From contig NC_009419.2 of the NCBI RefSeq assembly GCF_000002875.2, forward strand, positions 1,222,954 to 1,286,953: a stretch of DNA of 64,000 bases, in the 5' to 3' direction. The notes under the pieces are model-generated. The model was not told the DNA's origin and did no database searches. It saw only the letters and a list, made by a program, of their open reading frames with translations. Below, piece by piece: positions 1 through 64,000 of this stretch. Position 1 is the stretch's first letter; each line of letters starts with the position of its first letter. The DNA comes from Leishmania infantum JPCM5 (lineage: Eukaryota; Euglenozoa; Kinetoplastea; Trypanosomatida; Trypanosomatidae). The position numbers and the translations under genes are program-made.

Positions 1-1185
1 GAGGACAAGAAAACATAAGCGTGGAGTGTAAGCAGCTTCGGTGTGTTGCCCGCTTTTAGTGGCCCTTTGTTAATTGAGAGGGTGAACGTGATGAACGCGA
101 AAGCTAACGGGAGAAAAACCGAACATCACATCAGCGCTGACCTCCTCTTCAACCCCTCTCTCCAACGGTGGCAAACAAGTGTGCAGTTTGGATTGGTTGG
201 CGATCCGCGCGCCTCAGAACACACACACAAACGCTGTGCATGAAATCGTGCGCGGAAAGCTGGCCAGCAGCGTCTGCTCGGCGGTGAGAGGGTTCTCCGA
301 GCGACACAGGCAGTTGACGCAGAAGCCGTTGACACAAATCAAATGAATACGCAATAGAGAGAGGAAAGAAGGTGCAGCGCGCAGCGCACCACAACGAGGG
401 AGTCACTGATGGCACTCAACCTTAGCAGCTGCTAGTGATTTGTTTGTTACTCTTTCGCGCCGGAGGTGGCTCCTGCTCCTGCATCTTGCGCCTTGAGCAC
501 TCCCGGCATCACCTTTTCGTTGTTTGGCTCACTCTTGTGCCTATCTGGATTGAAGAAAAACACCATGCAGCCGTGCTTCCACCCATGGTTCGGTGGAACG
601 TCCTCGGTGGACAGCTGCGCTATCAGCGTCTTCACATTACACTAATCCCCAGGCGTGCAAAATCCTTCCACCGAGCTTGGCGTAGGAGACGCTGCAGTTC
701 ACGCGACCGCACGATTCCTCCTCAATCAGCCGGGGTTGCGTCTTACACAAGAACGGCGAGTGTGCGCCTCGCCTCCGACGCATAGCGGATGCGAAACAAT
801 TGCCTGTGAAAGTCCTTTAGTACGCAAATCCATGCTACGACCGACGTCTCTCACGCGAAGAATGGTGTAAACGCCCCGCGCTCCTTGAACTGTACGGGGG
901 TGCGTATTTTTTTTCCGTGTTTCTATGCGATACTTCTACCTCCCTAGTCTTCGAAGGCAGCAGTCGCCTACAGTTCACAGTGATGCTGATCCTCGAAGGG
1001 GTTGAGTTAACAAAGAGCCCAAGGCCCCACAGATCAGCACAAGCACCAGCGAGAGCACATACCCTTCATTCCTCTTTCTCTCCTTTCTTGTCACCTCCAA
1101 AATTAAGGAGGCGTGACGCCAGGGCATTCTCAAGCACAGCCTTTGACAGTATATATGTGCACACCTGCGTTGTGTTTGTTTTTCC
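1..1185. other. gene-free stretch downstream of GLO1
   Basis: No open frame here resembles a known protein, and the frames present are short and overlap on both strands. In the direction of transcription this lies beyond the GLO1 gene and the repeat copy at 1186-2420, so it is probably 3' UTR or intercistronic sequence. The gene that would follow lies outside the window. Confidence 0.5.
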
Positions 1186-1590
1186 TTGCTACCAGCGTGT
1201 TGTTCTACCACGCACACGCCAACGAATGAGCGCACACGCAACCACAGCTCACCCACCTCTGCGGCACCACGGCTACACTCTGGTCGTCTAGGGCGCACCG
1301 CCCTCTGCCGCGAAATCGAGCCGCGCGCCTCGTGCGCCAGACGGGCCTCCGCTGGGGCGCATGCCTCGATCCAAGCAGGGTCGCCTGCAGCGTCCTGCGC
1401 TCCAGGGCAGTGGCGACGGCGTCTCTGTCGCCCGCGTAACAGGGGGCGGCCACCGCGCACGCCGCACGAGCTCGAGGAGGAGGCGGGCCAGCCTCGGGGC
1501 AGGGCCCTCTGAGACCCGGCCTGCGCGCCGTGCTCCTGCGCCCAGAGCCGCTGCAAGTCGCGCTATTCCGTGATCCGGCGCGGCGACTCG
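1186..1590 (-). repeat. long direct repeat, copy 1 (SIDER/retroposon-like)
   Basis: About 405 bp that recur essentially unchanged, without indels, at 4217-4621 (constant offset 3031 bp). The sequence is very GC-rich and therefore open in several frames on both strands, but none of those frames looks like a real gene. In the sense of transcription (minus) both copies stop at the same point near 1186/4217, while copy 1 runs on upstream to about 2420. A shared 3' end with variable 5' end is typical of 5'-truncated non-LTR retroposons such as the Leishmania SIDER/DIRE families. The family assignment is inferred; the repetition is seen directly. Confidence 0.85.
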
Positions 1591-2420
1591 TCGCGTGGGA
1601 GTCTGCAGGGCTCGGCGGTGCTCTCGCCATGCTCCCGGCGTCTGCGCCTCATCAGCCCGCCCCGTCGGGATGCAGACGGGCTGTGCCGCATGCTTCGCAG
1701 GCATGCTCGTCGGGGGAGGGGGGTGATCGGCATGGGCCGCTTCGCGCCCCTCACTCGCGCTCCGCTGACCGCCGGATGCTGTGCCTGGGTGTGGTACACC
1801 GTGCCGGCTGTGCCCCACGGCGCCTGCGCGCCGTGCTCGCATTTGCGGCATCCCGCGGCCTGCGTCAAGACGGCGTTCTTGCCTGGGGGGAGGTGGAGGA
1901 GGAGGGGAGGCGTGCCTGGATGGCTTGCCCGCATGCTGCCGCGACAGTCCGGATACCGCCCTGCGCCGGCGGCGGCAGGAGACGCTCCAGCCTCCTCTCC
2001 ACCCGCACGCCCTTCACAGTCGCGGGGCTGTGGCCGGGCAGAGGAGGCTGGCGGAGGGGGCCGGGCCGGGGGCCACGCCTGTGCGCCGGCCCCGCGCAGA
2101 GCCCCCAGCCTGTCGCGCTGAGAATGCAGAGAAGGGTTGGGGCGGGGCAGCGATGGACACCAGACGGCGGAGCCCCGGTGCAGCGTGTGTGTGAGGCGTG
2201 TCGCAGCGTTGTGCAAGATGACGGCCCGCAACGTCGTCTGCTTCGAAAAGTCAGTGAATCTCACATAGCGTACGAGGCACCGCGCCGGATCAAGCGTTCT
2301 CATAGCCGACACAGGCGGAGGTGCCGGGTCTGGCGAGTGGGCGGGGTGCTGCAACGCTAGCGCAGCAGTTGAGAGCACGCCACATGCGTCCCATGCCGCC
2401 ACTGCCGGCGACCCGCCGCT
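1591..2420 (-). repeat. GC-rich extension of repeat copy 1, possible degenerate retroposon body
   Basis: This continues repeat copy 1 upstream in the transcribed sense and has no second copy in the window. It has the same extreme GC bias and is open over hundreds of codons in several frames at once (for example minus 1563-2402 and plus 1530-2360), which reflects composition rather than coding. I could not identify reverse transcriptase or endonuclease motifs with confidence. It may be the 5' part of a decayed ingi-related element (DIRE) or simply a GC-rich UTR. Confidence 0.35.
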
Positions 2421-3417
2421 GCAGGAATGCGAAGCACAGACAGGTACCGGTGCGGGCCTGTGCGAGGCGGGTCTGCCGTCGTCTCTTCAGCCCCCATGTA
2501 TGATCTTTTGCTGCGGGGTGCCTTCTGCGCGGCATCTTGTATCGTAGCGTGCCGCATCGCGTTTGTCGTTTGGTGTTCTGCTCGACCGCAGCGAGCAAAA
2601 CAAGAAAGCGGCATTTTCCCCTCGCCCGACCTCTGCCTGGTCTCACCACTTCAGAAACATCGGGGTGGCATTCGTGTCGCTCCCCGATAGCCCGTCCCCT
2701 CACGCCCCGCTTTGCTTTGCCGACAGCCGGATTGCTACGCAGCACACGCACGCGCGCATAAGCCGCAGCCCGTCCCGTGCGAAAAAGAGAACGCAGGAAA
2801 GAAAAGGTCGCTCAACAGTGCAAGAAGTTGCCTGCTGCGCCGTAGCTGATACTGCAAGAATGCTGGCGTCGGTGGTGCATGCGACGCGGTTTCCATGAGG
2901 AGAACAAAGATAAGCTGGAGAGCCACAAGAGATTGTTCGAAAGATTTAAGCAGTCCGTCTCTGGCTCCCTCCCCCCTGGTCAGCTGCGTGGAGTACTCGA
3001 GACGGTCTGCCAGGCCATCTTCGTGCGCACGCTCGGGACGGCACCAATCATCGAAAGAAGGAGGTGAGGGCAGGAAAAGGTCACGGAGAAGGAGCGAAGC
3101 CCCCTCAACCATTACCATCCACGCCACACTCCGGCCGAGATTCCTCCTCCACCTTGAGAGAAAACAGCAGTTGGCCAAACTCCTCCGCAAACGGTGGTAG
3201 AGAGGATTGTCGCGGCGACAGAAGAGAGCGCTAACACATGGCAGGTGGGTGTGCGAAGGCCAACCACATAAGGCGGAAGACATGCATTAGTGGCGCAGAA
3301 AGGTCGAGCACGGCCGACACAAGCGGCGGCAACCACCAGGCCAGAAGGGCGGAGCGAACGAATCGTGGTCAGCGAGGCAGACAGGGAGGAAGCGCAGCAA
3401 AAAAAGAATTGGGGACC
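2421..3417. other. gene-free stretch immediately downstream of GLO1
   Basis: This is the presumed 3' UTR and polyadenylation zone of GLO1. Frames are short and unrelated to known proteins. Nothing further was recognised. Confidence 0.5.
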
Positions 3418-3843
3418 TTAGGCAGTGCCCTGCTCCTTCATATCCGCCTCCGCCTTCTCCATCATCATCTTCTCGTTGAGCAGCTCAATGTAATACCCAT
3501 CCGGGTCGACCACGAATGCCATGAAGCCGCTCTCGTCTTCGTAGTCGATCGGCACGTCATGCTTGCGCATGTCAGCCACCAGCTCCTTCACGTCCTCCAC
3601 CCCGATAGCAATATGACCGTACGCTTCGTCGTGTTTGTAGGATGTGACACCGTAGTTGTACGTCAGCTCCAGAACCGTCGAGCTCATCTCGGGTGCGTAG
3701 CCAAGAAAGACGAGGGTATACTTGTCCTGCGGAACATCCCACTTCCGTAGCACCTTCATGCCCAGACGCTCCGTGTAGAACTTGATGGAGCGGTCGAGGT
3801 CGCCGACGCGAATCATGGTGTGCAGCATACGACGAGACGGCAT
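3418..3843 (-). CDS. GLO1: glyoxalase I (trypanothione-dependent lactoylglutathione lyase)
   Basis: The 141-residue protein isomerises the hemithioacetal formed by methylglyoxal and trypanothione to S-lactoyltrypanothione, the first step of methylglyoxal detoxification in the cytosol. The whole protein is one glyoxalase/VOC fold. Metal ligands are visible as His8, Glu59, His77 and Glu120, matching the nickel site described for the Leishmania enzyme. The acidic YEDE stretch at 101-104 is the loop linked to trypanothione rather than glutathione preference. The start is the ATG of MPSRRM; the frame stays open further upstream but has no other ATG. The gene sits alone between two copies of a 405-bp direct repeat (1186-1590 and 4217-4621). 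Confidence 0.97.
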   Translation of the reverse strand: MPSRRMLHTMIRVGDLDRSIKFYTERLGMKVLRKWDVPQDKYTLVFLGYAPEMSSTVLELTYNYGVTSYKHDEAYGHIAIGVEDVKELVADMRKHDVPIDYEDESGFMAFVVDPDGYYIELLNEKMMMEKAEADMKEQGTA

Positions 3844-4216
3844 TTTCCTTGCACTTGTCGAGCTCTTTTGTGAAAGAAAACACAAAAACGCAGGAGGAGA
3901 ATGAAACTTGTCACGTCGAAGTCAGCAACTGAAGCGATGTGAGGCAAGAAAGCCACAGGCAGAGGTGCGATGGGTTGGCAGTGCAAACATCAAAGATATC
4001 TGGGCGTGTGGGTAATGTCGGATTCGTCACGATGCACGCGTGAAGAAGTGGTGATTGATAGAAAGGAGGAAGGGCAGAAGAAAAAAAAAAGAAACAAAGG
4101 CCAGCAGAGTGAGGCGCATAGCAAGAGCATACGTGGGCAGCAGCAGAGAGTCCAGATAACGTCGCAAAAGAAAGCATTCATTTCGCTCCGGTAATCAGTT
4201 GAAGAGGGATCCTCGC
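3844..4216. other. GLO1 5' UTR and upstream intercistronic DNA
   Basis: Contains the polypyrimidine tract and candidate splice acceptor described separately, and no plausible gene. Confidence 0.5.
4000..4100 (-). promoter_or_regulatory. candidate trans-splice acceptor for GLO1
   Basis: Read on the minus strand, 4100-4061 is a strong polypyrimidine tract. The first AG after it is at 4001-4000, giving a 5' UTR of about 155 nt. This arrangement is what SL trans-splicing requires in trypanosomatids. The exact acceptor is inferred. Confidence 0.5.
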
Positions 4217-4621
4217 TTGCTTCCAGCGTGTTGTTCTACCACGCACACGCCAACGAATGAGCGCACACGCAACCACAGCTCACCCACCTCTGCGGCACCA
4301 CGGCTACACTCTGGTCGTCTAGGGCGCACCGCCCTCTGCCGCGAAATCGAGCCGCGCGCCTCGTGCGCCAGACGGGCCTCCGCTGGGGCGCATGCCTCGA
4401 TCCAAGCAGGGTCGCCTGCAGCGTCCTGCGCTCCAGGGCAGTGGCGACGGCGTCTCTGTCGCCCGCGTAACAGGGGGCGGCCACCGCGCACGCCGCACGA
4501 GCTCGAGGAGGAGGCGGGCCAGCCTCGGGGCAGGGCCCTCTGAGACCCGGCCTGCGCGCCGTGCTCCTGCGCCCAGAGCCGCTGCAAGTCGCGCTATTCC
4601 GTGATCTGGCGCGGTGGCTCG
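4217..4621 (-). repeat. long direct repeat, copy 2 (5'-truncated)
   Basis: Near-perfect copy of 1186-1590, in the same orientation. It lies between GLO1 and the PAF-acetylhydrolase-like gene, so it probably forms part of the 3' UTR of the latter. Similarity to copy 1 fades at about 4615-4626, and the extension seen in copy 1 (1591-2420) is absent. I saw no convincing target-site duplication. Such elements in Leishmania 3' UTRs (SIDER2) are known to affect mRNA decay; membership of that family is inferred. Confidence 0.85.
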
Positions 4622-5427
4622 TGACATGGGTCTCTCAATATGTGTTTTGACATTCAATAATAAGAAGGCGGCGCAAGCAGACGGTTGTGTATGTGCTATC
4701 TTCTCGGTGACTGTCGCGCATTCCGCCACAAGGGTTAAGGCCCACTCTTGCCCCTGGAGGAATACAGACTAAACTGGCGCACGGTGTTTCACTTGCTTAT
4801 TCTTTATCCTTGCTCTTTCGCGCTACAGTGACTTGGCCGAGAGCAGAATAGTGTGCGAATGGTCTATTGGCCCAGCGGCAGCGATAGCGGACCCACGCCA
4901 GAATTCTCCCATCTGCAACATCGGAAGAAAAAAAAAGAGAACGGTAAAAGGAACGAGCTTGACGACTTACTTTTGCTTTTTTGTTTGGCGCCATACGCCG
5001 GCAACGGTCGCGCAGCACCCCTTTGCGCTGCGCACCGATGAGCTGCATGGGTGGGTAGGGAGACATCATGGTGAAATAAGAGACGCGCGGTTAAGACAGC
5101 GGTGTGCAGTAGCGCCGCACGACAGTCCCACACACTCTTAAAACGGAAAGAAAGAGGCAAACCACCTCGGGAGTGTGTCAAGCGATCTCAAGAGAACTCG
5201 CTGTTTCTGCGTGTGTATGAGGGAGAGAGAGTTGGCAGCACTTCAATAGCCCTCGTAAAGCAGAAGTCGCATTGTTTTCATCACCCAGCTAGCTTGCCAC
5301 CGTGCGAGGACTCGCATCGCTGTTTTCGTGGACTACGGTTCTCTGCATCTCTGCCTCTCGTTGCTGGCATGGCCGGAAACAGGGAGACAGCTTATGGTGG
5401 CTCGGCGTGTGAAGTGGCAAACAACCT
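4622..5427. other. 3' region of the PAF-acetylhydrolase-like gene
   Basis: No gene-like frame. Contains purine-rich runs around 4925-4950 and 5147-5165, which read as pyrimidine tracts on the transcribed strand. Presumed 3' UTR. Confidence 0.5.
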
Positions 5428-6819
5428 TTACCCCCTCAGCGCAGCGGCGAGCGCCGAGTCGTTGAGAAGTTTGGTGTCGAGGGGCAACGGGCCGGAGACC
5501 TTTTCAATGAACCGCATTGTGTCTGCTGCGAACGCTACAATGCAGCCTCTCGGTGACGCCGTCATGTAAGCGGCGCGGTACAGCACCGGACTGAACAATG
5601 AGACGTCCGTGCACGTCAAGTGCCCAGTGCCGCGGTAGTCCTTTATCGTGTACCATGACGTCTTCATTACCTTCAGCTTGGCGTCGACTGCTGCCACAAG
5701 AGCGCTCTCCTCAGTCGAGCGCGGCTGCGCATCGACGATGGCCTTGACCTCCTCAAAGAACGCGTGCTGCTCCTTGCTCCGCACCCACTCCTCAGAGAAG
5801 ATCTGCAGCGTTGGTGTGGTGAAGTGGACCGGTTGCTTCCTGTCCGTGAGCTTGTCGTAGAACATCGTCTTCCGCAGCGGGATCATCCACGGGTCGTAGA
5901 CGACAGTGCTGGCGACGCTGCTCACGCCGCCCCTTTCACTCGCGTCTTGCGTGTCATTCAGGGCAGCCGCCAGGCATGTCGCGCCGCCAAACGAATGCCC
6001 AACGAGGTGAACGCGCGGCTCCCTTGCGATGTACGTGTCCACCGTCTCCTTGTCGTACCCGAGCGCGAGCAGTAGCTCGCCGCTGCGGATGCGCTTGATT
6101 GTGTTGAGGGTCTCTCGGATGCGAACCTCTAGCTGCGGAGCGCGATCCTCCGTGGTCCAGCCTACCTGGGTGTTCAGCGAAATGCGAATCTCCCTCCCGG
6201 CGTCGCGGCAGAAAGCAGCGCTGCCGTCCATGTGCGACAGGGCAAACACGACGGCACCGCGCGCAGCGAGGTCCATCAGCAGTGTGCTGTACAAGTGCGG
6301 AAATCCGGCAAGACCGTGGCTGAACACGATCATCGGGCGTGGGATGCCATCGTGCTGGAAGAGCGGCGCCGGCTCCGCGTCGGGTCGCATCTTCCTGCGC
6401 AGAAGGCAAAGGTCTTTCACCAGTGCGTAGGGAACTTTACTGTAGCTGGCCATGCCAACCAGGTAACCGCGCTCGCCAAACGGAATGTACTGGATTCCGC
6501 TCCGCGGCGTGCCGCTGGTGGTCGGGTAGACGATGGTGACAGGGGGCTTCATGGCACCGCGCTCACCACACACCTCACGCGTGCCCACGTTGAACTTTCC
6601 CCCGAGCGGGGAAAAGCACTGCAAGGGCTGAACGTAGAAGGCGGCGCACGTCACAAGTGAGCCCACACAGGTCATCATGAGGCACGTCTTCCAATCCACC
6701 CCCCACGCCGCCGCAAGGCATGACAGCAGCACCGACGACCCGGCCGGCAGGTAGTGAATAGACAAGATGTAGTCGAAGATCGGGTGCATTGCGCGCGATG
6801 CGTGTGTGCGCCTGTACAT
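5428..6819 (-). CDS. platelet-activating-factor acetylhydrolase-like lipase/esterase
   Basis: 463 residues with an alpha/beta-hydrolase fold of the PAF-acetylhydrolase (plasma/type II) family, which removes short or oxidised sn-2 acyl chains from phospholipids. Two hydrophobic segments near the N terminus (about 23-40 and 46-66) suggest membrane anchoring. The oxyanion-side motif FSHGLAGFP is at 166-174, the nucleophile motif GHSFGG has Ser276, the acid is probably Asp309 (VVYDPW) and the base His400 (GTGH), so a complete triad is present. The ATG at 6819 is used here; the next Met, at residue 11, is an equally plausible start. An AT dinucleotide run (6824-6838) lies directly upstream. The physiological substrate is unknown. 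Confidence 0.88.
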   Translation of the reverse strand: MYRRTHASRAMHPIFDYILSIHYLPAGSSVLLSCLAAAWGVDWKTCLMMTCVGSLVTCAAFYVQPLQCFSPLGGKFNVGTREVCGERGAMKPPVTIVYPTTSGTPRSGIQYIPFGERGYLVGMASYSKVPYALVKDLCLLRRKMRPDAEPAPLFQHDGIPRPMIVFSHGLAGFPHLYSTLLMDLAARGAVVFALSHMDGSAAFCRDAGREIRISLNTQVGWTTEDRAPQLEVRIRETLNTIKRIRSGELLLALGYDKETVDTYIAREPRVHLVGHSFGGATCLAAALNDTQDASERGGVSSVASTVVYDPWMIPLRKTMFYDKLTDRKQPVHFTTPTLQIFSEEWVRSKEQHAFFEEVKAIVDAQPRSTEESALVAAVDAKLKVMKTSWYTIKDYRGTGHLTCTDVSLFSPVLYRAAYMTASPRGCIVAFAADTMRFIEKVSGPLPLDTKLLNDSALAAALRG

Positions 6820-7519
6820 AGAGAATATATATATATATGATCAGCTTGCGCGTTTTTAGATCTAATGTGTAAGTGGGGTAGGGGTCGCCCTGTCACAGCT
6901 TGCCGCGGCAGAAATGGCGCGCCGAGGGCTTGCGTGCGTATCTGTGACTCACCGGCAGAGAAAAACAAAAGAAAAGGACAAGGCGGCGCAACAACCTTCG
7001 CACCAAAAAACAGTATAGCAAAACGCATGTAGAACAAGAAAAGCAAGAAAGGGGGTGAGGGACAAAAATACATCAACGCAGAGACAAGCGCCACGGTACA
7101 GGTGAGCCTCGTAAACGTGCATCATGGCAGGAGGCCCATGAAAGTGAGGAGTGCGCTCATAGCGTGGCTAGTGAGCTGCATGTCTGCGGTCGCCCCGCAG
7201 ACTTGGTAGGATCGCACGGAAGGTGAAAACTCCGGGTAGAAAGTCGCATGAGCAGCGGTACATCACATCAATGCACGTTTACGCCGTGTCTTGTTTTTTT
7301 TTATTTATCTCTACTGATCTTGTTTTTTTATGACTTCATCGGTGCGCGTTTTGGCTCTGCACTACGACGCGTCAGTGTTGTGAGGGCATAGCACAAGAGG
7401 AGCTCCATAGAGGTACACACGCACACACAACACGCGCGGCGCAGGCCTCAGTCTCCTTTCTGACGCTCCGCCAAGGCGCGATGCACGGCGAGTATACAGC
7501 CTCATGAAGCAGACGCTGC
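6820..7519. other. intercistronic region with AT run
   Basis: An (AT)n run at 6824-6838 sits five bases before the PAF-AH-like start codon. Purine-rich runs at about 6958-6985 and 7031-7068 read as polypyrimidine on the transcribed strand and may direct its trans-splicing. No gene seen. Confidence 0.45.
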
Positions 7520-8320
7520 TTACAAAAACGGAATCCCGACGATGGTGCGCACCTTGTATCTCTTGTACGCCTCCCCAAAGTAGTCTGGTCGCTGCAGCGT
7601 GGCCTCCTCGTAGGCGATGCGGGACCGGAAGAAGTACCAGGTTACCCCCGTGTGGACCACGGCGGAGACCGGGTTTGCCAGAATCCACTGCGCGCAACAC
7701 GTGCGCCAAAACCATCCAAAGTAGGCCGGGTGGCGCAGATATCGGTACAGGCCATGCGTTACAAGCTGATGGCCGGAGTGCCGCTCATGCTCAATCATGA
7801 GGGAAAAGTTGGAGCCGCACTGCAGCATTGACACGACGCGGATGCCGTAGAAAACAAGGACAAGAAATGTGAAGAGCAGCGCCGAGGTGTAGTTCACTCG
7901 CAAGAAAAAACCAAGCAGCGTATGGCGAGTGGGGTCCAGTTTCCACCTCTCAGGGATGGCGTATGCCTCCACAAAAAATTCCAGCAGCGCAGTTCCACTC
8001 GCGATGAGGTACGGTATCGAGTGAAACACCATGAAGGCATCCGGGTGGGTGTCGTGAGGGCGAGTGAACGCGGCAACAAGGAACTCCAGGACATGGAAGG
8101 CAATATGCACAGCAAGAATATACAGCCCAAGAGCGAATAGGCTGTCGTTGTGCGTGTGCCATCCATGTGCAGCGAGAAGTACGCCGGCCAAGGCCAGCAC
8201 ACCAAGGGCGAAGGCAATCAAGGCCGTTTCCAAGATGAGGTTGCGCTGCAACTCACGATTGATGCGCCTGATCTCTTCCTTCTCGCCCGCCCCCTGCTGC
8301 CGTGCGCTCGAATGACTCAT
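7520..8320 (-). CDS. protein-S-isoprenylcysteine O-methyltransferase (ICMT/Ste14)
   Basis: 266 residues. It methylates the exposed carboxyl of C-terminal prenylcysteines on CAAX proteins after farnesylation/geranylgeranylation and AAX proteolysis, using S-adenosylmethionine at the ER membrane. Hydrophobic helices are visible at about 29-52, 60-83, 97-120 and 136-163, plus a re-entrant stretch at 205-230. The family core is present: HQLVTHGLYRYLRHPAYFG (184-202), followed by the EE pair (238-239) and the C-terminal YxxYxxxV-type segment. Length is close to the usual ICMT size. The ATG gives an ordinary short soluble N terminus. Confidence 0.93.
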   Translation of the reverse strand: MSHSSARQQGAGEKEEIRRINRELQRNLILETALIAFALGVLALAGVLLAAHGWHTHNDSLFALGLYILAVHIAFHVLEFLVAAFTRPHDTHPDAFMVFHSIPYLIASGTALLEFFVEAYAIPERWKLDPTRHTLLGFFLRVNYTSALLFTFLVLVFYGIRVVSMLQCGSNFSLMIEHERHSGHQLVTHGLYRYLRHPAYFGWFWRTCCAQWILANPVSAVVHTGVTWYFFRSRIAYEEATLQRPDYFGEAYKRYKVRTIVGIPFL

Positions 8321-9355
8321 TGCCTAAGTGGGCCCTGGGCCTTGAAGTCGATGGGGCCCATCCAGGGAAAAGACGGAGTGGCATACGCGCCCACCACGAC
8401 AACGACAGCGGGTGTATTACCGCTCCGAGGCAGAAGCCACTTCCACCTTCGGACTAAACGAATGCTTGATCGAAGTTTCCCAAAACGAGGTGGCGAAGGG
8501 ATGAAGTGGACATGCGAGCAGAGAGAACAAGGTGGAAAGAACACGACAAGCACGAAGAGGTCAGTAAAGCCCGAGTAAAGCGCTCAGTCGCCGAAAGGGG
8601 TGGGGTGGTGAGGGGTAGCGTCGCAGGAATTCGGCTTTGGCAAGTCGGCGAGCACGGCGCCGCCAAAGTGGTATAGGCTCCCCTCGCTTTCTCTTGTTGC
8701 TCGTGACGAGGACACATGTTCACGCCCGCCGTCACCGCGCTAATCAGCAAGTAGACAGCGGCAGGTGAGAAACCCACCGAGCACGCCAACCATGGTCATT
8801 GATCGCTTCTCGATTGCTGGATCATGCGTCGCTTATTGGAGCGAGCGTGTCCCTTGCTCTTTTGCTTTTTTTTCTTCGGCACGTGCTCATTCGCCGTGTG
8901 GACGCACGAGACAACAACACAGATGGCCCGCTCCATGAGATCCTCAACACGGGCGGCAGCACTCGGATAGGAAAGGATGGAAAGTGAGGAGGTGTGGGAC
9001 ACAGCACCGTGAAAGAAGCAAAACGCACATGTGATGCGGCCCGAAAGAAGAAATCACGCTCGCACACCGCGGTCCACGAGGCCACTCCATTGGGCCGGAA
9101 GGAGCAAGCAAAGAAAATACAGCAGAAACACCAGAGGACCGCATCCGAGATGTTAAGAGCCAGCGACGCGGGAACAGGAGGCACATCTTCTACGGCACCG
9201 AAACAGCAAAGAGGGAGGGAGGGGGAGGAGGACCTACGTGCGATAATGGGCAAGCCGCACCTTGTCTTTTTCTTCAAAAAGAAAAACACGCAGAGCAGAC
9301 AAGTACACACACACACACACACACTGCCGCCTGCGTGGCCGTCCACTTGTACCGA
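8321..9355. other. intercistronic region between the NDUFA12-like and ICMT genes
   Basis: Presumed 3' UTR of the NDUFA12-like gene and 5' UTR of ICMT. It has a short CA repeat at 9307-9324 and purine-rich runs near 8515-8560. No gene-like frame was recognised. Confidence 0.45.
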
Positions 9356-10171
9356 TTAGTTGCGCCACTCATCATGATCGTTACCTTTGCTCTCGTGGCC
9401 AAAGGCCCACTGGCCACGGTAGAACTCCTCCACCAGCTCATCCGAGTAGTCATGCACACCGCAAAAGGGCATGTAGACCGGCAGGCCCTTCTGCCACATC
9501 CACCGCGAGAAGCCCGCCTCCTGCAGTGCGCGGCGTTCCGGATTGACGAGGAGACCCGTCGTGGCTACCCACATCGGATCGCGTGTGTAGATGTTGCCGG
9601 CGTTGAGCGGCGACCACTCGTTGTACTTGATGTTGAACGGCATGGGGATTCCAAGACGAGAGTTGTACCCCCACTCACCACGCGCCTTCATCTGCGCCGG
9701 AGTGTGCGCGGCGCCACCCTGCATCCACTTCAGCCACATCGGGCTGGCTGCGTGTGGAGACTGGCCGCGGAACCAGTGCGGATCAACCGGCTCGAGTATG
9801 CGTACAAAGTACGTACCTTGTGCACGACGGCTCTGCCAGTACTTGTTGCCGTTCTCGTCCTTTCCGACAAAGATCTTCTCATCCTTGCGGCGCCAGGCCT
9901 CACCGATGTAGTAGTGCCTCCGCAGAGCGCCAAAGAGGCCGAACATGCGAAAGTCATGCACTATCCACCGCCAGCGAGCCCACGTGAAGGAGAGCCGCAC
10001 GGGGTTGTCGCCCTGGCGATGGTGGTGCCGCGGGAAGCTATGCGGATCATCGTGCGCCTTGGTGTACACAAAGTTCTTCGATCCGCACTTCGACGACTTC
10101 ACGGCCATCTCGCCGTACTTCTTAGCCATGGGGTTGGGGCCATAGGCACCATAGGTGAAGACGCTGGTCAT
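9356..10171 (-). CDS. mitochondrial complex I subunit, NDUFA12 (B17.2)-like
   Basis: 271 residues. The centre matches the NDUFA12/B17.2 accessory subunit of NADH:ubiquinone oxidoreductase: a basic WRWIVHDFR segment (67-75), then FVGKDENGNKYWQ (101-113), then a block ending ASPMWLKWMQGGAAHTPAQ (142-160) that corresponds to the family's PPEWHRWLH...DDPPT region. The protein is about twice the usual length because of a trypanosomatid-type C-terminal extension (about 165-271) rich in Trp, Tyr and Pro. No classical long presequence is visible. Role in complex I is inferred from the family. Confidence 0.8.
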   Translation of the reverse strand: MTSVFTYGAYGPNPMAKKYGEMAVKSSKCGSKNFVYTKAHDDPHSFPRHHHRQGDNPVRLSFTWARWRWIVHDFRMFGLFGALRRHYYIGEAWRRKDEKIFVGKDENGNKYWQSRRAQGTYFVRILEPVDPHWFRGQSPHAASPMWLKWMQGGAAHTPAQMKARGEWGYNSRLGIPMPFNIKYNEWSPLNAGNIYTRDPMWVATTGLLVNPERRALQEAGFSRWMWQKGLPVYMPFCGVHDYSDELVEEFYRGQWAFGHESKGNDHDEWRN

Positions 10172-11714
10172 AGCTGGTGGAGAGACGCAAGTAGCCGACG
10201 GAATGAGTTAGCGGCCGCTGTGCAGACGTGATAAGTCGGAGCAGTGCTTTCGGCAAAGTGGCGGCGGGAAAAGAAAGGGCAGCGACCGGGCAAACACGAC
10301 GAGAGAGAAAAAGAGAGAGCTATGATACGAACAAAAGAGGGGGAGACAAGGAGAGGCTAACACACATACGCATACATGCCCACGCATACACCCTCCACAA
10401 CCTCAAGTGGATGCGATGGAGAAGAGTAGCACACGCAAATCGTAAACGTATATAACGGCCACTACTTGAAAAAGAAGGCGCAGTGCTCCTACACGGTGAG
10501 CTACAGAGAAATAGATAGAGCGAACGCGCAACGGAGAGGATAGTGCCAGCAGTTCAAGGTTCACGGCTAAACATCACCTCTTCCGCTTATCTGTTCCCTA
10601 GTGAAGCGATAGGCACAAATTCGAAAACGAACACACAAAGGGAAAGAGGTGAGACTGTGTGTGTGTCTGTGTGTGTCTATCTGTGCTTCTCCGGCTGTGT
10701 TTAGTGGCTACCGAGCGCGTCTCAGAGATATGGGATGGACGGCGCACACAGGCGATCGTGCCTGCACCCTTCCCACGCACAAAGACTCACGCTCGCACAC
10801 AAGAGAAAAGAGCAGGTGCAGAGGGCGGGGAGTTGTTCTCCCGAGCCTAAAGCTCCTTCTACAATGCCCACTACTAGAACCACAACGAAGAGGTTTCCTT
10901 CCTTTCAGAGGGTACCTCACCAATGCGATTGGCACACGCGCGCGCGAGCAGCGAATGCGCGCAACGACGCGAGAGACAAAACTAAACAAAAGAAAGCACT
11001 ACGAAGGGTGTTCTAAGGCCTGTAAGGGTATCCGAGGAGGAGGAAGTGGTGGTGGTGGGCGGGTGGAGGAGCTGTGGTTGCGTGTGACACCTGCGGAAAA
11101 AAAAATAGGGAAACGCAGAGAATGAAGGGTATGAAGTTCAACACTCTACGAGAGCGGGCCAAGAACCAGGTCGAGGAGGCACGATCACTGCACCGAGACC
11201 GAAGAAACGATAGAGTCGTCCGCGCCAGCCCCTGTGAAACCGTCAGCAACTCGCAGCTGCAGGGATGCGTTCGCGGTAAGGTGACCGCCCCGCAGGCGCA
11301 CGTGAGCCGTTCTCTTCAGTTGTGTTCTCGACCAGGCTCCCTTTTTGGTTGAAGAGAAAAAAAAAGATCCGATCCCAAGACGTGCACGGATGCTGGGCTT
11401 TGGTGCGTGTGATAAAGTGTTGGAAGCGCATCGTCAACGCGCCAGCTCACATTCGCGTTTTGTTATTGCCTTCGTCGCTGCTGTTCGTCGAGTTTAGGGG
11501 GGAGCGGGTATTAGTACACGTGGCTTGGCGGGTCTTTCTTGTTCTCTCCACCTGTCAAATGATGGGCACGGATAGACGAGGAAAGCACAAAGGGACGACA
11601 ACAACAGGCGCTCGATCACGAGTTGCCAACATGTGGCAGCCCCATCAAGGGAAGCGACGCCGCCAGAGGAGGGCCGCAGCCAAACAGAGAAAGGGAAAAG
11701 CAACACACCGAACT
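10172..11714. other. 3' UTR/intercistronic region of the RBBP6-like gene
   Basis: No gene-like frame. Contains TG/TC microsatellite (10655-10683) and purine-rich tracts (for example 11092-11115). Nothing else recognised. Confidence 0.45.
10247..10320 (-). promoter_or_regulatory. candidate trans-splice acceptor for the NDUFA12-like gene
   Basis: On the minus strand two pyrimidine-rich tracts (10320-10298 and 10283-10263) precede an AG at 10248-10247, which would leave a 5' UTR of about 75 nt. Position inferred from sequence only. Confidence 0.4.
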
Positions 11715-12938
11715 TCATTGCGCGTCACGTTCACGCTTGCGCTCGCGCAGAAGCTGCTTGATCCTCTCTCGCTCCTCCGTTGCCGGCACCACCTCATCCA
11801 TGATGAGCGGCTCCTTGCAGCCAGGACAGACTACGCCGCCGTCGTCCTCGTCGTCCAGGCTACGTGTCTCGTCCAACGCCTCCTCGGCCATCTTGGTAAA
11901 GCAGCCCTGGCACATGAGGCGGCCACAGCACGGCAGCTTCATCGCCTCGCGGGCGACGCCGTTGTGCACGACGCAGCTTAGCGCCACATCCGTGGGCTTT
12001 GTTGGCGACGATGCTTCCGCAGTGGTGGCCGAAGCACTGTTTACCTTCGCAGGCTCCGTAGCATTCTCTCGACTGAGAGCCATCTCATGCAGATCGTCGT
12101 CGCGCACGGTATCGCCGGAGACGGCGCCGCCGATGCCGGCGACGGAAATGGCGGTGAACACCGAGGGGTCTACGCGGCGCTTCACCAGGCGGTGGTCGCG
12201 CGTGATGAACTTGGGTGCTGGGTCGTCCATAGTGCACTCTACCAGCATGCTCTCAGGGATCCCCACCGGAAACGAAAGCACCTTCATCGCCTTTCCACCT
12301 TTTGCCGACGGGCAGTGCTGAATCAGGTGGCCGCCCTTGCCGCAGTTGTGGCAGATGTACCCCTTTGGCGGAGGTCGAAAGTTATCCTCCATGTTGGCGC
12401 GCATCGCGTCACCGCGGCCTCGGCCACCGCCCAAGAAGAGGTCGCTCCCGCCGCCTCCGCCCATGCCGCCACGGCCACCGCCCATGCCCCCACGCCCACC
12501 GCGCCCGCCTCGACGAAAGCGACTACTCACTTCGTCAATGCCCGTGTCGAGGGCAGCCTCCGCCTGCAGCTGCGCGAGTCGCTCTTCTTCCGTCAGCGCA
12601 TGCCCGTCACCAAAACCGGCTGGGCCTCCAAATCCAGAGGAGGTAGGGATGCTATCTAGAGAGGAAGACAGCGGCGGAAGCCTGGGACGTGTCAGAAACA
12701 GCGGCTTGCCACTGTGTGTTTGCCTCACTACATCCACCACCGCATACGCCGGCAGATCCTCTTCTGGGTGCAACAGCGCCGTGCTGCCTGCAAGAAACAC
12801 ATTGATCTCTTCCGGCGGCGCGCACAGCTTTGCTGCAATCGCTTGCTGCGCATCACGACACGACATGACGCTGCCTTCCATGTCGATGGTGCCGACATGG
12901 TTGCTGGACTTTAGTCGAAATGTGATAGAAGCGACCAT
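11715..12938 (-). CDS. DWNN/CCHC/RING protein, RBBP6/Mpe1-like 3'-end processing factor or E3 ligase
   Basis: 407 residues from MVASITFRLK, the first ATG. Domain order is that of RBBP6/Mpe1: an N-terminal ubiquitin-like DWNN domain (1-75); a glycine-arginine-rich linker (about 142-176); a CCHC zinc knuckle with Cys196, Cys199, His204, Cys209; and a C-terminal RING-type domain with Cys322, Cys337/338, Cys343, Cys346, Cys371 and Cys374. In yeast and animals this family sits in the cleavage and polyadenylation machinery and can act as a ubiquitin ligase. In a trypanosomatid it would be expected to couple polyadenylation with trans-splicing, which is inference. The ORF continues upstream of the ATG only with non-ATG codons and ends at the candidate splice acceptor, supporting this start. 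The RGG-like linker between DWNN and knuckle is unusual. Confidence 0.88.
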   Translation of the reverse strand: MVASITFRLKSSNHVGTIDMEGSVMSCRDAQQAIAAKLCAPPEEINVFLAGSTALLHPEEDLPAYAVVDVVRQTHSGKPLFLTRPRLPPLSSSLDSIPTSSGFGGPAGFGDGHALTEEERLAQLQAEAALDTGIDEVSSRFRRGGRGGRGGMGGGRGGMGGGGGSDLFLGGGRGRGDAMRANMEDNFRPPPKGYICHNCGKGGHLIQHCPSAKGGKAMKVLSFPVGIPESMLVECTMDDPAPKFITRDHRLVKRRVDPSVFTAISVAGIGGAVSGDTVRDDDLHEMALSRENATEPAKVNSASATTAEASSPTKPTDVALSCVVHNGVAREAMKLPCCGRLMCQGCFTKMAEEALDETRSLDDEDDGGVVCPGCKEPLIMDEVVPATEERERIKQLLRERKRERDAQ

Positions 12939-13013
12939 TATGACGTCTATATGTGGTACCCTCTGGTGGCGAGGCGGTAGAGCGATGGTGGCGAGAGTCA
13001 CAGACAGCAACAA

Positions 13014-13047
13014 CTAAGAAGGAACAGTAAGGAAGGAGAGAAGGTGC
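13014..13047 (-). promoter_or_regulatory. candidate trans-splice acceptor for the RBBP6-like gene
   Basis: The minus strand reads a continuous pyrimidine-rich tract ending in CTTCTTAG, with AG at 13015-13014. This places the mature mRNA start about 75 nt before the ATG at 12938 and supports that start codon. Confidence 0.6.
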
Positions 13048-13899
13048 AGCGTCACTCGCTAGAACAGCGTACGAAAAGGAAAAGCAGCGGGAGGGGCCGG
13101 CAGGCCCCGCACACCTGAATAGATGCGAAGCGGAAAAATGCCCAGACGAGGCTGTGCGTGGGGCTCGCCAAGAGGAAAAAAAAAGACGCGCCCAGCAGGC
13201 GTGCGAGCGGCCACCACGCCCAAAGCAGCAAGTCTATCAACGGGTTGCAATTCGTTGTGTACAGGTGAGAGGACAGATTGACCTACTCGTGTGTTTCCTT
13301 GTGTTGATGCAGCGCCGTCTAAGAAGGGGCACGCTCATTTTTTTTTGATTTTGATTTTTGTACTTTGCGTCACCGTCGATGTGTTCGTCGGATCTCTCTG
13401 CATTGCGGCGCGCGAGCGCGGATGAAGAAGTGGGGTGCGGTGATAATGAGTAAGAGAGAGTGGTGGTCGGTGGGTGGTGGTGGTGGTGGGGTGGTAGTTG
13501 GACAGTGCCGATTGAAAAAAAGGGTCGGAGAGGAGGGGCCACAACTCAACGAAACGCTACATACGAACGGCAACCAGAGCCGTGCACGTGCCTGCTCATA
13601 TTGCACAATATCGTGGAAGCCAACAACGGTCTTACAGGGACAAACACGACACCCAGCTATAAGAGACGCGGCGCCGCACAAGCGGGCCGTTGCCGACATG
13701 TTTGGCCATGGCAGCGCGCGAGGTTTGCCGGCCGTTACACTGCTTCCATGACTCTTACCTCACAGGATGGCGTCTGTTGCAGCTTCTTTGTTCAAAGGCA
13801 AGTTGTGCATCATTTCATCCGTGCTCTGTTTCTCGCTCACGTCACATCACAGCGAAGGAAAGGAGTTCATTCCTGTGACGTTCCTCGGCCCGCTCAGCA
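13048..13899. other. intercistronic region upstream of the RBBP6-like gene
   Basis: A TGG-rich simple repeat (13463-13500) and T-rich runs (13340-13360) are present. No gene-like frame was seen. Confidence 0.45.
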
Positions 13900-14310
13900 A
13901 GTCGGCTCGCGCGCGGCCAATCTTTCAATCTCTATCTTACTCGGCTCAAGGTCAGTCACACCGCTTCGAGGTCCACCGGATGCGCGACCAGGCCATCCGG
14001 CTGCTACACGTCTGACATCTCCATGCTTCCGACAGAGAAGCGCCGGCTTCCAATGCCGTGGTGCGTGGGCGTCTGCTCCCCCAGCAAGCGGGAATGGGGA
14101 GCAGAAGGCAGAGCTGGCGGGGAAGGGAGGGGGGGGGGGCTTGGCTCGAGCCTCTTGGCCGGCCACCTGCGCACTGGCGCAGGACGCGCTCTCGTTAATC
14201 ATGTGGGTTCCTGCAACTCCGAGCACGACGCGGCCATGTGACGCCGCGACAGCACCTCGCTGTGGGCTCCCAGGCGTTGACGTGATTGTCGTGCGGATTG
14301 TATGAGCAGC
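13900..14310 (-). repeat. GC-rich UTR element, possible SIDER-like sequence
   Basis: A GC-rich island within the UBA1 3' region that includes an 11-G run (14129-14139). Composition and setting resemble Leishmania SIDER2 elements in 3' UTRs. There is no second copy in this window, so the assignment rests on general resemblance only. Confidence 0.25.
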
Positions 14311-16295
14311 TTCGACATCAGCGGTTATGAGTGCTTGGGAACAGAGAGCCGCCTCGTTGGTCTGATCATGAAACGCGCGGAAGGAAGTTCACAAAGGATC
14401 GTAAACACTGCGGTTCGCCGTTCCACGCGCCGACAGTGACAAGATGAAGAGGAATACTTCCTCCAAGTGACGCGGGGGCTTTGCAGATTCAGGCATGTTG
14501 CCTTGCTAACGCTACGCAGCACTGAAAGCCCCTGCGCACGTTGTTCACAGCTTCGCCTGTGAAGCGTGGGCAAACATCGACGCTGGTGTGCTCGACCTTT
14601 GCGCTCTGGCAACGGCTAATAAAAACGGCAGCATCAGCCGGCGACGTTGCACCCAGCCATGCATACAGCAACGACACACACGCACTCGCACAAGCACACG
14701 CTAAGACGTGCTAGACAGCGTAGCTAGCACGGCAGAAAACAGAGAAAAGAAAGCACACCACATACACGCACGGAGTAGAAAGACAGCCGCAGTCGAAGAG
14801 AGGGCACCACACTCTCTTCATGCAAGAAGCAGTAGCTTTAGGATGTGTGTGTGTGTGTGTATGTGTGTGTGCGCGTGTGTCTGTGTGCATGCGCATGTAG
14901 ATATCGATGTCAACGTCGGGAAAGGGCAGACGATGTAACAAGCAGAGGAATGGCGAGTCCGAATACACAGCGAATGGACAGCTCCGCGGTGCCACGCGTT
15001 GCAAGCAAACAGCTCCCCTCCCACAAGGCGAGACTGGCTCAAGCGGCAGGCTCTTGGAGAGCCAGTGAGAGAATGGAAGAAAGTGCAGACCGCCCGTGGG
15101 CAGAACGCCACACGGCAACCAGCAACACACGCCATGCATCAAGAGGCGCCACGGCCTCTCTCGCTCGACTGAGCAGAGAGGAAGCATTTAGGGGTATCCA
15201 CTGTCTGGGACACAACACCAGCTCTTCACCTTTCCTCTCGTGTCTTCGCGCTGTTTTTCTTCGTTTCTTGCCGCACTTGTAGGGGATGAAGCCCTCGCCG
15301 CCGCTGCTCTTACCATCGAATGGCGGCTAGCCAATCAGGATGGCTACATCGCCACAGATGCGCGCTACGTACACATATACATGCGGCTCTTCGAAAGACT
15401 TTGAATTTGTCCTTTTCTTCAACGAGTCACTCTACAATGAGCACTTCAGTGAATATATGCAAAACAGCCACCCTTCCCCTACCTCTGCGGCGCTGCGACT
15501 ATGTCAAGAGCACCGGTACACCCAAACAGTGTCTGGCATCTTGCAGGTTATTGCCACTCCACTGCGCACCGCGCAGGCTCGGTCCAGGATTCCGCTCATC
15601 ATCGCCGCAGCGCAGCAACGGAAGAACACTTGTAGGCGGAAGCGTGTCTCTGTTGCGTTGTCGACACAAATGCCGAGTGGGCTGGTCCAAACGTGATCAT
15701 GACCGCACGTCTCTTCGGCACCGCGCCCGTCCAGACCCGTTCGCCGACGCCGAGAGTCCGACAGCCGTACCCGAGTGGAAGCTGCAGGCTTTTGGCTTCC
15801 CCTACAAAGAATGTGGACACTAGGCCCCTGGATATCACACACTGAGGTGGTCGGTGCCATCAAGGGCGGCGATGCACCCAAGGATAGCGAAGAAAAAGTA
15901 AGTAAACGCCCGCACACACACACACACACGTACTGGTGCAGAAGCTCAACCGGCGCTGGTGCCAAAACAAGCAAAGGGAAGCAGTAACAGCGGCGAAGAG
16001 CACACCACTGCCTAAGCGTGCATCTTTCCCTCCTTCCACACGAGGAGACAAAGCCCGCGATTCGTGCTCCGCGTCGATAATCCACAAATACGATTGAAAT
16101 CCTTCTGGGCACATGCGCCCGCGAGAACGTTGCTCACTGGAGAAAGCTCAGCAGCCCTTGTGCGATATGTGATCTGTGCGGAACGGGTGAACGCCTACAG
16201 AGGTCACACTTCAGTGCGCCAAGAGCCCGTTCTCCTTATCCCTTCCCCCCTCGCACGCCGGGGGGGGGTCTTGCAGTCAGCAGCTTCGGATTCGG
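14311..16295. other. 3' UTR/intercistronic region of UBA1
   Basis: Contains a TG/TGCG microsatellite (14843-14888) and CA repeat (15914-15930). Frames on both strands are short and low in similarity to anything recognised. Confidence 0.45.
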
Positions 16296-19200
16296 CTACT
16301 GCTGAATTTCAAGGCACACGGTAGCCGTCTCCACATCTACCTCGTCCACAGTGTCATCGCCGTCGTCGATAGAAACCGTCGCGGACACGTCACAGAACTG
16401 GAAGCGGTTCTGCCAAAACGGAGCCGGTAGCGTGCCGCCTGCCTCACTTGCCTTTTGCTGCTCAATTACCTTCATGAGCGACGCATTCGTGTTTGCGTGG
16501 CTTGAGCGGCCGTTCCACAGCATGCCTTTGCCGACACCGAGCCCGTCCACCTCGTACGCCTGGTCGACACCATCGGGGAGGGTCTTGTTTAGCACAGCCT
16601 CGAGCGCCGCCGCAAACGCCTTCACCGTGGTCGCCGGCGTGACAGGGATGCGAATCATGTCGTACTTCGTGAACCCCTCCGGCACGCGAATGACCTTCTT
16701 TTTGTACGTGTAGTCCTGCTCCGGGATGTAGGTGGCCACCACTTTGGTGAAGTTCTTGATGGGCAGATCGCGCTCAAAGAGAACGTAGTTGTTCGTGCCC
16801 ACGTCCAGCATACCATTACGCAGCACCGAGACGTCCTTATTCTGCAAGACCTTGAAGAGCTCGATAAGCCCCAGGCCCGTCACGGCAGACGTTGTTGTCG
16901 CGATGGCAGGAATGATCTTGCCGGCGACAAGCTTCACTTTCATCCGATCCTGCGTCGGAATTCCGTAATTCTCAGCGCGAAGGTTGCTCGCCGCAGCGAC
17001 AAAGTCGATTTGGAAGTTATCATCGTCGTCCTTCTCGAACTCCAGCGCTGCCGCCCTGCTGCCCTTGCATTTGGTTGCCAGAGCGGCAACATCCGCCAGC
17101 AGCCCTTGCAGCTCGGCCTCGGACTCCTCCATGGTAACTTGCTTGCCCTCCTGCGCATTGGCTGCTAAGTCGTCGTCGAGGTTGTCGACGAAGCCAGCCA
17201 CGTACGCCGGCGTCGACAGCTTGCTCACCTCTGCCTGAATCCACGCGTCCGTACGGTACTCCTGCATCCAGCGGTTCTTCTCATCGTTGAAGCGCGCCTC
17301 ATGCTTGGGCGGGTGCACCCCGAACATGCACGCATACAGGTTGATCGCCGCCACCAGGAAGTTCTTTGCGTCTGGATTCGTCGTAATGTCGGCGGCCGTC
17401 ACCTGGAGCGCTGTTGGATACTTGCGATGTCCCGACCAGAAATCCTCGCCGTTTTTCTTTTTGGCGCCGCGCGGGAAGGCCGCCTGAAGATCTAGAATGC
17501 GGTCACGGAACATCTTGAAGAGCTGTTCCCAGCCAAGCGCGACACACCTGTCCATCGTCGGCCCATCGGCAAGAATCGTCAGCGTCCGCTTCAGCAACTT
17601 GAGCGGGCCCACGTTCTTGTCAATGAGGCTACGCCGCTCGCCAGCGCTTGAACCACTAGAAACCTCGTGGTGGATGCGCTGGGTGAAGGCGGCAGGGTCT
17701 TCGATGATCTGCTGCGCCGTTTGCATTGGGGACACGAACATATCGTCGAACTGCGCGCGGGCCCACTCTATGCAGTGGTCGTAGATGTACGGAAAGTTGC
17801 GCAGCGTGCACATGGGAATGCCGCCCGTCTGATCCGCCGCGCCGCCGTCGGCGTACGACGACGTCCTGCCGGGAACGATAATGTCGACGTTGCCGCCGGT
17901 GCCCATTGTGCCTGCCTCGACAAGCACCTTCTGAAAGCGGACGCACTGCTGGTCGACATAGAGGCGGGCCTCTATGTTGTCCAGCGCGTTGACGACAACG
18001 TTCAGCGACTGCCAGAAAGTGTCGGGGTAGAGGTGCTCGGTGGTCGTGCCAATGAAGTCTTGGCGAGCGTCCACGTTCGCATCGGGATTCATCTGCCGCA
18101 TGCGGGCAGCCGCAGCCGCCGACTTGGGCTGCCCGACGTTCTCCTCGCGGAAGAGAAACTGCCGGCTGAGGTTTGATACCTCGATGCGGTCGTTGTCGGT
18201 CACGACGAGGGAGCCGCCGGTGCCGCAGGTGATGCCACACAGTGCGAAGTTCTTGACGTTCTCGCAGCCGAGTGCCCCGCACCCAACCATGAAGAGGCGC
18301 AGGTTCTGCAGCAGCTTCTGGAAGCCCTTGCCAAAGATGGAGATGATGTGATCGTAGCGCGAGTTCATCGGGCGGAATTCTTCACTGCTGTGGTCGGCTC
18401 GTTCGGGCCGCACGGCTGCGCAGGAGAGGTGGAACCACTGGTGAATCGGCGAGTACTTGCCAGTAATCTTCACAATCTCCTGCGCTACGACAGCACCAAA
18501 GAAGGAGGCGAGGGGTTGCAGCTCAGCACGGGCGAGGAGCGCTTCCGCCATCACCGCCTTTTCATCCAGGTTTTCGAGGACCAACGGCGCCGGCGGTGGC
18601 GGCGGCGGCACCTTGTACGGGAACTCCGCATTGCCGGGCTTGCCGGTGGTGCGCTGCTCCGGCGGCGCCGGCATCGCCTTATTCTCCTCCAGCACCTTCT
18701 TGGCCAGCTCAACTACCTCAGCGGCCTGCGCTGCGTTGTGCAGCTCAGGCAGCTTTCCCGAGTGCGCGTCGGCGTAACGCAGCAGCGCATGCAGCGTCAC
18801 ATGGGTCACTGACTCCTCGGAGTTGTCCATCATCGGGCTCACTGGGACGAAAGCGCCTGGCGCCGCCAGCGCCTCACTGAGGGGCCGAAAGGAGAGCACC
18901 CTCACCTCCTTCAACTCGTGAAGAAAGCCGCCTGTCTCATACGGGCTGTACCCCTGCGTCTCGAACGCCGGGTACACACGCACCGTATCGCGCGGGTCGG
19001 AGGGGCAGACGACGCCGTCATACACCTGACCATTCACGGAGGTGCCGTCCGGTTTCAGGAGTCCCTGTACCTCGCTCAGCTTGATCTGCGTATAGTCGCG
19101 CAAGGCCCCGGGTGTCTGCCCCTCTGGTGTCTCGTAGCGGATGCGCGTGTACATCTCGCCCGTCTTGTCACGCAGTGTCACGACTTCCGTGATCAGCTTC

Positions 19201-19760
19201 TGTAGCATGGGTCGCCCGTCGGCGTCCTTGACGACGAAGGAAGGGCCGTGGTCCGCGAACACGGAACCCATCGTGCCCGTTTGAAGTGCCAACACGAATG
19301 AGATGGCCGGCGTGTGATTGTGGCAGAAAGCGTTCCATTCGCTCAGCGTCGTCAGGCTGAGATCCGGCGCGGCGGCCGTGAAGATGAGGGCGACGTTGTC
19401 CGAGACGGTGGCCGTCGTCAGCTCTGCAAGCACTCGAACGCGCGTGTTTGGGTTCAGCTCAGAAATATAGGCGGCAGACAGCTCCGCCATCGTCTTGCCC
19501 GATGCCATGGACTGCGGCGTGACGGCAAAATTCACGCCCATGTCCTGAGCCGTCGGCTTCCGAGGGTCATAGAAGCGGATGGTGTGAATGCCAGCGAGTG
19601 CCAGGTTCTTCGCGATCTCGATCCCGACGCCACCGCAGCCGACAATGATAACCTTGAAGGCGATCAGCTTTGCCATGGTCTCGAGGCCATAGGTGCCGAT
19701 GGTCCGGCTTTGCTTGTCCAGATACTTCTGGTCGATCAACACTTTGCTCTCGGCCTCCAT
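16296..19760 (-). CDS. UBA1: ubiquitin-activating enzyme E1
   Basis: 1154 residues. It activates ubiquitin by ATP-dependent adenylation and thioester formation, then hands it to E2 enzymes. The inactive adenylation half begins with the nucleotide-fold motif VGCGGVGIEIAKNLALAG (40-57); the active half begins with FMVGCGALGCENVKNFAL (490-507), followed by VTDNDRIEVSNLSRQFLFR. The catalytic cysteine is Cys651 in the MCTLRNFP motif. A C-terminal ubiquitin-fold domain (about 1040-1154) binds E2. The protein is somewhat longer than most UBA1s (about 1020-1060), partly through a proline-rich insertion near residues 385-395 and acidic/alanine-rich segments after the catalytic cysteine. Intact. Confidence 0.95.
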   Translation of the reverse strand: MEAESKVLIDQKYLDKQSRTIGTYGLETMAKLIAFKVIIVGCGGVGIEIAKNLALAGIHTIRFYDPRKPTAQDMGVNFAVTPQSMASGKTMAELSAAYISELNPNTRVRVLAELTTATVSDNVALIFTAAAPDLSLTTLSEWNAFCHNHTPAISFVLALQTGTMGSVFADHGPSFVVKDADGRPMLQKLITEVVTLRDKTGEMYTRIRYETPEGQTPGALRDYTQIKLSEVQGLLKPDGTSVNGQVYDGVVCPSDPRDTVRVYPAFETQGYSPYETGGFLHELKEVRVLSFRPLSEALAAPGAFVPVSPMMDNSEESVTHVTLHALLRYADAHSGKLPELHNAAQAAEVVELAKKVLEENKAMPAPPEQRTTGKPGNAEFPYKVPPPPPPAPLVLENLDEKAVMAEALLARAELQPLASFFGAVVAQEIVKITGKYSPIHQWFHLSCAAVRPERADHSSEEFRPMNSRYDHIISIFGKGFQKLLQNLRLFMVGCGALGCENVKNFALCGITCGTGGSLVVTDNDRIEVSNLSRQFLFREENVGQPKSAAAAARMRQMNPDANVDARQDFIGTTTEHLYPDTFWQSLNVVVNALDNIEARLYVDQQCVRFQKVLVEAGTMGTGGNVDIIVPGRTSSYADGGAADQTGGIPMCTLRNFPYIYDHCIEWARAQFDDMFVSPMQTAQQIIEDPAAFTQRIHHEVSSGSSAGERRSLIDKNVGPLKLLKRTLTILADGPTMDRCVALGWEQLFKMFRDRILDLQAAFPRGAKKKNGEDFWSGHRKYPTALQVTAADITTNPDAKNFLVAAINLYACMFGVHPPKHEARFNDEKNRWMQEYRTDAWIQAEVSKLSTPAYVAGFVDNLDDDLAANAQEGKQVTMEESEAELQGLLADVAALATKCKGSRAAALEFEKDDDDNFQIDFVAAASNLRAENYGIPTQDRMKVKLVAGKIIPAIATTTSAVTGLGLIELFKVLQNKDVSVLRNGMLDVGTNNYVLFERDLPIKNFTKVVATYIPEQDYTYKKKVIRVPEGFTKYDMIRIPVTPATTVKAFAAALEAVLNKTLPDGVDQAYEVDGLGVGKGMLWNGRSSHANTNASLMKVIEQQKASEAGGTLPAPFWQNRFQFCDVSATVSIDDGDDTVDEVDVETATVCLEIQQ

Positions 19761-19849
19761 TTTGCCGTGCGCTGTGTTTCGGGGGTTTGCAGCTATGCGT
19801 TCGTGGATGCAGGCGGGAATTTATAGGTGATGCGTGTCCTTGGCGCACA

Positions 19850-19888
19850 CTTGACACGGGCGAGAGACAAGAAAAAAAAAAGGGGGAA
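19850..19888 (-). promoter_or_regulatory. candidate trans-splice acceptor for UBA1
   Basis: On the minus strand a run of five C and ten T (within 19888-19862) is followed by the first AG at 19851-19850, about 90 nt before the ATG. A textbook trypanosomatid acceptor layout. Confidence 0.6.
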
Positions 19889-21573
19889 CGGCTGGCGCTC
19901 GCGTGACAAAAACAGCACGTGCGTTCTGCGCACGTCTTTCTCCTCCGGCGCTGTCGCTGACACCCCCCCCCCCAGTGACTTGACGGCCAGCTCCAACTAC
20001 CGAGAAGATGTCGTAGAGAGGGTCTGACAGGCGGGGACGAGATGAAAACGAAAACTGGAATAGAACGCCGGCGGGAAAAGGCGTAGAAGCACCCAGCACA
20101 CTGTACGACGTGACAGTGCAGCCGAGTGCGCCGAAATAGGAACAGCTCAGCGAACGTTGTGCGGGCTCTGCAGAGAAACCTGGCGTGAAGAAGACAAGTA
20201 GAAAGCAGGAAGATGCGCGGTATCCGTGTGCAGATGCAGCTGGAGGATCGTCGGATAGAGCGGACAGGTGGCGGTACGATCACAGGCTAGCACGGGAACT
20301 CCGTTTTCTTCTTTCTTCCGACGGGAAACAAGCCGGCGACTACAAAAACCAAAACGGCCAGGGCAAGTGCGGGCCACTTGTCTGTAAGCAAGTTGATACC
20401 GACGCTGAGCGTAAAAGCCAGAATGTCGGTATGTTCGGGGGAGAGAGTTTGACAGTTGTGCGTGCGCGTGTTTAGTGCGCGCTGTGCTAAGGGTGGAGAG
20501 GAACAAGACTCAACGAAAGAAACTGTAAGAAAAGGCTTCACGGTGACATACTCAACAAGAGACGCACCAATCAAGCAAAGCCGAAAACAGGAGGAGGCAG
20601 ATAAAGATACACATATCCGGAGACGATGAAAGAAGGTCATCAGCCTAGGAGCAGCCCTGTGTCTGCATAGAAACTGGTTGTGTTGCGTGCTTGCTCCACA
20701 GGAGCCAGCTAATCCAGAGTGAGGTATCACTTGGAAAAGCAAAACACGTGCTCTGCCCTTTCCTCTTGAAATTTCAGACTTCGTTGTAGACGGCAACAGG
20801 CAGTCGCTCAGAAAGAGCCCTCATGATCAACGGAGTGGTGCTGTGTTATCGAGTGGGAAAACAAGGCAGAACGCCAGTGGAGCGCATGCGCCTGCTTGCC
20901 TCTTGTCGCGTGCATGCTCGATGTGCCCTCCGTTTTCGTTTCAGGATGCATGTGCGTGTGCGTGGGCCTTTCGTTTGCCTCTTTCGTTTTTGTTTTCTTT
21001 CTCGCTCTTTTCGCCTCGTTTCACTCGCAAGATGGAATCCACCCTCCCGCCCCCGACTCCTCCTCCTCCGCCGTCTCCACGGCAGACGCCTGCGTTGTCT
21101 GTCTCCCGAGTTTTCTTCTCTGTGTGTCACACACGCGCACCTCCGTTGGGCGAAGGGCAAGGGGCGGAAGGAGTCTCACGTGCAGTGGCGCACCTTCCCG
21201 CAGGTCATCAGCAGCACACCGTAATCACATGCAGCAATGCTCAATGTCTTCTGCACAACATGGAAGAGATAAGAAAGGCGATGTGCGAGACATTTTTGCA
21301 CCCCCTCTCACACAATGTCGAACCGCTACTTCGGAAAAGTGATCGCTGCCAGGACGCATCATCAATCGACGCCAAGGCCGCTTTGCAGCAACGCGTGAGT
21401 GGCGTGGGGGTAGTGGCATGTACACCTTATTCCAAAAAAAAAAGCGTAGCCACTGCTTGGGGCGACGCGGGCAATGACGGAGAACCACCACCCGCAGAGA
21501 AGCGCTGTGGCCGGGGCCGCTCCTTCACTTCGTCCTCCCCAAAGCACACACACACACATACACGCACAGTGAT
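19889..21573. other. intercistronic region between the 822-aa gene and UBA1
   Basis: An 11-C homopolymer (19963-19973) lies upstream of the UBA1 pyrimidine tract. T-rich and CCTCCT-rich stretches occur at 20970-21080. No gene recognised. Confidence 0.45.
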
Positions 21574-24042
21574 CTACTTCTTGGCCGATGTTGGAGACCC
21601 AGGGGGGAGCTGTATCTTAAAATGTCGCTTGCACGAAGCCACAGGCTTCGACGTCGTCGGGTTCGTAAAGTAGAAGATGTTCTGCACCATCGTCTTATCA
21701 CCGTCCTGGAACTGGTACCAGACGCGCTCGATTCCCTCTTGCACCTCCGTCTCCACATACAGCTCGCGCCCTCCTGACAAGATGCACGAGCGTGACTTCA
21801 CCCAGCCGCGCGAGACACTCTCCCACGTCCACTCCGTCCCGTCGAGCGCGATGACGAAGCGCCGCCGCTCGAGCATGGTCACCTCATCAATCACAATCTT
21901 GTTGTCGCAGTTCACGTGGACAACCCAGGTCGGCACCGTCTTGCTGTTCACGCTGCGCAGCAACACGTTGACGCCCTGCTCTAGCAACACGGCGTTCATG
22001 CTGCCTTCCGTCTCCTCCGGGTCCATGATCCAGGTGCCGGCCATGAGCGCCTTAATCTGTGACACCTCCAGCATGGAGGGCGGTTGCAGCAGTAGACAAC
22101 GCGCCGGCAGCGAGAAGACGCAGCTGTCGGCCACGTCGGAGTTGAACAGGTACGACACCGGCACCGCGATATCCAAGGCCTGGGCCCGCTTCTGGATCCA
22201 CGCGGCGCACTTAGCGTGAGTCACATCACAAAGCTCCTGCATCATAAAAGCGCGAAGGGTCAGGGTCCGGTAGTTGATCGCGCTAGCGCCGTAAAAAGTC
22301 ATCCATCGGTTGTAGCACCACTGCAACGCCTTCTTCACCTCCTCCTCCTCCTGAGGGTGATGATAAATGTAGCCGTACGTGCCCAAGAGCGCCGCCAGCA
22401 CCACCTGTTGAGAGGGTGTCAAGTCGAACTGCTGCGTCTTCAGGGCCACCTTCAGTCCAGCTAGCGCAACCAAGCCGGGTCCTTCAGCGATTGCCTCCCA
22501 CGACGCCGCCGCCGCCACCTCTGCCCGTTTCATCGCGGCAGAGCCCAGGCCATGCAGCATGCCGAACAGATCTCTTGCCATGTATAGCTTGCCGCGTCCG
22601 CGGCTCGTCACGAAGCCGTCCCCCCTCACCTCCGTGACGCTGCCGTCGGCCATGATCAGCTTGCCTGCCACAGTCACGGTACCCTCCCACTCGCTGGGCT
22701 GGGCAAGGCACGTGATCATCTCCTGATTCGGCAGCGTTGCCGCTAGGCGTAGCACGACCCGACAGCCGTCGCTCGTCGGACACTCGACACGCCACCGCGT
22801 CGGGTACACGACTCCCGTTTCGCTGCTCATATACGACTCGTCTGTCTCGTCGTTCATGATGACGCCGCTGCTGTGCTGGAAGGCCTCCTTGCTCGCCGCA
22901 GAATGCACGGTGGCGTCGCACCTCTTGACGGCACCAGTCTCCGCTGACATAACACGAGTAATGCTGAAACACTGCGCCATCTTGTCGTATAGGCGAATGA
23001 GGCAGTGGTCGTGCACCATGTGCTCCGTCTCCTCAGCAATACGGCGGCAGCGGAGGTCCCGCACGAAGCGCGCCTCTTCCACGCTGCGAGGCACCACGCC
23101 ACCGAAGCTGTGCTCCACCCAAACGCTGCCACGATTTACCTCCAATTCACGCGCCAGCTCGAGATTGTCGGAGGCGCGTGTCACCCGCAGCGAGCCACCG
23201 AGCAGTCGAGTGTGGTGAAGACAGTAGGAGAACTCGTCGTCCTCCCAGTTGCCGGTGGAGACGATGCCACGCGTGCCACCGAGAGCTGGCGGAATACTGC
23301 GAGGCATGAACGTCAGATCCACGACGGCGCGCACCTCCTTCGACAAGTCGCTCTCCTCGTGCTCGCTGCTTACCCCTTCGAGGTGGAGGGTGTATCTCGG
23401 GACCAGCAGTTGATGCACTCGATTCACGGCGGGCGCGGCTGCTTTCAGTGTGTTCTTGCCGAACTGGACGTCGAGCTCCGTCAAACGTGTCGAAGCAGCC
23501 TCGTCCAGCAGCTGATCTGGCAGCACCAGGCGCTCCTTATTGAACTGCTCCAGCATCGCCTGAAGCATCGCAGGCTGATTTTGTATCGTCTTCTTGGCAA
23601 CCATCATCGAGAAGAGCGCTGGTGCACGGTCATCCGCGGCGCAGAAGCGGTAGTATTTTTTCTGCTCGTGGTCCGTGATGGACCAGTTCACCACGCACGC
23701 GTGCGTCAGCAGAGAGTCTTCCTTTGGCGGGTCAACATCACTGACGACGGCCACGGAGTGGAAGGTGACACAGAGAGCAAAGCGATTGTGCGCACCGAAG
23801 CGGCTGCGCAACGTCCACCGCTCTGTTTGGCAATGCTCGTGCGCGCGGTCGTGGTCAAACAGCATCGACCACAGAGCGTTTGCCGACACCGACGGGCCTT
23901 TCCCATCGTCATCAGTGATGTTCAATTGCGGCCACGAGTTCCGCAGACGCTCCTTCAACGATTTCTCCTCCACGGACTCATCCTCGAAACGCTGCCGCTG
24001 CACAGGCGGCTCAACGGCAGTCTCGGCAGCCGAAAAGTGCAT
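21574..24042 (-). CDS. conserved protein with AttH/CrtC-like calycin region, function unknown
   Basis: 822 residues, not a named gene to me. Residues about 70-480 resemble the AttH/hydroxyneurosporene synthase (CrtC)-like lipocalin superfamily: beta-rich segments FALCVTFHSVAV (88-99) and VNWSITDHEQKKYY (118-131), a GSVWVEHSFGG motif (305-315) matching the family's W(x)DH(x)WG block, then YPTRWRVECP (413-422) and WEGTVTVAGK (452-461). Residues about 500-640 look helical. The C-terminal 170 residues are again beta-rich, with repeated WxxxxV and VxYxF patterns suggesting a second lipocalin/FABP-like barrel. No signal peptide or membrane helix is evident. In bacteria and fungi the family includes hydratases and Svf1-type stress proteins; the substrate here is unknown. 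Family call is by eye. Confidence 0.6.
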   Translation of the reverse strand: MHFSAAETAVEPPVQRQRFEDESVEEKSLKERLRNSWPQLNITDDDGKGPSVSANALWSMLFDHDRAHEHCQTERWTLRSRFGAHNRFALCVTFHSVAVVSDVDPPKEDSLLTHACVVNWSITDHEQKKYYRFCAADDRAPALFSMMVAKKTIQNQPAMLQAMLEQFNKERLVLPDQLLDEAASTRLTELDVQFGKNTLKAAAPAVNRVHQLLVPRYTLHLEGVSSEHEESDLSKEVRAVVDLTFMPRSIPPALGGTRGIVSTGNWEDDEFSYCLHHTRLLGGSLRVTRASDNLELARELEVNRGSVWVEHSFGGVVPRSVEEARFVRDLRCRRIAEETEHMVHDHCLIRLYDKMAQCFSITRVMSAETGAVKRCDATVHSAASKEAFQHSSGVIMNDETDESYMSSETGVVYPTRWRVECPTSDGCRVVLRLAATLPNQEMITCLAQPSEWEGTVTVAGKLIMADGSVTEVRGDGFVTSRGRGKLYMARDLFGMLHGLGSAAMKRAEVAAAASWEAIAEGPGLVALAGLKVALKTQQFDLTPSQQVVLAALLGTYGYIYHHPQEEEEVKKALQWCYNRWMTFYGASAINYRTLTLRAFMMQELCDVTHAKCAAWIQKRAQALDIAVPVSYLFNSDVADSCVFSLPARCLLLQPPSMLEVSQIKALMAGTWIMDPEETEGSMNAVLLEQGVNVLLRSVNSKTVPTWVVHVNCDNKIVIDEVTMLERRRFVIALDGTEWTWESVSRGWVKSRSCILSGGRELYVETEVQEGIERVWYQFQDGDKTMVQNIFYFTNPTTSKPVASCKRHFKIQLPPGSPTSAKK

Positions 24043-27000
24043 TATACCTTCGCTGGTGCGCCGAGATCGCGTGCCAGCAACTTGTGCCTACTCACTTGTC
24101 GTAGCTGAAGTCGTACCCTTCGTTCACACCCAAACGAACAACTAGCAGTGCCCTCGTATGTCATGTCCACAAGACGGATCACGAAGGCCCTGCGCCAGCC
24201 TCTGAGAAGTTCCGAGCTCGCAGGACGCACGCCGCCACGGCCTCTCTCGTCGTTTCAGCGCGTGCGTCTTCTTTTTTAGTATACCTCTGCTAAGCAGTGC
24301 CGAAGATCAAAGCGATGTTCGAGTGCCGTGGGGGAGGGCCACAAAGCAAGAGCGTCGGTGGCTCACGAGTGGCGAGGGGTGAATCACGCAGAGAATAAGA
24401 AGAGGTTGTCTTCTTTTAGCACACGTAGGATCGTGCGCGAGTTGTGTCGGTGGGCGTTATCGGTGGGGGGGAGAGGAAAAGTAGGGAGAAGCGAGGTGGA
24501 GAAAGAAACGCGTAAGTGAATGGATAACGGCGGTTTCCTTTTTTTTTGTCGTGATCGCTCGTTCTAGCAGTCCAGCTTCCTTCTCTTCGTTGTCTTCTGT
24601 TGCGGCCGTTGGCTTCGGTTGCTGTACACGCAAACATGCGCAGGCGAGTGCAGTGCGCGTGATGAATACTGTTCGCAGTTGTTCTTCACCTACCTTCCGC
24701 CTGCGATGGTGTGCCTTTTCGTTGCCGTTCACCGTCTGTATGGTGCGGGCGAAACGGGAAGCAGCACACACACACACGAAAACACCTGAGCAGAGATGAC
24801 GCTCCCAAAAAAAAGTCAAAGGAAAGTGAAGCGAAGACAGCAGTGGGGGCAATGCTGTGAGTAAATCCGCCCACATAATAGTGAAGCACGCTCCTGCAGA
24901 CGCCAGAGTTGAGGCCACATCAACGCCCGGTCACGGCGCGCTTGCCCGGGCGTGGCATTTCCACCGTGGAAAGCAACTTTGGCTCGCACGCTCGAGACCC
25001 GTTCCCCACCTTGGCGCAGGCGGAGCTTCTTCGCGCTCGATCGAAGGAGATGAAGGAGCTTTCCCTCAGAGCAGCTGGCGCGAGCCGCAGACGCGCGTGC
25101 ATTCGCTCTGCTGCTCCACAGAAGCCTTGTCCTTCCCGCCAGCGTTGCCAAATCGCTCGCGTAGGGAGATTTTGCTCCATCTCCATCTTGTCTTTGAGCA
25201 AGGCACGAATTAACCGCCTTTCACCTCTCTACCCTCTCTCCAACCCTCATCCTCTGGTACCTATGGGTCCTGTATATATGCGCGTCCGCCAGATTTGGCA
25301 CGGTCACCGGCTAAGACGCACAAGCACAGACACATACCCTTCCACGTCTTTGGAACGATATTTCTCGCCCTGTGTCGCTCATTATGACACACCAGCACCA
25401 TCTCGTGGGAGTGACATACACTTCAAGCGAGAAGGAAAGCGATACAAAGAAGAAGTCGAAGCAGAGAGAGAGAAAGGTGGCGGAGAGGTGGTGGTACTGG
25501 ACAAGGGAAGGGTAGGGGAGAGAGGATAATATGTGGAAGGTCAAGTGGCGCTTTTGTTGTCCTTTATTAGGCAGCCTATCCGACTGGGCTTTTTGGAAGA
25601 AGGGAGGCAAAAACTCCACCGCTGCTCGAAAGCACTCGAGGATACAAAAGCGGCGGGGCAAAACAACAAAAAAGAGGTAATACATTATTCTGGACGTACA
25701 ACAACACAGCACAGAACGTCCACGAGCATGCACGTCCCTACCCCCGCCATCAATCACTCTCTTTCGCTCTCCATCAAACTGCCGTTTCGCCCATGAACAA
25801 AACCAAACATACAAGCATACAAATGCATGCGCGTAAAAAAAAAGCACCAGCTGCAACAAAAACAGATGTGTTCACCTCATCAGCCTACTCACAGAGTGCC
25901 TCTCTGTCCTCCTCCACTTCCATTAGTTGTTTTTTTTGCCCTTTCGCAATCAAGCATGAATCATATTTCCAAGAAAACAAGACAGACAGAGGAAAGAGGT
26001 GACGGGTGGGGGTAGTGCACGACGGCACCCGAAATAACAAAAGAAAGAATGCGAGGTAATTGCACATGAAACGAAATGAGCGTGAAAAAAAAAGAGAATA
26101 TTTTTGCGTCGCTGCGGAGAGGCACCTCCGCGGAAATGGTGAAAGGGAGATAAAAGTGTAGTGAGAGTTTGTGCGGGGGATGGAGGGGGGGGGGGCAAGC
26201 GATTTTTCAGGGCTGGGGGAGGGGCGCCCACCGCATCCACCCCAGCTGGGAGATGCCGCCTCAAGTGGATGCCCGTGGAGATACCCCGGATGTTTTGGCG
26301 TAACGCACACGTGCATATAAACCTGTAGCACCCTTTCTTCGTTTTCTGGGGAAATACACTCACGAAGCCATAGGTTAGAGGCCCGCCTCCAACACAGGGC
26401 GTGCGGAGTGCGGTGCGGTGGGCAGGACCAGCACAGATTGAACAAAAAAAAAAGAGAGGGAAAGTAGAGCGGCCCTTGCGGCCTTGAGGACAGAAAGGGA
26501 GAGAACGTCACAGCACAGAGCGGCGGGCGTTTTCACTCGCATTTCAAGCACGTGCTCGCTGGAAGTTTTGTTGTTGCCACTTTCCCATCCGCCAGTCGAT
26601 ATGGCCTCCATTAAGGTCGCCCTTCAGGCTGACAAGAGATAGAATAGGAAGGGATAAGAAGGTCTGGGGAGCCGCAGGAGCATCCGTTTCTCTGAAGTTC
26701 GCCCGCAGTGGACACTCCTCATCTCCATTCGCCGCGCGCGTCGCTCGCGCGTGGGGGAAGGGGGAAGTCAGTCGATGCGGGAGTGTGGTCGAGGTAGCAT
26801 GGTGCACAGTATGTGATTGAGGAGAAACCACTGGCTCTGCTCCGGTTCTCGTTTCCGTTCTCCTCGTCTCCGTGAGGGCTACATCACATGCTTGCCGCAT
26901 TTTTTCGTTCTAGCTCAGCGGACGCAGCCCACAGAAGTCGCCTCAACAGAACCAAGAAGAGAATGCACACACTCAACTGTCTTCCGCATCTCGCCAGACT

Positions 27001-29901
27001 CGCTTCTTTCGGTGCCCCGTCATTGTGCTGAGTGTCGTCATCGGTTTCGCGCAACAGAGAACAACGATAAAAAAGGTGAAAGGTGCCATTGTGGCACCCC
27101 CCCCCCACGATGAGGTGAGGTGGGATCGTGCTCCTCGGTCCAGCCGCGACAAGGGCAAAGCGAAAGTGAGAAAAAAATCTCAGAGGCGCGTACATCACAC
27201 CAAGCGAAGCGATTCGTAGATGAATGGAGGACGAGGAAGAAGTGGCAGCCGAGCAGCAAGCGAAGCGAGGAAAAGAAAAACGTTTTCCGGCGCTTTGGGG
27301 CATCGGCACCCATCGAATACACACCGCGACATATGAAGGTGGGAGAGAAACCGGAGAGGCTGCCAGACGCATCGGAATCGGGCGCAGGGCTGAACCCAAA
27401 GACGAAGACAACTAGAGAACGGGAGGCAGCAAAATATGAGTCAGCAGCTCCATCCATGGCAGCCAAGGAGAGTGAGCACGCGTGTGTGTGTGTGTGTGTG
27501 TGGGTGGGTGTGGGTGTTTGCTTTCCGTTTTTTTGATTCGCTCACGATGGACATCGGCGGGTGCGGTGTAGCACCTATGGCTCCGTGTGCTGTCAGTGGC
27601 GCTGCTTATGTTTGCTGCGTGGCCTTTTTGCCCGCCAAAGGTGGAGCAAACACACACGCGCGCATGCGCACAAAAAAAAACGAGGAGAGCTTCCAGGAAA
27701 AAGCAAAAGAGAGGGAGTTAAACATGAAAAAAAAAACGAACCAAGTGCCGCACGGTGGAAGTGGAGGGAGAAGGGCACGGGGCACGGAGAAGCATAGGAA
27801 GAGAGCGAGAGCAGCAAGCAAAAAAAGGGTAGGAAGAGGGAGGGGGAGCGGGCGCACCGCCACCGTCATCTTTGCTGCATCTCCCATCGAAAATCTCGCC
27901 TCCGTCGTCACAGATGATCGCTGCTCTCTGGCACTTCTATCCCGTTCTTGCCTTTACGTGACTTTGACAAACGCGCATACAGAACCACCAGAGGAACGAG
28001 AACAAAACTCAGCAAAACGAGCATGACGCAGCCCGCTCGACTACAGGCGTGCGCCTCCTCGTTTCGACTAGCAGCCAGATTACTCTTTCCACTTTGATGA
28101 TGCTGAGCGCACTGGCCTCGTGCATTGGGCAACGCGCGCGTGTGCGGGTGCAGGTTTACGCATGTGGCCTCCAACAAGGCGCATCCGTAGCGAAGCAGGC
28201 CACCTCAACGTGGCGCTGCGGTTCAGTTCTCCGCAATAGGGGACGCCAAGCGCCTGCAAACCTGCTTTTCGAGGTGGGTGAGTGCGGCGTAGGCTCCGGC
28301 AGACAGACCGTGGGTAGCGGCGTGGCCCGGGGGGGGGGGCTGGGCCACTTTCCATGTATGCGCTACCCCCACTGCCGCTCGTGGTCACGCGCGGGAACCA
28401 TCACCCACTTGCTCGCTCTCCTAATGGGCGCCTCTTTTGCGGTGCAGTTATGTGAAAAAATGCGCAATACCCGATATGCGCCAACACCTTCACCGGCCCT
28501 GCCCCGCTCACGGTCCACCTCAGACGCGTCCAACGGGGTCAACGAGCGTTTAAAAGCCGCGCCGTGGATGCGTGGCCACCGCTGCGAGGAGTTACCCTAG
28601 CGTCTGCGGTGTTGCCCGAGTCTGGAAGAAGAACGGCGTCGTCACTGAATCGCCGACGCCAGCGCTGCAAAGGTTACCTTCGCCGTCTCCCACTCCATGT
28701 TTCTCTGCGAGCCGTTCGGGCTGCCCGACCCTTTCCTGCCCCCGTCCGAGGAGGCACCTGATCCGTCTCTCCGCCGTCGGTGCGAACCGTCCATAGTGCC
28801 TCTTTCTCTCATTTCGTGATTATGCATTGTCTCGGATTCGCACTCCGACCAGCCAGATGGGGGGGGAGGGGGGGTGCGGTTGCCGGAGAAAGGAGCACGT
28901 GAGTCATCGGAGAGAAGCTTTCGCGTACAGGAAGCTGTGCCGCTGGGCGAGGCAGGGCCCTCGGTTTACATTTGTGCGCGCGCGCAAAAGCAGAAGAGTT
29001 CGCGCATGGAGCGATAAACGGCCACGGAGTGTGCCTCGCTGCCGTGGCGCTCACAGGGATAACGCCTCAAGGAAAAAAATACGAGGCGCTCATCAAGCAA
29101 GTCTACACAGGCACGCACATGAATAACCTCTCACCCTTTCCACCTCAACTTCAGGCTTGAGAACGCGGCAAATTAAGACTCTTCTTCGCTGATTTTCTTT
29201 TTTCGGCGGAGGGGACTTCTCGCATGTGTAAGTCTCCAAGTACGGGTCGATGACCGAATAGCTGCGCACAGTCCTCACCCGTTTGGAGAAGGGCCCGAGA
29301 CGCTGCCTGCTGACGCACGCAGATACAGGCACACACACAAACACACGCATCAGCCCGTGAAATTCGAGTACGACAGCCATGCAAAAGGACCCAGAGCAGT
29401 AGAACAAGGGTGAGTGAAGGGGGGAGCGAAAAAAAAAAGAGAGGAAGAAAGCATCGATAAGCAACAAGGAAGAGTAGACACAAAAACAAAGGCGGAGGAG
29501 GGGAAGCGCTTTCGCCCGCTGTAGTCGTCGTCGGCGTGGAGAAGCCGTCATCCCTTTTTCGGTGAACACGAAACAGACAAAGCGCTAGGGACGGGAGAAC
29601 GAGAGAACAGAGCAGCCACAAGGGAAACCAAAAGGCAGAGAGCACGGAAACAAGAACAGTAAAGCGCATTCATGCACAGACCCACGCACACGCGCCAAAG
29701 GAAATGTAAAAAAATGAACACACTTTTCCTCCTCTGACGCTGTATCCTTTCGGGGCGTGCTTTCGTTCCTGCTGCTATCGTATTCGCGACTGCACAGTAT
29801 TGAGAGTAGACCGAGCAAACATGAAAGGTAAGCGTGGAAAGTCATGGAGGTGGAGGACAAGAGAAGTCACTAAAGAACCTACTCTTTGGCTCTCTGCTTG
29901 C
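24043..29901. other. 5.9-kb gene-free region between glycerol kinase and the 822-aa gene
   Basis: No frame on either strand looks like a protein gene; minus-strand frames at 25311-25859, 25885-26511 and 26884-27411 are low-complexity and rich in Cys, Phe, Ser and Leu, as expected of translated pyrimidine tracts. Holds TG microsatellite (27483-27502), an 11-G run (26185-26195), a 10-C run (27097-27106), another 11-G run (28329-28339) and a GC-rich island (28130-28800). Long enough to hide a non-coding RNA gene, but none was recognised. Confidence 0.5.
28130..28800 (-). repeat. GC-rich island, possible degenerate SIDER-like element
   Basis: A compositionally distinct GC-rich block inside purine/pyrimidine-rich intercistronic DNA in the glycerol kinase 3' region. 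No second copy was seen in this window, and family membership is a guess. Confidence 0.2.
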
Positions 29902-32618
<2,717 letters not shown>

Positions 32619-32776
32619 TCAGTGTACCCCCTGCGCGCGTCCGCCCCATCCGCGAGAGAGGGAGGGGGCAGAGGCAACACAGAGGGCCGCTTCCACGGTC
32701 AGGACACGGTGCGTCATGGATATTGCTCCGACTCAGTGTCGAATTTGTGTTAAACGTGGATCATCCTTCAGAACCG
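32619..32776. repeat. 158-bp direct repeat, unit A
   Basis: Aligns without gaps to 33092-33249 (offset 473 bp) with about four or five mismatches. It lies between the J-protein and glycerol kinase genes. Plus-strand landmarks are a CCCCCTGCGCGCGTCCGCCC start and a GTCGAATTTGTGTTAAACG segment near the end. Confidence 0.9.
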
Positions 32777-33091
32777 CGTAAGCCAGAGGCTGAACACGAG
32801 ACACGAGGCACGTCCAACCACGCACCAGCGGCAGTGCAAGCGCACATAGAAAGCTGCAATCATTGTAGTAATGTGAGTTTGCTCTACGCCGCCTGAACTC
32901 TCCATACCGTCTCCCAGAGGCCAAACCGAGAAGCAGCGCCAAAGAGAGAGAGAGAGAGATAAGGCGGCCATCGTCTACTCGACTACTACTCATGCGCCCA
33001 GACACGCGCAAAAATAAAGCAGATGAGTCAGCACCTCACATGCATTCTCGCGTCGAGCAGAATTTGCCTCCACCATCCACTCAGCCTACTG
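32777..33091. other. spacer between the 158-bp repeats
   Basis: Unique 315-bp spacer with a short GA repeat (32945-32960). No gene seen. Confidence 0.5.
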
Positions 33092-33249
33092 TCAGTGAGC
33101 CCCCTGCGCGCGTCCGCCCCATCCGCGAGAGAGGGAGGGGGCAGAGGCAACACAGAGGGCCGCTTCCACGGTCAGGACACGGTGCGTCATGGATATTGCT
33201 CCGACTCAGTGTCGAATTTGTGTTCAACGTGGATCATCCTTCAGTACCG
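33092..33249. repeat. 158-bp direct repeat, unit B
   Basis: Second copy of 32619-32776, in the same orientation. Flanks diverge abruptly at both ends, so this is a discrete element or a local duplication rather than gradual similarity. Confidence 0.9.
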
Positions 33250-34773
33250 GCTCTCACGATCAAACGCATTCACCTGCACTCTCATCAAGACGCCCCCTTT
33301 CCAACGGCAACGCACACATTTGATGGTGCGCCCCCTCCTCATCCCCTATCCGTACCTCTTTCGGCTCACATTTGCATGCAACGTGCAATCGGTGGCGTTT
33401 GCTTTGCTTTCTTTTTCGGTGGAAACTGAAATGACGACATCCTCTGACAGCCCGCGCTTCGCACGTCCGGCAACATACGCAGCTCATCGCCTCTTTAGCA
33501 CTTCCACCGAGACAGTCGTTTCGCCGTTTTCTTCCTGGCTGCCACACGCGCACCTCTCCAGCTTTCCTTCTCTCCCAACACGAGACACAACTCAGCAGGC
33601 AAATTAGCTTGGATGGGTGCACACTTTTTGTGCGTTCTGCGATCATACTGCTTACGGCTTGCGTTTAAATCCAAAGAACAATCAGCGATGTTTCTTGACG
33701 CTAACAAGATGAAATCATGCAGATGCAGTCCCACACAGTCACGTGGCCACACACGACCACTGCAAGCACACACACTTATGCAACACTTCCGCGGAAGCGC
33801 AACGTTCTGCGCATGACGACAGTGGCGAAAAAGTCGCGGTCCACATCAATCGCTGAACAGTTTTCCCATCGCCGAGCGGATACCGACGGGTAGGTAGGAA
33901 CGCAACACACGGAACGCCCACGACTATGGCACCAAAGAAGAACAAAAAAACAGCCGCATGCAACAACCGTGTGAAGATGAGAGAGACGCGCATACGGAGA
34001 GAGGGAGAGAGCAAAAGAAGAGCGAAGACAACGTTTTCGCATGTCGCTGCGGGGATGGGAGAAGCGATTCCCGAATAGACACATACGGCAGCAGAGGGTA
34101 AGGATGGCAGTTGCATCGTCATGCACACTCACGACGAAATCTGCACAGCCTGAGGCAGAGGCGCAGTCAGAGAGACGGATCAGCGACACTCCGACATGAG
34201 TCATGTCTCATCTGCCTCTCTCACAAAAAACAAGGCGCGTCTAGTGTGCTGTCCTCACCGCACAGGCACAATCTGCTCCGTGTAACAGCCAGAAACGAGT
34301 GTACCTCAGCGCCTCTTTACTTCTTTTTTTTTGGGGGGGGGGTTTACAGCGGGCGCCCCCCAACCCACCCAACCACCCCGGCAACCACCACGCACTGGGC
34401 AGACTGGGAGAAGAGAAGGGCAGCAGGGGAAGTCGAAAAGGTCAACGAAGCAGATGGATGTAAGAGTTCTCGAACGCGTAACCGAAGCAACCCGCAACAC
34501 TACCAGCATGCCCATATCCATCATTGAAACAGCACCGCCTTCGCATTGGTCTTTCATTACGGCTCCCACACACACAATACGCGCACGTGTGTTTCCTTGA
34601 GAGAGAGAGAAGAGGCGACGCCATGTGTGTGCAGAGGGATATCTGCACACCTCGTGGGCTGGGCGGCACAGAGAGAACAAACACCCACAGGCGCGCACGC
34701 CGTAGTAGCACACGGCACACGTGGAGATAAAACAAGAGCACATCAGCTGCTGTGTGCGAAGGGTGAACACGCC
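33250..34773. other. 3' region of the J-domain protein gene
   Basis: Presumed 3' UTR. A T-run/10-G run junction occurs at 34324-34342. The motif at 34193-34207 is a near-perfect palindrome shared with 32387-32401. No gene seen. Confidence 0.45.
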
Positions 34774-36060
34774 TTACAGCTTCATGGATTCGAGCGGTGC
34801 TGACAGGTCCTTCACCGGCAGTTCACCACCTGTGACAATGGCGCGCTTCTTCAAAATCCCTTCCTTCAAATCCTTCTCCCGCTGAGCCACGAGCATCGGC
34901 TGGAGCTTGGACTTGCCGGTGACGGCGACGCGCTGGCACATGCCTGTCTGCCCAAAACGCAGGTTGCGCAGCGCAGCCAGGCATATTGTTCTTGCGTTCT
35001 TCGAGCCGTTGTCCATGTCTGTGTACTCGATGAACGTCCACTTGGTGGTGTTAGGGCTGTTCATCGCGATGCTGTTCAGTCCCTTGGCCACGAGTGCGCC
35101 GGCGTAGCCGGCATCCGGCGCTGACCACGGCGTCTCTCGAATAGCCTGCTCCAGCTCCTTCTGGATGGCACCGTAATGATGCGTGCGGCTCTCCGAGTTG
35201 AACTCGCGCAAGATTGGGCACCGCTTTGGGATCTCCTCCTCCCTCATGTATTGGTGGCTGAAGCGTGTCGAGGCTACCTTGCGCGATGCAATCGCCTCTG
35301 GGTCGTACACGAACATGAACTCCCGAAAGTCCTCAAACTTCCGTTGCGTAGCACGGCGGTAGGAGGACTCCTCGCGAATGCGCAGCGCATCAATCTGCTG
35401 CTCTCTAGCCTCCGGCAGTGCATTGTACTTGTCAATCAACGTCCTATCCACCTCCAGGGGCATTGGAGGGGGCAGGCCCTCGTCCATGTTCTTAAGCCGC
35501 CGTCGCTTCTCGGCGAGCATGCGGTTCACCGTGTGATAGCGCTCAACGCTGTACAGAAGAACGAGCACCACCGTCCCAATCGAGATGGCGATCTCCGATC
35601 CGTTGAGAAACACGAGCAGCTCGCGAAGAAAACTACGATGTTCTCTCGTCTGACGACGGTCGCGCTCCTCGGCGGCCCAGCGCTCCCGCTCCCGTTGCTC
35701 ATTCGCCTTGCGCACCTGCTCGTTTCGTTCCGCCCAGAAGGCGCCGCCGGTAGGGGTCTCTCGTTTCTCCCTTTGGCGGGATCGCGAGGAAGGCGTGCGT
35801 CGCGCCTCATCGGCAGCGCTTCCTCCGATAGACGACTCGCGGTATTGCGCGCGCAGCAGGCGGTAGGCGGCGTTGATCTCTCGGAACTTGACGGGGTCAC
35901 CGTTCTCCACATCTGGATGGTACCTCTTAGTGAGTTCATAGAAGCGATGTCGAACCTCCTCGAAGGGCGTTCCCGGGGAAACGCCGAGCACTTGGTGAGG
36001 GTTCAACGGCCCGCTGTGGTCACTATGCGCGGTGAGACAGCGGAGAGTGCGGCGGAGCAT
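34774..36060 (-). CDS. J-domain (DnaJ/Hsp40) membrane protein, probably mitochondrial
   Basis: 428 residues from MLRRTLRCLT. A short Arg/Ser-rich, acid-free N terminus resembles a mitochondrial presequence. The J domain spans about 19-76, with the Hsp70-stimulating HPD at 48-50 and helix IV KFREINAAYRLL. A charged, helix-prone segment follows (about 108-145), then one hydrophobic transmembrane segment (about 155-172). The C-terminal 250 residues have no G/F or zinc-finger regions, so this is a type III J protein. It would recruit Hsp70 to a membrane; mitochondrial location and orientation are inferred. The frame remains open upstream of the chosen Met and an earlier start cannot be excluded, but those residues look like translated pyrimidine-rich leader. 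Confidence 0.82.
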   Translation of the reverse strand: MLRRTLRCLTAHSDHSGPLNPHQVLGVSPGTPFEEVRHRFYELTKRYHPDVENGDPVKFREINAAYRLLRAQYRESSIGGSAADEARRTPSSRSRQREKRETPTGGAFWAERNEQVRKANEQRERERWAAEERDRRQTREHRSFLRELLVFLNGSEIAISIGTVVLVLLYSVERYHTVNRMLAEKRRRLKNMDEGLPPPMPLEVDRTLIDKYNALPEAREQQIDALRIREESSYRRATQRKFEDFREFMFVYDPEAIASRKVASTRFSHQYMREEEIPKRCPILREFNSESRTHHYGAIQKELEQAIRETPWSAPDAGYAGALVAKGLNSIAMNSPNTTKWTFIEYTDMDNGSKNARTICLAALRNLRFGQTGMCQRVAVTGKSKLQPMLVAQREKDLKEGILKKRAIVTGGELPVKDLSAPLESMKL

Positions 36061-37947
36061 CGTCGACAAGGAAGGCAAACGTGCACGCACCGATACAAAC
36101 AAACACAAAAAAGCTCGAGCAGACGCATGAAATTGGGGTAGAGGGGAAAGGGAGAGTGGATGTTTGTGGGGCAAACCAACAACAATAAACAAGAGTCTTC
36201 GGAAAAGAAACGAAAAATAGTAGGAAGCAATGTGCTGAGGCCCTCAGTCGTTTGCTAACTATGATGTGTGCGTGCGTATGCACGTATGTGTGCCTGGCAA
36301 GCTGGAACGAGGGGAGGGAGGTTTCCGTGAGCACTCGCGAATCAACCGAAAGGGAAAATAATAATAAAAAAAAAATGCAGCACCGACGCAGAAAGCAAAA
36401 ACAAAAGCAGCAACAAAGAAGATCTCTTCACGGCAAAGCAAAGAAAGAAGAAAAGGAGAAACGCATCATCCAACGAAAACAGAAACCAGCTGAATGCGAA
36501 CTCGACAGGATACAACGCTGATCCCGAGCATGCGCTATCGAGATCGGCAGCCAGCGGCGCTGGCTGACCTGCACCCTTCGTCCTCCTCCTCCTTCTCGCC
36601 AGGTAAAGAGAAGCGGCCGAAAACGTTGCGGGGAACAACGAAGAGTGGCGTCCCTCTGTCAAAACGATTTCCAAGGATGCAGATGGTGAGAGGCGCAGAT
36701 TGCGTGGTGTGCGGCTGCCACAGAGGCCACGTTGTGGTTGGCACTGACTGAACTCAAACAACACTAGATAAATGGCACGCTGCAGCAAAAGTGGGTTCGC
36801 AGACGATAGAGTGCACTGCCGAATATCGGGGTAACTATTTACGTAGCCCAACGGGGCAGGGAGGGGGTGGGGAAGTGGGACAGGGCAGAGATGTGCCTTC
36901 TCTGGGGTTACTATAACACTTGGAAACAAAAAAAAAGGTGTGCGAAAGAGGAACGGGCAGGAAGCAGCAAGCCCCCTTCAAGAAGCCTCACATGCAGAGG
37001 TGACAGAGAGAAATCGAATGTGGGTGCGCGAGGGAGGAAGAGAGTGTCCGGCGAATCTCTGCGTAAACGACGAAGTGACGAGATGGTACGTGCGATCGGG
37101 CGATCGCACCTCTACGAGATGGCAGAAGGTGCGCACGTCCGTAGAAGTGAGCGGGTGAAAAGTGCAGCTAGTCCAAAGAAGCGGAGGAGGGAGAGAAGCA
37201 AGTGAGCCGGCGAGAGTTTGCGCGGACAACCAAAAGCAAGACGCATACGAGACTGCGCCGAAACAAGCACAGCGCGTTTGTTCTGCTTGATGTGATTCCC
37301 TTGACGGGATCGGAAATCAAGAGCTCAAAGAGCCCGCGTACTTGCACGAACTCGCGAAACGAGGGCGGGTGCAAGGGCCGCTGAACAACGCGCCGAGCAG
37401 CCTGAAAGCGCAGAGATGGGAGGCGTGTGTGTCGGCCTGTGCCGGAAGGAGGCATCCAAACAAAGAGGCGCCACCGTCAGCGCCTCTATTTCGTTACGAA
37501 GTCTCCTGGACTTCGCTTGGTCCCATCTCCAGCCGTATTCCCGTTTCACTATACTTCATTTTTTTTTCTCACTTTCTTTTCGGTTACCGGAAACAGGATT
37601 ATATGCCCTTGCGTCGCTTACAAGTGAAGAAACACACACAGAGAGACAGACAGAGAACGGGAAAAAAAAACTAACAAGACAAAATGGAGAACATGAAAAA
37701 AAAAGAGCGCAAGAATGAGGGGAAAAAAAAAACGACACGCACACATACACACTCAAAGCCCACCGAGTACAAAAAGGAACAACGAGCTTTTAGTTGCGGA
37801 GCTGAAAACAGGAGGAGAGTGTGGCGTGTGCAGGGCGAAATGCGGCCCGGCTTCTTGGCTGTCTTTCTCTTTTTTTTTTCTGAACAGTTCTTTTCAGACC
37901 TCTTTCTGTTACCTTCTTTTTTTTTTTGGTTCCCTGCGATTTGAGAA

Positions 37948-37949
<2 letters not shown>

Positions 37950-37979
<30 letters not shown>
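37950..37979. repeat. (TG)n microsatellite
   Basis: About 14 uninterrupted TG dinucleotides on the plus strand, between T-rich runs. Alternating purine-pyrimidine sequence of this length can adopt Z-DNA and is typically length-polymorphic. Confidence 0.9.
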
Positions 37980-38959
37980 CTGAGGGATGTTTTTTTCTGT
38001 GTTTCTGCCCTGGCGCACGCGTCGCTGCTAGTGCGTTCGCTCCTTTTCTTTTTCACATCACATGTGTGCCTATGCCCTCTCTCTCCCTTCAGGTTCTTCG
38101 TTTCTTAACTCTTGTCCATCCACTTGATTTACGGCTCAAGACCCCGAAAATACGACGTCAGCCAAAAAAAAAGAGCGTGAGAAGAAGCCACCAAGAAAAT
38201 GATGTGCAGAGAAAAAAAAGCGGGAAGTGGAAGGGAGGCAAACACTGACCTGGGATGTGTGCATCAACGCATGCGCAACCGCGCACATGCGCGCGCCAAG
38301 CCACGCGTATCTCTTCTACATGCTCGGCAACATTGTACACACTATTAGCAAAAGAGAAGAGGAACGACAGAGAGAAAACAAATACGAAAAAGAAATCTGT
38401 TGAGTGACTCGAAAAGGGGGTGGTATTTGTTCTTATTGTTGATGCCTCGTCCTCCGCACTTCGTTACCCCCCCTCACTGCCAGCCTACACACACACTCTC
38501 TATACGTCTTCTTTTATTTCTTCGTGCTCGTCGTTTCTTTTCAATCTCGGTTTCGACTGCGTTTTCCTTTTTGTCGTAGACAACACATCAGAGAACACGC
38601 GGGTAAGCGCAGCTGTATAGGTGCTTGCGCGTGTATGGACGTGCATGAACGGTTTTTTTGTGCAAATTTCAGAACTCGACCACAAGACGCAACGCATGCG
38701 GGCGTAAAGGCTCACAGGAAGCAGAGAGCTACCGAGATACGGAGAAAATGTAACACACGGTGAGAATGTCGACGCGTGCCTTTTTGTCGGTGACCATGGA
38801 TCACTGAACCAAACCAAACAAAGAAAAAAAACGAAAAGCCTGAGAAAGAGAAACAGCGGAGGTGTCTATGGGCTGTGGCAATGAGAAAAAGCAAAGGTTC
38901 GTGGCTTTTGTCTTACGGCGCGCAGCTCTTCAATGAACTTTCGTCTTTGATAACTACAC

Positions 38960-39132
38960 ACATATATACATAATATTAAATATTAAATATATATATATAT
39001 AAACATATATATATATAAACATATATATATATAAACATATATATATATAAACATATATATATATAAACATATATATATATAAACATATATATATATAAAC
39101 ATATATATATATAAACATATATATATATATAT
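38960..39132. repeat. AT-rich minisatellite, eight 16-bp units
   Basis: Eight perfect tandem copies of AAAC followed by (AT)6 begin at 39001, 39017, 39033, 39049, 39065, 39081, 39097 and 39113. The array is preceded by an AT-rich lead-in (38960-39000) and ends in a slightly longer AT run. It is the most AT-rich segment of an otherwise GC-rich window and lies in UTR sequence. Confidence 0.97.
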
Positions 39133-41010
39133 GTATCCGCCTAGGCGATCTTTGCTTTGCGTTACAAGCAACGAGCAATTCAACGACGACAAAAACAACA
39201 AAGAGGTTGAGAACCGTGCACACACACACACGCGCGCACGCGCACGCACACGCACACGCACACCTCCTCTTCAAACGCACGGAAGCACGCACAAAACAAC
39301 AATGAAACAAGCCACATACTCGATGATCAACAGAACAACAACGAAAAAAAAAACGGAACAAAGACAAACACGCCACCATCGGGTGTTTGTGTGCCTTGCC
39401 TCAGCGGATGCGCTTGTGTTTGTGTGTGTGTGTGTGTGTTTCGCTAGAGTAGGTGAGAGTGCATGCTTCTGTAAAAGAGAAAAAAGGGAAAACGAAGAGG
39501 AGAACAGAGAAAAAAAAACGAGACGAGAAAGCCAAGCAAAAGCCAATACAAAAACAGCGCAAGACAACAACAAGAAAATGATGAAGCAAGTGACAGAGAG
39601 AAGGCGAGAAAGCGACGACGACAAGAGGAGATCATAGAAAAAAAAACGAAGCGGGGGCAGGCACAACCCGTGATGTAAGCTGGAATTAATAATTGTTCTT
39701 TTTTTTTGTTTTCGTTTTTGTTTTTGTGTTTTTTTTTTCTTTTTGGGGGTGGGGGGAGAAAGAGGGGATTGTTGTTGGCTTCTGAACTTATACTTTTTTG
39801 GGGAGGAGAGTTCATTGTTGTGTGCGTATGTTTTCCTGTCCACTTACTTAGCGGGCATCTCTCCCAACGGATCTCTTCAAGGACACCCACACAAACACAT
39901 ACAAAAAAAAATTCTTTACCGTCAAGGATTGTTCTTCACCTCGCCAAATATATAAGCACCCTCCTTCAGCTTTACTTGTGTTTGCGGTTGCAGTTTTTTT
40001 TTTGTTAGCGGGGGAGGGGAGGGGGATTGCCTCTTCATAGCGTTTTCCTTTTGCTCGTTAACGACAAAGAAAGGGTAGCGGTGGTGCGAGGCCCCCTCCA
40101 CTAATGAATGATCTTTCTTACGTCACACGGGAGAGCGAAAAAAAGAAAGCGAAGGACAGAGAGACAAAAACATCACTGCTCCCAGTAGAGCGGCAAACTG
40201 TGGGAAAGGAAAAAGGATGAACAAAAATCTAAAAAAAATGATACGCATACATGCACATACACATACAAGCCCGGAGCGAGAATCTGAGGAGAAGAACACG
40301 TGTGCGTGCGGGGGTCCAGGTGTGTATGGATGTATGTGCGTGTGTGTGTGTGTAGGCTGCCTTCTTGCACGACGCCTAAAGCCACAAGAAGTGAAAAGCC
40401 ATCCCAACCAACGCGCACATGCTCATCCCCGAGAGAGCAAGAGCAACCACAACAGCAACGAAAAGGAAGAAAGAAGTGGAAGAAGCACAAACACAAAGCA
40501 AAGAAGCTCCATTCCGACACCAACGTACGGAAGACACCTACATGCACTTGCACACATACCTGCACACGCACACACACACGCACGTTTCAGTGCAGAGCAC
40601 CACGCAAACCCACAGGTGGCATTAACAGTAAACAGAAAACAAGTCAAGCGTAGGAAGAACGGAGAACGCCCAGCGAACCCCGGCGAGGCGTGAGAACGAG
40701 AAGACTGGGAACCGACTCCTGGCACACAGCACCTTCACTGCGCGGGAGCCCAGGAGAAGGATCCCTCACGAGCACACACAAACACACAAAATACCACCAA
40801 AGCACACGCACAGAGCTACAAGCAAGACAATTCTCGCAAGGCCACTTACTGCGCGTTGGTGGGTGCGAATGCGTGCGCGTCTGCGCAGATCTGATAGAGT
40901 GTGTGGGCATTGCCTGGAATCGTCCTCGTCACCAAACTATGCGGCACAGTGCGCGCCAAGGGGGGGGGCGGGGGCGGGAGGAGAGAGCGCTCCAACAAAG
41001 TGGGGACACC

Positions 41011-43357
41011 TTAGAAGCCACCGTCGTCCACACCGCCGCCCCGGCGACCACCGCCAGACGGAGCAGAAGGACGGCTGTCACCCCATGAGCCACCGCCACC
41101 GCCCCGGCCGCCCGGACCGCCGGAACGGTGGCCACCGCCGCCACCACCACCACCGCCACCACGACGACGACCACCGCCTCCCATGTCGCGAGACAGCAGC
41201 GCCTCGCCCTCCACGAGCTCCGCCTCTTGCTGAAACCACTTGGGAATCTCCTGGCCATGCTCCGAAAAGTACTTGTGCAGGTCCAGCGCAAGGCGGCGGT
41301 TGTTCCGGTTGTAAAAAGCAGTTGCGATACCCTTGTTACCGGCGCGGCCGGTACGGCCGATGCGATGCGTGTAGTCGTCCATCTCCTGCGGCAGATCAAA
41401 CTGCACAACGTGCGCCACATCGGGGATGTCCAAACCACGAGAGGCCACATCCGTCGCGACCAGGATGGGCGTCACCTTCTGTTTAAAGTCCTCAAGGGCC
41501 GCTTCGCGATCCTGCTGACGACGGTCGCCGTGGATCGTGGTGCTGCTGATGCCCTCGCGGTGCAGGCGGCGGTTTACGTCCTCAGCCATCTTCTTCGTCT
41601 CCACAAAGATCAGCACCATATCGCTCATCTCGTGGCCGTAGATGATTTGCAGCAGGCGGTCCATCTTCTCGTTGTCCGGCACGTGCTCGATCGTCTGGGT
41701 GATGTTCTTTGTCGTCGACCCGACACGACCGACGGTAAGCAAGTAGTACTTGCGGCGCAGGTAGCGCTTGGCGAGGTTGAGAATGCGCTGCGGGAAGGTG
41801 GCACTGAACATGAAGGTCTGACGCTCATCGACGGTCGGCATATCGGTGTAGCGCGACGCGACGAGCTCCTCGATCTGCTCCTCGAATCCCATCTCCAGCA
41901 TACGGTCCGCCTCATCCAGAATGAGAAACTTGATAGCGGAGAAAGAGAGGTACTCCTCGTTGAACATATCGCGCAGACGACCAGGGCAGGCGACCAGGAT
42001 ATCCTGCTCGAAGCGCTGCGGGTAGCGGGTTCCACCGTACACGACGTCGTAGAAGATATCCGTGTTGAAGGTGAGCTTTCGAACCTCGTCAAAGATCTGC
42101 ACGGCCAGCTCGCGCGTCGGCGCCAGCACCAGCGCAATGGGGTAGCTCTTGCGCTGGCGCGCCGGCGACACACCGTGGACCAGCATGTACTGCACAACGG
42201 GGATCAGGAAGGCAGCCGTCTTACCAGAACCCGTCTGCGCACACGCCATCAGATCGCTACCGGACAGCGCAACCGGGATACCGTACCGCTGCACAGGCGT
42301 CGGCTTTTTGTAGCCGCAGCGCTCGATGTTAGCGGCCAGCGCCGGCTCGACAAGCAGATCGGCGAAGTCCTCCACAGGCTTTACATCGCGCGGCACCATC
42401 TCGACCGGAATGCTGTCGTAGTTCTCCAGCGAAATGCCCGTCTGGCGGTGGCGGTGCTCAAAGAGCTCCATCACCTTGGCCTCGTCGTGGCAATTACGGC
42501 GCAGGTGCGAGGCACGTGTGACGCGACGAATGCCCGACTGTGTCTGCTGGGGAGCTGGCGAGGTCACGTCTTCTCCAGCCTTCGCAGGATCAGGGACGGC
42601 TGAGCGCAGCGCAACCGCGCCAGCGGTAGTCGCCGGAGCCGGGGCAGATTCCTGCGGCGCCGTCCGCGCCTCCGTCGGCGCAGGCGAAGAGGCCCATGCG
42701 TTGCCCTGAGCGCCGCCGGACTCCTCCATGACGTCGTCCTCGTTGCGGAAGGAGCGGAAGTCACGGCGACCACCACGCTCACCACGTCCGCGCGGGCGGT
42801 CATAGTCGTAGTCCCGGCCATAGCCCCCACGACGCCAGCGAGAGCCACCGCGGCGGTAGGCATCGTAGCCGCCGTCCTCGTAGTCGTCGTCCTCGTTGCC
42901 CGTGCCGCCGCCACGGTCGCCGCCCTCGCCGTAGTCGTCCTCGTCGTCGTAGTAGCGCCGGCCACCGCGACCACCACGGCCGCCGTAACCGCCACGCCGG
43001 TAGCCGCCACCGCCATAGCCGCTGTCGTAGTTGCGAGAGTAGCCGCCCTCCTCGCCCTCGCCGTCATCATAGTCGCGGCGGCGGTAGCCGCCACCGCCCT
43101 CCTCCTCAGCATCGTAGTAGCGCCGCCCACCGCGACCACCACGGCCGCCGAAGCCACCGTCGTAGTTGCGGCCGCCAGAGCGGTAACCACCACGTCCGCC
43201 GCGGCCGTAGCCACGGTCATCCTCGCGACTCCAGGGCTCAGACACCGCCTCACGTCTCTCGTGCGCAGGAGGGGCGAAACCACCAGTCTCGACAGGAAGG
43301 CTGGCCGGCGCCTTCTCCGGGGCGCTCACAGGAGCACTCGCCGGGGTCGGCGCAGCA

Positions 43358-43390
<33 letters not shown>

Positions 43391-43785
43391 CTGGCGGGAG
43401 CGGGAGCCGTGGAAGCATTGCTGGCACAGGCGCGGTCACCAGCGGCATCCGCCGCTGCCGGGCTGGCGTTGTCCTCGTCGCGGGTTTCACGGTTTGTCCA
43501 GGCATTGTAGGAGCCACGACCGCGACCACCGCCGCGACCGCCGCGACCACCGCGGTAGCCACCGCGTCCGCCACGGTACTCCTCATTGTCGTCGCGGTTT
43601 CCGCCGCCGCCGCCGGACGGGTCAGAGCGCCAGTTGTCCGATCGGTGAGCCCCGCCCCTGCGGCCGCGCCCACCACGTGAGTATTCGGGTCGGTCGTCAC
43701 GGAAGGTGTTTACATCACCACCTTCCACGGCGCCATCTCGTTGATACTCAGTGTCGGAAATTTTCTTATCGTTGATATATTCCAT
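41011..43785 (-). CDS. ATP-dependent DEAD-box RNA helicase, Ded1/DDX3-Vasa-like, with long RGG N terminus
   Basis: 924 residues from MEYINDKKIS, the first ATG. Residues 1-430 are low-complexity: several clusters of RGG/GGYR/YGGR repeats interrupted by acidic Tyr/Asp-rich stretches and an Ala/Pro-rich segment (about 115-165). The helicase core follows: a Q-motif region (PTPVQRYGIP), motif I AQTGSGKT (516-523), Ia PTRELA, Ib PGRL, motif II DEAD (624-627), motif III SAT, then ATDVASRGLDIP and HRIGRTGRAG. A second Gly/Arg-rich tail ends the protein. The core is complete and should unwind RNA using ATP in translation or RNP remodelling. Compared with Ded1/DDX3 (about 600-660 residues) the N-terminal extension is large and likely phase-separating or methylated on arginines, which is inference. 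Confidence 0.93.
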
Positions 43786-45409
43786 AAATGCACTCGGGTT
43801 CGATCTGCACAGGCGGAGTTGGGGCGTTTTTGAGGCAGCAAATGGGTGATGCGCAGCAGGTGAGAACAAGTAACACGTGTGTGTGTGTGTGTGTAATGTG
43901 CGTGTATGAAGAGGGAGTCGATAAAGTGCGCGGCACCAAGGTCACGCGATCAGAGAGGTTCGGAAACGGGAGAAAAAAAAATGTGTGTGGGGAAGGGGGA
44001 GTGTGAGCAAGAGTTTCATAAACATGTAGAGAGAGCGGGCCTGAAGCGGTAATACAGCACAGTACTTGCGCACGCGGCGAGAGGCGGGGGGACGACAGCA
44101 ACCCCACAAACGGAGAGAAGAACCTCCATCCTCTGAAGCTGGAGAGCCAAGAGAGAGACGCGCATTCGCTCGCCTCTCTCCACACAGTTTTCCCTCTCGC
44201 GGTGCGTTCTACGTTCCCTTGCCACCTAGCTCAGAGCCGGCACCACAGACATGTCCACTTTGATCGTTCTTGCACTCCATATTTTCAAGGAGAAACGCGG
44301 ATGTGCTATGGGCACGCGCACACGCATCGCCTTTTTCGTGTGGGCACTTGCAAGCCGATGCCCATGAGCAGGGATAAAAGCTTTCTGTTTTTTTTTTGTT
44401 TGTTGCTGCTTCCAGCTGCCTTGTGCTTTTTGTTTGTGTGTGAGGGCGTCGTTCTGCGCACAAAGGTGACGATTATGGCGCTGGAGAAGGTAAGTAGAGC
44501 GCGAAGAGAAACGCGGCCTTCCCGCGCCCTTTGCTTCGCCTCGCCGCTGTCTCTCGCGAGCAGCAACCGTTAGCACTGACCTTCTTTTTTCAGAAGGAAG
44601 GTGCTCCCCTTCCGTGTGTATGCGTCACCCATACATTTTGCTTTTAAATACAGTTGTCCTCCGCGGTTCAAAAGGAGTCTTTCGGAAGGGCTCCTCGCTA
44701 GCACAAGGCACACCTGCACACACGTGCACGCACCAGCGCCAGGGCCGGCACCAAGACGTGCCAGTCGGAATAAGGGGGAGAGAAGGGGAGAAACCCAGGG
44801 GGTCGCTCAGGCTGTCTGTACGCGGGGGTCACATCCAGGATAGGTGGCGCCCTCGCCCTCTGGCACACACACGAGCGCACCTACACAGCGCGCCACACGA
44901 AAATACACATGGATAAAAACAAAAAACATGGCACGATCAACAGCGTCGTTCGTGGTTTCTCTTGATTGGGCCAGGCAACTCCACCCGCAGCCTCTCCCCC
45001 GCCGCCATCCATTCGACGATAAAACCAACCACACGCATTCCGATTTGCGGCCCTCATCCTTAGCTCACGCCCCTTTCCTCCAACCGTGCGGCGCTCGTCT
45101 CTACCCCCCCTCTCTGTATCCCTTTCTCTGGCACGGCCATCTCGTGCCTCGCTTTCAGCACCATTCGGTATTTTTTTCTTTTTCGACTGTTCCCCTCAGG
45201 CACGGCCATTCTCGTTGAACATACACCGCTGAATGCAAGTGGTCCGAGAGTGCTGAAAGAAAGGAAAGGGGGTAGGGACACAACGATAGCAGCGGTAGCC
45301 GCACCTCACTCTTCGCCCCCCCCTCCTGCTGTCTCGCTTCCGCATCTTGGAAAGCGGCGGACCAGCGGTCCTCAGGCAAACACGCCGCGGGAAGATGCTT
45401 CTATTCGTC
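43786..45409. other. intercistronic region upstream of the helicase
   Basis: Presumed 3' UTR of the 602-aa gene and helicase leader. It has a GT run (43879-43892), and an A-run (43973-43981) that reads as a T-tract on the transcribed strand and may guide splicing of the helicase mRNA. No gene recognised. Confidence 0.45.
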
Positions 45410-47218
45410 CTACTGTATCACGGCTGCAGCATCTATGTGCAGGGTGTCGAGTGTCTGCTGAAACACTGGCAGGTCCTTGTCCCAGCTCTCCGCCAACGTC
45501 TCCCACCGAATAACTAGCAACGTCGCCCCGCGCGGCAGCACGTAGGTGCGGCATCGGCGGCTCTCGCGCGTCTCGTGGAACATGGCGCAGCGAATGCCGC
45601 TGATCTCCGTCAATGTCGTCGAGATCGCAGCCGCCTCCCCGCTGGTGAAGTGGAAGAGGACGTTGTGCACAAACTCTTCGTCATCGCGGGCAAAGACCTC
45701 CCAGGTCTTGGGAAGCTCCACGACGTACTCAATCGTCATCCGCGGCGACCCCTCGTCGTCCGCCGCGTCGCCAAGCGGGTAGTACAGGATCGTGGGCTGC
45801 TCTGTCATCCACGGCTCATAGACGACGGCGGAGCGCGGGTGTACTGAGAAGAGAACACCGAACTTGGGCTGCACGTATACCATTGTCACGACGTTTGTGC
45901 GCGCGTGCGAGGACGCCGGCAGCGGTCGCGCTGTCAGCGCCCCCAGCGTTGCCTTGGCAACGGGGTTGCAGACGTCGGTCGCGCCGGAGGCCGCCCAAAG
46001 CGTCGCCGCAGCCGCCTGCGGCTCTTCGTAAAGAGCGGAGAAAAGCTCCGCAGAGATACACACATCCACGCGGCCTTCCGACATAAAGGAGGACGGTGTA
46101 AAGGAGAGGGTCAAGATAATCCCTTTCGACTCCGCATCCTCGCCCACAGTGGAGACGGGCTTGCGAGCTGGGACCGGGGGCCCGGCGGGAGTCGTGCAAG
46201 ACGTGTTCACGCACTCGCTCCGCATCGTCCACTCCGGCGGCACGCAGAGCTCCAGCTCGCGCCCCTCCCGCGCACACACCACGCGATAGTAGCCTTGGTG
46301 AGCCGCGAAGCATGTGCCCGGCACGCGAAACGCGAGCGCCGCGGAGTCGCTTCCAAGGGTGGCAAGTGGCACATTGATAGTAGCGCATGCAATGCCCTCT
46401 ATGGCGTCAGAGAGCTCCGTCTCCTCGGCAATCGTGGGCGGCGCGGCACTGCCAGTCCTCCTCCGCCCGCTCTCCTCACCGTCTGCGGACGCTCTCGCTG
46501 TCCGTGACAGCGGCCACGCACCGGCAAAATCGGTCAGCACCGCGACGACCGTGTAAGGGCCGTTCATGCCTGCCAGGAGGACGCAGTCATCACTGACGAG
46601 CACGTGAGAGAAGGTGCGCGGGAAACTGTTCTGCCGCCTTCCCTCGGTCACGGCGGCGGCGGTCTTGGCATCGGTGCTCGCGTGCGGCGCGGACTCTGGC
46701 AGCGGACTCCACTGCCTCGGATTCTCGGCAAGACGCTCTCGAAGCACCGGGTGGTGCGCCAGTACCTCGGTGAGAAAGACCTCTTCGTCTTGCCGTGTCG
46801 CGAAGGGGCCTGCTGTGTACCCGGTGTAGCTGCAAAAGAGAAACGCGGTCGGCGCCACGGCCAGGCCGTCCGCACCGCCTCCCTGAAACCGCGACGTGCT
46901 TGCTGAACGCACGCCACTAGAATCTCTCTCCGACTCCTGCATCTCCCTCGGCAGCACTAGCGGAATGGCGGCGCAGTACGGAGGGTAGAAGACCGGAGGC
47001 GCCACCCCCCATCCAGCGGGTAGGTCTTCAGGGCGCACGAGAACTGGAAGCAGAGTCTGCTTCAGCGCCTCTGCAAGCTCCTCGTGCATAGCGTCTGCTG
47101 CCGTCCGGCGAGCAAGCTGGCGCTTCTGCTGGCGCCGACGTACTATCAGCGTGACGAGAGCAGTTAAGACAACGGCGCTGGTAACCCAGACCCTGCGGTG
47201 ATTCGGCTTGGACTCCAT
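45410..47218 (-). CDS. conserved hypothetical membrane-anchored protein (602 aa)
   Basis: I do not recognise this protein. A basic N terminus is followed by one hydrophobic segment (about 10-27, VWVTSAVVLTALVTLIV) and then RRRQQKRQLARR, the pattern of a single-pass N-terminal anchor. The remainder is soluble and mixed alpha/beta. The last 130 residues (YVVELPKTWEV through RGATLLVIRWETLAESWDKDLPVFQQTLDTLHI-type ending) recall small PsbP/DcrB-like folds, with a strand, a tryptophan, and a terminal helix after a long loop; this is inference only. Gene structure is intact, with the ATG directly before the anchor. Confidence 0.75.
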   Translation of the reverse strand: MESKPNHRRVWVTSAVVLTALVTLIVRRRQQKRQLARRTAADAMHEELAEALKQTLLPVLVRPEDLPAGWGVAPPVFYPPYCAAIPLVLPREMQESERDSSGVRSASTSRFQGGGADGLAVAPTAFLFCSYTGYTAGPFATRQDEEVFLTEVLAHHPVLRERLAENPRQWSPLPESAPHASTDAKTAAAVTEGRRQNSFPRTFSHVLVSDDCVLLAGMNGPYTVVAVLTDFAGAWPLSRTARASADGEESGRRRTGSAAPPTIAEETELSDAIEGIACATINVPLATLGSDSAALAFRVPGTCFAAHQGYYRVVCAREGRELELCVPPEWTMRSECVNTSCTTPAGPPVPARKPVSTVGEDAESKGIILTLSFTPSSFMSEGRVDVCISAELFSALYEEPQAAAATLWAASGATDVCNPVAKATLGALTARPLPASSHARTNVVTMVYVQPKFGVLFSVHPRSAVVYEPWMTEQPTILYYPLGDAADDEGSPRMTIEYVVELPKTWEVFARDDEEFVHNVLFHFTSGEAAAISTTLTEISGIRCAMFHETRESRRCRTYVLPRGATLLVIRWETLAESWDKDLPVFQQTLDTLHIDAAAVIQ

Positions 47219-49785
47219 TGCCCAGTGTCGCTCGACTACCTGACAACGACTCGCAACTCACCAATCAAAGCGCAGCAGTGCTGGCGCCGCAAACGGAGCG
47301 ACACGGCGCGATGTTTCACGGAAATCAGGGGTGCTCGTGAGCGTCCAAGAAGGAACGGCAAACGAAAAATGAAGGGCGTGAGTCTTCTGCGGTGCGGGAG
47401 TAGGCTGGCGCGCAAACGGTTATCCCGCGCCTCAAGCAGACAAAGAGGAGGACCAGCCGACGGAGAGATGACAGCACTGGAGAAGAATTAGGCGAGAGCC
47501 CAGAGAGAACAGAGAGAAACAGAAATGCAGAGTAGTGGTCAGATCAGCGGCAAAGTGGATTGGGTGTCGGCGTACAGCCTGGCACGTAAAGGACGGCGGC
47601 CGCAAGCGTCGTGCGGACGGACACACGCACTCAGACTTCCTTGAATGAGGGACAAGGCTGCGACAAAAGGACTTCGAACAGCGAGCAAGTCCAAGGGGAG
47701 CGGTGACACCAAAACGGCGACCGCGAGAGGTGGACAGCGAAAGCTCGTATGTTGTGGAAGGCGGGGTAGGAAGGGCGCGAGCCACACGAAAACAGCCGAA
47801 GAACGCCCGCAGAAGGGAGGGAGGGTGGAGGAGGACAAAAGCAAAATGCAAAAAAAAACAGGATTAAGAAGAGGCAAACGTACAGCTGGCAAAAGCTGTC
47901 AGCACACAACACAGACACGCAAAGAAAGAGAGTGAGGGAGACAGAGGTGGTGGGGGTGGGGGTGGGGAAGAGGGCTGGCTGCACCCAAGGAGGCACGTGC
48001 ACGAGAAAAACCAATGCACGCACACACAAACGCTCACGTCTATATGTACAGAGGTGGGAGAGGAGGGCTCGTCCTTGTTTTCGTTTAGGGTTGATTGACA
48101 GAACGACTACATGTAAGAAATATAGAGAGGGGGAGAGTGGGGACGGTGGGGAGGGTGTCCGGCGTGGGTTGTGTCAGTAGAGAGTTGAAACAGTTCAAAG
48201 GGAGAAGAACAACAACAAAAACAAAACAAAACAGGTGAAACGCGTGTATGCCAGAGGTAGTCCGGCACGCATATACGCAGACACAAATAGTAGGCGTGGG
48301 CACCAGCAAAGTGGAAGTGTATGCGGAGGAGAGAAGGAGCAGAGAAGGGCTTTTCGGTGTGTGGATGGATGTGTGCGTGTGTATCGCTCCTCTGATACCG
48401 ACCGCCAGCGGCAAGGTGCACGCCTCTTCTGCTGAGGGCTTGTGCGGCTCGTTGGACAGCACCGCGTGCAGCACACGGGTGAATGATGAGGTCGCTTAGA
48501 AGGAAAACAAGAATTTAGACAGACACCAACGCCCAGAAAAGCAGATAACCACGCAGAGACACACACACACAAAAGAAAATGAGCGGGTACGTTATGCTAG
48601 TTTGAAAGGCACAAAGGAGAAGGATAAAAGATGAAAAGCGAGCTAGAGCCCACGTTGGAGTCGATCAGTGGTTGTCGTTGTTGTTGTAACTGCGGTGATG
48701 ATTAGGTTTCGAATGCGGTCAGATAGCAAAGAAGGGGAGCGATGCAGAGAGAGAGAAAGCGTGGAGAGAGGCAAGGGTGTGCATCTCATATGAGTGGCGC
48801 TGTAGGGGACACGCGAAGAAGTTACAGCAGCAGCAGTGCCAGACGCACGCGACAACGAGCTGATGATGATTGTATGAAGCGACCCTGAAGCGATGACATG
48901 AAAAAGTGCACTGCTTTTTTTTTGTCGAACCATTACAAACAGAATAACGGCTCTCACGGAGTATGTTTCCTCCCTTCCCACACGAGCATGTGTGCGGAAG
49001 GGCCCCCGCCGTACAGCCTTGCCAGTAAAGGAGATGCTGGTTTCCTTTTTTTTCTTGTATCTCGGTGTCTGTATGTTGCTGTAATGCATCGGGCCTATAC
49101 CATTCATATTCCCCATCCACTGCCCCTCATTTGCTGAGCAGTGCCTCGCACCATGAAAGACAAACATCAAATGCAAGAGACACTAGCATTGGATTAAGTC
49201 ATGTGCATCGGGGAAGTCAAGGAGGAAGAGGAGGGTCGGAAAAGGTAAAAAAAAAAGGGCTACATGGGAAACACACGCCGAAATGAGGCAGAGGCCAAAT
49301 GAAGAAGGCGAAAGTGGGCGCAGGAGGGAGGGGTGGGTGGGGATGGGACTATACATGATGTACAAGGGGTGCAAGGAGGACGACAAAAACGAGAAGTAGA
49401 ATTACGCGTCTGTCAGATATACACAGAACACTGGTGCTGATGCGGTGGCTGGTATACATGATCATCAGCATATACGCATATATACATATATGTGAACATA
49501 CATATACTTGCGTCGCTCACTGTCAATTCTGAGTTTTGGAGCGCGAGAGAGGAAAAAAGGGGGAGGGGGTGGGACAGCGCGCTCCGGATGCAAAAAAAAA
49601 AAAACATAAACAAAGCGAAAGACAGCGGAGCTGCAACAAGGAAAAGAAACGAAAAGGGAGCCACGACAATGAGAAAGGGGGAGGGGAAGACGAGGTGAAA
49701 GGTGCGCAGCGGCGAATGCAATCAGCAGCGCACCTATAAGTCGCAGCTGGATCCCTCCGCACACACACACACACGCACACACTGT
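47219..49785. other. intercistronic region between the WD40 gene and the 602-aa gene
   Basis: No gene-like frame. Contains A-runs that read as T-tracts on the transcribed strand (for example 47850-47860, 49246-49256 and 49591-49602) and CATATA-rich sequence (49470-49505). Presumed UTR. Confidence 0.45.
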
Positions 49786-52700
49786 TTACGTATCGTGCCA
49801 TCGACGCGGTCGCCGGAGGCACCGACGGAGTTCACTAGAGTACATCTCCAACGTTAATCTCCCCTCACACTCGTTGCTGTAGGCCAGCATAGGCGGTAGG
49901 CACAGAGCATTCGCAGAAGTGAACGATTGGGCCCGCGCTGCGATGTCCTGGGAAAGGGAACACGCCGTGACGCCCAACGCCGTCGAGGAAGAAGTCATCC
50001 CTCCACTGCCATCTTTCCGTAGGGCCTTCTTGGGAGGTGGCAGCGCGTCAGTAGATGTGCGGTGTCCGGGTGCCGATGGCTGCGCGAACGGCACTCGTGA
50101 AGGGCTCCCGTGGCGCGGCACAGCGGAGCTGCTCTCTGAATCGGGTCTGATCCTCCCTCCGTGTGCTCCTTGTGGTAGGTACGGCTGCTTCTGCTGCTGC
50201 TGTGCCGCTGCGTTTCTGTCCGCGTCAACAGCGGAGGTGGTCAGCGCACATCCGGAGACGCACAGCGCTAGCGCTTCGGCGATGCTGGTACTGTTGCACG
50301 AAGCCCTGTTCAGAGCCCCGCAGGACTCTATCAGTGCCGGGACTCCCTTGACGCCGAAGGAGCCGATGCTGCCGCTTGTCTCTGCCGCCCTCGCTGCCGC
50401 TTCGATTCGGAGGCTGTTCGACGTCGCCATATTCGTTGTCAGGCTCAGGGCGCTCGACGCAGATGCCGCTTCGGTTTGTGGGGACGCAGCGCCTGTGACT
50501 GCCGGGGCTGCCGCTGCTGCTGTGGCAGTTCGCGCCACATGCCTGGAGACACCATCGGCTGCACCCAAAAGAACGGGCTGCCCCGTCGCTTCCGCAGTGT
50601 GCCACTTGCTCTCCTCCACGTGCACCAGCGTGTTGTGCAAGCCCGGCTGCACCGGCGCGTGCGGCTTCACGCCCCGCGACTCGCGCATCGCCATCAGGTC
50701 GCGCTTCTGCCAGTCTGCGATGTGAATCTGCATGCCACCGTCGCAGTCGGAAGTGCGCGACGCGCTCATCGCCGCAGACGCAGCGTCTCGTGGGCTGTCG
50801 CCCCTCTCGAGCGGGCTGCTGGCGAGCAATGAGGTGTTGTAATGTGAGAGGGGTCTCCAACTACGAGGCGCGTCGTTGGAAAGCGCTTGTTCCTTTGTCG
50901 GTGAGCACGATGAGGGGCGCACGAGAGGGCTGCCGCGCTGGTCCATCGGCCCCTGTATGCCGTCCTTCGGCCCCTGTATGCCGTCCTTCGGCCCCGTCGG
51001 TGCGCGGTCGTGCTTAGCCGTCGCGATCAACGCCGGGATCGAGTAGCGAGAGAGGGTGCTGGAAGACGCGTATCTCTGGCCTACAGAAGACGCCGGCCCG
51101 TGGGAGTTCACCGGTGTGCATCGTGCATTCGGCAAGGTAGCCAACGCGCCACCCTCCTCTTGCCCCCATGGCGCCGGCGACAGGGTCCCTCCGCCCTCCT
51201 CTGTCGCGGGCGCGTCCTCGTTTCTACTGCTGTGCGTGCAGCAGCGCAGCTGCGATGCGCCTGTGAGGAAGGCAGCGGTGCTGTCGTCGTTCCAATCATC
51301 GTGGCGCGGCGGCTGTGGCAGACTAAAGATACTTTGAGAGGGCAGCGTGCTGGCACCCTCGGCCCTGTGCCCGTTGCGCACCCCACTCAGGACCGTCGAC
51401 TCTTGCATCAGCTCCCTGTGTTGCTGACTCGAAGCCGTCAGGGGCTGGTGGGCGCGATCGGCTCCAGAAAGTCGCCGCTCTGTCGACAAGCAGGCAACCT
51501 TTTCTCCTGTATTACAGTCGAGGAACCACACCTCCTGGTCGTAGCCAGAGGTAGCGAGCACACCACGATCGTCCAGCCACCGCACGCAGACCACACCGCA
51601 CCGATCATTATCGCGCCGGGTCGCTGTCGACATATTGTCGCGATACGTGCAACCTGCGCGGGCCTCTGCATCTGGCTCTGTTGCGGTACTATGGTGCAAG
51701 TGCACTTGCACCGACCGCACCAGTTTCGGGACTGCAAAACCGTCGTCGGCATCCGCTCCAGTGAATTCCGTCGCGGCTGTCAGCGAGAACGCTGGCCGGC
51801 TCGCATGGGAGCAACGAGGCAACGTGTACGCTTGGAGAAGAGGGCACATGCTATAGGTGTGCACGACACCCTCAGAGTCGCCAAGGAACAAGTGATGTTG
51901 CCGCCCGTCGTAAGCCGCGGAGGTGAACTCGACGGATGCGGTCGGGGTCGTCGCGGTCGAAGTCCAGCCATCGCCAGCTCTAGTGTCTCGCAGTGCCTCG
52001 GTGGCCGGCCTTCCCGTAAACATGGGGAGCTTCATGAGGGACGATGCGCCCTCACCCGAAACCTCAGTCTGATCGGCTGAGGTTCGCTCAAGGACCGACC
52101 CCAGTCGCAGCGGATTTAACGAGCCGCGCTGCGATGCGCACAGCGCCGGCGTGGCCGGTCCTGATGCAACGCATGCAGAGCCAGGGCGAGAGAAGCAGGC
52201 GAGCTTAGGCAGCACGACCCCAAGCGGCGATGCGCTCGTGCCAGCTATCTGCAAAGTGTTGTGAATGCCAGTGGGTGGGGCCGCAATTGTGTGATAGCAT
52301 GGTGGCGTGGCTGGTGACTGCATGTGCGGCCGTCCTCGCGTCGTCCCCGCGCTGGCAAGGTGCGTCCGCCCGATCACCTGCATCCACGCCCGCTCTGCCT
52401 CCACGGTGGCGGCTGTAGCGAGTTTCGGGGTGGGATGCTGTGGATGGCAAAATGCGCTCAGCAGCTTGAACCGCTCCACCGCTGGCGCGCATGACCAGCA
52501 TCGGCAAACGCCACCGGCGTGCACCGTCACCAACGCTGGTGCACTGTCGAGGAAAATCAGATCCACAAGACCGCCGTACATGGCAAGCCTCTTCGTAACT
52601 GGCGCGTCCATCCACGCCTGCATGTCGTATATGTACACAGTGCGCTGCGTATCCGTCACGGCGGCAAGCCCCAGCTCCTCCGACACGCGCAGTTGGATCA

Positions 52701-55107
52701 AGGGCGACGCAGAAACGGAAATGGTGGCCGAAAAGCCGACCTCCTGATTGTCCTCCTCCGATCGCACCAGCAGTGTCCCATTGGAGGTGATGGCGATCCA
52801 GGTGCGCGAGATCGAGGAGTAGTGCATCTGCTCCACGAACGGAGGCCCACTCGCCTCGGCGCCAGAGCCCGAAGACTTGGCCTGCCACCAGACTGCTGCC
52901 GTGGCGGGTGTGCATTGTGAGGCATCCGACGCGAGCTTCTGCGTCGTGTGCCACACAACTCTCCCGTCGCTCAGTGATATAAACGCGCGGCTGCCAAGCT
53001 CGTCAATGCACACCGCTTTGATATCGGCGCCGACTTGCGATATGCCGGACTCCGTCACCTGACTCAGCACACCGCGACGGTACCCGTGTACGCCATCCCA
53101 CACGCTAAGCCGCGTTGCGCCCTGCACTAGGAACGTGCTGGTCCGAATGTCATAGAAGACATCGTAGCACACCTCCTCCGCGTCACACGCGAGTGGGCTG
53201 TCGCGACTGTGCAGCCCCCAGCAGACGATGGAGTTGGAGAAGCCGCAGAGCAGCTCTTGCGTCGACGCGCAGTAAATCAAGCTGTGGCACTGGGGGCCGC
53301 CGACGTGGCTCGCCTGCCCCGCACCAGCCGGCAGCAAGGCAAGCAGTCCGAGATTGGCAAAGAGGCCTGCAAGATTGCCGGCGAGCAGTCCACTGCCGGC
53401 GTGTGCCGCGGTGCGCGTGTTGGCTGACGACGCCTTCGCCTCATTCGCCAGCACACTGCAGAGCGAACCCTTGTGCCGCTGCGGTACGCGACTGCTTCGG
53501 AACGACTGCACACACCGCTGCGTAGACGCGTCCCAGACCTTCACGACGCCCTCGCAGTCGGCGCTCACCACCTGGTCCGCTGCCGCCACATAAACGAGTG
53601 CGATGATGCATGCGTTGTGTTCGCCGTGGCCAGCCACGTCGAATAGCGTGCCAGGCAGAGTCCCGTGCGAGTGCGCCTCCCACCAAAGCAGCTGGCGCCC
53701 ACACGAGGTCGCTGCCACCACCCAGTCGTGCCCTGCGACGTACACAAGCGTGGTCAAATGCTCATTTGCAACCCTACCAAGGTCGAATGACTTCCCCGTG
53801 AGCAGAGATGTCGCCACGAGTCTCCCGTCAAAGCCGGAAGAGTACAGGTGCACCCCGTACACGCAGAAGTCGACAAGGCCGCCGGATTTGCGCGTGTGAA
53901 GATTGGCGTAAGTCTGCGCCACTGTGAACTCCATCCCACTGCTGCGCCCGCGAGGTGCCGTGACGCGCAGCACCTGCCCAAGACTGTTGCCGAGGAAGAC
54001 CGTCTCCATGTAATCGCCGTAGGTGGGCGATTCGCGCGGCATCACCTGGATGCGACGCACTAAACCCTCCAGCAGCAGTGGGGTGATCGTCGTGACCGTG
54101 AGGGTGTTCGAGAGGAGCGCACCCCAACCACGCAGCAGTCGATCGTCCGGAGAGTAGCACACGAACAGGTCGTGCGCAGCCAGGTAACAAACAGCCGAGG
54201 GGATCACTCCCGGGAGCATATTCGGTGGTGCCGAGTAGACACGCTCGAGAGTGTTCTTCGAATAAAGCATGAAAGGGCAGCTTCGGGTAGACGCAAAGAA
54301 AAGCGACTTGTGTTCAGGCATGCCGTCGAGGAAGCGAATGAGGCCGAGATCCTCGTCCTCGCGAACGCCCACTGCAGCGTGCCCGCGTCCGGCGTCGCCC
54401 TCTCGGTCGGCAGACGTGCGAGCTGCTTTAGGGACTTCCTGGACGCCGCGACAGTAGCGCTTGAATGCGAGTGTCTCGGCGGAGGTGCTCCTCTTTGGCT
54501 TCAGCTGCTTCTGTGAGTGCTTGGATTGGCTCCGCAGCCGCCGCGAGAAAGTAAACTGATTGAAGGTGTTGCTGCTGAGCCTTGTTCCTGTCGTGTCAGT
54601 GCTCGCCTCGGCGACCAGGTAGTTCACAAAGTTCTCCCACGTGACGCGTTGTTGATTATGGATGTTGACACGGTTGAAGAGGTGCTTCATGGGTTCGACG
54701 GGGCGTGTCGTGACCCCAGCTATCTCCTGCCGACTGCGGATACGGCGGGTTCGTTCCGCCTCCCGATTGGTGCCGGCGTCATCGACGGCGGCGGCGGCGG
54801 CGAGGGTCACTGGAGCAGTGGCGTGCGCTCGCTGAGGTCGAGCGGGTCGGATTACAGATGCGGAGGGCGAGGAGGCAGAGATGCCACAACTAGGCTGGGT
54901 CCATGAATGCAGGAGAGCAACACTCGCGTTCGTCGATGCACCAGGGCTGGGGTGCTGCCTGACATGCGGCTCAAGCAGTTGTCGGAATTCTGTATAGGAG
55001 ACCCCATGTGGAAACGCGGCCCACTCTCGCTGGAGGTTAGTAAGAGATACTTCGTTGCCGAGCACGATCGCCAACTGTGGCACCAAGACCTCCTTCGATG
55101 CATGCAT
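49786..55107 (-). CDS. large EF-hand-like and WD40-repeat protein (1773 aa), function unknown
   Basis: Numbering starts at MHASKEVLVP. The frame is open to 55623, but a pyrimidine tract and AG (55141-55158) lie only about 35 nt upstream of this ATG, making the upstream part leader or intergenic. Residues about 1-170 are helical with a degenerate EF-hand-like stretch around 138-168 (PMKHLFNRVNIHN). Residues about 250-1210 contain many WD40-type blades, including CYLAAHDLFVCYSPDDRLLRGW, SSGFDGRLVATSLLTGKSFDL, ALVYVAAADQVVSADCEGVVKVWD and VRWLDDRGVLATSGYDQEVWFLD. The C-terminal 550 residues are Ser/Ala/Pro-rich low complexity with a GPKDGIQ tandem repeat. The architecture recalls WDR49-like EF-hand/WD40 proteins. 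A scaffold, possibly flagellar, is a guess. Confidence 0.8.
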   Translation of the reverse strand: MHASKEVLVPQLAIVLGNEVSLTNLQREWAAFPHGVSYTEFRQLLEPHVRQHPSPGASTNASVALLHSWTQPSCGISASSPSASVIRPARPQRAHATAPVTLAAAAAVDDAGTNREAERTRRIRSRQEIAGVTTRPVEPMKHLFNRVNIHNQQRVTWENFVNYLVAEASTDTTGTRLSSNTFNQFTFSRRLRSQSKHSQKQLKPKRSTSAETLAFKRYCRGVQEVPKAARTSADREGDAGRGHAAVGVREDEDLGLIRFLDGMPEHKSLFFASTRSCPFMLYSKNTLERVYSAPPNMLPGVIPSAVCYLAAHDLFVCYSPDDRLLRGWGALLSNTLTVTTITPLLLEGLVRRIQVMPRESPTYGDYMETVFLGNSLGQVLRVTAPRGRSSGMEFTVAQTYANLHTRKSGGLVDFCVYGVHLYSSGFDGRLVATSLLTGKSFDLGRVANEHLTTLVYVAGHDWVVAATSCGRQLLWWEAHSHGTLPGTLFDVAGHGEHNACIIALVYVAAADQVVSADCEGVVKVWDASTQRCVQSFRSSRVPQRHKGSLCSVLANEAKASSANTRTAAHAGSGLLAGNLAGLFANLGLLALLPAGAGQASHVGGPQCHSLIYCASTQELLCGFSNSIVCWGLHSRDSPLACDAEEVCYDVFYDIRTSTFLVQGATRLSVWDGVHGYRRGVLSQVTESGISQVGADIKAVCIDELGSRAFISLSDGRVVWHTTQKLASDASQCTPATAAVWWQAKSSGSGAEASGPPFVEQMHYSSISRTWIAITSNGTLLVRSEEDNQEVGFSATISVSASPLIQLRVSEELGLAAVTDTQRTVYIYDMQAWMDAPVTKRLAMYGGLVDLIFLDSAPALVTVHAGGVCRCWSCAPAVERFKLLSAFCHPQHPTPKLATAATVEAERAWMQVIGRTHLASAGTTRGRPHMQSPATPPCYHTIAAPPTGIHNTLQIAGTSASPLGVVLPKLACFSRPGSACVASGPATPALCASQRGSLNPLRLGSVLERTSADQTEVSGEGASSLMKLPMFTGRPATEALRDTRAGDGWTSTATTPTASVEFTSAAYDGRQHHLFLGDSEGVVHTYSMCPLLQAYTLPRCSHASRPAFSLTAATEFTGADADDGFAVPKLVRSVQVHLHHSTATEPDAEARAGCTYRDNMSTATRRDNDRCGVVCVRWLDDRGVLATSGYDQEVWFLDCNTGEKVACLSTERRLSGADRAHQPLTASSQQHRELMQESTVLSGVRNGHRAEGASTLPSQSIFSLPQPPRHDDWNDDSTAAFLTGASQLRCCTHSSRNEDAPATEEGGGTLSPAPWGQEEGGALATLPNARCTPVNSHGPASSVGQRYASSSTLSRYSIPALIATAKHDRAPTGPKDGIQGPKDGIQGPMDQRGSPLVRPSSCSPTKEQALSNDAPRSWRPLSHYNTSLLASSPLERGDSPRDAASAAMSASRTSDCDGGMQIHIADWQKRDLMAMRESRGVKPHAPVQPGLHNTLVHVEESKWHTAEATGQPVLLGAADGVSRHVARTATAAAAAPAVTGAASPQTEAASASSALSLTTNMATSNSLRIEAAARAAETSGSIGSFGVKGVPALIESCGALNRASCNSTSIAEALALCVSGCALTTSAVDADRNAAAQQQQKQPYLPQGAHGGRIRPDSESSSAVPRHGSPSRVPFAQPSAPGHRTSTDALPPPKKALRKDGSGGMTSSSTALGVTACSLSQDIAARAQSFTSANALCLPPMLAYSNECEGRLTLEMYSSELRRCLRRPRRWHDT
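50942..51000 (-). repeat. 21-bp tandem repeat inside the WD40 gene
   Basis: About 2.8 copies of a 21-bp unit encode the seven-residue repeat GPKDGIQ in the disordered tail. The frame is preserved. Such in-frame minisatellites often vary in copy number between isolates. Confidence 0.85.
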
Positions 55108-55923
55108 CTGGAAAGTATTACCTTCGCGCCTGCAGCAGACCTCAGAAAAAAAGTGAGGTTCCCTTATTCGGCGCACACATGAAAGCATAGGTGTGAGGGT
55201 CAGAGGGGGGGGCAGGGGAGAAGAACGTGGTGGTGGAAGTGTCGACGCAGACACGGTCATACATGCAAGGCGAGGTAGGAGGGAAGCAGAAAGAGCGCGA
55301 AAAGCACGATACGCTCCCCCCCGCACACGCGCAAGATCACACCCAAGCGCATAATCGTACGTGCGGTGGGCCTCGAGAACGGACAGACAAAAAGGAAGGG
55401 AGCACATGGGTTGATGCGAGCCTTGGTGGTGTGCTGCTGCAAGAAGAAACGAGAGCGACATGCCTGTCAGCTGCATTGACGCTCTCTCTGTCTTTTGCCA
55501 CCTTACTGCCTTTCCATCCTCTCCCCCCTCCTCTACCCCTCTAACGCAGCGGAGAAAGCAAAAACACGGTCTTGCTTGGCACCTCTGTTTTCTTTGGTGT
55601 GTGTCGGGGCAACGGACGCACACGTGTGGGCACTGTGCAGCTTTTCATCGATGCTGCTGCTTTTGCTGTCGTCTGTTCTTGTATTTCTTGGGGAGGGAGC
55701 TTACATCTGTCGTGCGTGAGCACGTCAAACCCATTCTTCACCGCGTGGCCTCAGCAAGCAACCACAACCACACCAAACGAAAGATGGAGGCACCAACCCT
55801 GAGACAAGAGCCAGGCGCACAGCACGGAGGAGAGTGGCACCAGGAACAGGAAGACCTTCCCGAGGAGGAGAGGCGGGGGAAAGGAGAAGGCAACGAGGTG
55901 GTGCCACTTCCCGCGCGTTGCGT
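55108..55923. other. LC8 gene 3' region and WD40 gene leader
   Basis: An open frame continues from the WD40 gene up to 55623, but its translation is Cys/Ser/Leu/Pro-rich and lies upstream of the candidate acceptor. A second pyrimidine-rich tract (minus, 55310-55265) is also present. No separate gene seen. Confidence 0.5.
55141..55158 (-). promoter_or_regulatory. candidate trans-splice acceptor for the WD40 gene
   Basis: The minus strand reads CTCACTTTTTTTCTGAG, with AG at 55142-55141. It falls inside the longer open frame, so splicing here would fix the ATG at 55107 as the functional start. Confidence 0.5.
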
Positions 55924-56445
55924 CTACCCTCCATGACGCCACACAACCACGTCCGCACCCTCTATTTGAAAGTGGCAAAAGCATAAGCGTTTGTGCGTCA
56001 CAAAAGTGGCGAAATCGTGGCCATAGATGACGTGCCAGCAACCACCTAGCTTGGCGGTGATGTCGTTCTTGATGTATTCCGCAATACGGCTCAGTGCCGT
56101 TCGCTCGACGTCCCGCTCCAGCTCGCGGCGCGCGCCTTCCTCCTTACGCCAGGTGGTGCGCGTCGGGATGAAAACGTGTGTGTTGTAGGCTCGGAGGGCA
56201 CTATGCATGATGACCTGCAGCTGCTTCGCCGGCAAGTCGACGTAGAGCGCCTCCATGTGCACGTGGGAGGCGCGGATGTCCATCTCATCCTCCCCCTCTG
56301 CGTCGCCGTGAGGGAAGCCGTCAGACAGGTGCATGTCAGAGAGCACCGAGCTGTTGCTGCCGTCCCCATCGGCATTGCTATGTCGTTGACTAGGCCGCAA
56401 CGTTTTGTCGAGCGCGACGTCATCGTGGGTGCCGATGTCGGCCAT
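55924..56445 (-). CDS. dynein light chain, LC8/DYNLL-like, divergent
   Basis: 173 residues from MADIGTHDDV. The C-terminal region matches LC8: helix LPAKQLQVIMHSALRAY (71-87), helix SRIAEYIKNDITAKLGG (119-135), then WHVIYGHDFATFVTHK (137-152), the family signature, and two closing strands. LC8 proteins dimerise and bind dynein intermediate chains and many other partners. Two features differ from the usual 89-residue LC8: an acidic, disordered N-terminal extension of about 65 residues, and an insertion of about 30 residues (about 88-118, basic then acidic) between the two helices. Cytoplasmic or axonemal dynein assignment cannot be decided here. The frame is open upstream, but those residues read as leader sequence. 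Confidence 0.85.
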   Translation of the reverse strand: MADIGTHDDVALDKTLRPSQRHSNADGDGSNSSVLSDMHLSDGFPHGDAEGEDEMDIRASHVHMEALYVDLPAKQLQVIMHSALRAYNTHVFIPTRTTWRKEEGARRELERDVERTALSRIAEYIKNDITAKLGGCWHVIYGHDFATFVTHKRLCFCHFQIEGADVVVWRHGG

Positions 56446-56568
56446 TTTTTCGTCGGCCAGCCAGTGTGTGCGTTTCTGTGAATTTAAACTTGTCCGCGTG
56501 GTGAGTGTTGTTTCTTCCTGTATGTGTGAGCGCGTACGTGTTCTGCATGGGGCACACCCCCTCGTAAC

Positions 56569-56690
56569 CTGAAGAGAGTCATGCGTGTGAGTGCACCCAC
56601 CCACACACACACGTACATACAGACGGAAGAAACGGCAGCGGAGAGGAAGAAGCGAGAGAAAGTCGTCGAGGAGTTCCAGGACAAAGTCAG
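56569..56690 (-). promoter_or_regulatory. candidate trans-splice acceptor for the LC8-like gene
   Basis: The minus strand has pyrimidine-rich sequence (56690-56632) and then ACTCTCTTCAG, with AG at 56570-56569, about 125 nt before the ATG. If used, the leader would contain one upstream ATG out of frame with the gene. Confidence 0.35.
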
Positions 56691-57128
56691 AAAGCGAGCT
56701 TCCGCATCAGCGTCCTAGTCCGCGACGCTTGATGTATGGTCACCGCAATCTTCTTTCGCGCGCGTGTTCGTGTATGCATGTGCGCCAAACGTGAACCGCG
56801 TCATCGTCACCGAGTTACAGGGAGAAAAGAAAGAGAACAAAAAGGGAAGAGGAGGACGGGGAGGCGCTAGACAGCCCGATAGGGATTCCCGCGCCTTACA
56901 AATTCGTGCCATCCATACACTCCTACCTTCAAGATCGCCTTCCTCCCTGACAAGTCATTCCCGCCACAGCCATCTCCTTCCAGTGCCCCCTCCCATCCTT
57001 GAGCACACACACACACACAGACAGAGGGCAAATGAGAGCGAAGCGCGTACTAAACGAGCACCGAAGAAAAAAGCAGAGAACTACCCTGCCGAACCATTAT
57101 ATGTATACATGTACATATATACACGTAT

Positions 57129-57169
57129 ACATATATGTATGTATACACATGCACATATATGTATGTATA
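57129..57169. repeat. AT-rich 17-bp direct repeat pair
   Basis: Two exact copies, 24 bp apart start to start, within an AT-rich patch made of GTATACAT and CATATATG-type palindromes. Seen directly; significance unknown. Confidence 0.85.
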
Positions 57170-58310
57170 TGTGCAGAGCGTTCCAGTGCGCCTTGTGCAA
57201 TGCCGGCTTACTACACGCCCTCCCATTCCCAGCGTAGCCACTCGCAAAGATCGAGCAGCGAGAGATGCGCACTGATTGAGGGGCGACGAGACAAATGCGA
57301 GGGTTTGAGGAGGGTTAAAAGGAGCGAGAGACCACAAGGCAAGGCATTCGCAAAGACAGCGCGCACCATCTATGGCGATGAGACGGAGGTGTTTAAGAAA
57401 GAAAACCGCGTTTAAGCGCAGCGGGCGCGCGCGACACAACGAGGGACGCGTTTTACAGTCGCGGCATATAATTCGTAGGTTTTCCTCTCGCTGCTCTTCC
57501 GTTCCGATTTGCGTTACAGGCATGGCATCCCCACATGCGTACAGACACACACTCAACAAAACCTACAAGACGTCAAAAGCGCACACAGCGCCGCAAAAGC
57601 AAGAATGAGGTCGTTTTGTTTTCTTCGTCGTCGCTTTCGTCGTCCAGCACCCGAACAAAACGAGAGTGCCAGCGTGGCGGGCCGTGTCGGAGCAAGGAGT
57701 GAAGGCATGCACATACACAGAGAAAGCGGCGCAGCAACAAAAGCAAAAAAAAAAACACTGGTCCCTTCAGAAGCTCCCCTCCGCCTTTTCGTTGCTTGCT
57801 CCCGCCTAAAACCATGGTCGCGTGCCTTCCCGCAGCTTGCGTACTTAGCAACACAAAGACGACGATAGCTTCTGGGTGTGTCCACAGGAGCAACGGAGCA
57901 CCACAGAGAGAAAGAAAGAGCATCACAGGAACAGGGGCAAACATGAGGCGAGCACGCGCGCACACGCAAACAAGGGGAGGGGAGAACACACGAGCGATAC
58001 GGGTCAAAAACACAGAACCAAAAGCAAAGAAAACATGATAATACACACAACATAGCGAAGAAGGTGAAGAAACGACAAGCGGGCATGCTAAGCACGCAAC
58101 ACGAAGAAAGGGGGAAGAGAAACGAAGGCTGTGAGTGCCGGGAGGCGTGCCTGTGGGAGAAGAAGAGAAACTCGGCTTAGTTGCTCCCTCTCTCTCTCTT
58201 TCTGCAAGCGATGACACGCTAAGAGTTTCGAACAGCTATCGAATCGAGCAAATGCGAGCAGGAAAAAAAAACACCGTGAGAGGAAAGACAGAGTGAAGGG
58301 GGGCATGTCG

Positions 58311-59441
58311 CTAAAACGAAAGGTAGGCGTCCAGATTTTTGAGGCCCTGGATAAATCCTATGGTGGACTCATCAAAGTTAAACTTGCGCCACGTAGATCG
58401 GGCAAAGTCGATGAGGCATAGCCTCGCTGTCGCCGGCGAGGCGGCCGCGTCATACAGGAGGAGCACGCTTGCCGAAACAAAGGCCATGCGCTGCAGCATG
58501 AAGGCGCCGTCTGGCGTACCTTCAAAGAAGTCCAGCAGCGATTTGATTTCAGCGCGTACGTGACGTATGCGCTGCTTCATGCGCGTCCTTTCTGTGCTGG
58601 TGGCGGCGCCCATCTCCTCGGTGTGGAAGGCGAGCTGCCCGTCTTCGTTTGTCTCCGCGAGTGGCGCGCCCATCGACAGGAACATCTTGAGGCAGGTGCT
58701 GAGCTCCCGCACGTGGGTCATGGCGTACCCGATATCTTTGCCAAAGCGCTCGCACGTCAAACTCGCCCTCGCGCCTTCTGTGCCCGCAGCGGCGTGAATG
58801 TACCGTCGGCAGCCGCAGATGCGCAACGCCGTGTCCCGCACCAGCGCTTTTTGATCCTTATTTACGATCCGCGTCACCTTGTCCTCTGGTGTGAGCGGTG
58901 AGTGCCGGATAAAGCCGATCTTGACGTCCATGATGCACGGCCTCTGCATGCCCGACGTCTCGTCGACAAGGCCAAGGCCCCAGATTCCCGTGTCATACCT
59001 GTCATCGAAGCCCTTCAGCTGCTCGGCGCCATCGAAGAGCTCGTTGAAGAGCGGTGCAAGAACAGCGCTGCGGGCCGGTGCGCCGGCTTCCACGATGACC
59101 CACTTGTCTGTGTTCTCCATGTACGGCTTCAGCGCTGCCGACTTGGCCATATACTTCTCAGGGAAGCGAATGGAGAAAAGAGTCGAGGCAAACGCGGCCA
59201 TCTTGCCCGCAGCGCGGACAAACTTGGCGCGCGCTTCGTCGCCACGAAGGTGCGTCGTTCTCGGCTGTTGCGCAAGCGCGTCCTCCTTGGCGAGCTCCAT
59301 AGCGAGATAGTACATTATCTCCCACGCCGTGGTCTTCTTCCGTAGTGTGCCGCGGCCGCCGTGGGCCGTTTCGCCATAGAAGATGGACGACTTGTGGCCG
59401 CCGACAGCGTCAAACGGAACAGGAGAGCCCTCACCCGACAT
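58311..59441 (-). CDS. inositol polyphosphate kinase (IPMK/IP6K family)
   Basis: 376 residues. The inositol-binding signature PxxxDxKxG is complete: Pro168, Asp172, Lys174 and Gly176 (PCIMDVKIG). Downstream are the SVLLLYD segment (325-331), equivalent to the family SSLL motif, and LIDFAR (343-348), whose Asp345 corresponds to the metal-binding Asp of the IDFA block. N-terminal GGHKSSIF and later VEAGAP form the nucleotide-binding lobe. Enzymes of this family convert InsP3/InsP4 to higher phosphates or InsP6 to pyrophosphates; which of these applies cannot be read from the motifs alone. Length and start (MSGEGSPVPF) are ordinary. Confidence 0.9.
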   Translation of the reverse strand: MSGEGSPVPFDAVGGHKSSIFYGETAHGGRGTLRKKTTAWEIMYYLAMELAKEDALAQQPRTTHLRGDEARAKFVRAAGKMAAFASTLFSIRFPEKYMAKSAALKPYMENTDKWVIVEAGAPARSAVLAPLFNELFDGAEQLKGFDDRYDTGIWGLGLVDETSGMQRPCIMDVKIGFIRHSPLTPEDKVTRIVNKDQKALVRDTALRICGCRRYIHAAAGTEGARASLTCERFGKDIGYAMTHVRELSTCLKMFLSMGAPLAETNEDGQLAFHTEEMGAATSTERTRMKQRIRHVRAEIKSLLDFFEGTPDGAFMLQRMAFVSASVLLLYDAAASPATARLCLIDFARSTWRKFNFDESTIGFIQGLKNLDAYLSF

Positions 59442-60423
59442 GGCAGCATATTGGATTACTTTGAATGGTACCTGTGCGTGTGTGTATGTGTCTAAGTGAA
59501 CAACTAGGGTCCGATTGTGTGGCGAACGCCAACGTTAGTGCGAGGACTACGAAACAACAGAAGCCGGATAAAAAAAACGCGTGAAGAAGGGCTCTGTACT
59601 GGCAAGGGTGCTGCTGCACTTGTCGGCTAGTGTGTTACCCTTTTCAGCCCGTCGATCAGTGAGGCCACCGCCTCCTTCCGCCCCGCCCACTGTGATTCAG
59701 AAGACCGTAACGTGGAAGAGGGAGGAACCCCCCCCCCCGCACACACACACACAAAAAGAGCGCATAGAGAAATGGGCGAAGAGAGAAGATTCAGACATGG
59801 AAAGGCAGCAGAAGGCTCTCCATCTGGCAAATCGCGCCCGCTTCTTCCACCCAGTCCAGTCGTCATGCACCATGTGACGCCCGAGGAAGGTCACCATCTT
59901 TTCGGCGGCGCAGCGCGTTAACAAAAAGAAAAGCCTTGCAGCCGCGCACTGTGCTGCGGGAGAGAAGGAGGGAGGAAGGCTGAAGGAGGCACGCAAGCGC
60001 GGCGCACTTCACGATGCAGAGACCCCGCCTTCTCTTCCTCTATCCTTCCATACCCCCAAAATCCGCTCAACTCCTCTTTCAGCGCCTCTCTTTCTTTCGT
60101 TGTTGCTGGTGGTTGTTTTCTCCGCCTTGCCCCCAACGTCGGCTAGCTCTTTGTTTTCGGTGCGTGGTGTGAGTTCGCAAGGGGCGCACCACTTGAGACT
60201 TAGCTCTTGGCCCTGGCACACGCGCAGCCCAAGAGGAGCGACGGCAGCAGGAAACAAGGGTAGGAGGAGAACACCATGAAGACGTCGCATTTGCGGCCAC
60301 ATCGTTGGCATCAGCAGTGCCGTTTGAGTGCGCGACGGCTTCACTTCCTCTGGCCCAGCGCCTCCTCTCTGGTCGCCGTCGCGCGATCTGTGACGGCGGT
60401 TGTGTGCGTCACCGCCATCTTCG
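59442..60423. other. intercistronic region upstream of the IPK gene
   Basis: Contains an 11-C run (59728-59738) followed by a CA repeat. No gene-like frame. Presumed 3' UTR of the 514-aa gene and IPK leader. Confidence 0.45.
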
Positions 60424-61968
60424 CTACTCGTTCGCCTGATAGGTGTGCATGCGCGCCATGAAATCGTCAGCGCCTTTGGGGAGCAGACGGCGGTACCACG
60501 CGCGCTGCAGCGACCCGCGCCTCCGTGCCGCCCCCTCCGAGCGCGGCAGATTCAGTAGCGGATCATATGCCCCACGAGTGGGGCCCGCCAGCTCCACCGC
60601 CACCTCACCGGGGGCTGTCTCAGCAAGTTGGGTCGTGCCGGAAAACAGCGGGGCACTACCGAGCCATCGGCGCTCGAGCGGCACCCTCTCCGTAGCGGAA
60701 GAAGACACCACTGTTGGGGTGGCTGCTGGGTTCAAGATGATGGCCGCCTCGGCATCGCCGTCTTCGCCTGCATCAGAAACAAGGCCCATTTCACCCTCCT
60801 CTTCCTCGTCGCCTCCTAGCAGATCCACCAGTCGCTGCCGTTGCATCTTCCGCGGCCGCGCGGCCGCGCTTGTAACCGCGGTGCGGCCGCGCTTCGCTCC
60901 GCTGCGGTGAGTCAAGACTTGATCCCCGTTCTTATCCGCACCAGCCGTCTCTTCATCCTCGTCACGCTCAATCACCGCCACGACAAACTCGTCTCGCAGT
61001 GTCGAGACCGAAATATTCGTAGTGATGCGGCGCCACGGCACCGGTGCCGGGGCCATGCAGAACACCTGTGTGACAGGAGCTTCCGTCTTGCGGTAGCGCG
61101 CTATGGACTCTGGCGTCTTACCGTCCAGCTGCAACGCGGACACCACAAACGGCTCCGGCGTCACTTGGCGCGACACCCCGAACAGCACTGCAAAGATCGG
61201 GTCGTGGCGATCGGCAAGCACCACCACGCGACGGTACGGTACGGCCTCCACTGACGACACGCGGTGCCGCATATCTCGAAGATCTGCCCGCGAGAGCCGC
61301 CGAAACACCAGCTCGCGAGCAGCACAAAACTCGGCCACGGTGTCCAGCAGGAGGGAGTCTTGGAGCGCCATGGAGAGAGACCCAGCCGTGCCGCCGATTG
61401 TCGCCTGTGAAGACGTCAACCCCAAGCGCGTGTCGTCCTGCTCTTGCACCTGAGACAGGACAGACTCCGTTGCCGTGCCGCCACCACGAGGCCCCGCACC
61501 GCCACGATTGCACCGAGGGCGCGACGCCCCGCCCTCTCGCCGATGCTGCGATGACTGGGTCAGCATTTTGAAATGCAGCGTCACACGCTCTGCCACCTCC
61601 GCCGCCTCTGCGGTCAGCACCGGGCGTTGCCGCAGGTGTTCCATGATGAGGTTCACCACCTGCAGCGGTGTGGCGTGCGGTTCCGGCACGACGCGGCGGA
61701 AGAGCACTGGGCGCTCAATGTGCCGCGTCGCACGGTCGCGCAGACGCTCGGCGCGGCTAACCTGCTCCGCACGCGATGGTAGGGCTCGAGGAATCGAGCT
61801 TTGAAGCGCTGGGACGGCACCGCACACGCTGCGCCACTGCTGCCGCGCCATCTGCGCGGCAATCCGTTTGCTTTCAAGCACGCACTGCTTCAACTCCTCC
61901 GCATTGCGCCACGGTGGCCGTGGCGCAGGAAGGTCGTGCCAGTACACCTGCGTCTCCTTGGCCGGCAT
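60424..61968 (-). CDS. conserved hypothetical protein (514 aa)
   Basis: Not recognised. The N-terminal 130 residues are helical and basic (Arg-rich); a Gly/Arg-rich linker follows (about 142-165). A central globular region (about 205-340) has alternating strands such as YRRVVVLADRHDPIFAVLFGV and FVVSALQLDG. An acidic stretch (LLGGDEEEEGEMGLVSDAGEDGD) precedes a loop-rich tail ending in GADDFMARMHTYQANE. A basic patch and acidic tract suggest a nuclear or nucleic-acid-associated role, but no catalytic motif was found. Codon bias is strongly GC3-rich like its neighbours, the gene is intact, and the start ATG is the first available. Confidence 0.75.
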   Translation of the reverse strand: MPAKETQVYWHDLPAPRPPWRNAEELKQCVLESKRIAAQMARQQWRSVCGAVPALQSSIPRALPSRAEQVSRAERLRDRATRHIERPVLFRRVVPEPHATPLQVVNLIMEHLRQRPVLTAEAAEVAERVTLHFKMLTQSSQHRREGGASRPRCNRGGAGPRGGGTATESVLSQVQEQDDTRLGLTSSQATIGGTAGSLSMALQDSLLLDTVAEFCAARELVFRRLSRADLRDMRHRVSSVEAVPYRRVVVLADRHDPIFAVLFGVSRQVTPEPFVVSALQLDGKTPESIARYRKTEAPVTQVFCMAPAPVPWRRITTNISVSTLRDEFVVAVIERDEDEETAGADKNGDQVLTHRSGAKRGRTAVTSAAARPRKMQRQRLVDLLGGDEEEEGEMGLVSDAGEDGDAEAAIILNPAATPTVVSSSATERVPLERRWLGSAPLFSGTTQLAETAPGEVAVELAGPTRGAYDPLLNLPRSEGAARRRGSLQRAWYRRLLPKGADDFMARMHTYQANE

Positions 61969-62677
61969 CGAGGGGGGGGGGGCGAGATCGGCCGATACTC
62001 TTGAGTTCGCGGTGTTTTGGCCTTCTTCCTCTCTGCGTCGACGCCTTGCAGGTATGTGACAGCCCGCTAGTAAGCATGAAAGAGAGATGCAGACACAAGG
62101 AGAGAAAGAGGGGGGGTCACAGCAAGAAGAGTCCGACTCTCAATCAAGAAGAAATAGGTGGATGTGATACCAGATGGAGGGCCCCCAGCCCAGTCCGCCA
62201 CACACGTGTCGCATCGACACCATTGAAGTCGCGTAACGCGGCACACGCGCTGCAAATTCAGCCGCCCATTTCAGTCGATTTCGCCGAAGCGTCACCAGGA
62301 GTGCACACGTCACACACAAAAAGGCGTTCCGCAGCTCTTCTCCCTCTTTCCATGCACATTGCCCCAGGGCGCACGTCGCCCGTCGCCAGTTTGTGCCCAC
62401 ACTTGCAGAATTGAGCACTTCACCCCAAGCGTAGCGCAGTGCTTCAAGCAGTCCCTGACTACGCGTGTATGACGCTCGTCGCTCGTTTTCTTCCCCCACA
62501 CAAGCATTCTCCACCGCCACCTCTGGCGTGCGATAGCAGCGAGCACGTGCGTAGCAGAAGCAGCACAGACGAGGCGAGAAAGGCAGGTAGTAGACGTCAC
62601 ACAGCGCCCCTCACGCGTCGTTTTGCCTTCCCTCTGAGCCCCGTGTACACCGCTTGCCTGTGCTATCTTCCTCTCGC
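61969..62677. other. intercistronic region between the EF-hand and 514-aa genes
   Basis: An 11-G run (61972-61982) lies four bases upstream of the 514-aa start codon, so the transcript leader would contain an 11-C run there. No gene recognised. Confidence 0.45.
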
Positions 62678-63484
62678 TCAGCGCTCCTGCAAGTATGGTT
62701 GCACGTCCTCGAAGCGCACGCTGCCGTCGTGATCGCGGTCCAGAATCCAGAAGATGTGCTGCACAAGAGGTGCCTGCCGCGAACCGGACGTATTCCGCGG
62801 AGATGCAGTCGAAAAGTCACTTGTACACATCGGGGAATGGACCGCAAGCACCTCTTGCACATCCGCGAATGGGCCCTGGAGGTGAATGCCAAGAAGGTCG
62901 TCAGCAGCAATGAAGCCTTTGGGGCCCGCGACACTTTGAAACTGCCGCCACCACTGCAGCTGCGCCACTTTCCTACCGTCCACACACGATGCAGTGGCGG
63001 TAACACTAGCAGCCGCATCCCCTTGCGGCTGCTCCGTGACAAACCCGTCTCCCTCCTCTTCGGCGCACAGCGTGACGAAGCGCAGATAGGCGGAGCGCGT
63101 CATAAAGCCATTGACGCCTGTGCGAGACGACCGCCCGCTGTCAGAGTGAGCGAAAGAAGAGCTCGATTTTAAATGTGCAACTGTGTTTCCATGCGCGTCA
63201 CGAGCTGGCTGCTGCGGCGGTGCAGAGGAGGCGCGGTGCGCAGGTGACGCTGACGGCGATAGCGTTTTAAAGCAGTCTGCAATCAGCGACGGAGTGGGGT
63301 AGCGGCCAAACAAGACGTAGAAGGCGCATTCTAGCCCCACTCGGCTCAGGCCGACGTCTGCAGTGGTAGCGACATCCTGCGATGGCGCGGCGCCATTCAC
63401 GCCAGAAGCCGCTGGCAAAGGCTCAGCGAAGAGGTCGAACACCTCACTAGCACAGCTCGTCAGCTCTCCCCACGAGCGAAACAT
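62678..63484 (-). CDS. EF-hand calcium-binding domain protein
   Basis: 268 residues from MFRSWGELTS; the frame stays open further upstream but lacks an ATG there. A canonical EF-hand loop, DRDHDGSVRFED, is at 249-260, with Asp at loop positions 1, 3 and 5, Gly at 6 and Asp instead of Glu at 12, in the context of flanking helices (VQHIFWIL and VQPYLQER). Earlier segments (FVTLCAEEEGDGF and FIAADDLLGIHL) look like degenerate hands. The N-terminal helix includes ASEVFDLFAEPL. The middle (about 75-140) is Ser/Pro/His-rich and probably disordered. Likely a calcium sensor or structural protein; partner unknown. Confidence 0.8.
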   Translation of the reverse strand: MFRSWGELTSCASEVFDLFAEPLPAASGVNGAAPSQDVATTADVGLSRVGLECAFYVLFGRYPTPSLIADCFKTLSPSASPAHRASSAPPQQPARDAHGNTVAHLKSSSSFAHSDSGRSSRTGVNGFMTRSAYLRFVTLCAEEEGDGFVTEQPQGDAAASVTATASCVDGRKVAQLQWWRQFQSVAGPKGFIAADDLLGIHLQGPFADVQEVLAVHSPMCTSDFSTASPRNTSGSRQAPLVQHIFWILDRDHDGSVRFEDVQPYLQER

Positions 63485-64000
63485 CGCCACTGCGTGCGCT
63501 TTGTTGCTCAGGCGCTGGTGCTGTCGTCCAAGGAAGCGCCGCAGTCCTCGCGATCCTCTCGCGCGCCGGCACACTCACGGGGGCACACGCACGCGCATGC
63601 GTAGTGGAAGGAAACACAGAAAACAAAGAGAAACAAAAAAGAGGGACCGGCCGATCCTGTTCTCGATGTGTATTAGCCGTGAAAAGCGCGTTGAGGTGTG
63701 CTGCGTCGTCCTCGCTTGGAGTTGCAGGGCCACGTCTTCGTACGACAGCAAACCCATACACACACCAATGAGGAGACAAAGGCGAGAGAAAGCGCGAGAG
63801 GCGGTGAGGGGAAGGTGGGAGAGAGCATCCAGTGAGAAGACACCTAGCATCCTTACCACCACTAAGAGAGAGCGGACACTACTTTCGGTGTAGTCTTCTC
63901 TCCCCTTCTCCCGCCACAAATCTGCGGGGCAAATTCTTTCCGGAAGAGCAAATGACAACACACATACCGCCGCGCACGGTAACTTGCAGGAAAGCTGTCC
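63485..64000. other. leader of the EF-hand gene and upstream DNA
   Basis: A purine-rich run (63606-63645) reads as a polypyrimidine tract on the minus strand, and the first AG below it (63575-63574) would leave a 5' UTR of about 90 nt. No gene is seen up to the window edge. Confidence 0.45.

What the first reader, a model, noticed from the sequence alone, without database searches (positions are those of the whole stretch)
1186..4621. GLO1 is the only gene between two near-identical direct repeats 3031 bp apart
The repeats at 1186-1590 and 4217-4621 align without gaps and are identical over at least 370 bp, in the same orientation. Homologous recombination between them would excise or duplicate a 3.03-kb unit carrying only the methylglyoxal-detoxifying gene. 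Leishmania is known to amplify genes as circles or tandem arrays by recombination between repeated sequences under drug or stress pressure, so GLO1 copy number may be intrinsically adjustable.
Basis: partly seen in the sequence, partly recalled or inferred. Interest (0 to 1): 0.75.

Follow-up and report, generated by a model that had tools for sequence, protein, structure and literature searches.

The report
Retroposon copies flanking Leishmania GLO1
The two near-identical repeats around the parasite's methylglyoxal-detoxifying gene are real, but they are two of a local set of old retroposon fragments, so swapping between them is possible yet ordinary for this genome.

Summary
Observation confirmed. 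Window 1185-1599 and 4216-4630 match ungapped at 98.3% over 415 bp, 3,031 bp apart, with a 384-bp perfect run. GLO1 is single copy and the only ORF between them with a positive codon score. The repeat is not specific to GLO1: at least eight copies span 251 kb of chromosome 35. The left copy is the edge of a ~1.2-kb element whose best match, 99.2% over 1,218 bp, lies 38 kb away. The shared core is SIDER1-like: its profile hits 4 of 4 amastin 3' flanks fetched, in sense, while SIDER2 profiles hit 0 of 8 copies. All eight copies run sense to the nearest upstream gene. A sharp identity boundary suggests gene conversion. Leishmania recombines such repeats genome-wide at roughly 10^-6 to 10^-7 per cell (PMC4028189), so a 3.03-kb GLO1 unit is plausible but one of many. 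In L. donovani, ten of ten double-targeted clones kept the 2.2-kb SalI fragment, with ~3N DNA in the clone shown; no 3.03-kb fragment was reported. I found no evidence that GLO1 dosage is adjusted this way.

The parts
1185..1599 (-). left SIDER1-like core (L), sense on the minus strand, downstream of GLO1; 98.3% to the right copy
1600..2448 (-). extension of the left element (5' in sense), shared over 465 bp or more with six other chromosome-35 copies; at 99% over its whole length only with C35:1185894-1187109; absent from the right copy
3418..3843 (-). GLO1, trypanothione-dependent glyoxalase I, 141 aa, single copy
3844..4215 (-). GLO1 upstream region with pyrimidine-rich stretches (likely trans-splice signals, inferred), inside the 3.03-kb unit
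   Evidence: sequence printed; no RNA data
4216..4630 (-). right SIDER1-like core (R), sense on the minus strand, downstream of the PAF-AH-like gene
5428..6819 (-). platelet-activating-factor-acetylhydrolase-like gene (PF03403), upstream neighbour on the same strand

Best explanation
The repeats are two sense-oriented SIDER1-like retroposon remnants, members of a chromosome-35-local subfamily. They lie downstream of GLO1 (left copy, which has an extra ~850-bp extension) and downstream of the PAF-AH-like gene (right copy). Shown: sequence, orientation, family resemblance, copy number in this assembly. Inferred: they act mainly as 3' regulatory elements of the transcripts, as SIDER1 does in amastin mRNAs. 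Inferred: they are kept alike by gene conversion between nearby copies. Inferred: they occasionally cross over to give 3.03-kb circles, tandem duplications or deletions at the low background rate seen across the genome. This is not a dedicated GLO1 dosage switch.
For: Eight copies at 90% identity or more, all on chromosome 35 between 976 and 1,227 kb; every other hit of the 47 is 88% or less. The copy profile hits 4 of 4 amastin 3' flanks in sense (E 1.6e-42 to 2.2e-11), over the L/R-shared part. The amastin ~450-nt element is published as SIDER1 (passages of PMC2453527; PMC2323293). A chromosome-32 SIDER2 profile finds 6 of 6 published SIDER2 loci tested but 0 of 8 copies, and the copy profile finds 0 of those 6. 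Copies are sense to the nearest upstream gene in 8 of 8. L and R have 0 of 384 mismatches in 1192-1575 but 8 of 28 in the adjoining 1576-1603 (Fisher p 1.6e-10, boundary chosen after seeing the data), while each differs from the next-closest copy at 3 of 345 core sites. Rearrangement at such repeats was detected by PCR for 40 of 48 tested amplicons on L. major chromosome 23 (PMC4028189).
Against: No RNA data place either copy inside a mapped 3'UTR; the left core starts about 1.8 kb past the GLO1 stop. The 79-nt signature was not tested, no target-site duplication was found, and an A-rich 3' edge is visible at L and one other copy but not clearly at R. The four amastin flanks form two pairs of close relatives (about 77-78% alike within a pair), so they are not four independent tests. 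Conversion is inferred from one genome, and a recent segmental duplication would look similar. No junction read or circle was examined.
Confidence: 0.72

Rival explanations
1. The pair is a selected copy-number device: recombination between L and R yields a self-contained GLO1 unit that is amplified when methylglyoxal or drug stress demands it.
For: Closest of 23 qualifying repeat pairs in 247 kb. The unit holds GLO1 with its upstream region and one downstream element. Homology exceeds 200 bp.
Against: The repeat family is not tied to GLO1. Ten of ten double-targeted L. donovani clones kept the normal 2.2-kb SalI fragment, with ~3N DNA content in the clone shown; a 3.03-kb circle or tandem would give a 3.03-kb SalI fragment because the unit has one SalI site here (assumes the same sites in L. 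donovani). No published GLO1 copy-number change in the listings seen.
Confidence: 0.07
2. The near-identity arose by a recent DNA-level duplication of about 415 bp of the left element into the right site, without later conversion.
For: Among the eight copies only L and R share an extra 39-46 bp at the 3' edge. R ends in DNA with no other match.
Against: R keeps 28 further bp of diverged, seemingly homologous sequence next to the perfect run (8 of 28 mismatches), which a single recent copy would not give unless that similarity is chance. An amastin flank aligns with L and R into part of that extra edge (to 1204 and 4235), so part of the edge may be ancestral element sequence that the other copies lost.
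Confidence: 0.25
3. The perfect identity is an assembly artefact (one copy's reads used for both).
For: Another copy, C35:1147422, shows an error-like indel-rich stretch that ends abruptly, so repeats in this assembly are not all clean.
Against: Flanks of L and R differ from each other. The published L. donovani 2.2-kb SalI GLO1 fragment equals the 2,178 bp predicted here with R included; without R it would be near 1.8 kb. This supports the presence of R, not its exact sequence.
Confidence: 0.06
4. The repeats are SIDER2 elements.
For: My first guess from G+C content and size; SIDER2 subfamilies also cluster locally (PMC2424063).
Against: SIDER2 profiles recover 6 of 6 published loci tested and 7 loci in the chromosome-35 stretches held, but none of the 8 copies; the best score on the element itself was negative.
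Confidence: 0.02

Closest known systems
SIDER1 retroposon / ~450-nt amastin 3'UTR element (Leishmania)
   Same: Sequence homology over the shared core, sense orientation, G+C-rich, downstream of genes
   Different: R core is 415 bp; the seven other copies carry an extra ~465-850-bp extension in front of the core; 79-nt signature and target-site duplication not shown
SIDER2 local subfamilies (PMC2424063, PMC11520807)
   Same: Near-identical members clustered on one chromosome, mostly sense, composite structure
   Different: No detectable sequence relation
Repeat alignment groups that mediate amplification (PMC4028189)
   Same: Non-coding, 0.2-2.5 kb, at least 85% identical, direct repeats; near-identical copies seen on one chromosome only
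   Different: No rearrangement at this pair has been shown; I could not read the tables that may list it
LD1/CD1 amplification on chromosome 35 (PMC7105377, passages)
   Same: Same chromosome number, copy-number change
   Different: Reported mainly near chromosome ends; main-text passages seen do not name this locus

Membership tests
SIDER1 | Homology to the ~450-nt element of amastin 3'UTRs | tested here: met
   4 of 4 amastin 3' flanks fetched (of 58 amastin matches) hit in sense, E 1.6e-42 to 2.2e-11. That the hit region is the published element is inferred; the published sequence was not at hand
SIDER1 | 79-nt retroposon signature at the 5' end | not tested
   The signature sequence did not appear in the text I read
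SIDER1 | A-rich 3' end | tested here: inconclusive
   A-rich at L and at C35:1147422, not clearly at R
SIDER1 | Target-site duplication | tested here: inconclusive
   None of 11 bp or more at 75% for L or R; random flank pairs give one in 116 of 300. Published for 18.9% of aligned L. major SIDER2
SIDER1 | Sense orientation in 3'UTRs | tested here: inconclusive
   Orientation sense in 8 of 8 copies; UTR ends not mapped
SIDER2 | Matches a SIDER2 sequence profile | tested here: not met
   0 of 8 copies; positive controls 6 of 6
DIRE / ingi-type retroposon | Remnants of reverse transcriptase or endonuclease | tested here: inconclusive
   No such Pfam hit in six open frames of the element and one of a chromosome-13 relative (only a sub-cut-off match to an unrelated family). 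Genome matches to PF00078 (6) and PF14529 (2) do not fall on the copies, but none reached the cut-off, so these searches are weak
Recombination-competent direct repeat (RAG) | Non-coding, 200-2,500 bp, at least 85% identity, same chromosome | tested here: met
   415 bp, 98.3%
Recombination-competent direct repeat (RAG) | Rearranged junctions detectable | not testable with these tools
   No reads or DNA available

The most novel reading that the evidence does not exclude
GLO1 sits in a self-contained single-gene cassette (upstream splice region, ORF, downstream SIDER1-like element) bounded by a conversion-maintained pair of retroposon cores. Circles or tandems of this 3.03-kb unit form and are selected under aldehyde stress, while the copies also set GLO1 translation by life stage.
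Probability: 0.08. Interest if true: 0.6.

Novelty: new member of a known kind. Interest (0 to 1): 0.25.

Why it matters
It shows one metabolic gene, reported as essential in L. donovani, in a very short repeat-bounded unit: a simple place to measure recombination between retroposons where loss should be costly. It also predicts SIDER1-type control for GLO1 and its neighbour. Beyond that it is an example of a described genome-wide property.

Tried and rejected
SIDER2 identity: rejected by profiles with positive controls. DIRE / coding retroposon: no support, but the test is weak. Tandem gene duplication around GLO1 (neighbours of 460 and 463 aa): not related. Structured RNA: no Rfam match. Other genes in the unit: codon score negative for all eight other ORFs of 90 aa or more; six of the eight were searched in Pfam, alone or within a longer open frame, without a match over a cut-off, and two were not (1205-1630 minus, 2895-3200 plus). 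A protein search with the 246-aa frame gave one L. donovani hypothetical protein matching 11% of it. Target-site duplications: uninformative. GLO1 locus tags in papers: no hits; the tags were recalled and may be wrong. PMC6262978, listed with glyoxalase and copy number, names glyoxalase only in its reference list.

Full report
What is there. The two repeats are real. On the + strand, 1185-1599 and 4216-4630 align without gaps with 7 mismatches in 415 bp, 3,031 bp apart, and 384 bp (1192-1575) are identical. The outer flanks 1100-1184 and 4631-5000 have no other match in the genome. The DNA between them has only short matches elsewhere: 48 bp at 98% where the best partner ends, otherwise 70-79% over at most about 165 bp, apart from the continuation of the left copy.

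The gene. The minus-strand ORF 3418-3843 is trypanothione-dependent glyoxalase I (99% to the cluster named L. donovani Q5XQR1) and has one match in the 32.07-Mb genome. A codon-use score trained on 47 long ORFs gives GLO1 0.375 bits per codon. The eight other ORFs of at least 90 aa that overlap 1600-4216 score -0.109 to -0.390. Six of these eight were searched in Pfam without a match over a cut-off. So 'only gene between' stands, with the caveat that the lowest training ORF scores -0.206.

The organism. The window is chromosome 35 of the assembly, positions 1,222,954-1,286,953. Four published L. infantum chromosome-32 SIDER2 elements (18439r, 30662r, 39696d, 46425r; PMC2424063, section 5 read) fall at the same coordinates within about 15 bp. 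The genome is therefore an L. infantum JPCM5-type assembly (inference).

The family. Searching the whole genome with 1186-1590 gave 47 matches (40 of 99 candidates scored, so a lower bound). Eight are 90-100% identical and all lie on chromosome 35 at 976-1,227 kb. A 99-bp fragment there is 88%, and the rest are 67-82% on other chromosomes and elsewhere on 35. The segment 1591-2400 is also repeated. The left element thus spans about 1185-2448, and its best match is C35:1185894-1187109, 99.2% over 1,218 bp, 38 kb away; a longer alignment, 1,274 bp with C35:1124577, is only 89.9%. The right copy is only the core. In 1,040,000-1,286,953 there are 23 repeat pairs of 200-2,500 bp at 85% or more, all direct. 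Twenty-one are the pairs among seven copies of this family and two are SIDER2 pairs. The GLO1 pair is the closest. Six pairs span GLO1 with spacings 3,031, 41,321, 79,793, 96,424, 102,631 and 161,945 bp. The 41-kb unit would carry at least ten coding ORFs. The eighth copy, at 976 kb, is inverted.

What the repeat is. I first took it for SIDER2. A profile from four published chromosome-32 SIDER2 elements recovers 6 of 6 other published loci that I fetched (of 54 listed) and seven loci in the chromosome-35 stretches held, but none of the eight copies, also after iteration. The reverse profile, built from seven of the eight copies (the right copy was left out), finds none of those six SIDER2 loci. 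It does match 4 of 4 amastin 3' flanks, in sense, E 1.6e-42, 1.6e-39, 1.8e-21 and 2.2e-11, over the part shared by L and R. The four flanks are two pairs of close relatives, so they are not independent. In about 297 kb the same profile gave no match below E 1 apart from the eight copies and the 1,085-kb fragment. The amastin ~450-nt element is published as SIDER1 (passages of PMC2453527, and PMC2323293). That the hit region is exactly that published element is inferred from position and conservation. No coding remnant of a retroposon was found, by a weak test.

Orientation and place. Genes run + up to about 1,062 kb and - from 1,068 kb. Six copies in the minus cluster, the reversed copy at 976 kb beside a plus-strand gene, and the copy in the convergent switch region at 1,065 kb are all sense to the nearest upstream gene: 8 of 8. 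The right core begins about 0.8 kb past the PAF-AH-like stop and the left element about 1.0 kb past the GLO1 stop. Published maps put most SIDERs in 3'UTRs in sense (PMC2689281, sections 6 and 7 and passages read). No RNA evidence was available here.

History of the pair. L and R have 0 of 384 mismatches in the run but 8 of 28 in the adjoining 1576-1603 (Fisher p 1.6e-10, boundary chosen after seeing the data), and each differs from the next closest copy at 3 of 345 core sites. Among the eight copies only they share 39-46 bp at the 3' edge, though an amastin flank aligns into part of it, so it may be ancestral. I read this as exchange between the two, most simply gene conversion; a recent local duplication is the main alternative.

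Can it recombine, and does it? PMC4028189 (sections 7, 8 and 11 and passages read) reports 1,886 repeats and 3,165 potential amplicons in L. infantum, and 40 of 48 tested amplicons detected by PCR on L. major chromosome 23. It also reports deletions between direct repeats at the three loci tested, and a frequency near 10^-6 to 10^-7 per cell. By that standard the 3.03-kb event is likely to occur at background rate (inference). Against a GLO1 role: in L. donovani (PMC2728510, passages and section 6 part 1 read) GLO1 looked essential. Ten of ten double-targeted clones kept the 2.2-kb SalI fragment, and DNA content rose to ~3N in the clone shown. SalI cuts at 3505 and 5683, predicting 2,178 bp with the right repeat included, and cuts the unit once, so a circle or tandem would add 3.03 kb if the sites are the same in L. 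donovani. None was reported. PMC7105377 (passages) reports very large chromosome-35 changes near chromosome ends and does not name glyoxalase in its main text. Searches (20 of 39 papers listed; none; 15 of 64 listed) showed no report of GLO1 copy-number change; apart from PMC7105377, PMC4028189 and PMC6262978 (passages) I saw only the listings, and no supplementary files could be read.

Verdict. A real and tidy example of a known arrangement. The literature already proposes that clustered SIDERs favour local amplification (PMC4028189; PMC11520807, abstract, sections 6 and 7 and passages read).

Noticed in passing
C35:1147422-1147774 (locus L014): The first ~200 bp of this repeat copy carry many single-base changes and indels that stop abruptly, which looks like low-quality assembly.
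   Followed up: partly
C35:1065268-1066120 (locus L023): One family copy lies in a convergent strand-switch region between opposing gene clusters.
   Followed up: partly
C35:1185134-1185664 (locus L018): A SIDER2 element lies about 230 bp from the best partner of the left repeat; the window itself has no SIDER2 hit at E 1e-3.
   Followed up: no
C13:642531-644775 (locus L033): Relatives at about 68%, in two copies 95.7% alike, near the end of chromosome 13.
   Followed up: no
window 38962-39129: A 16-bp A/T-rich tandem array of about ten copies.
   Followed up: no
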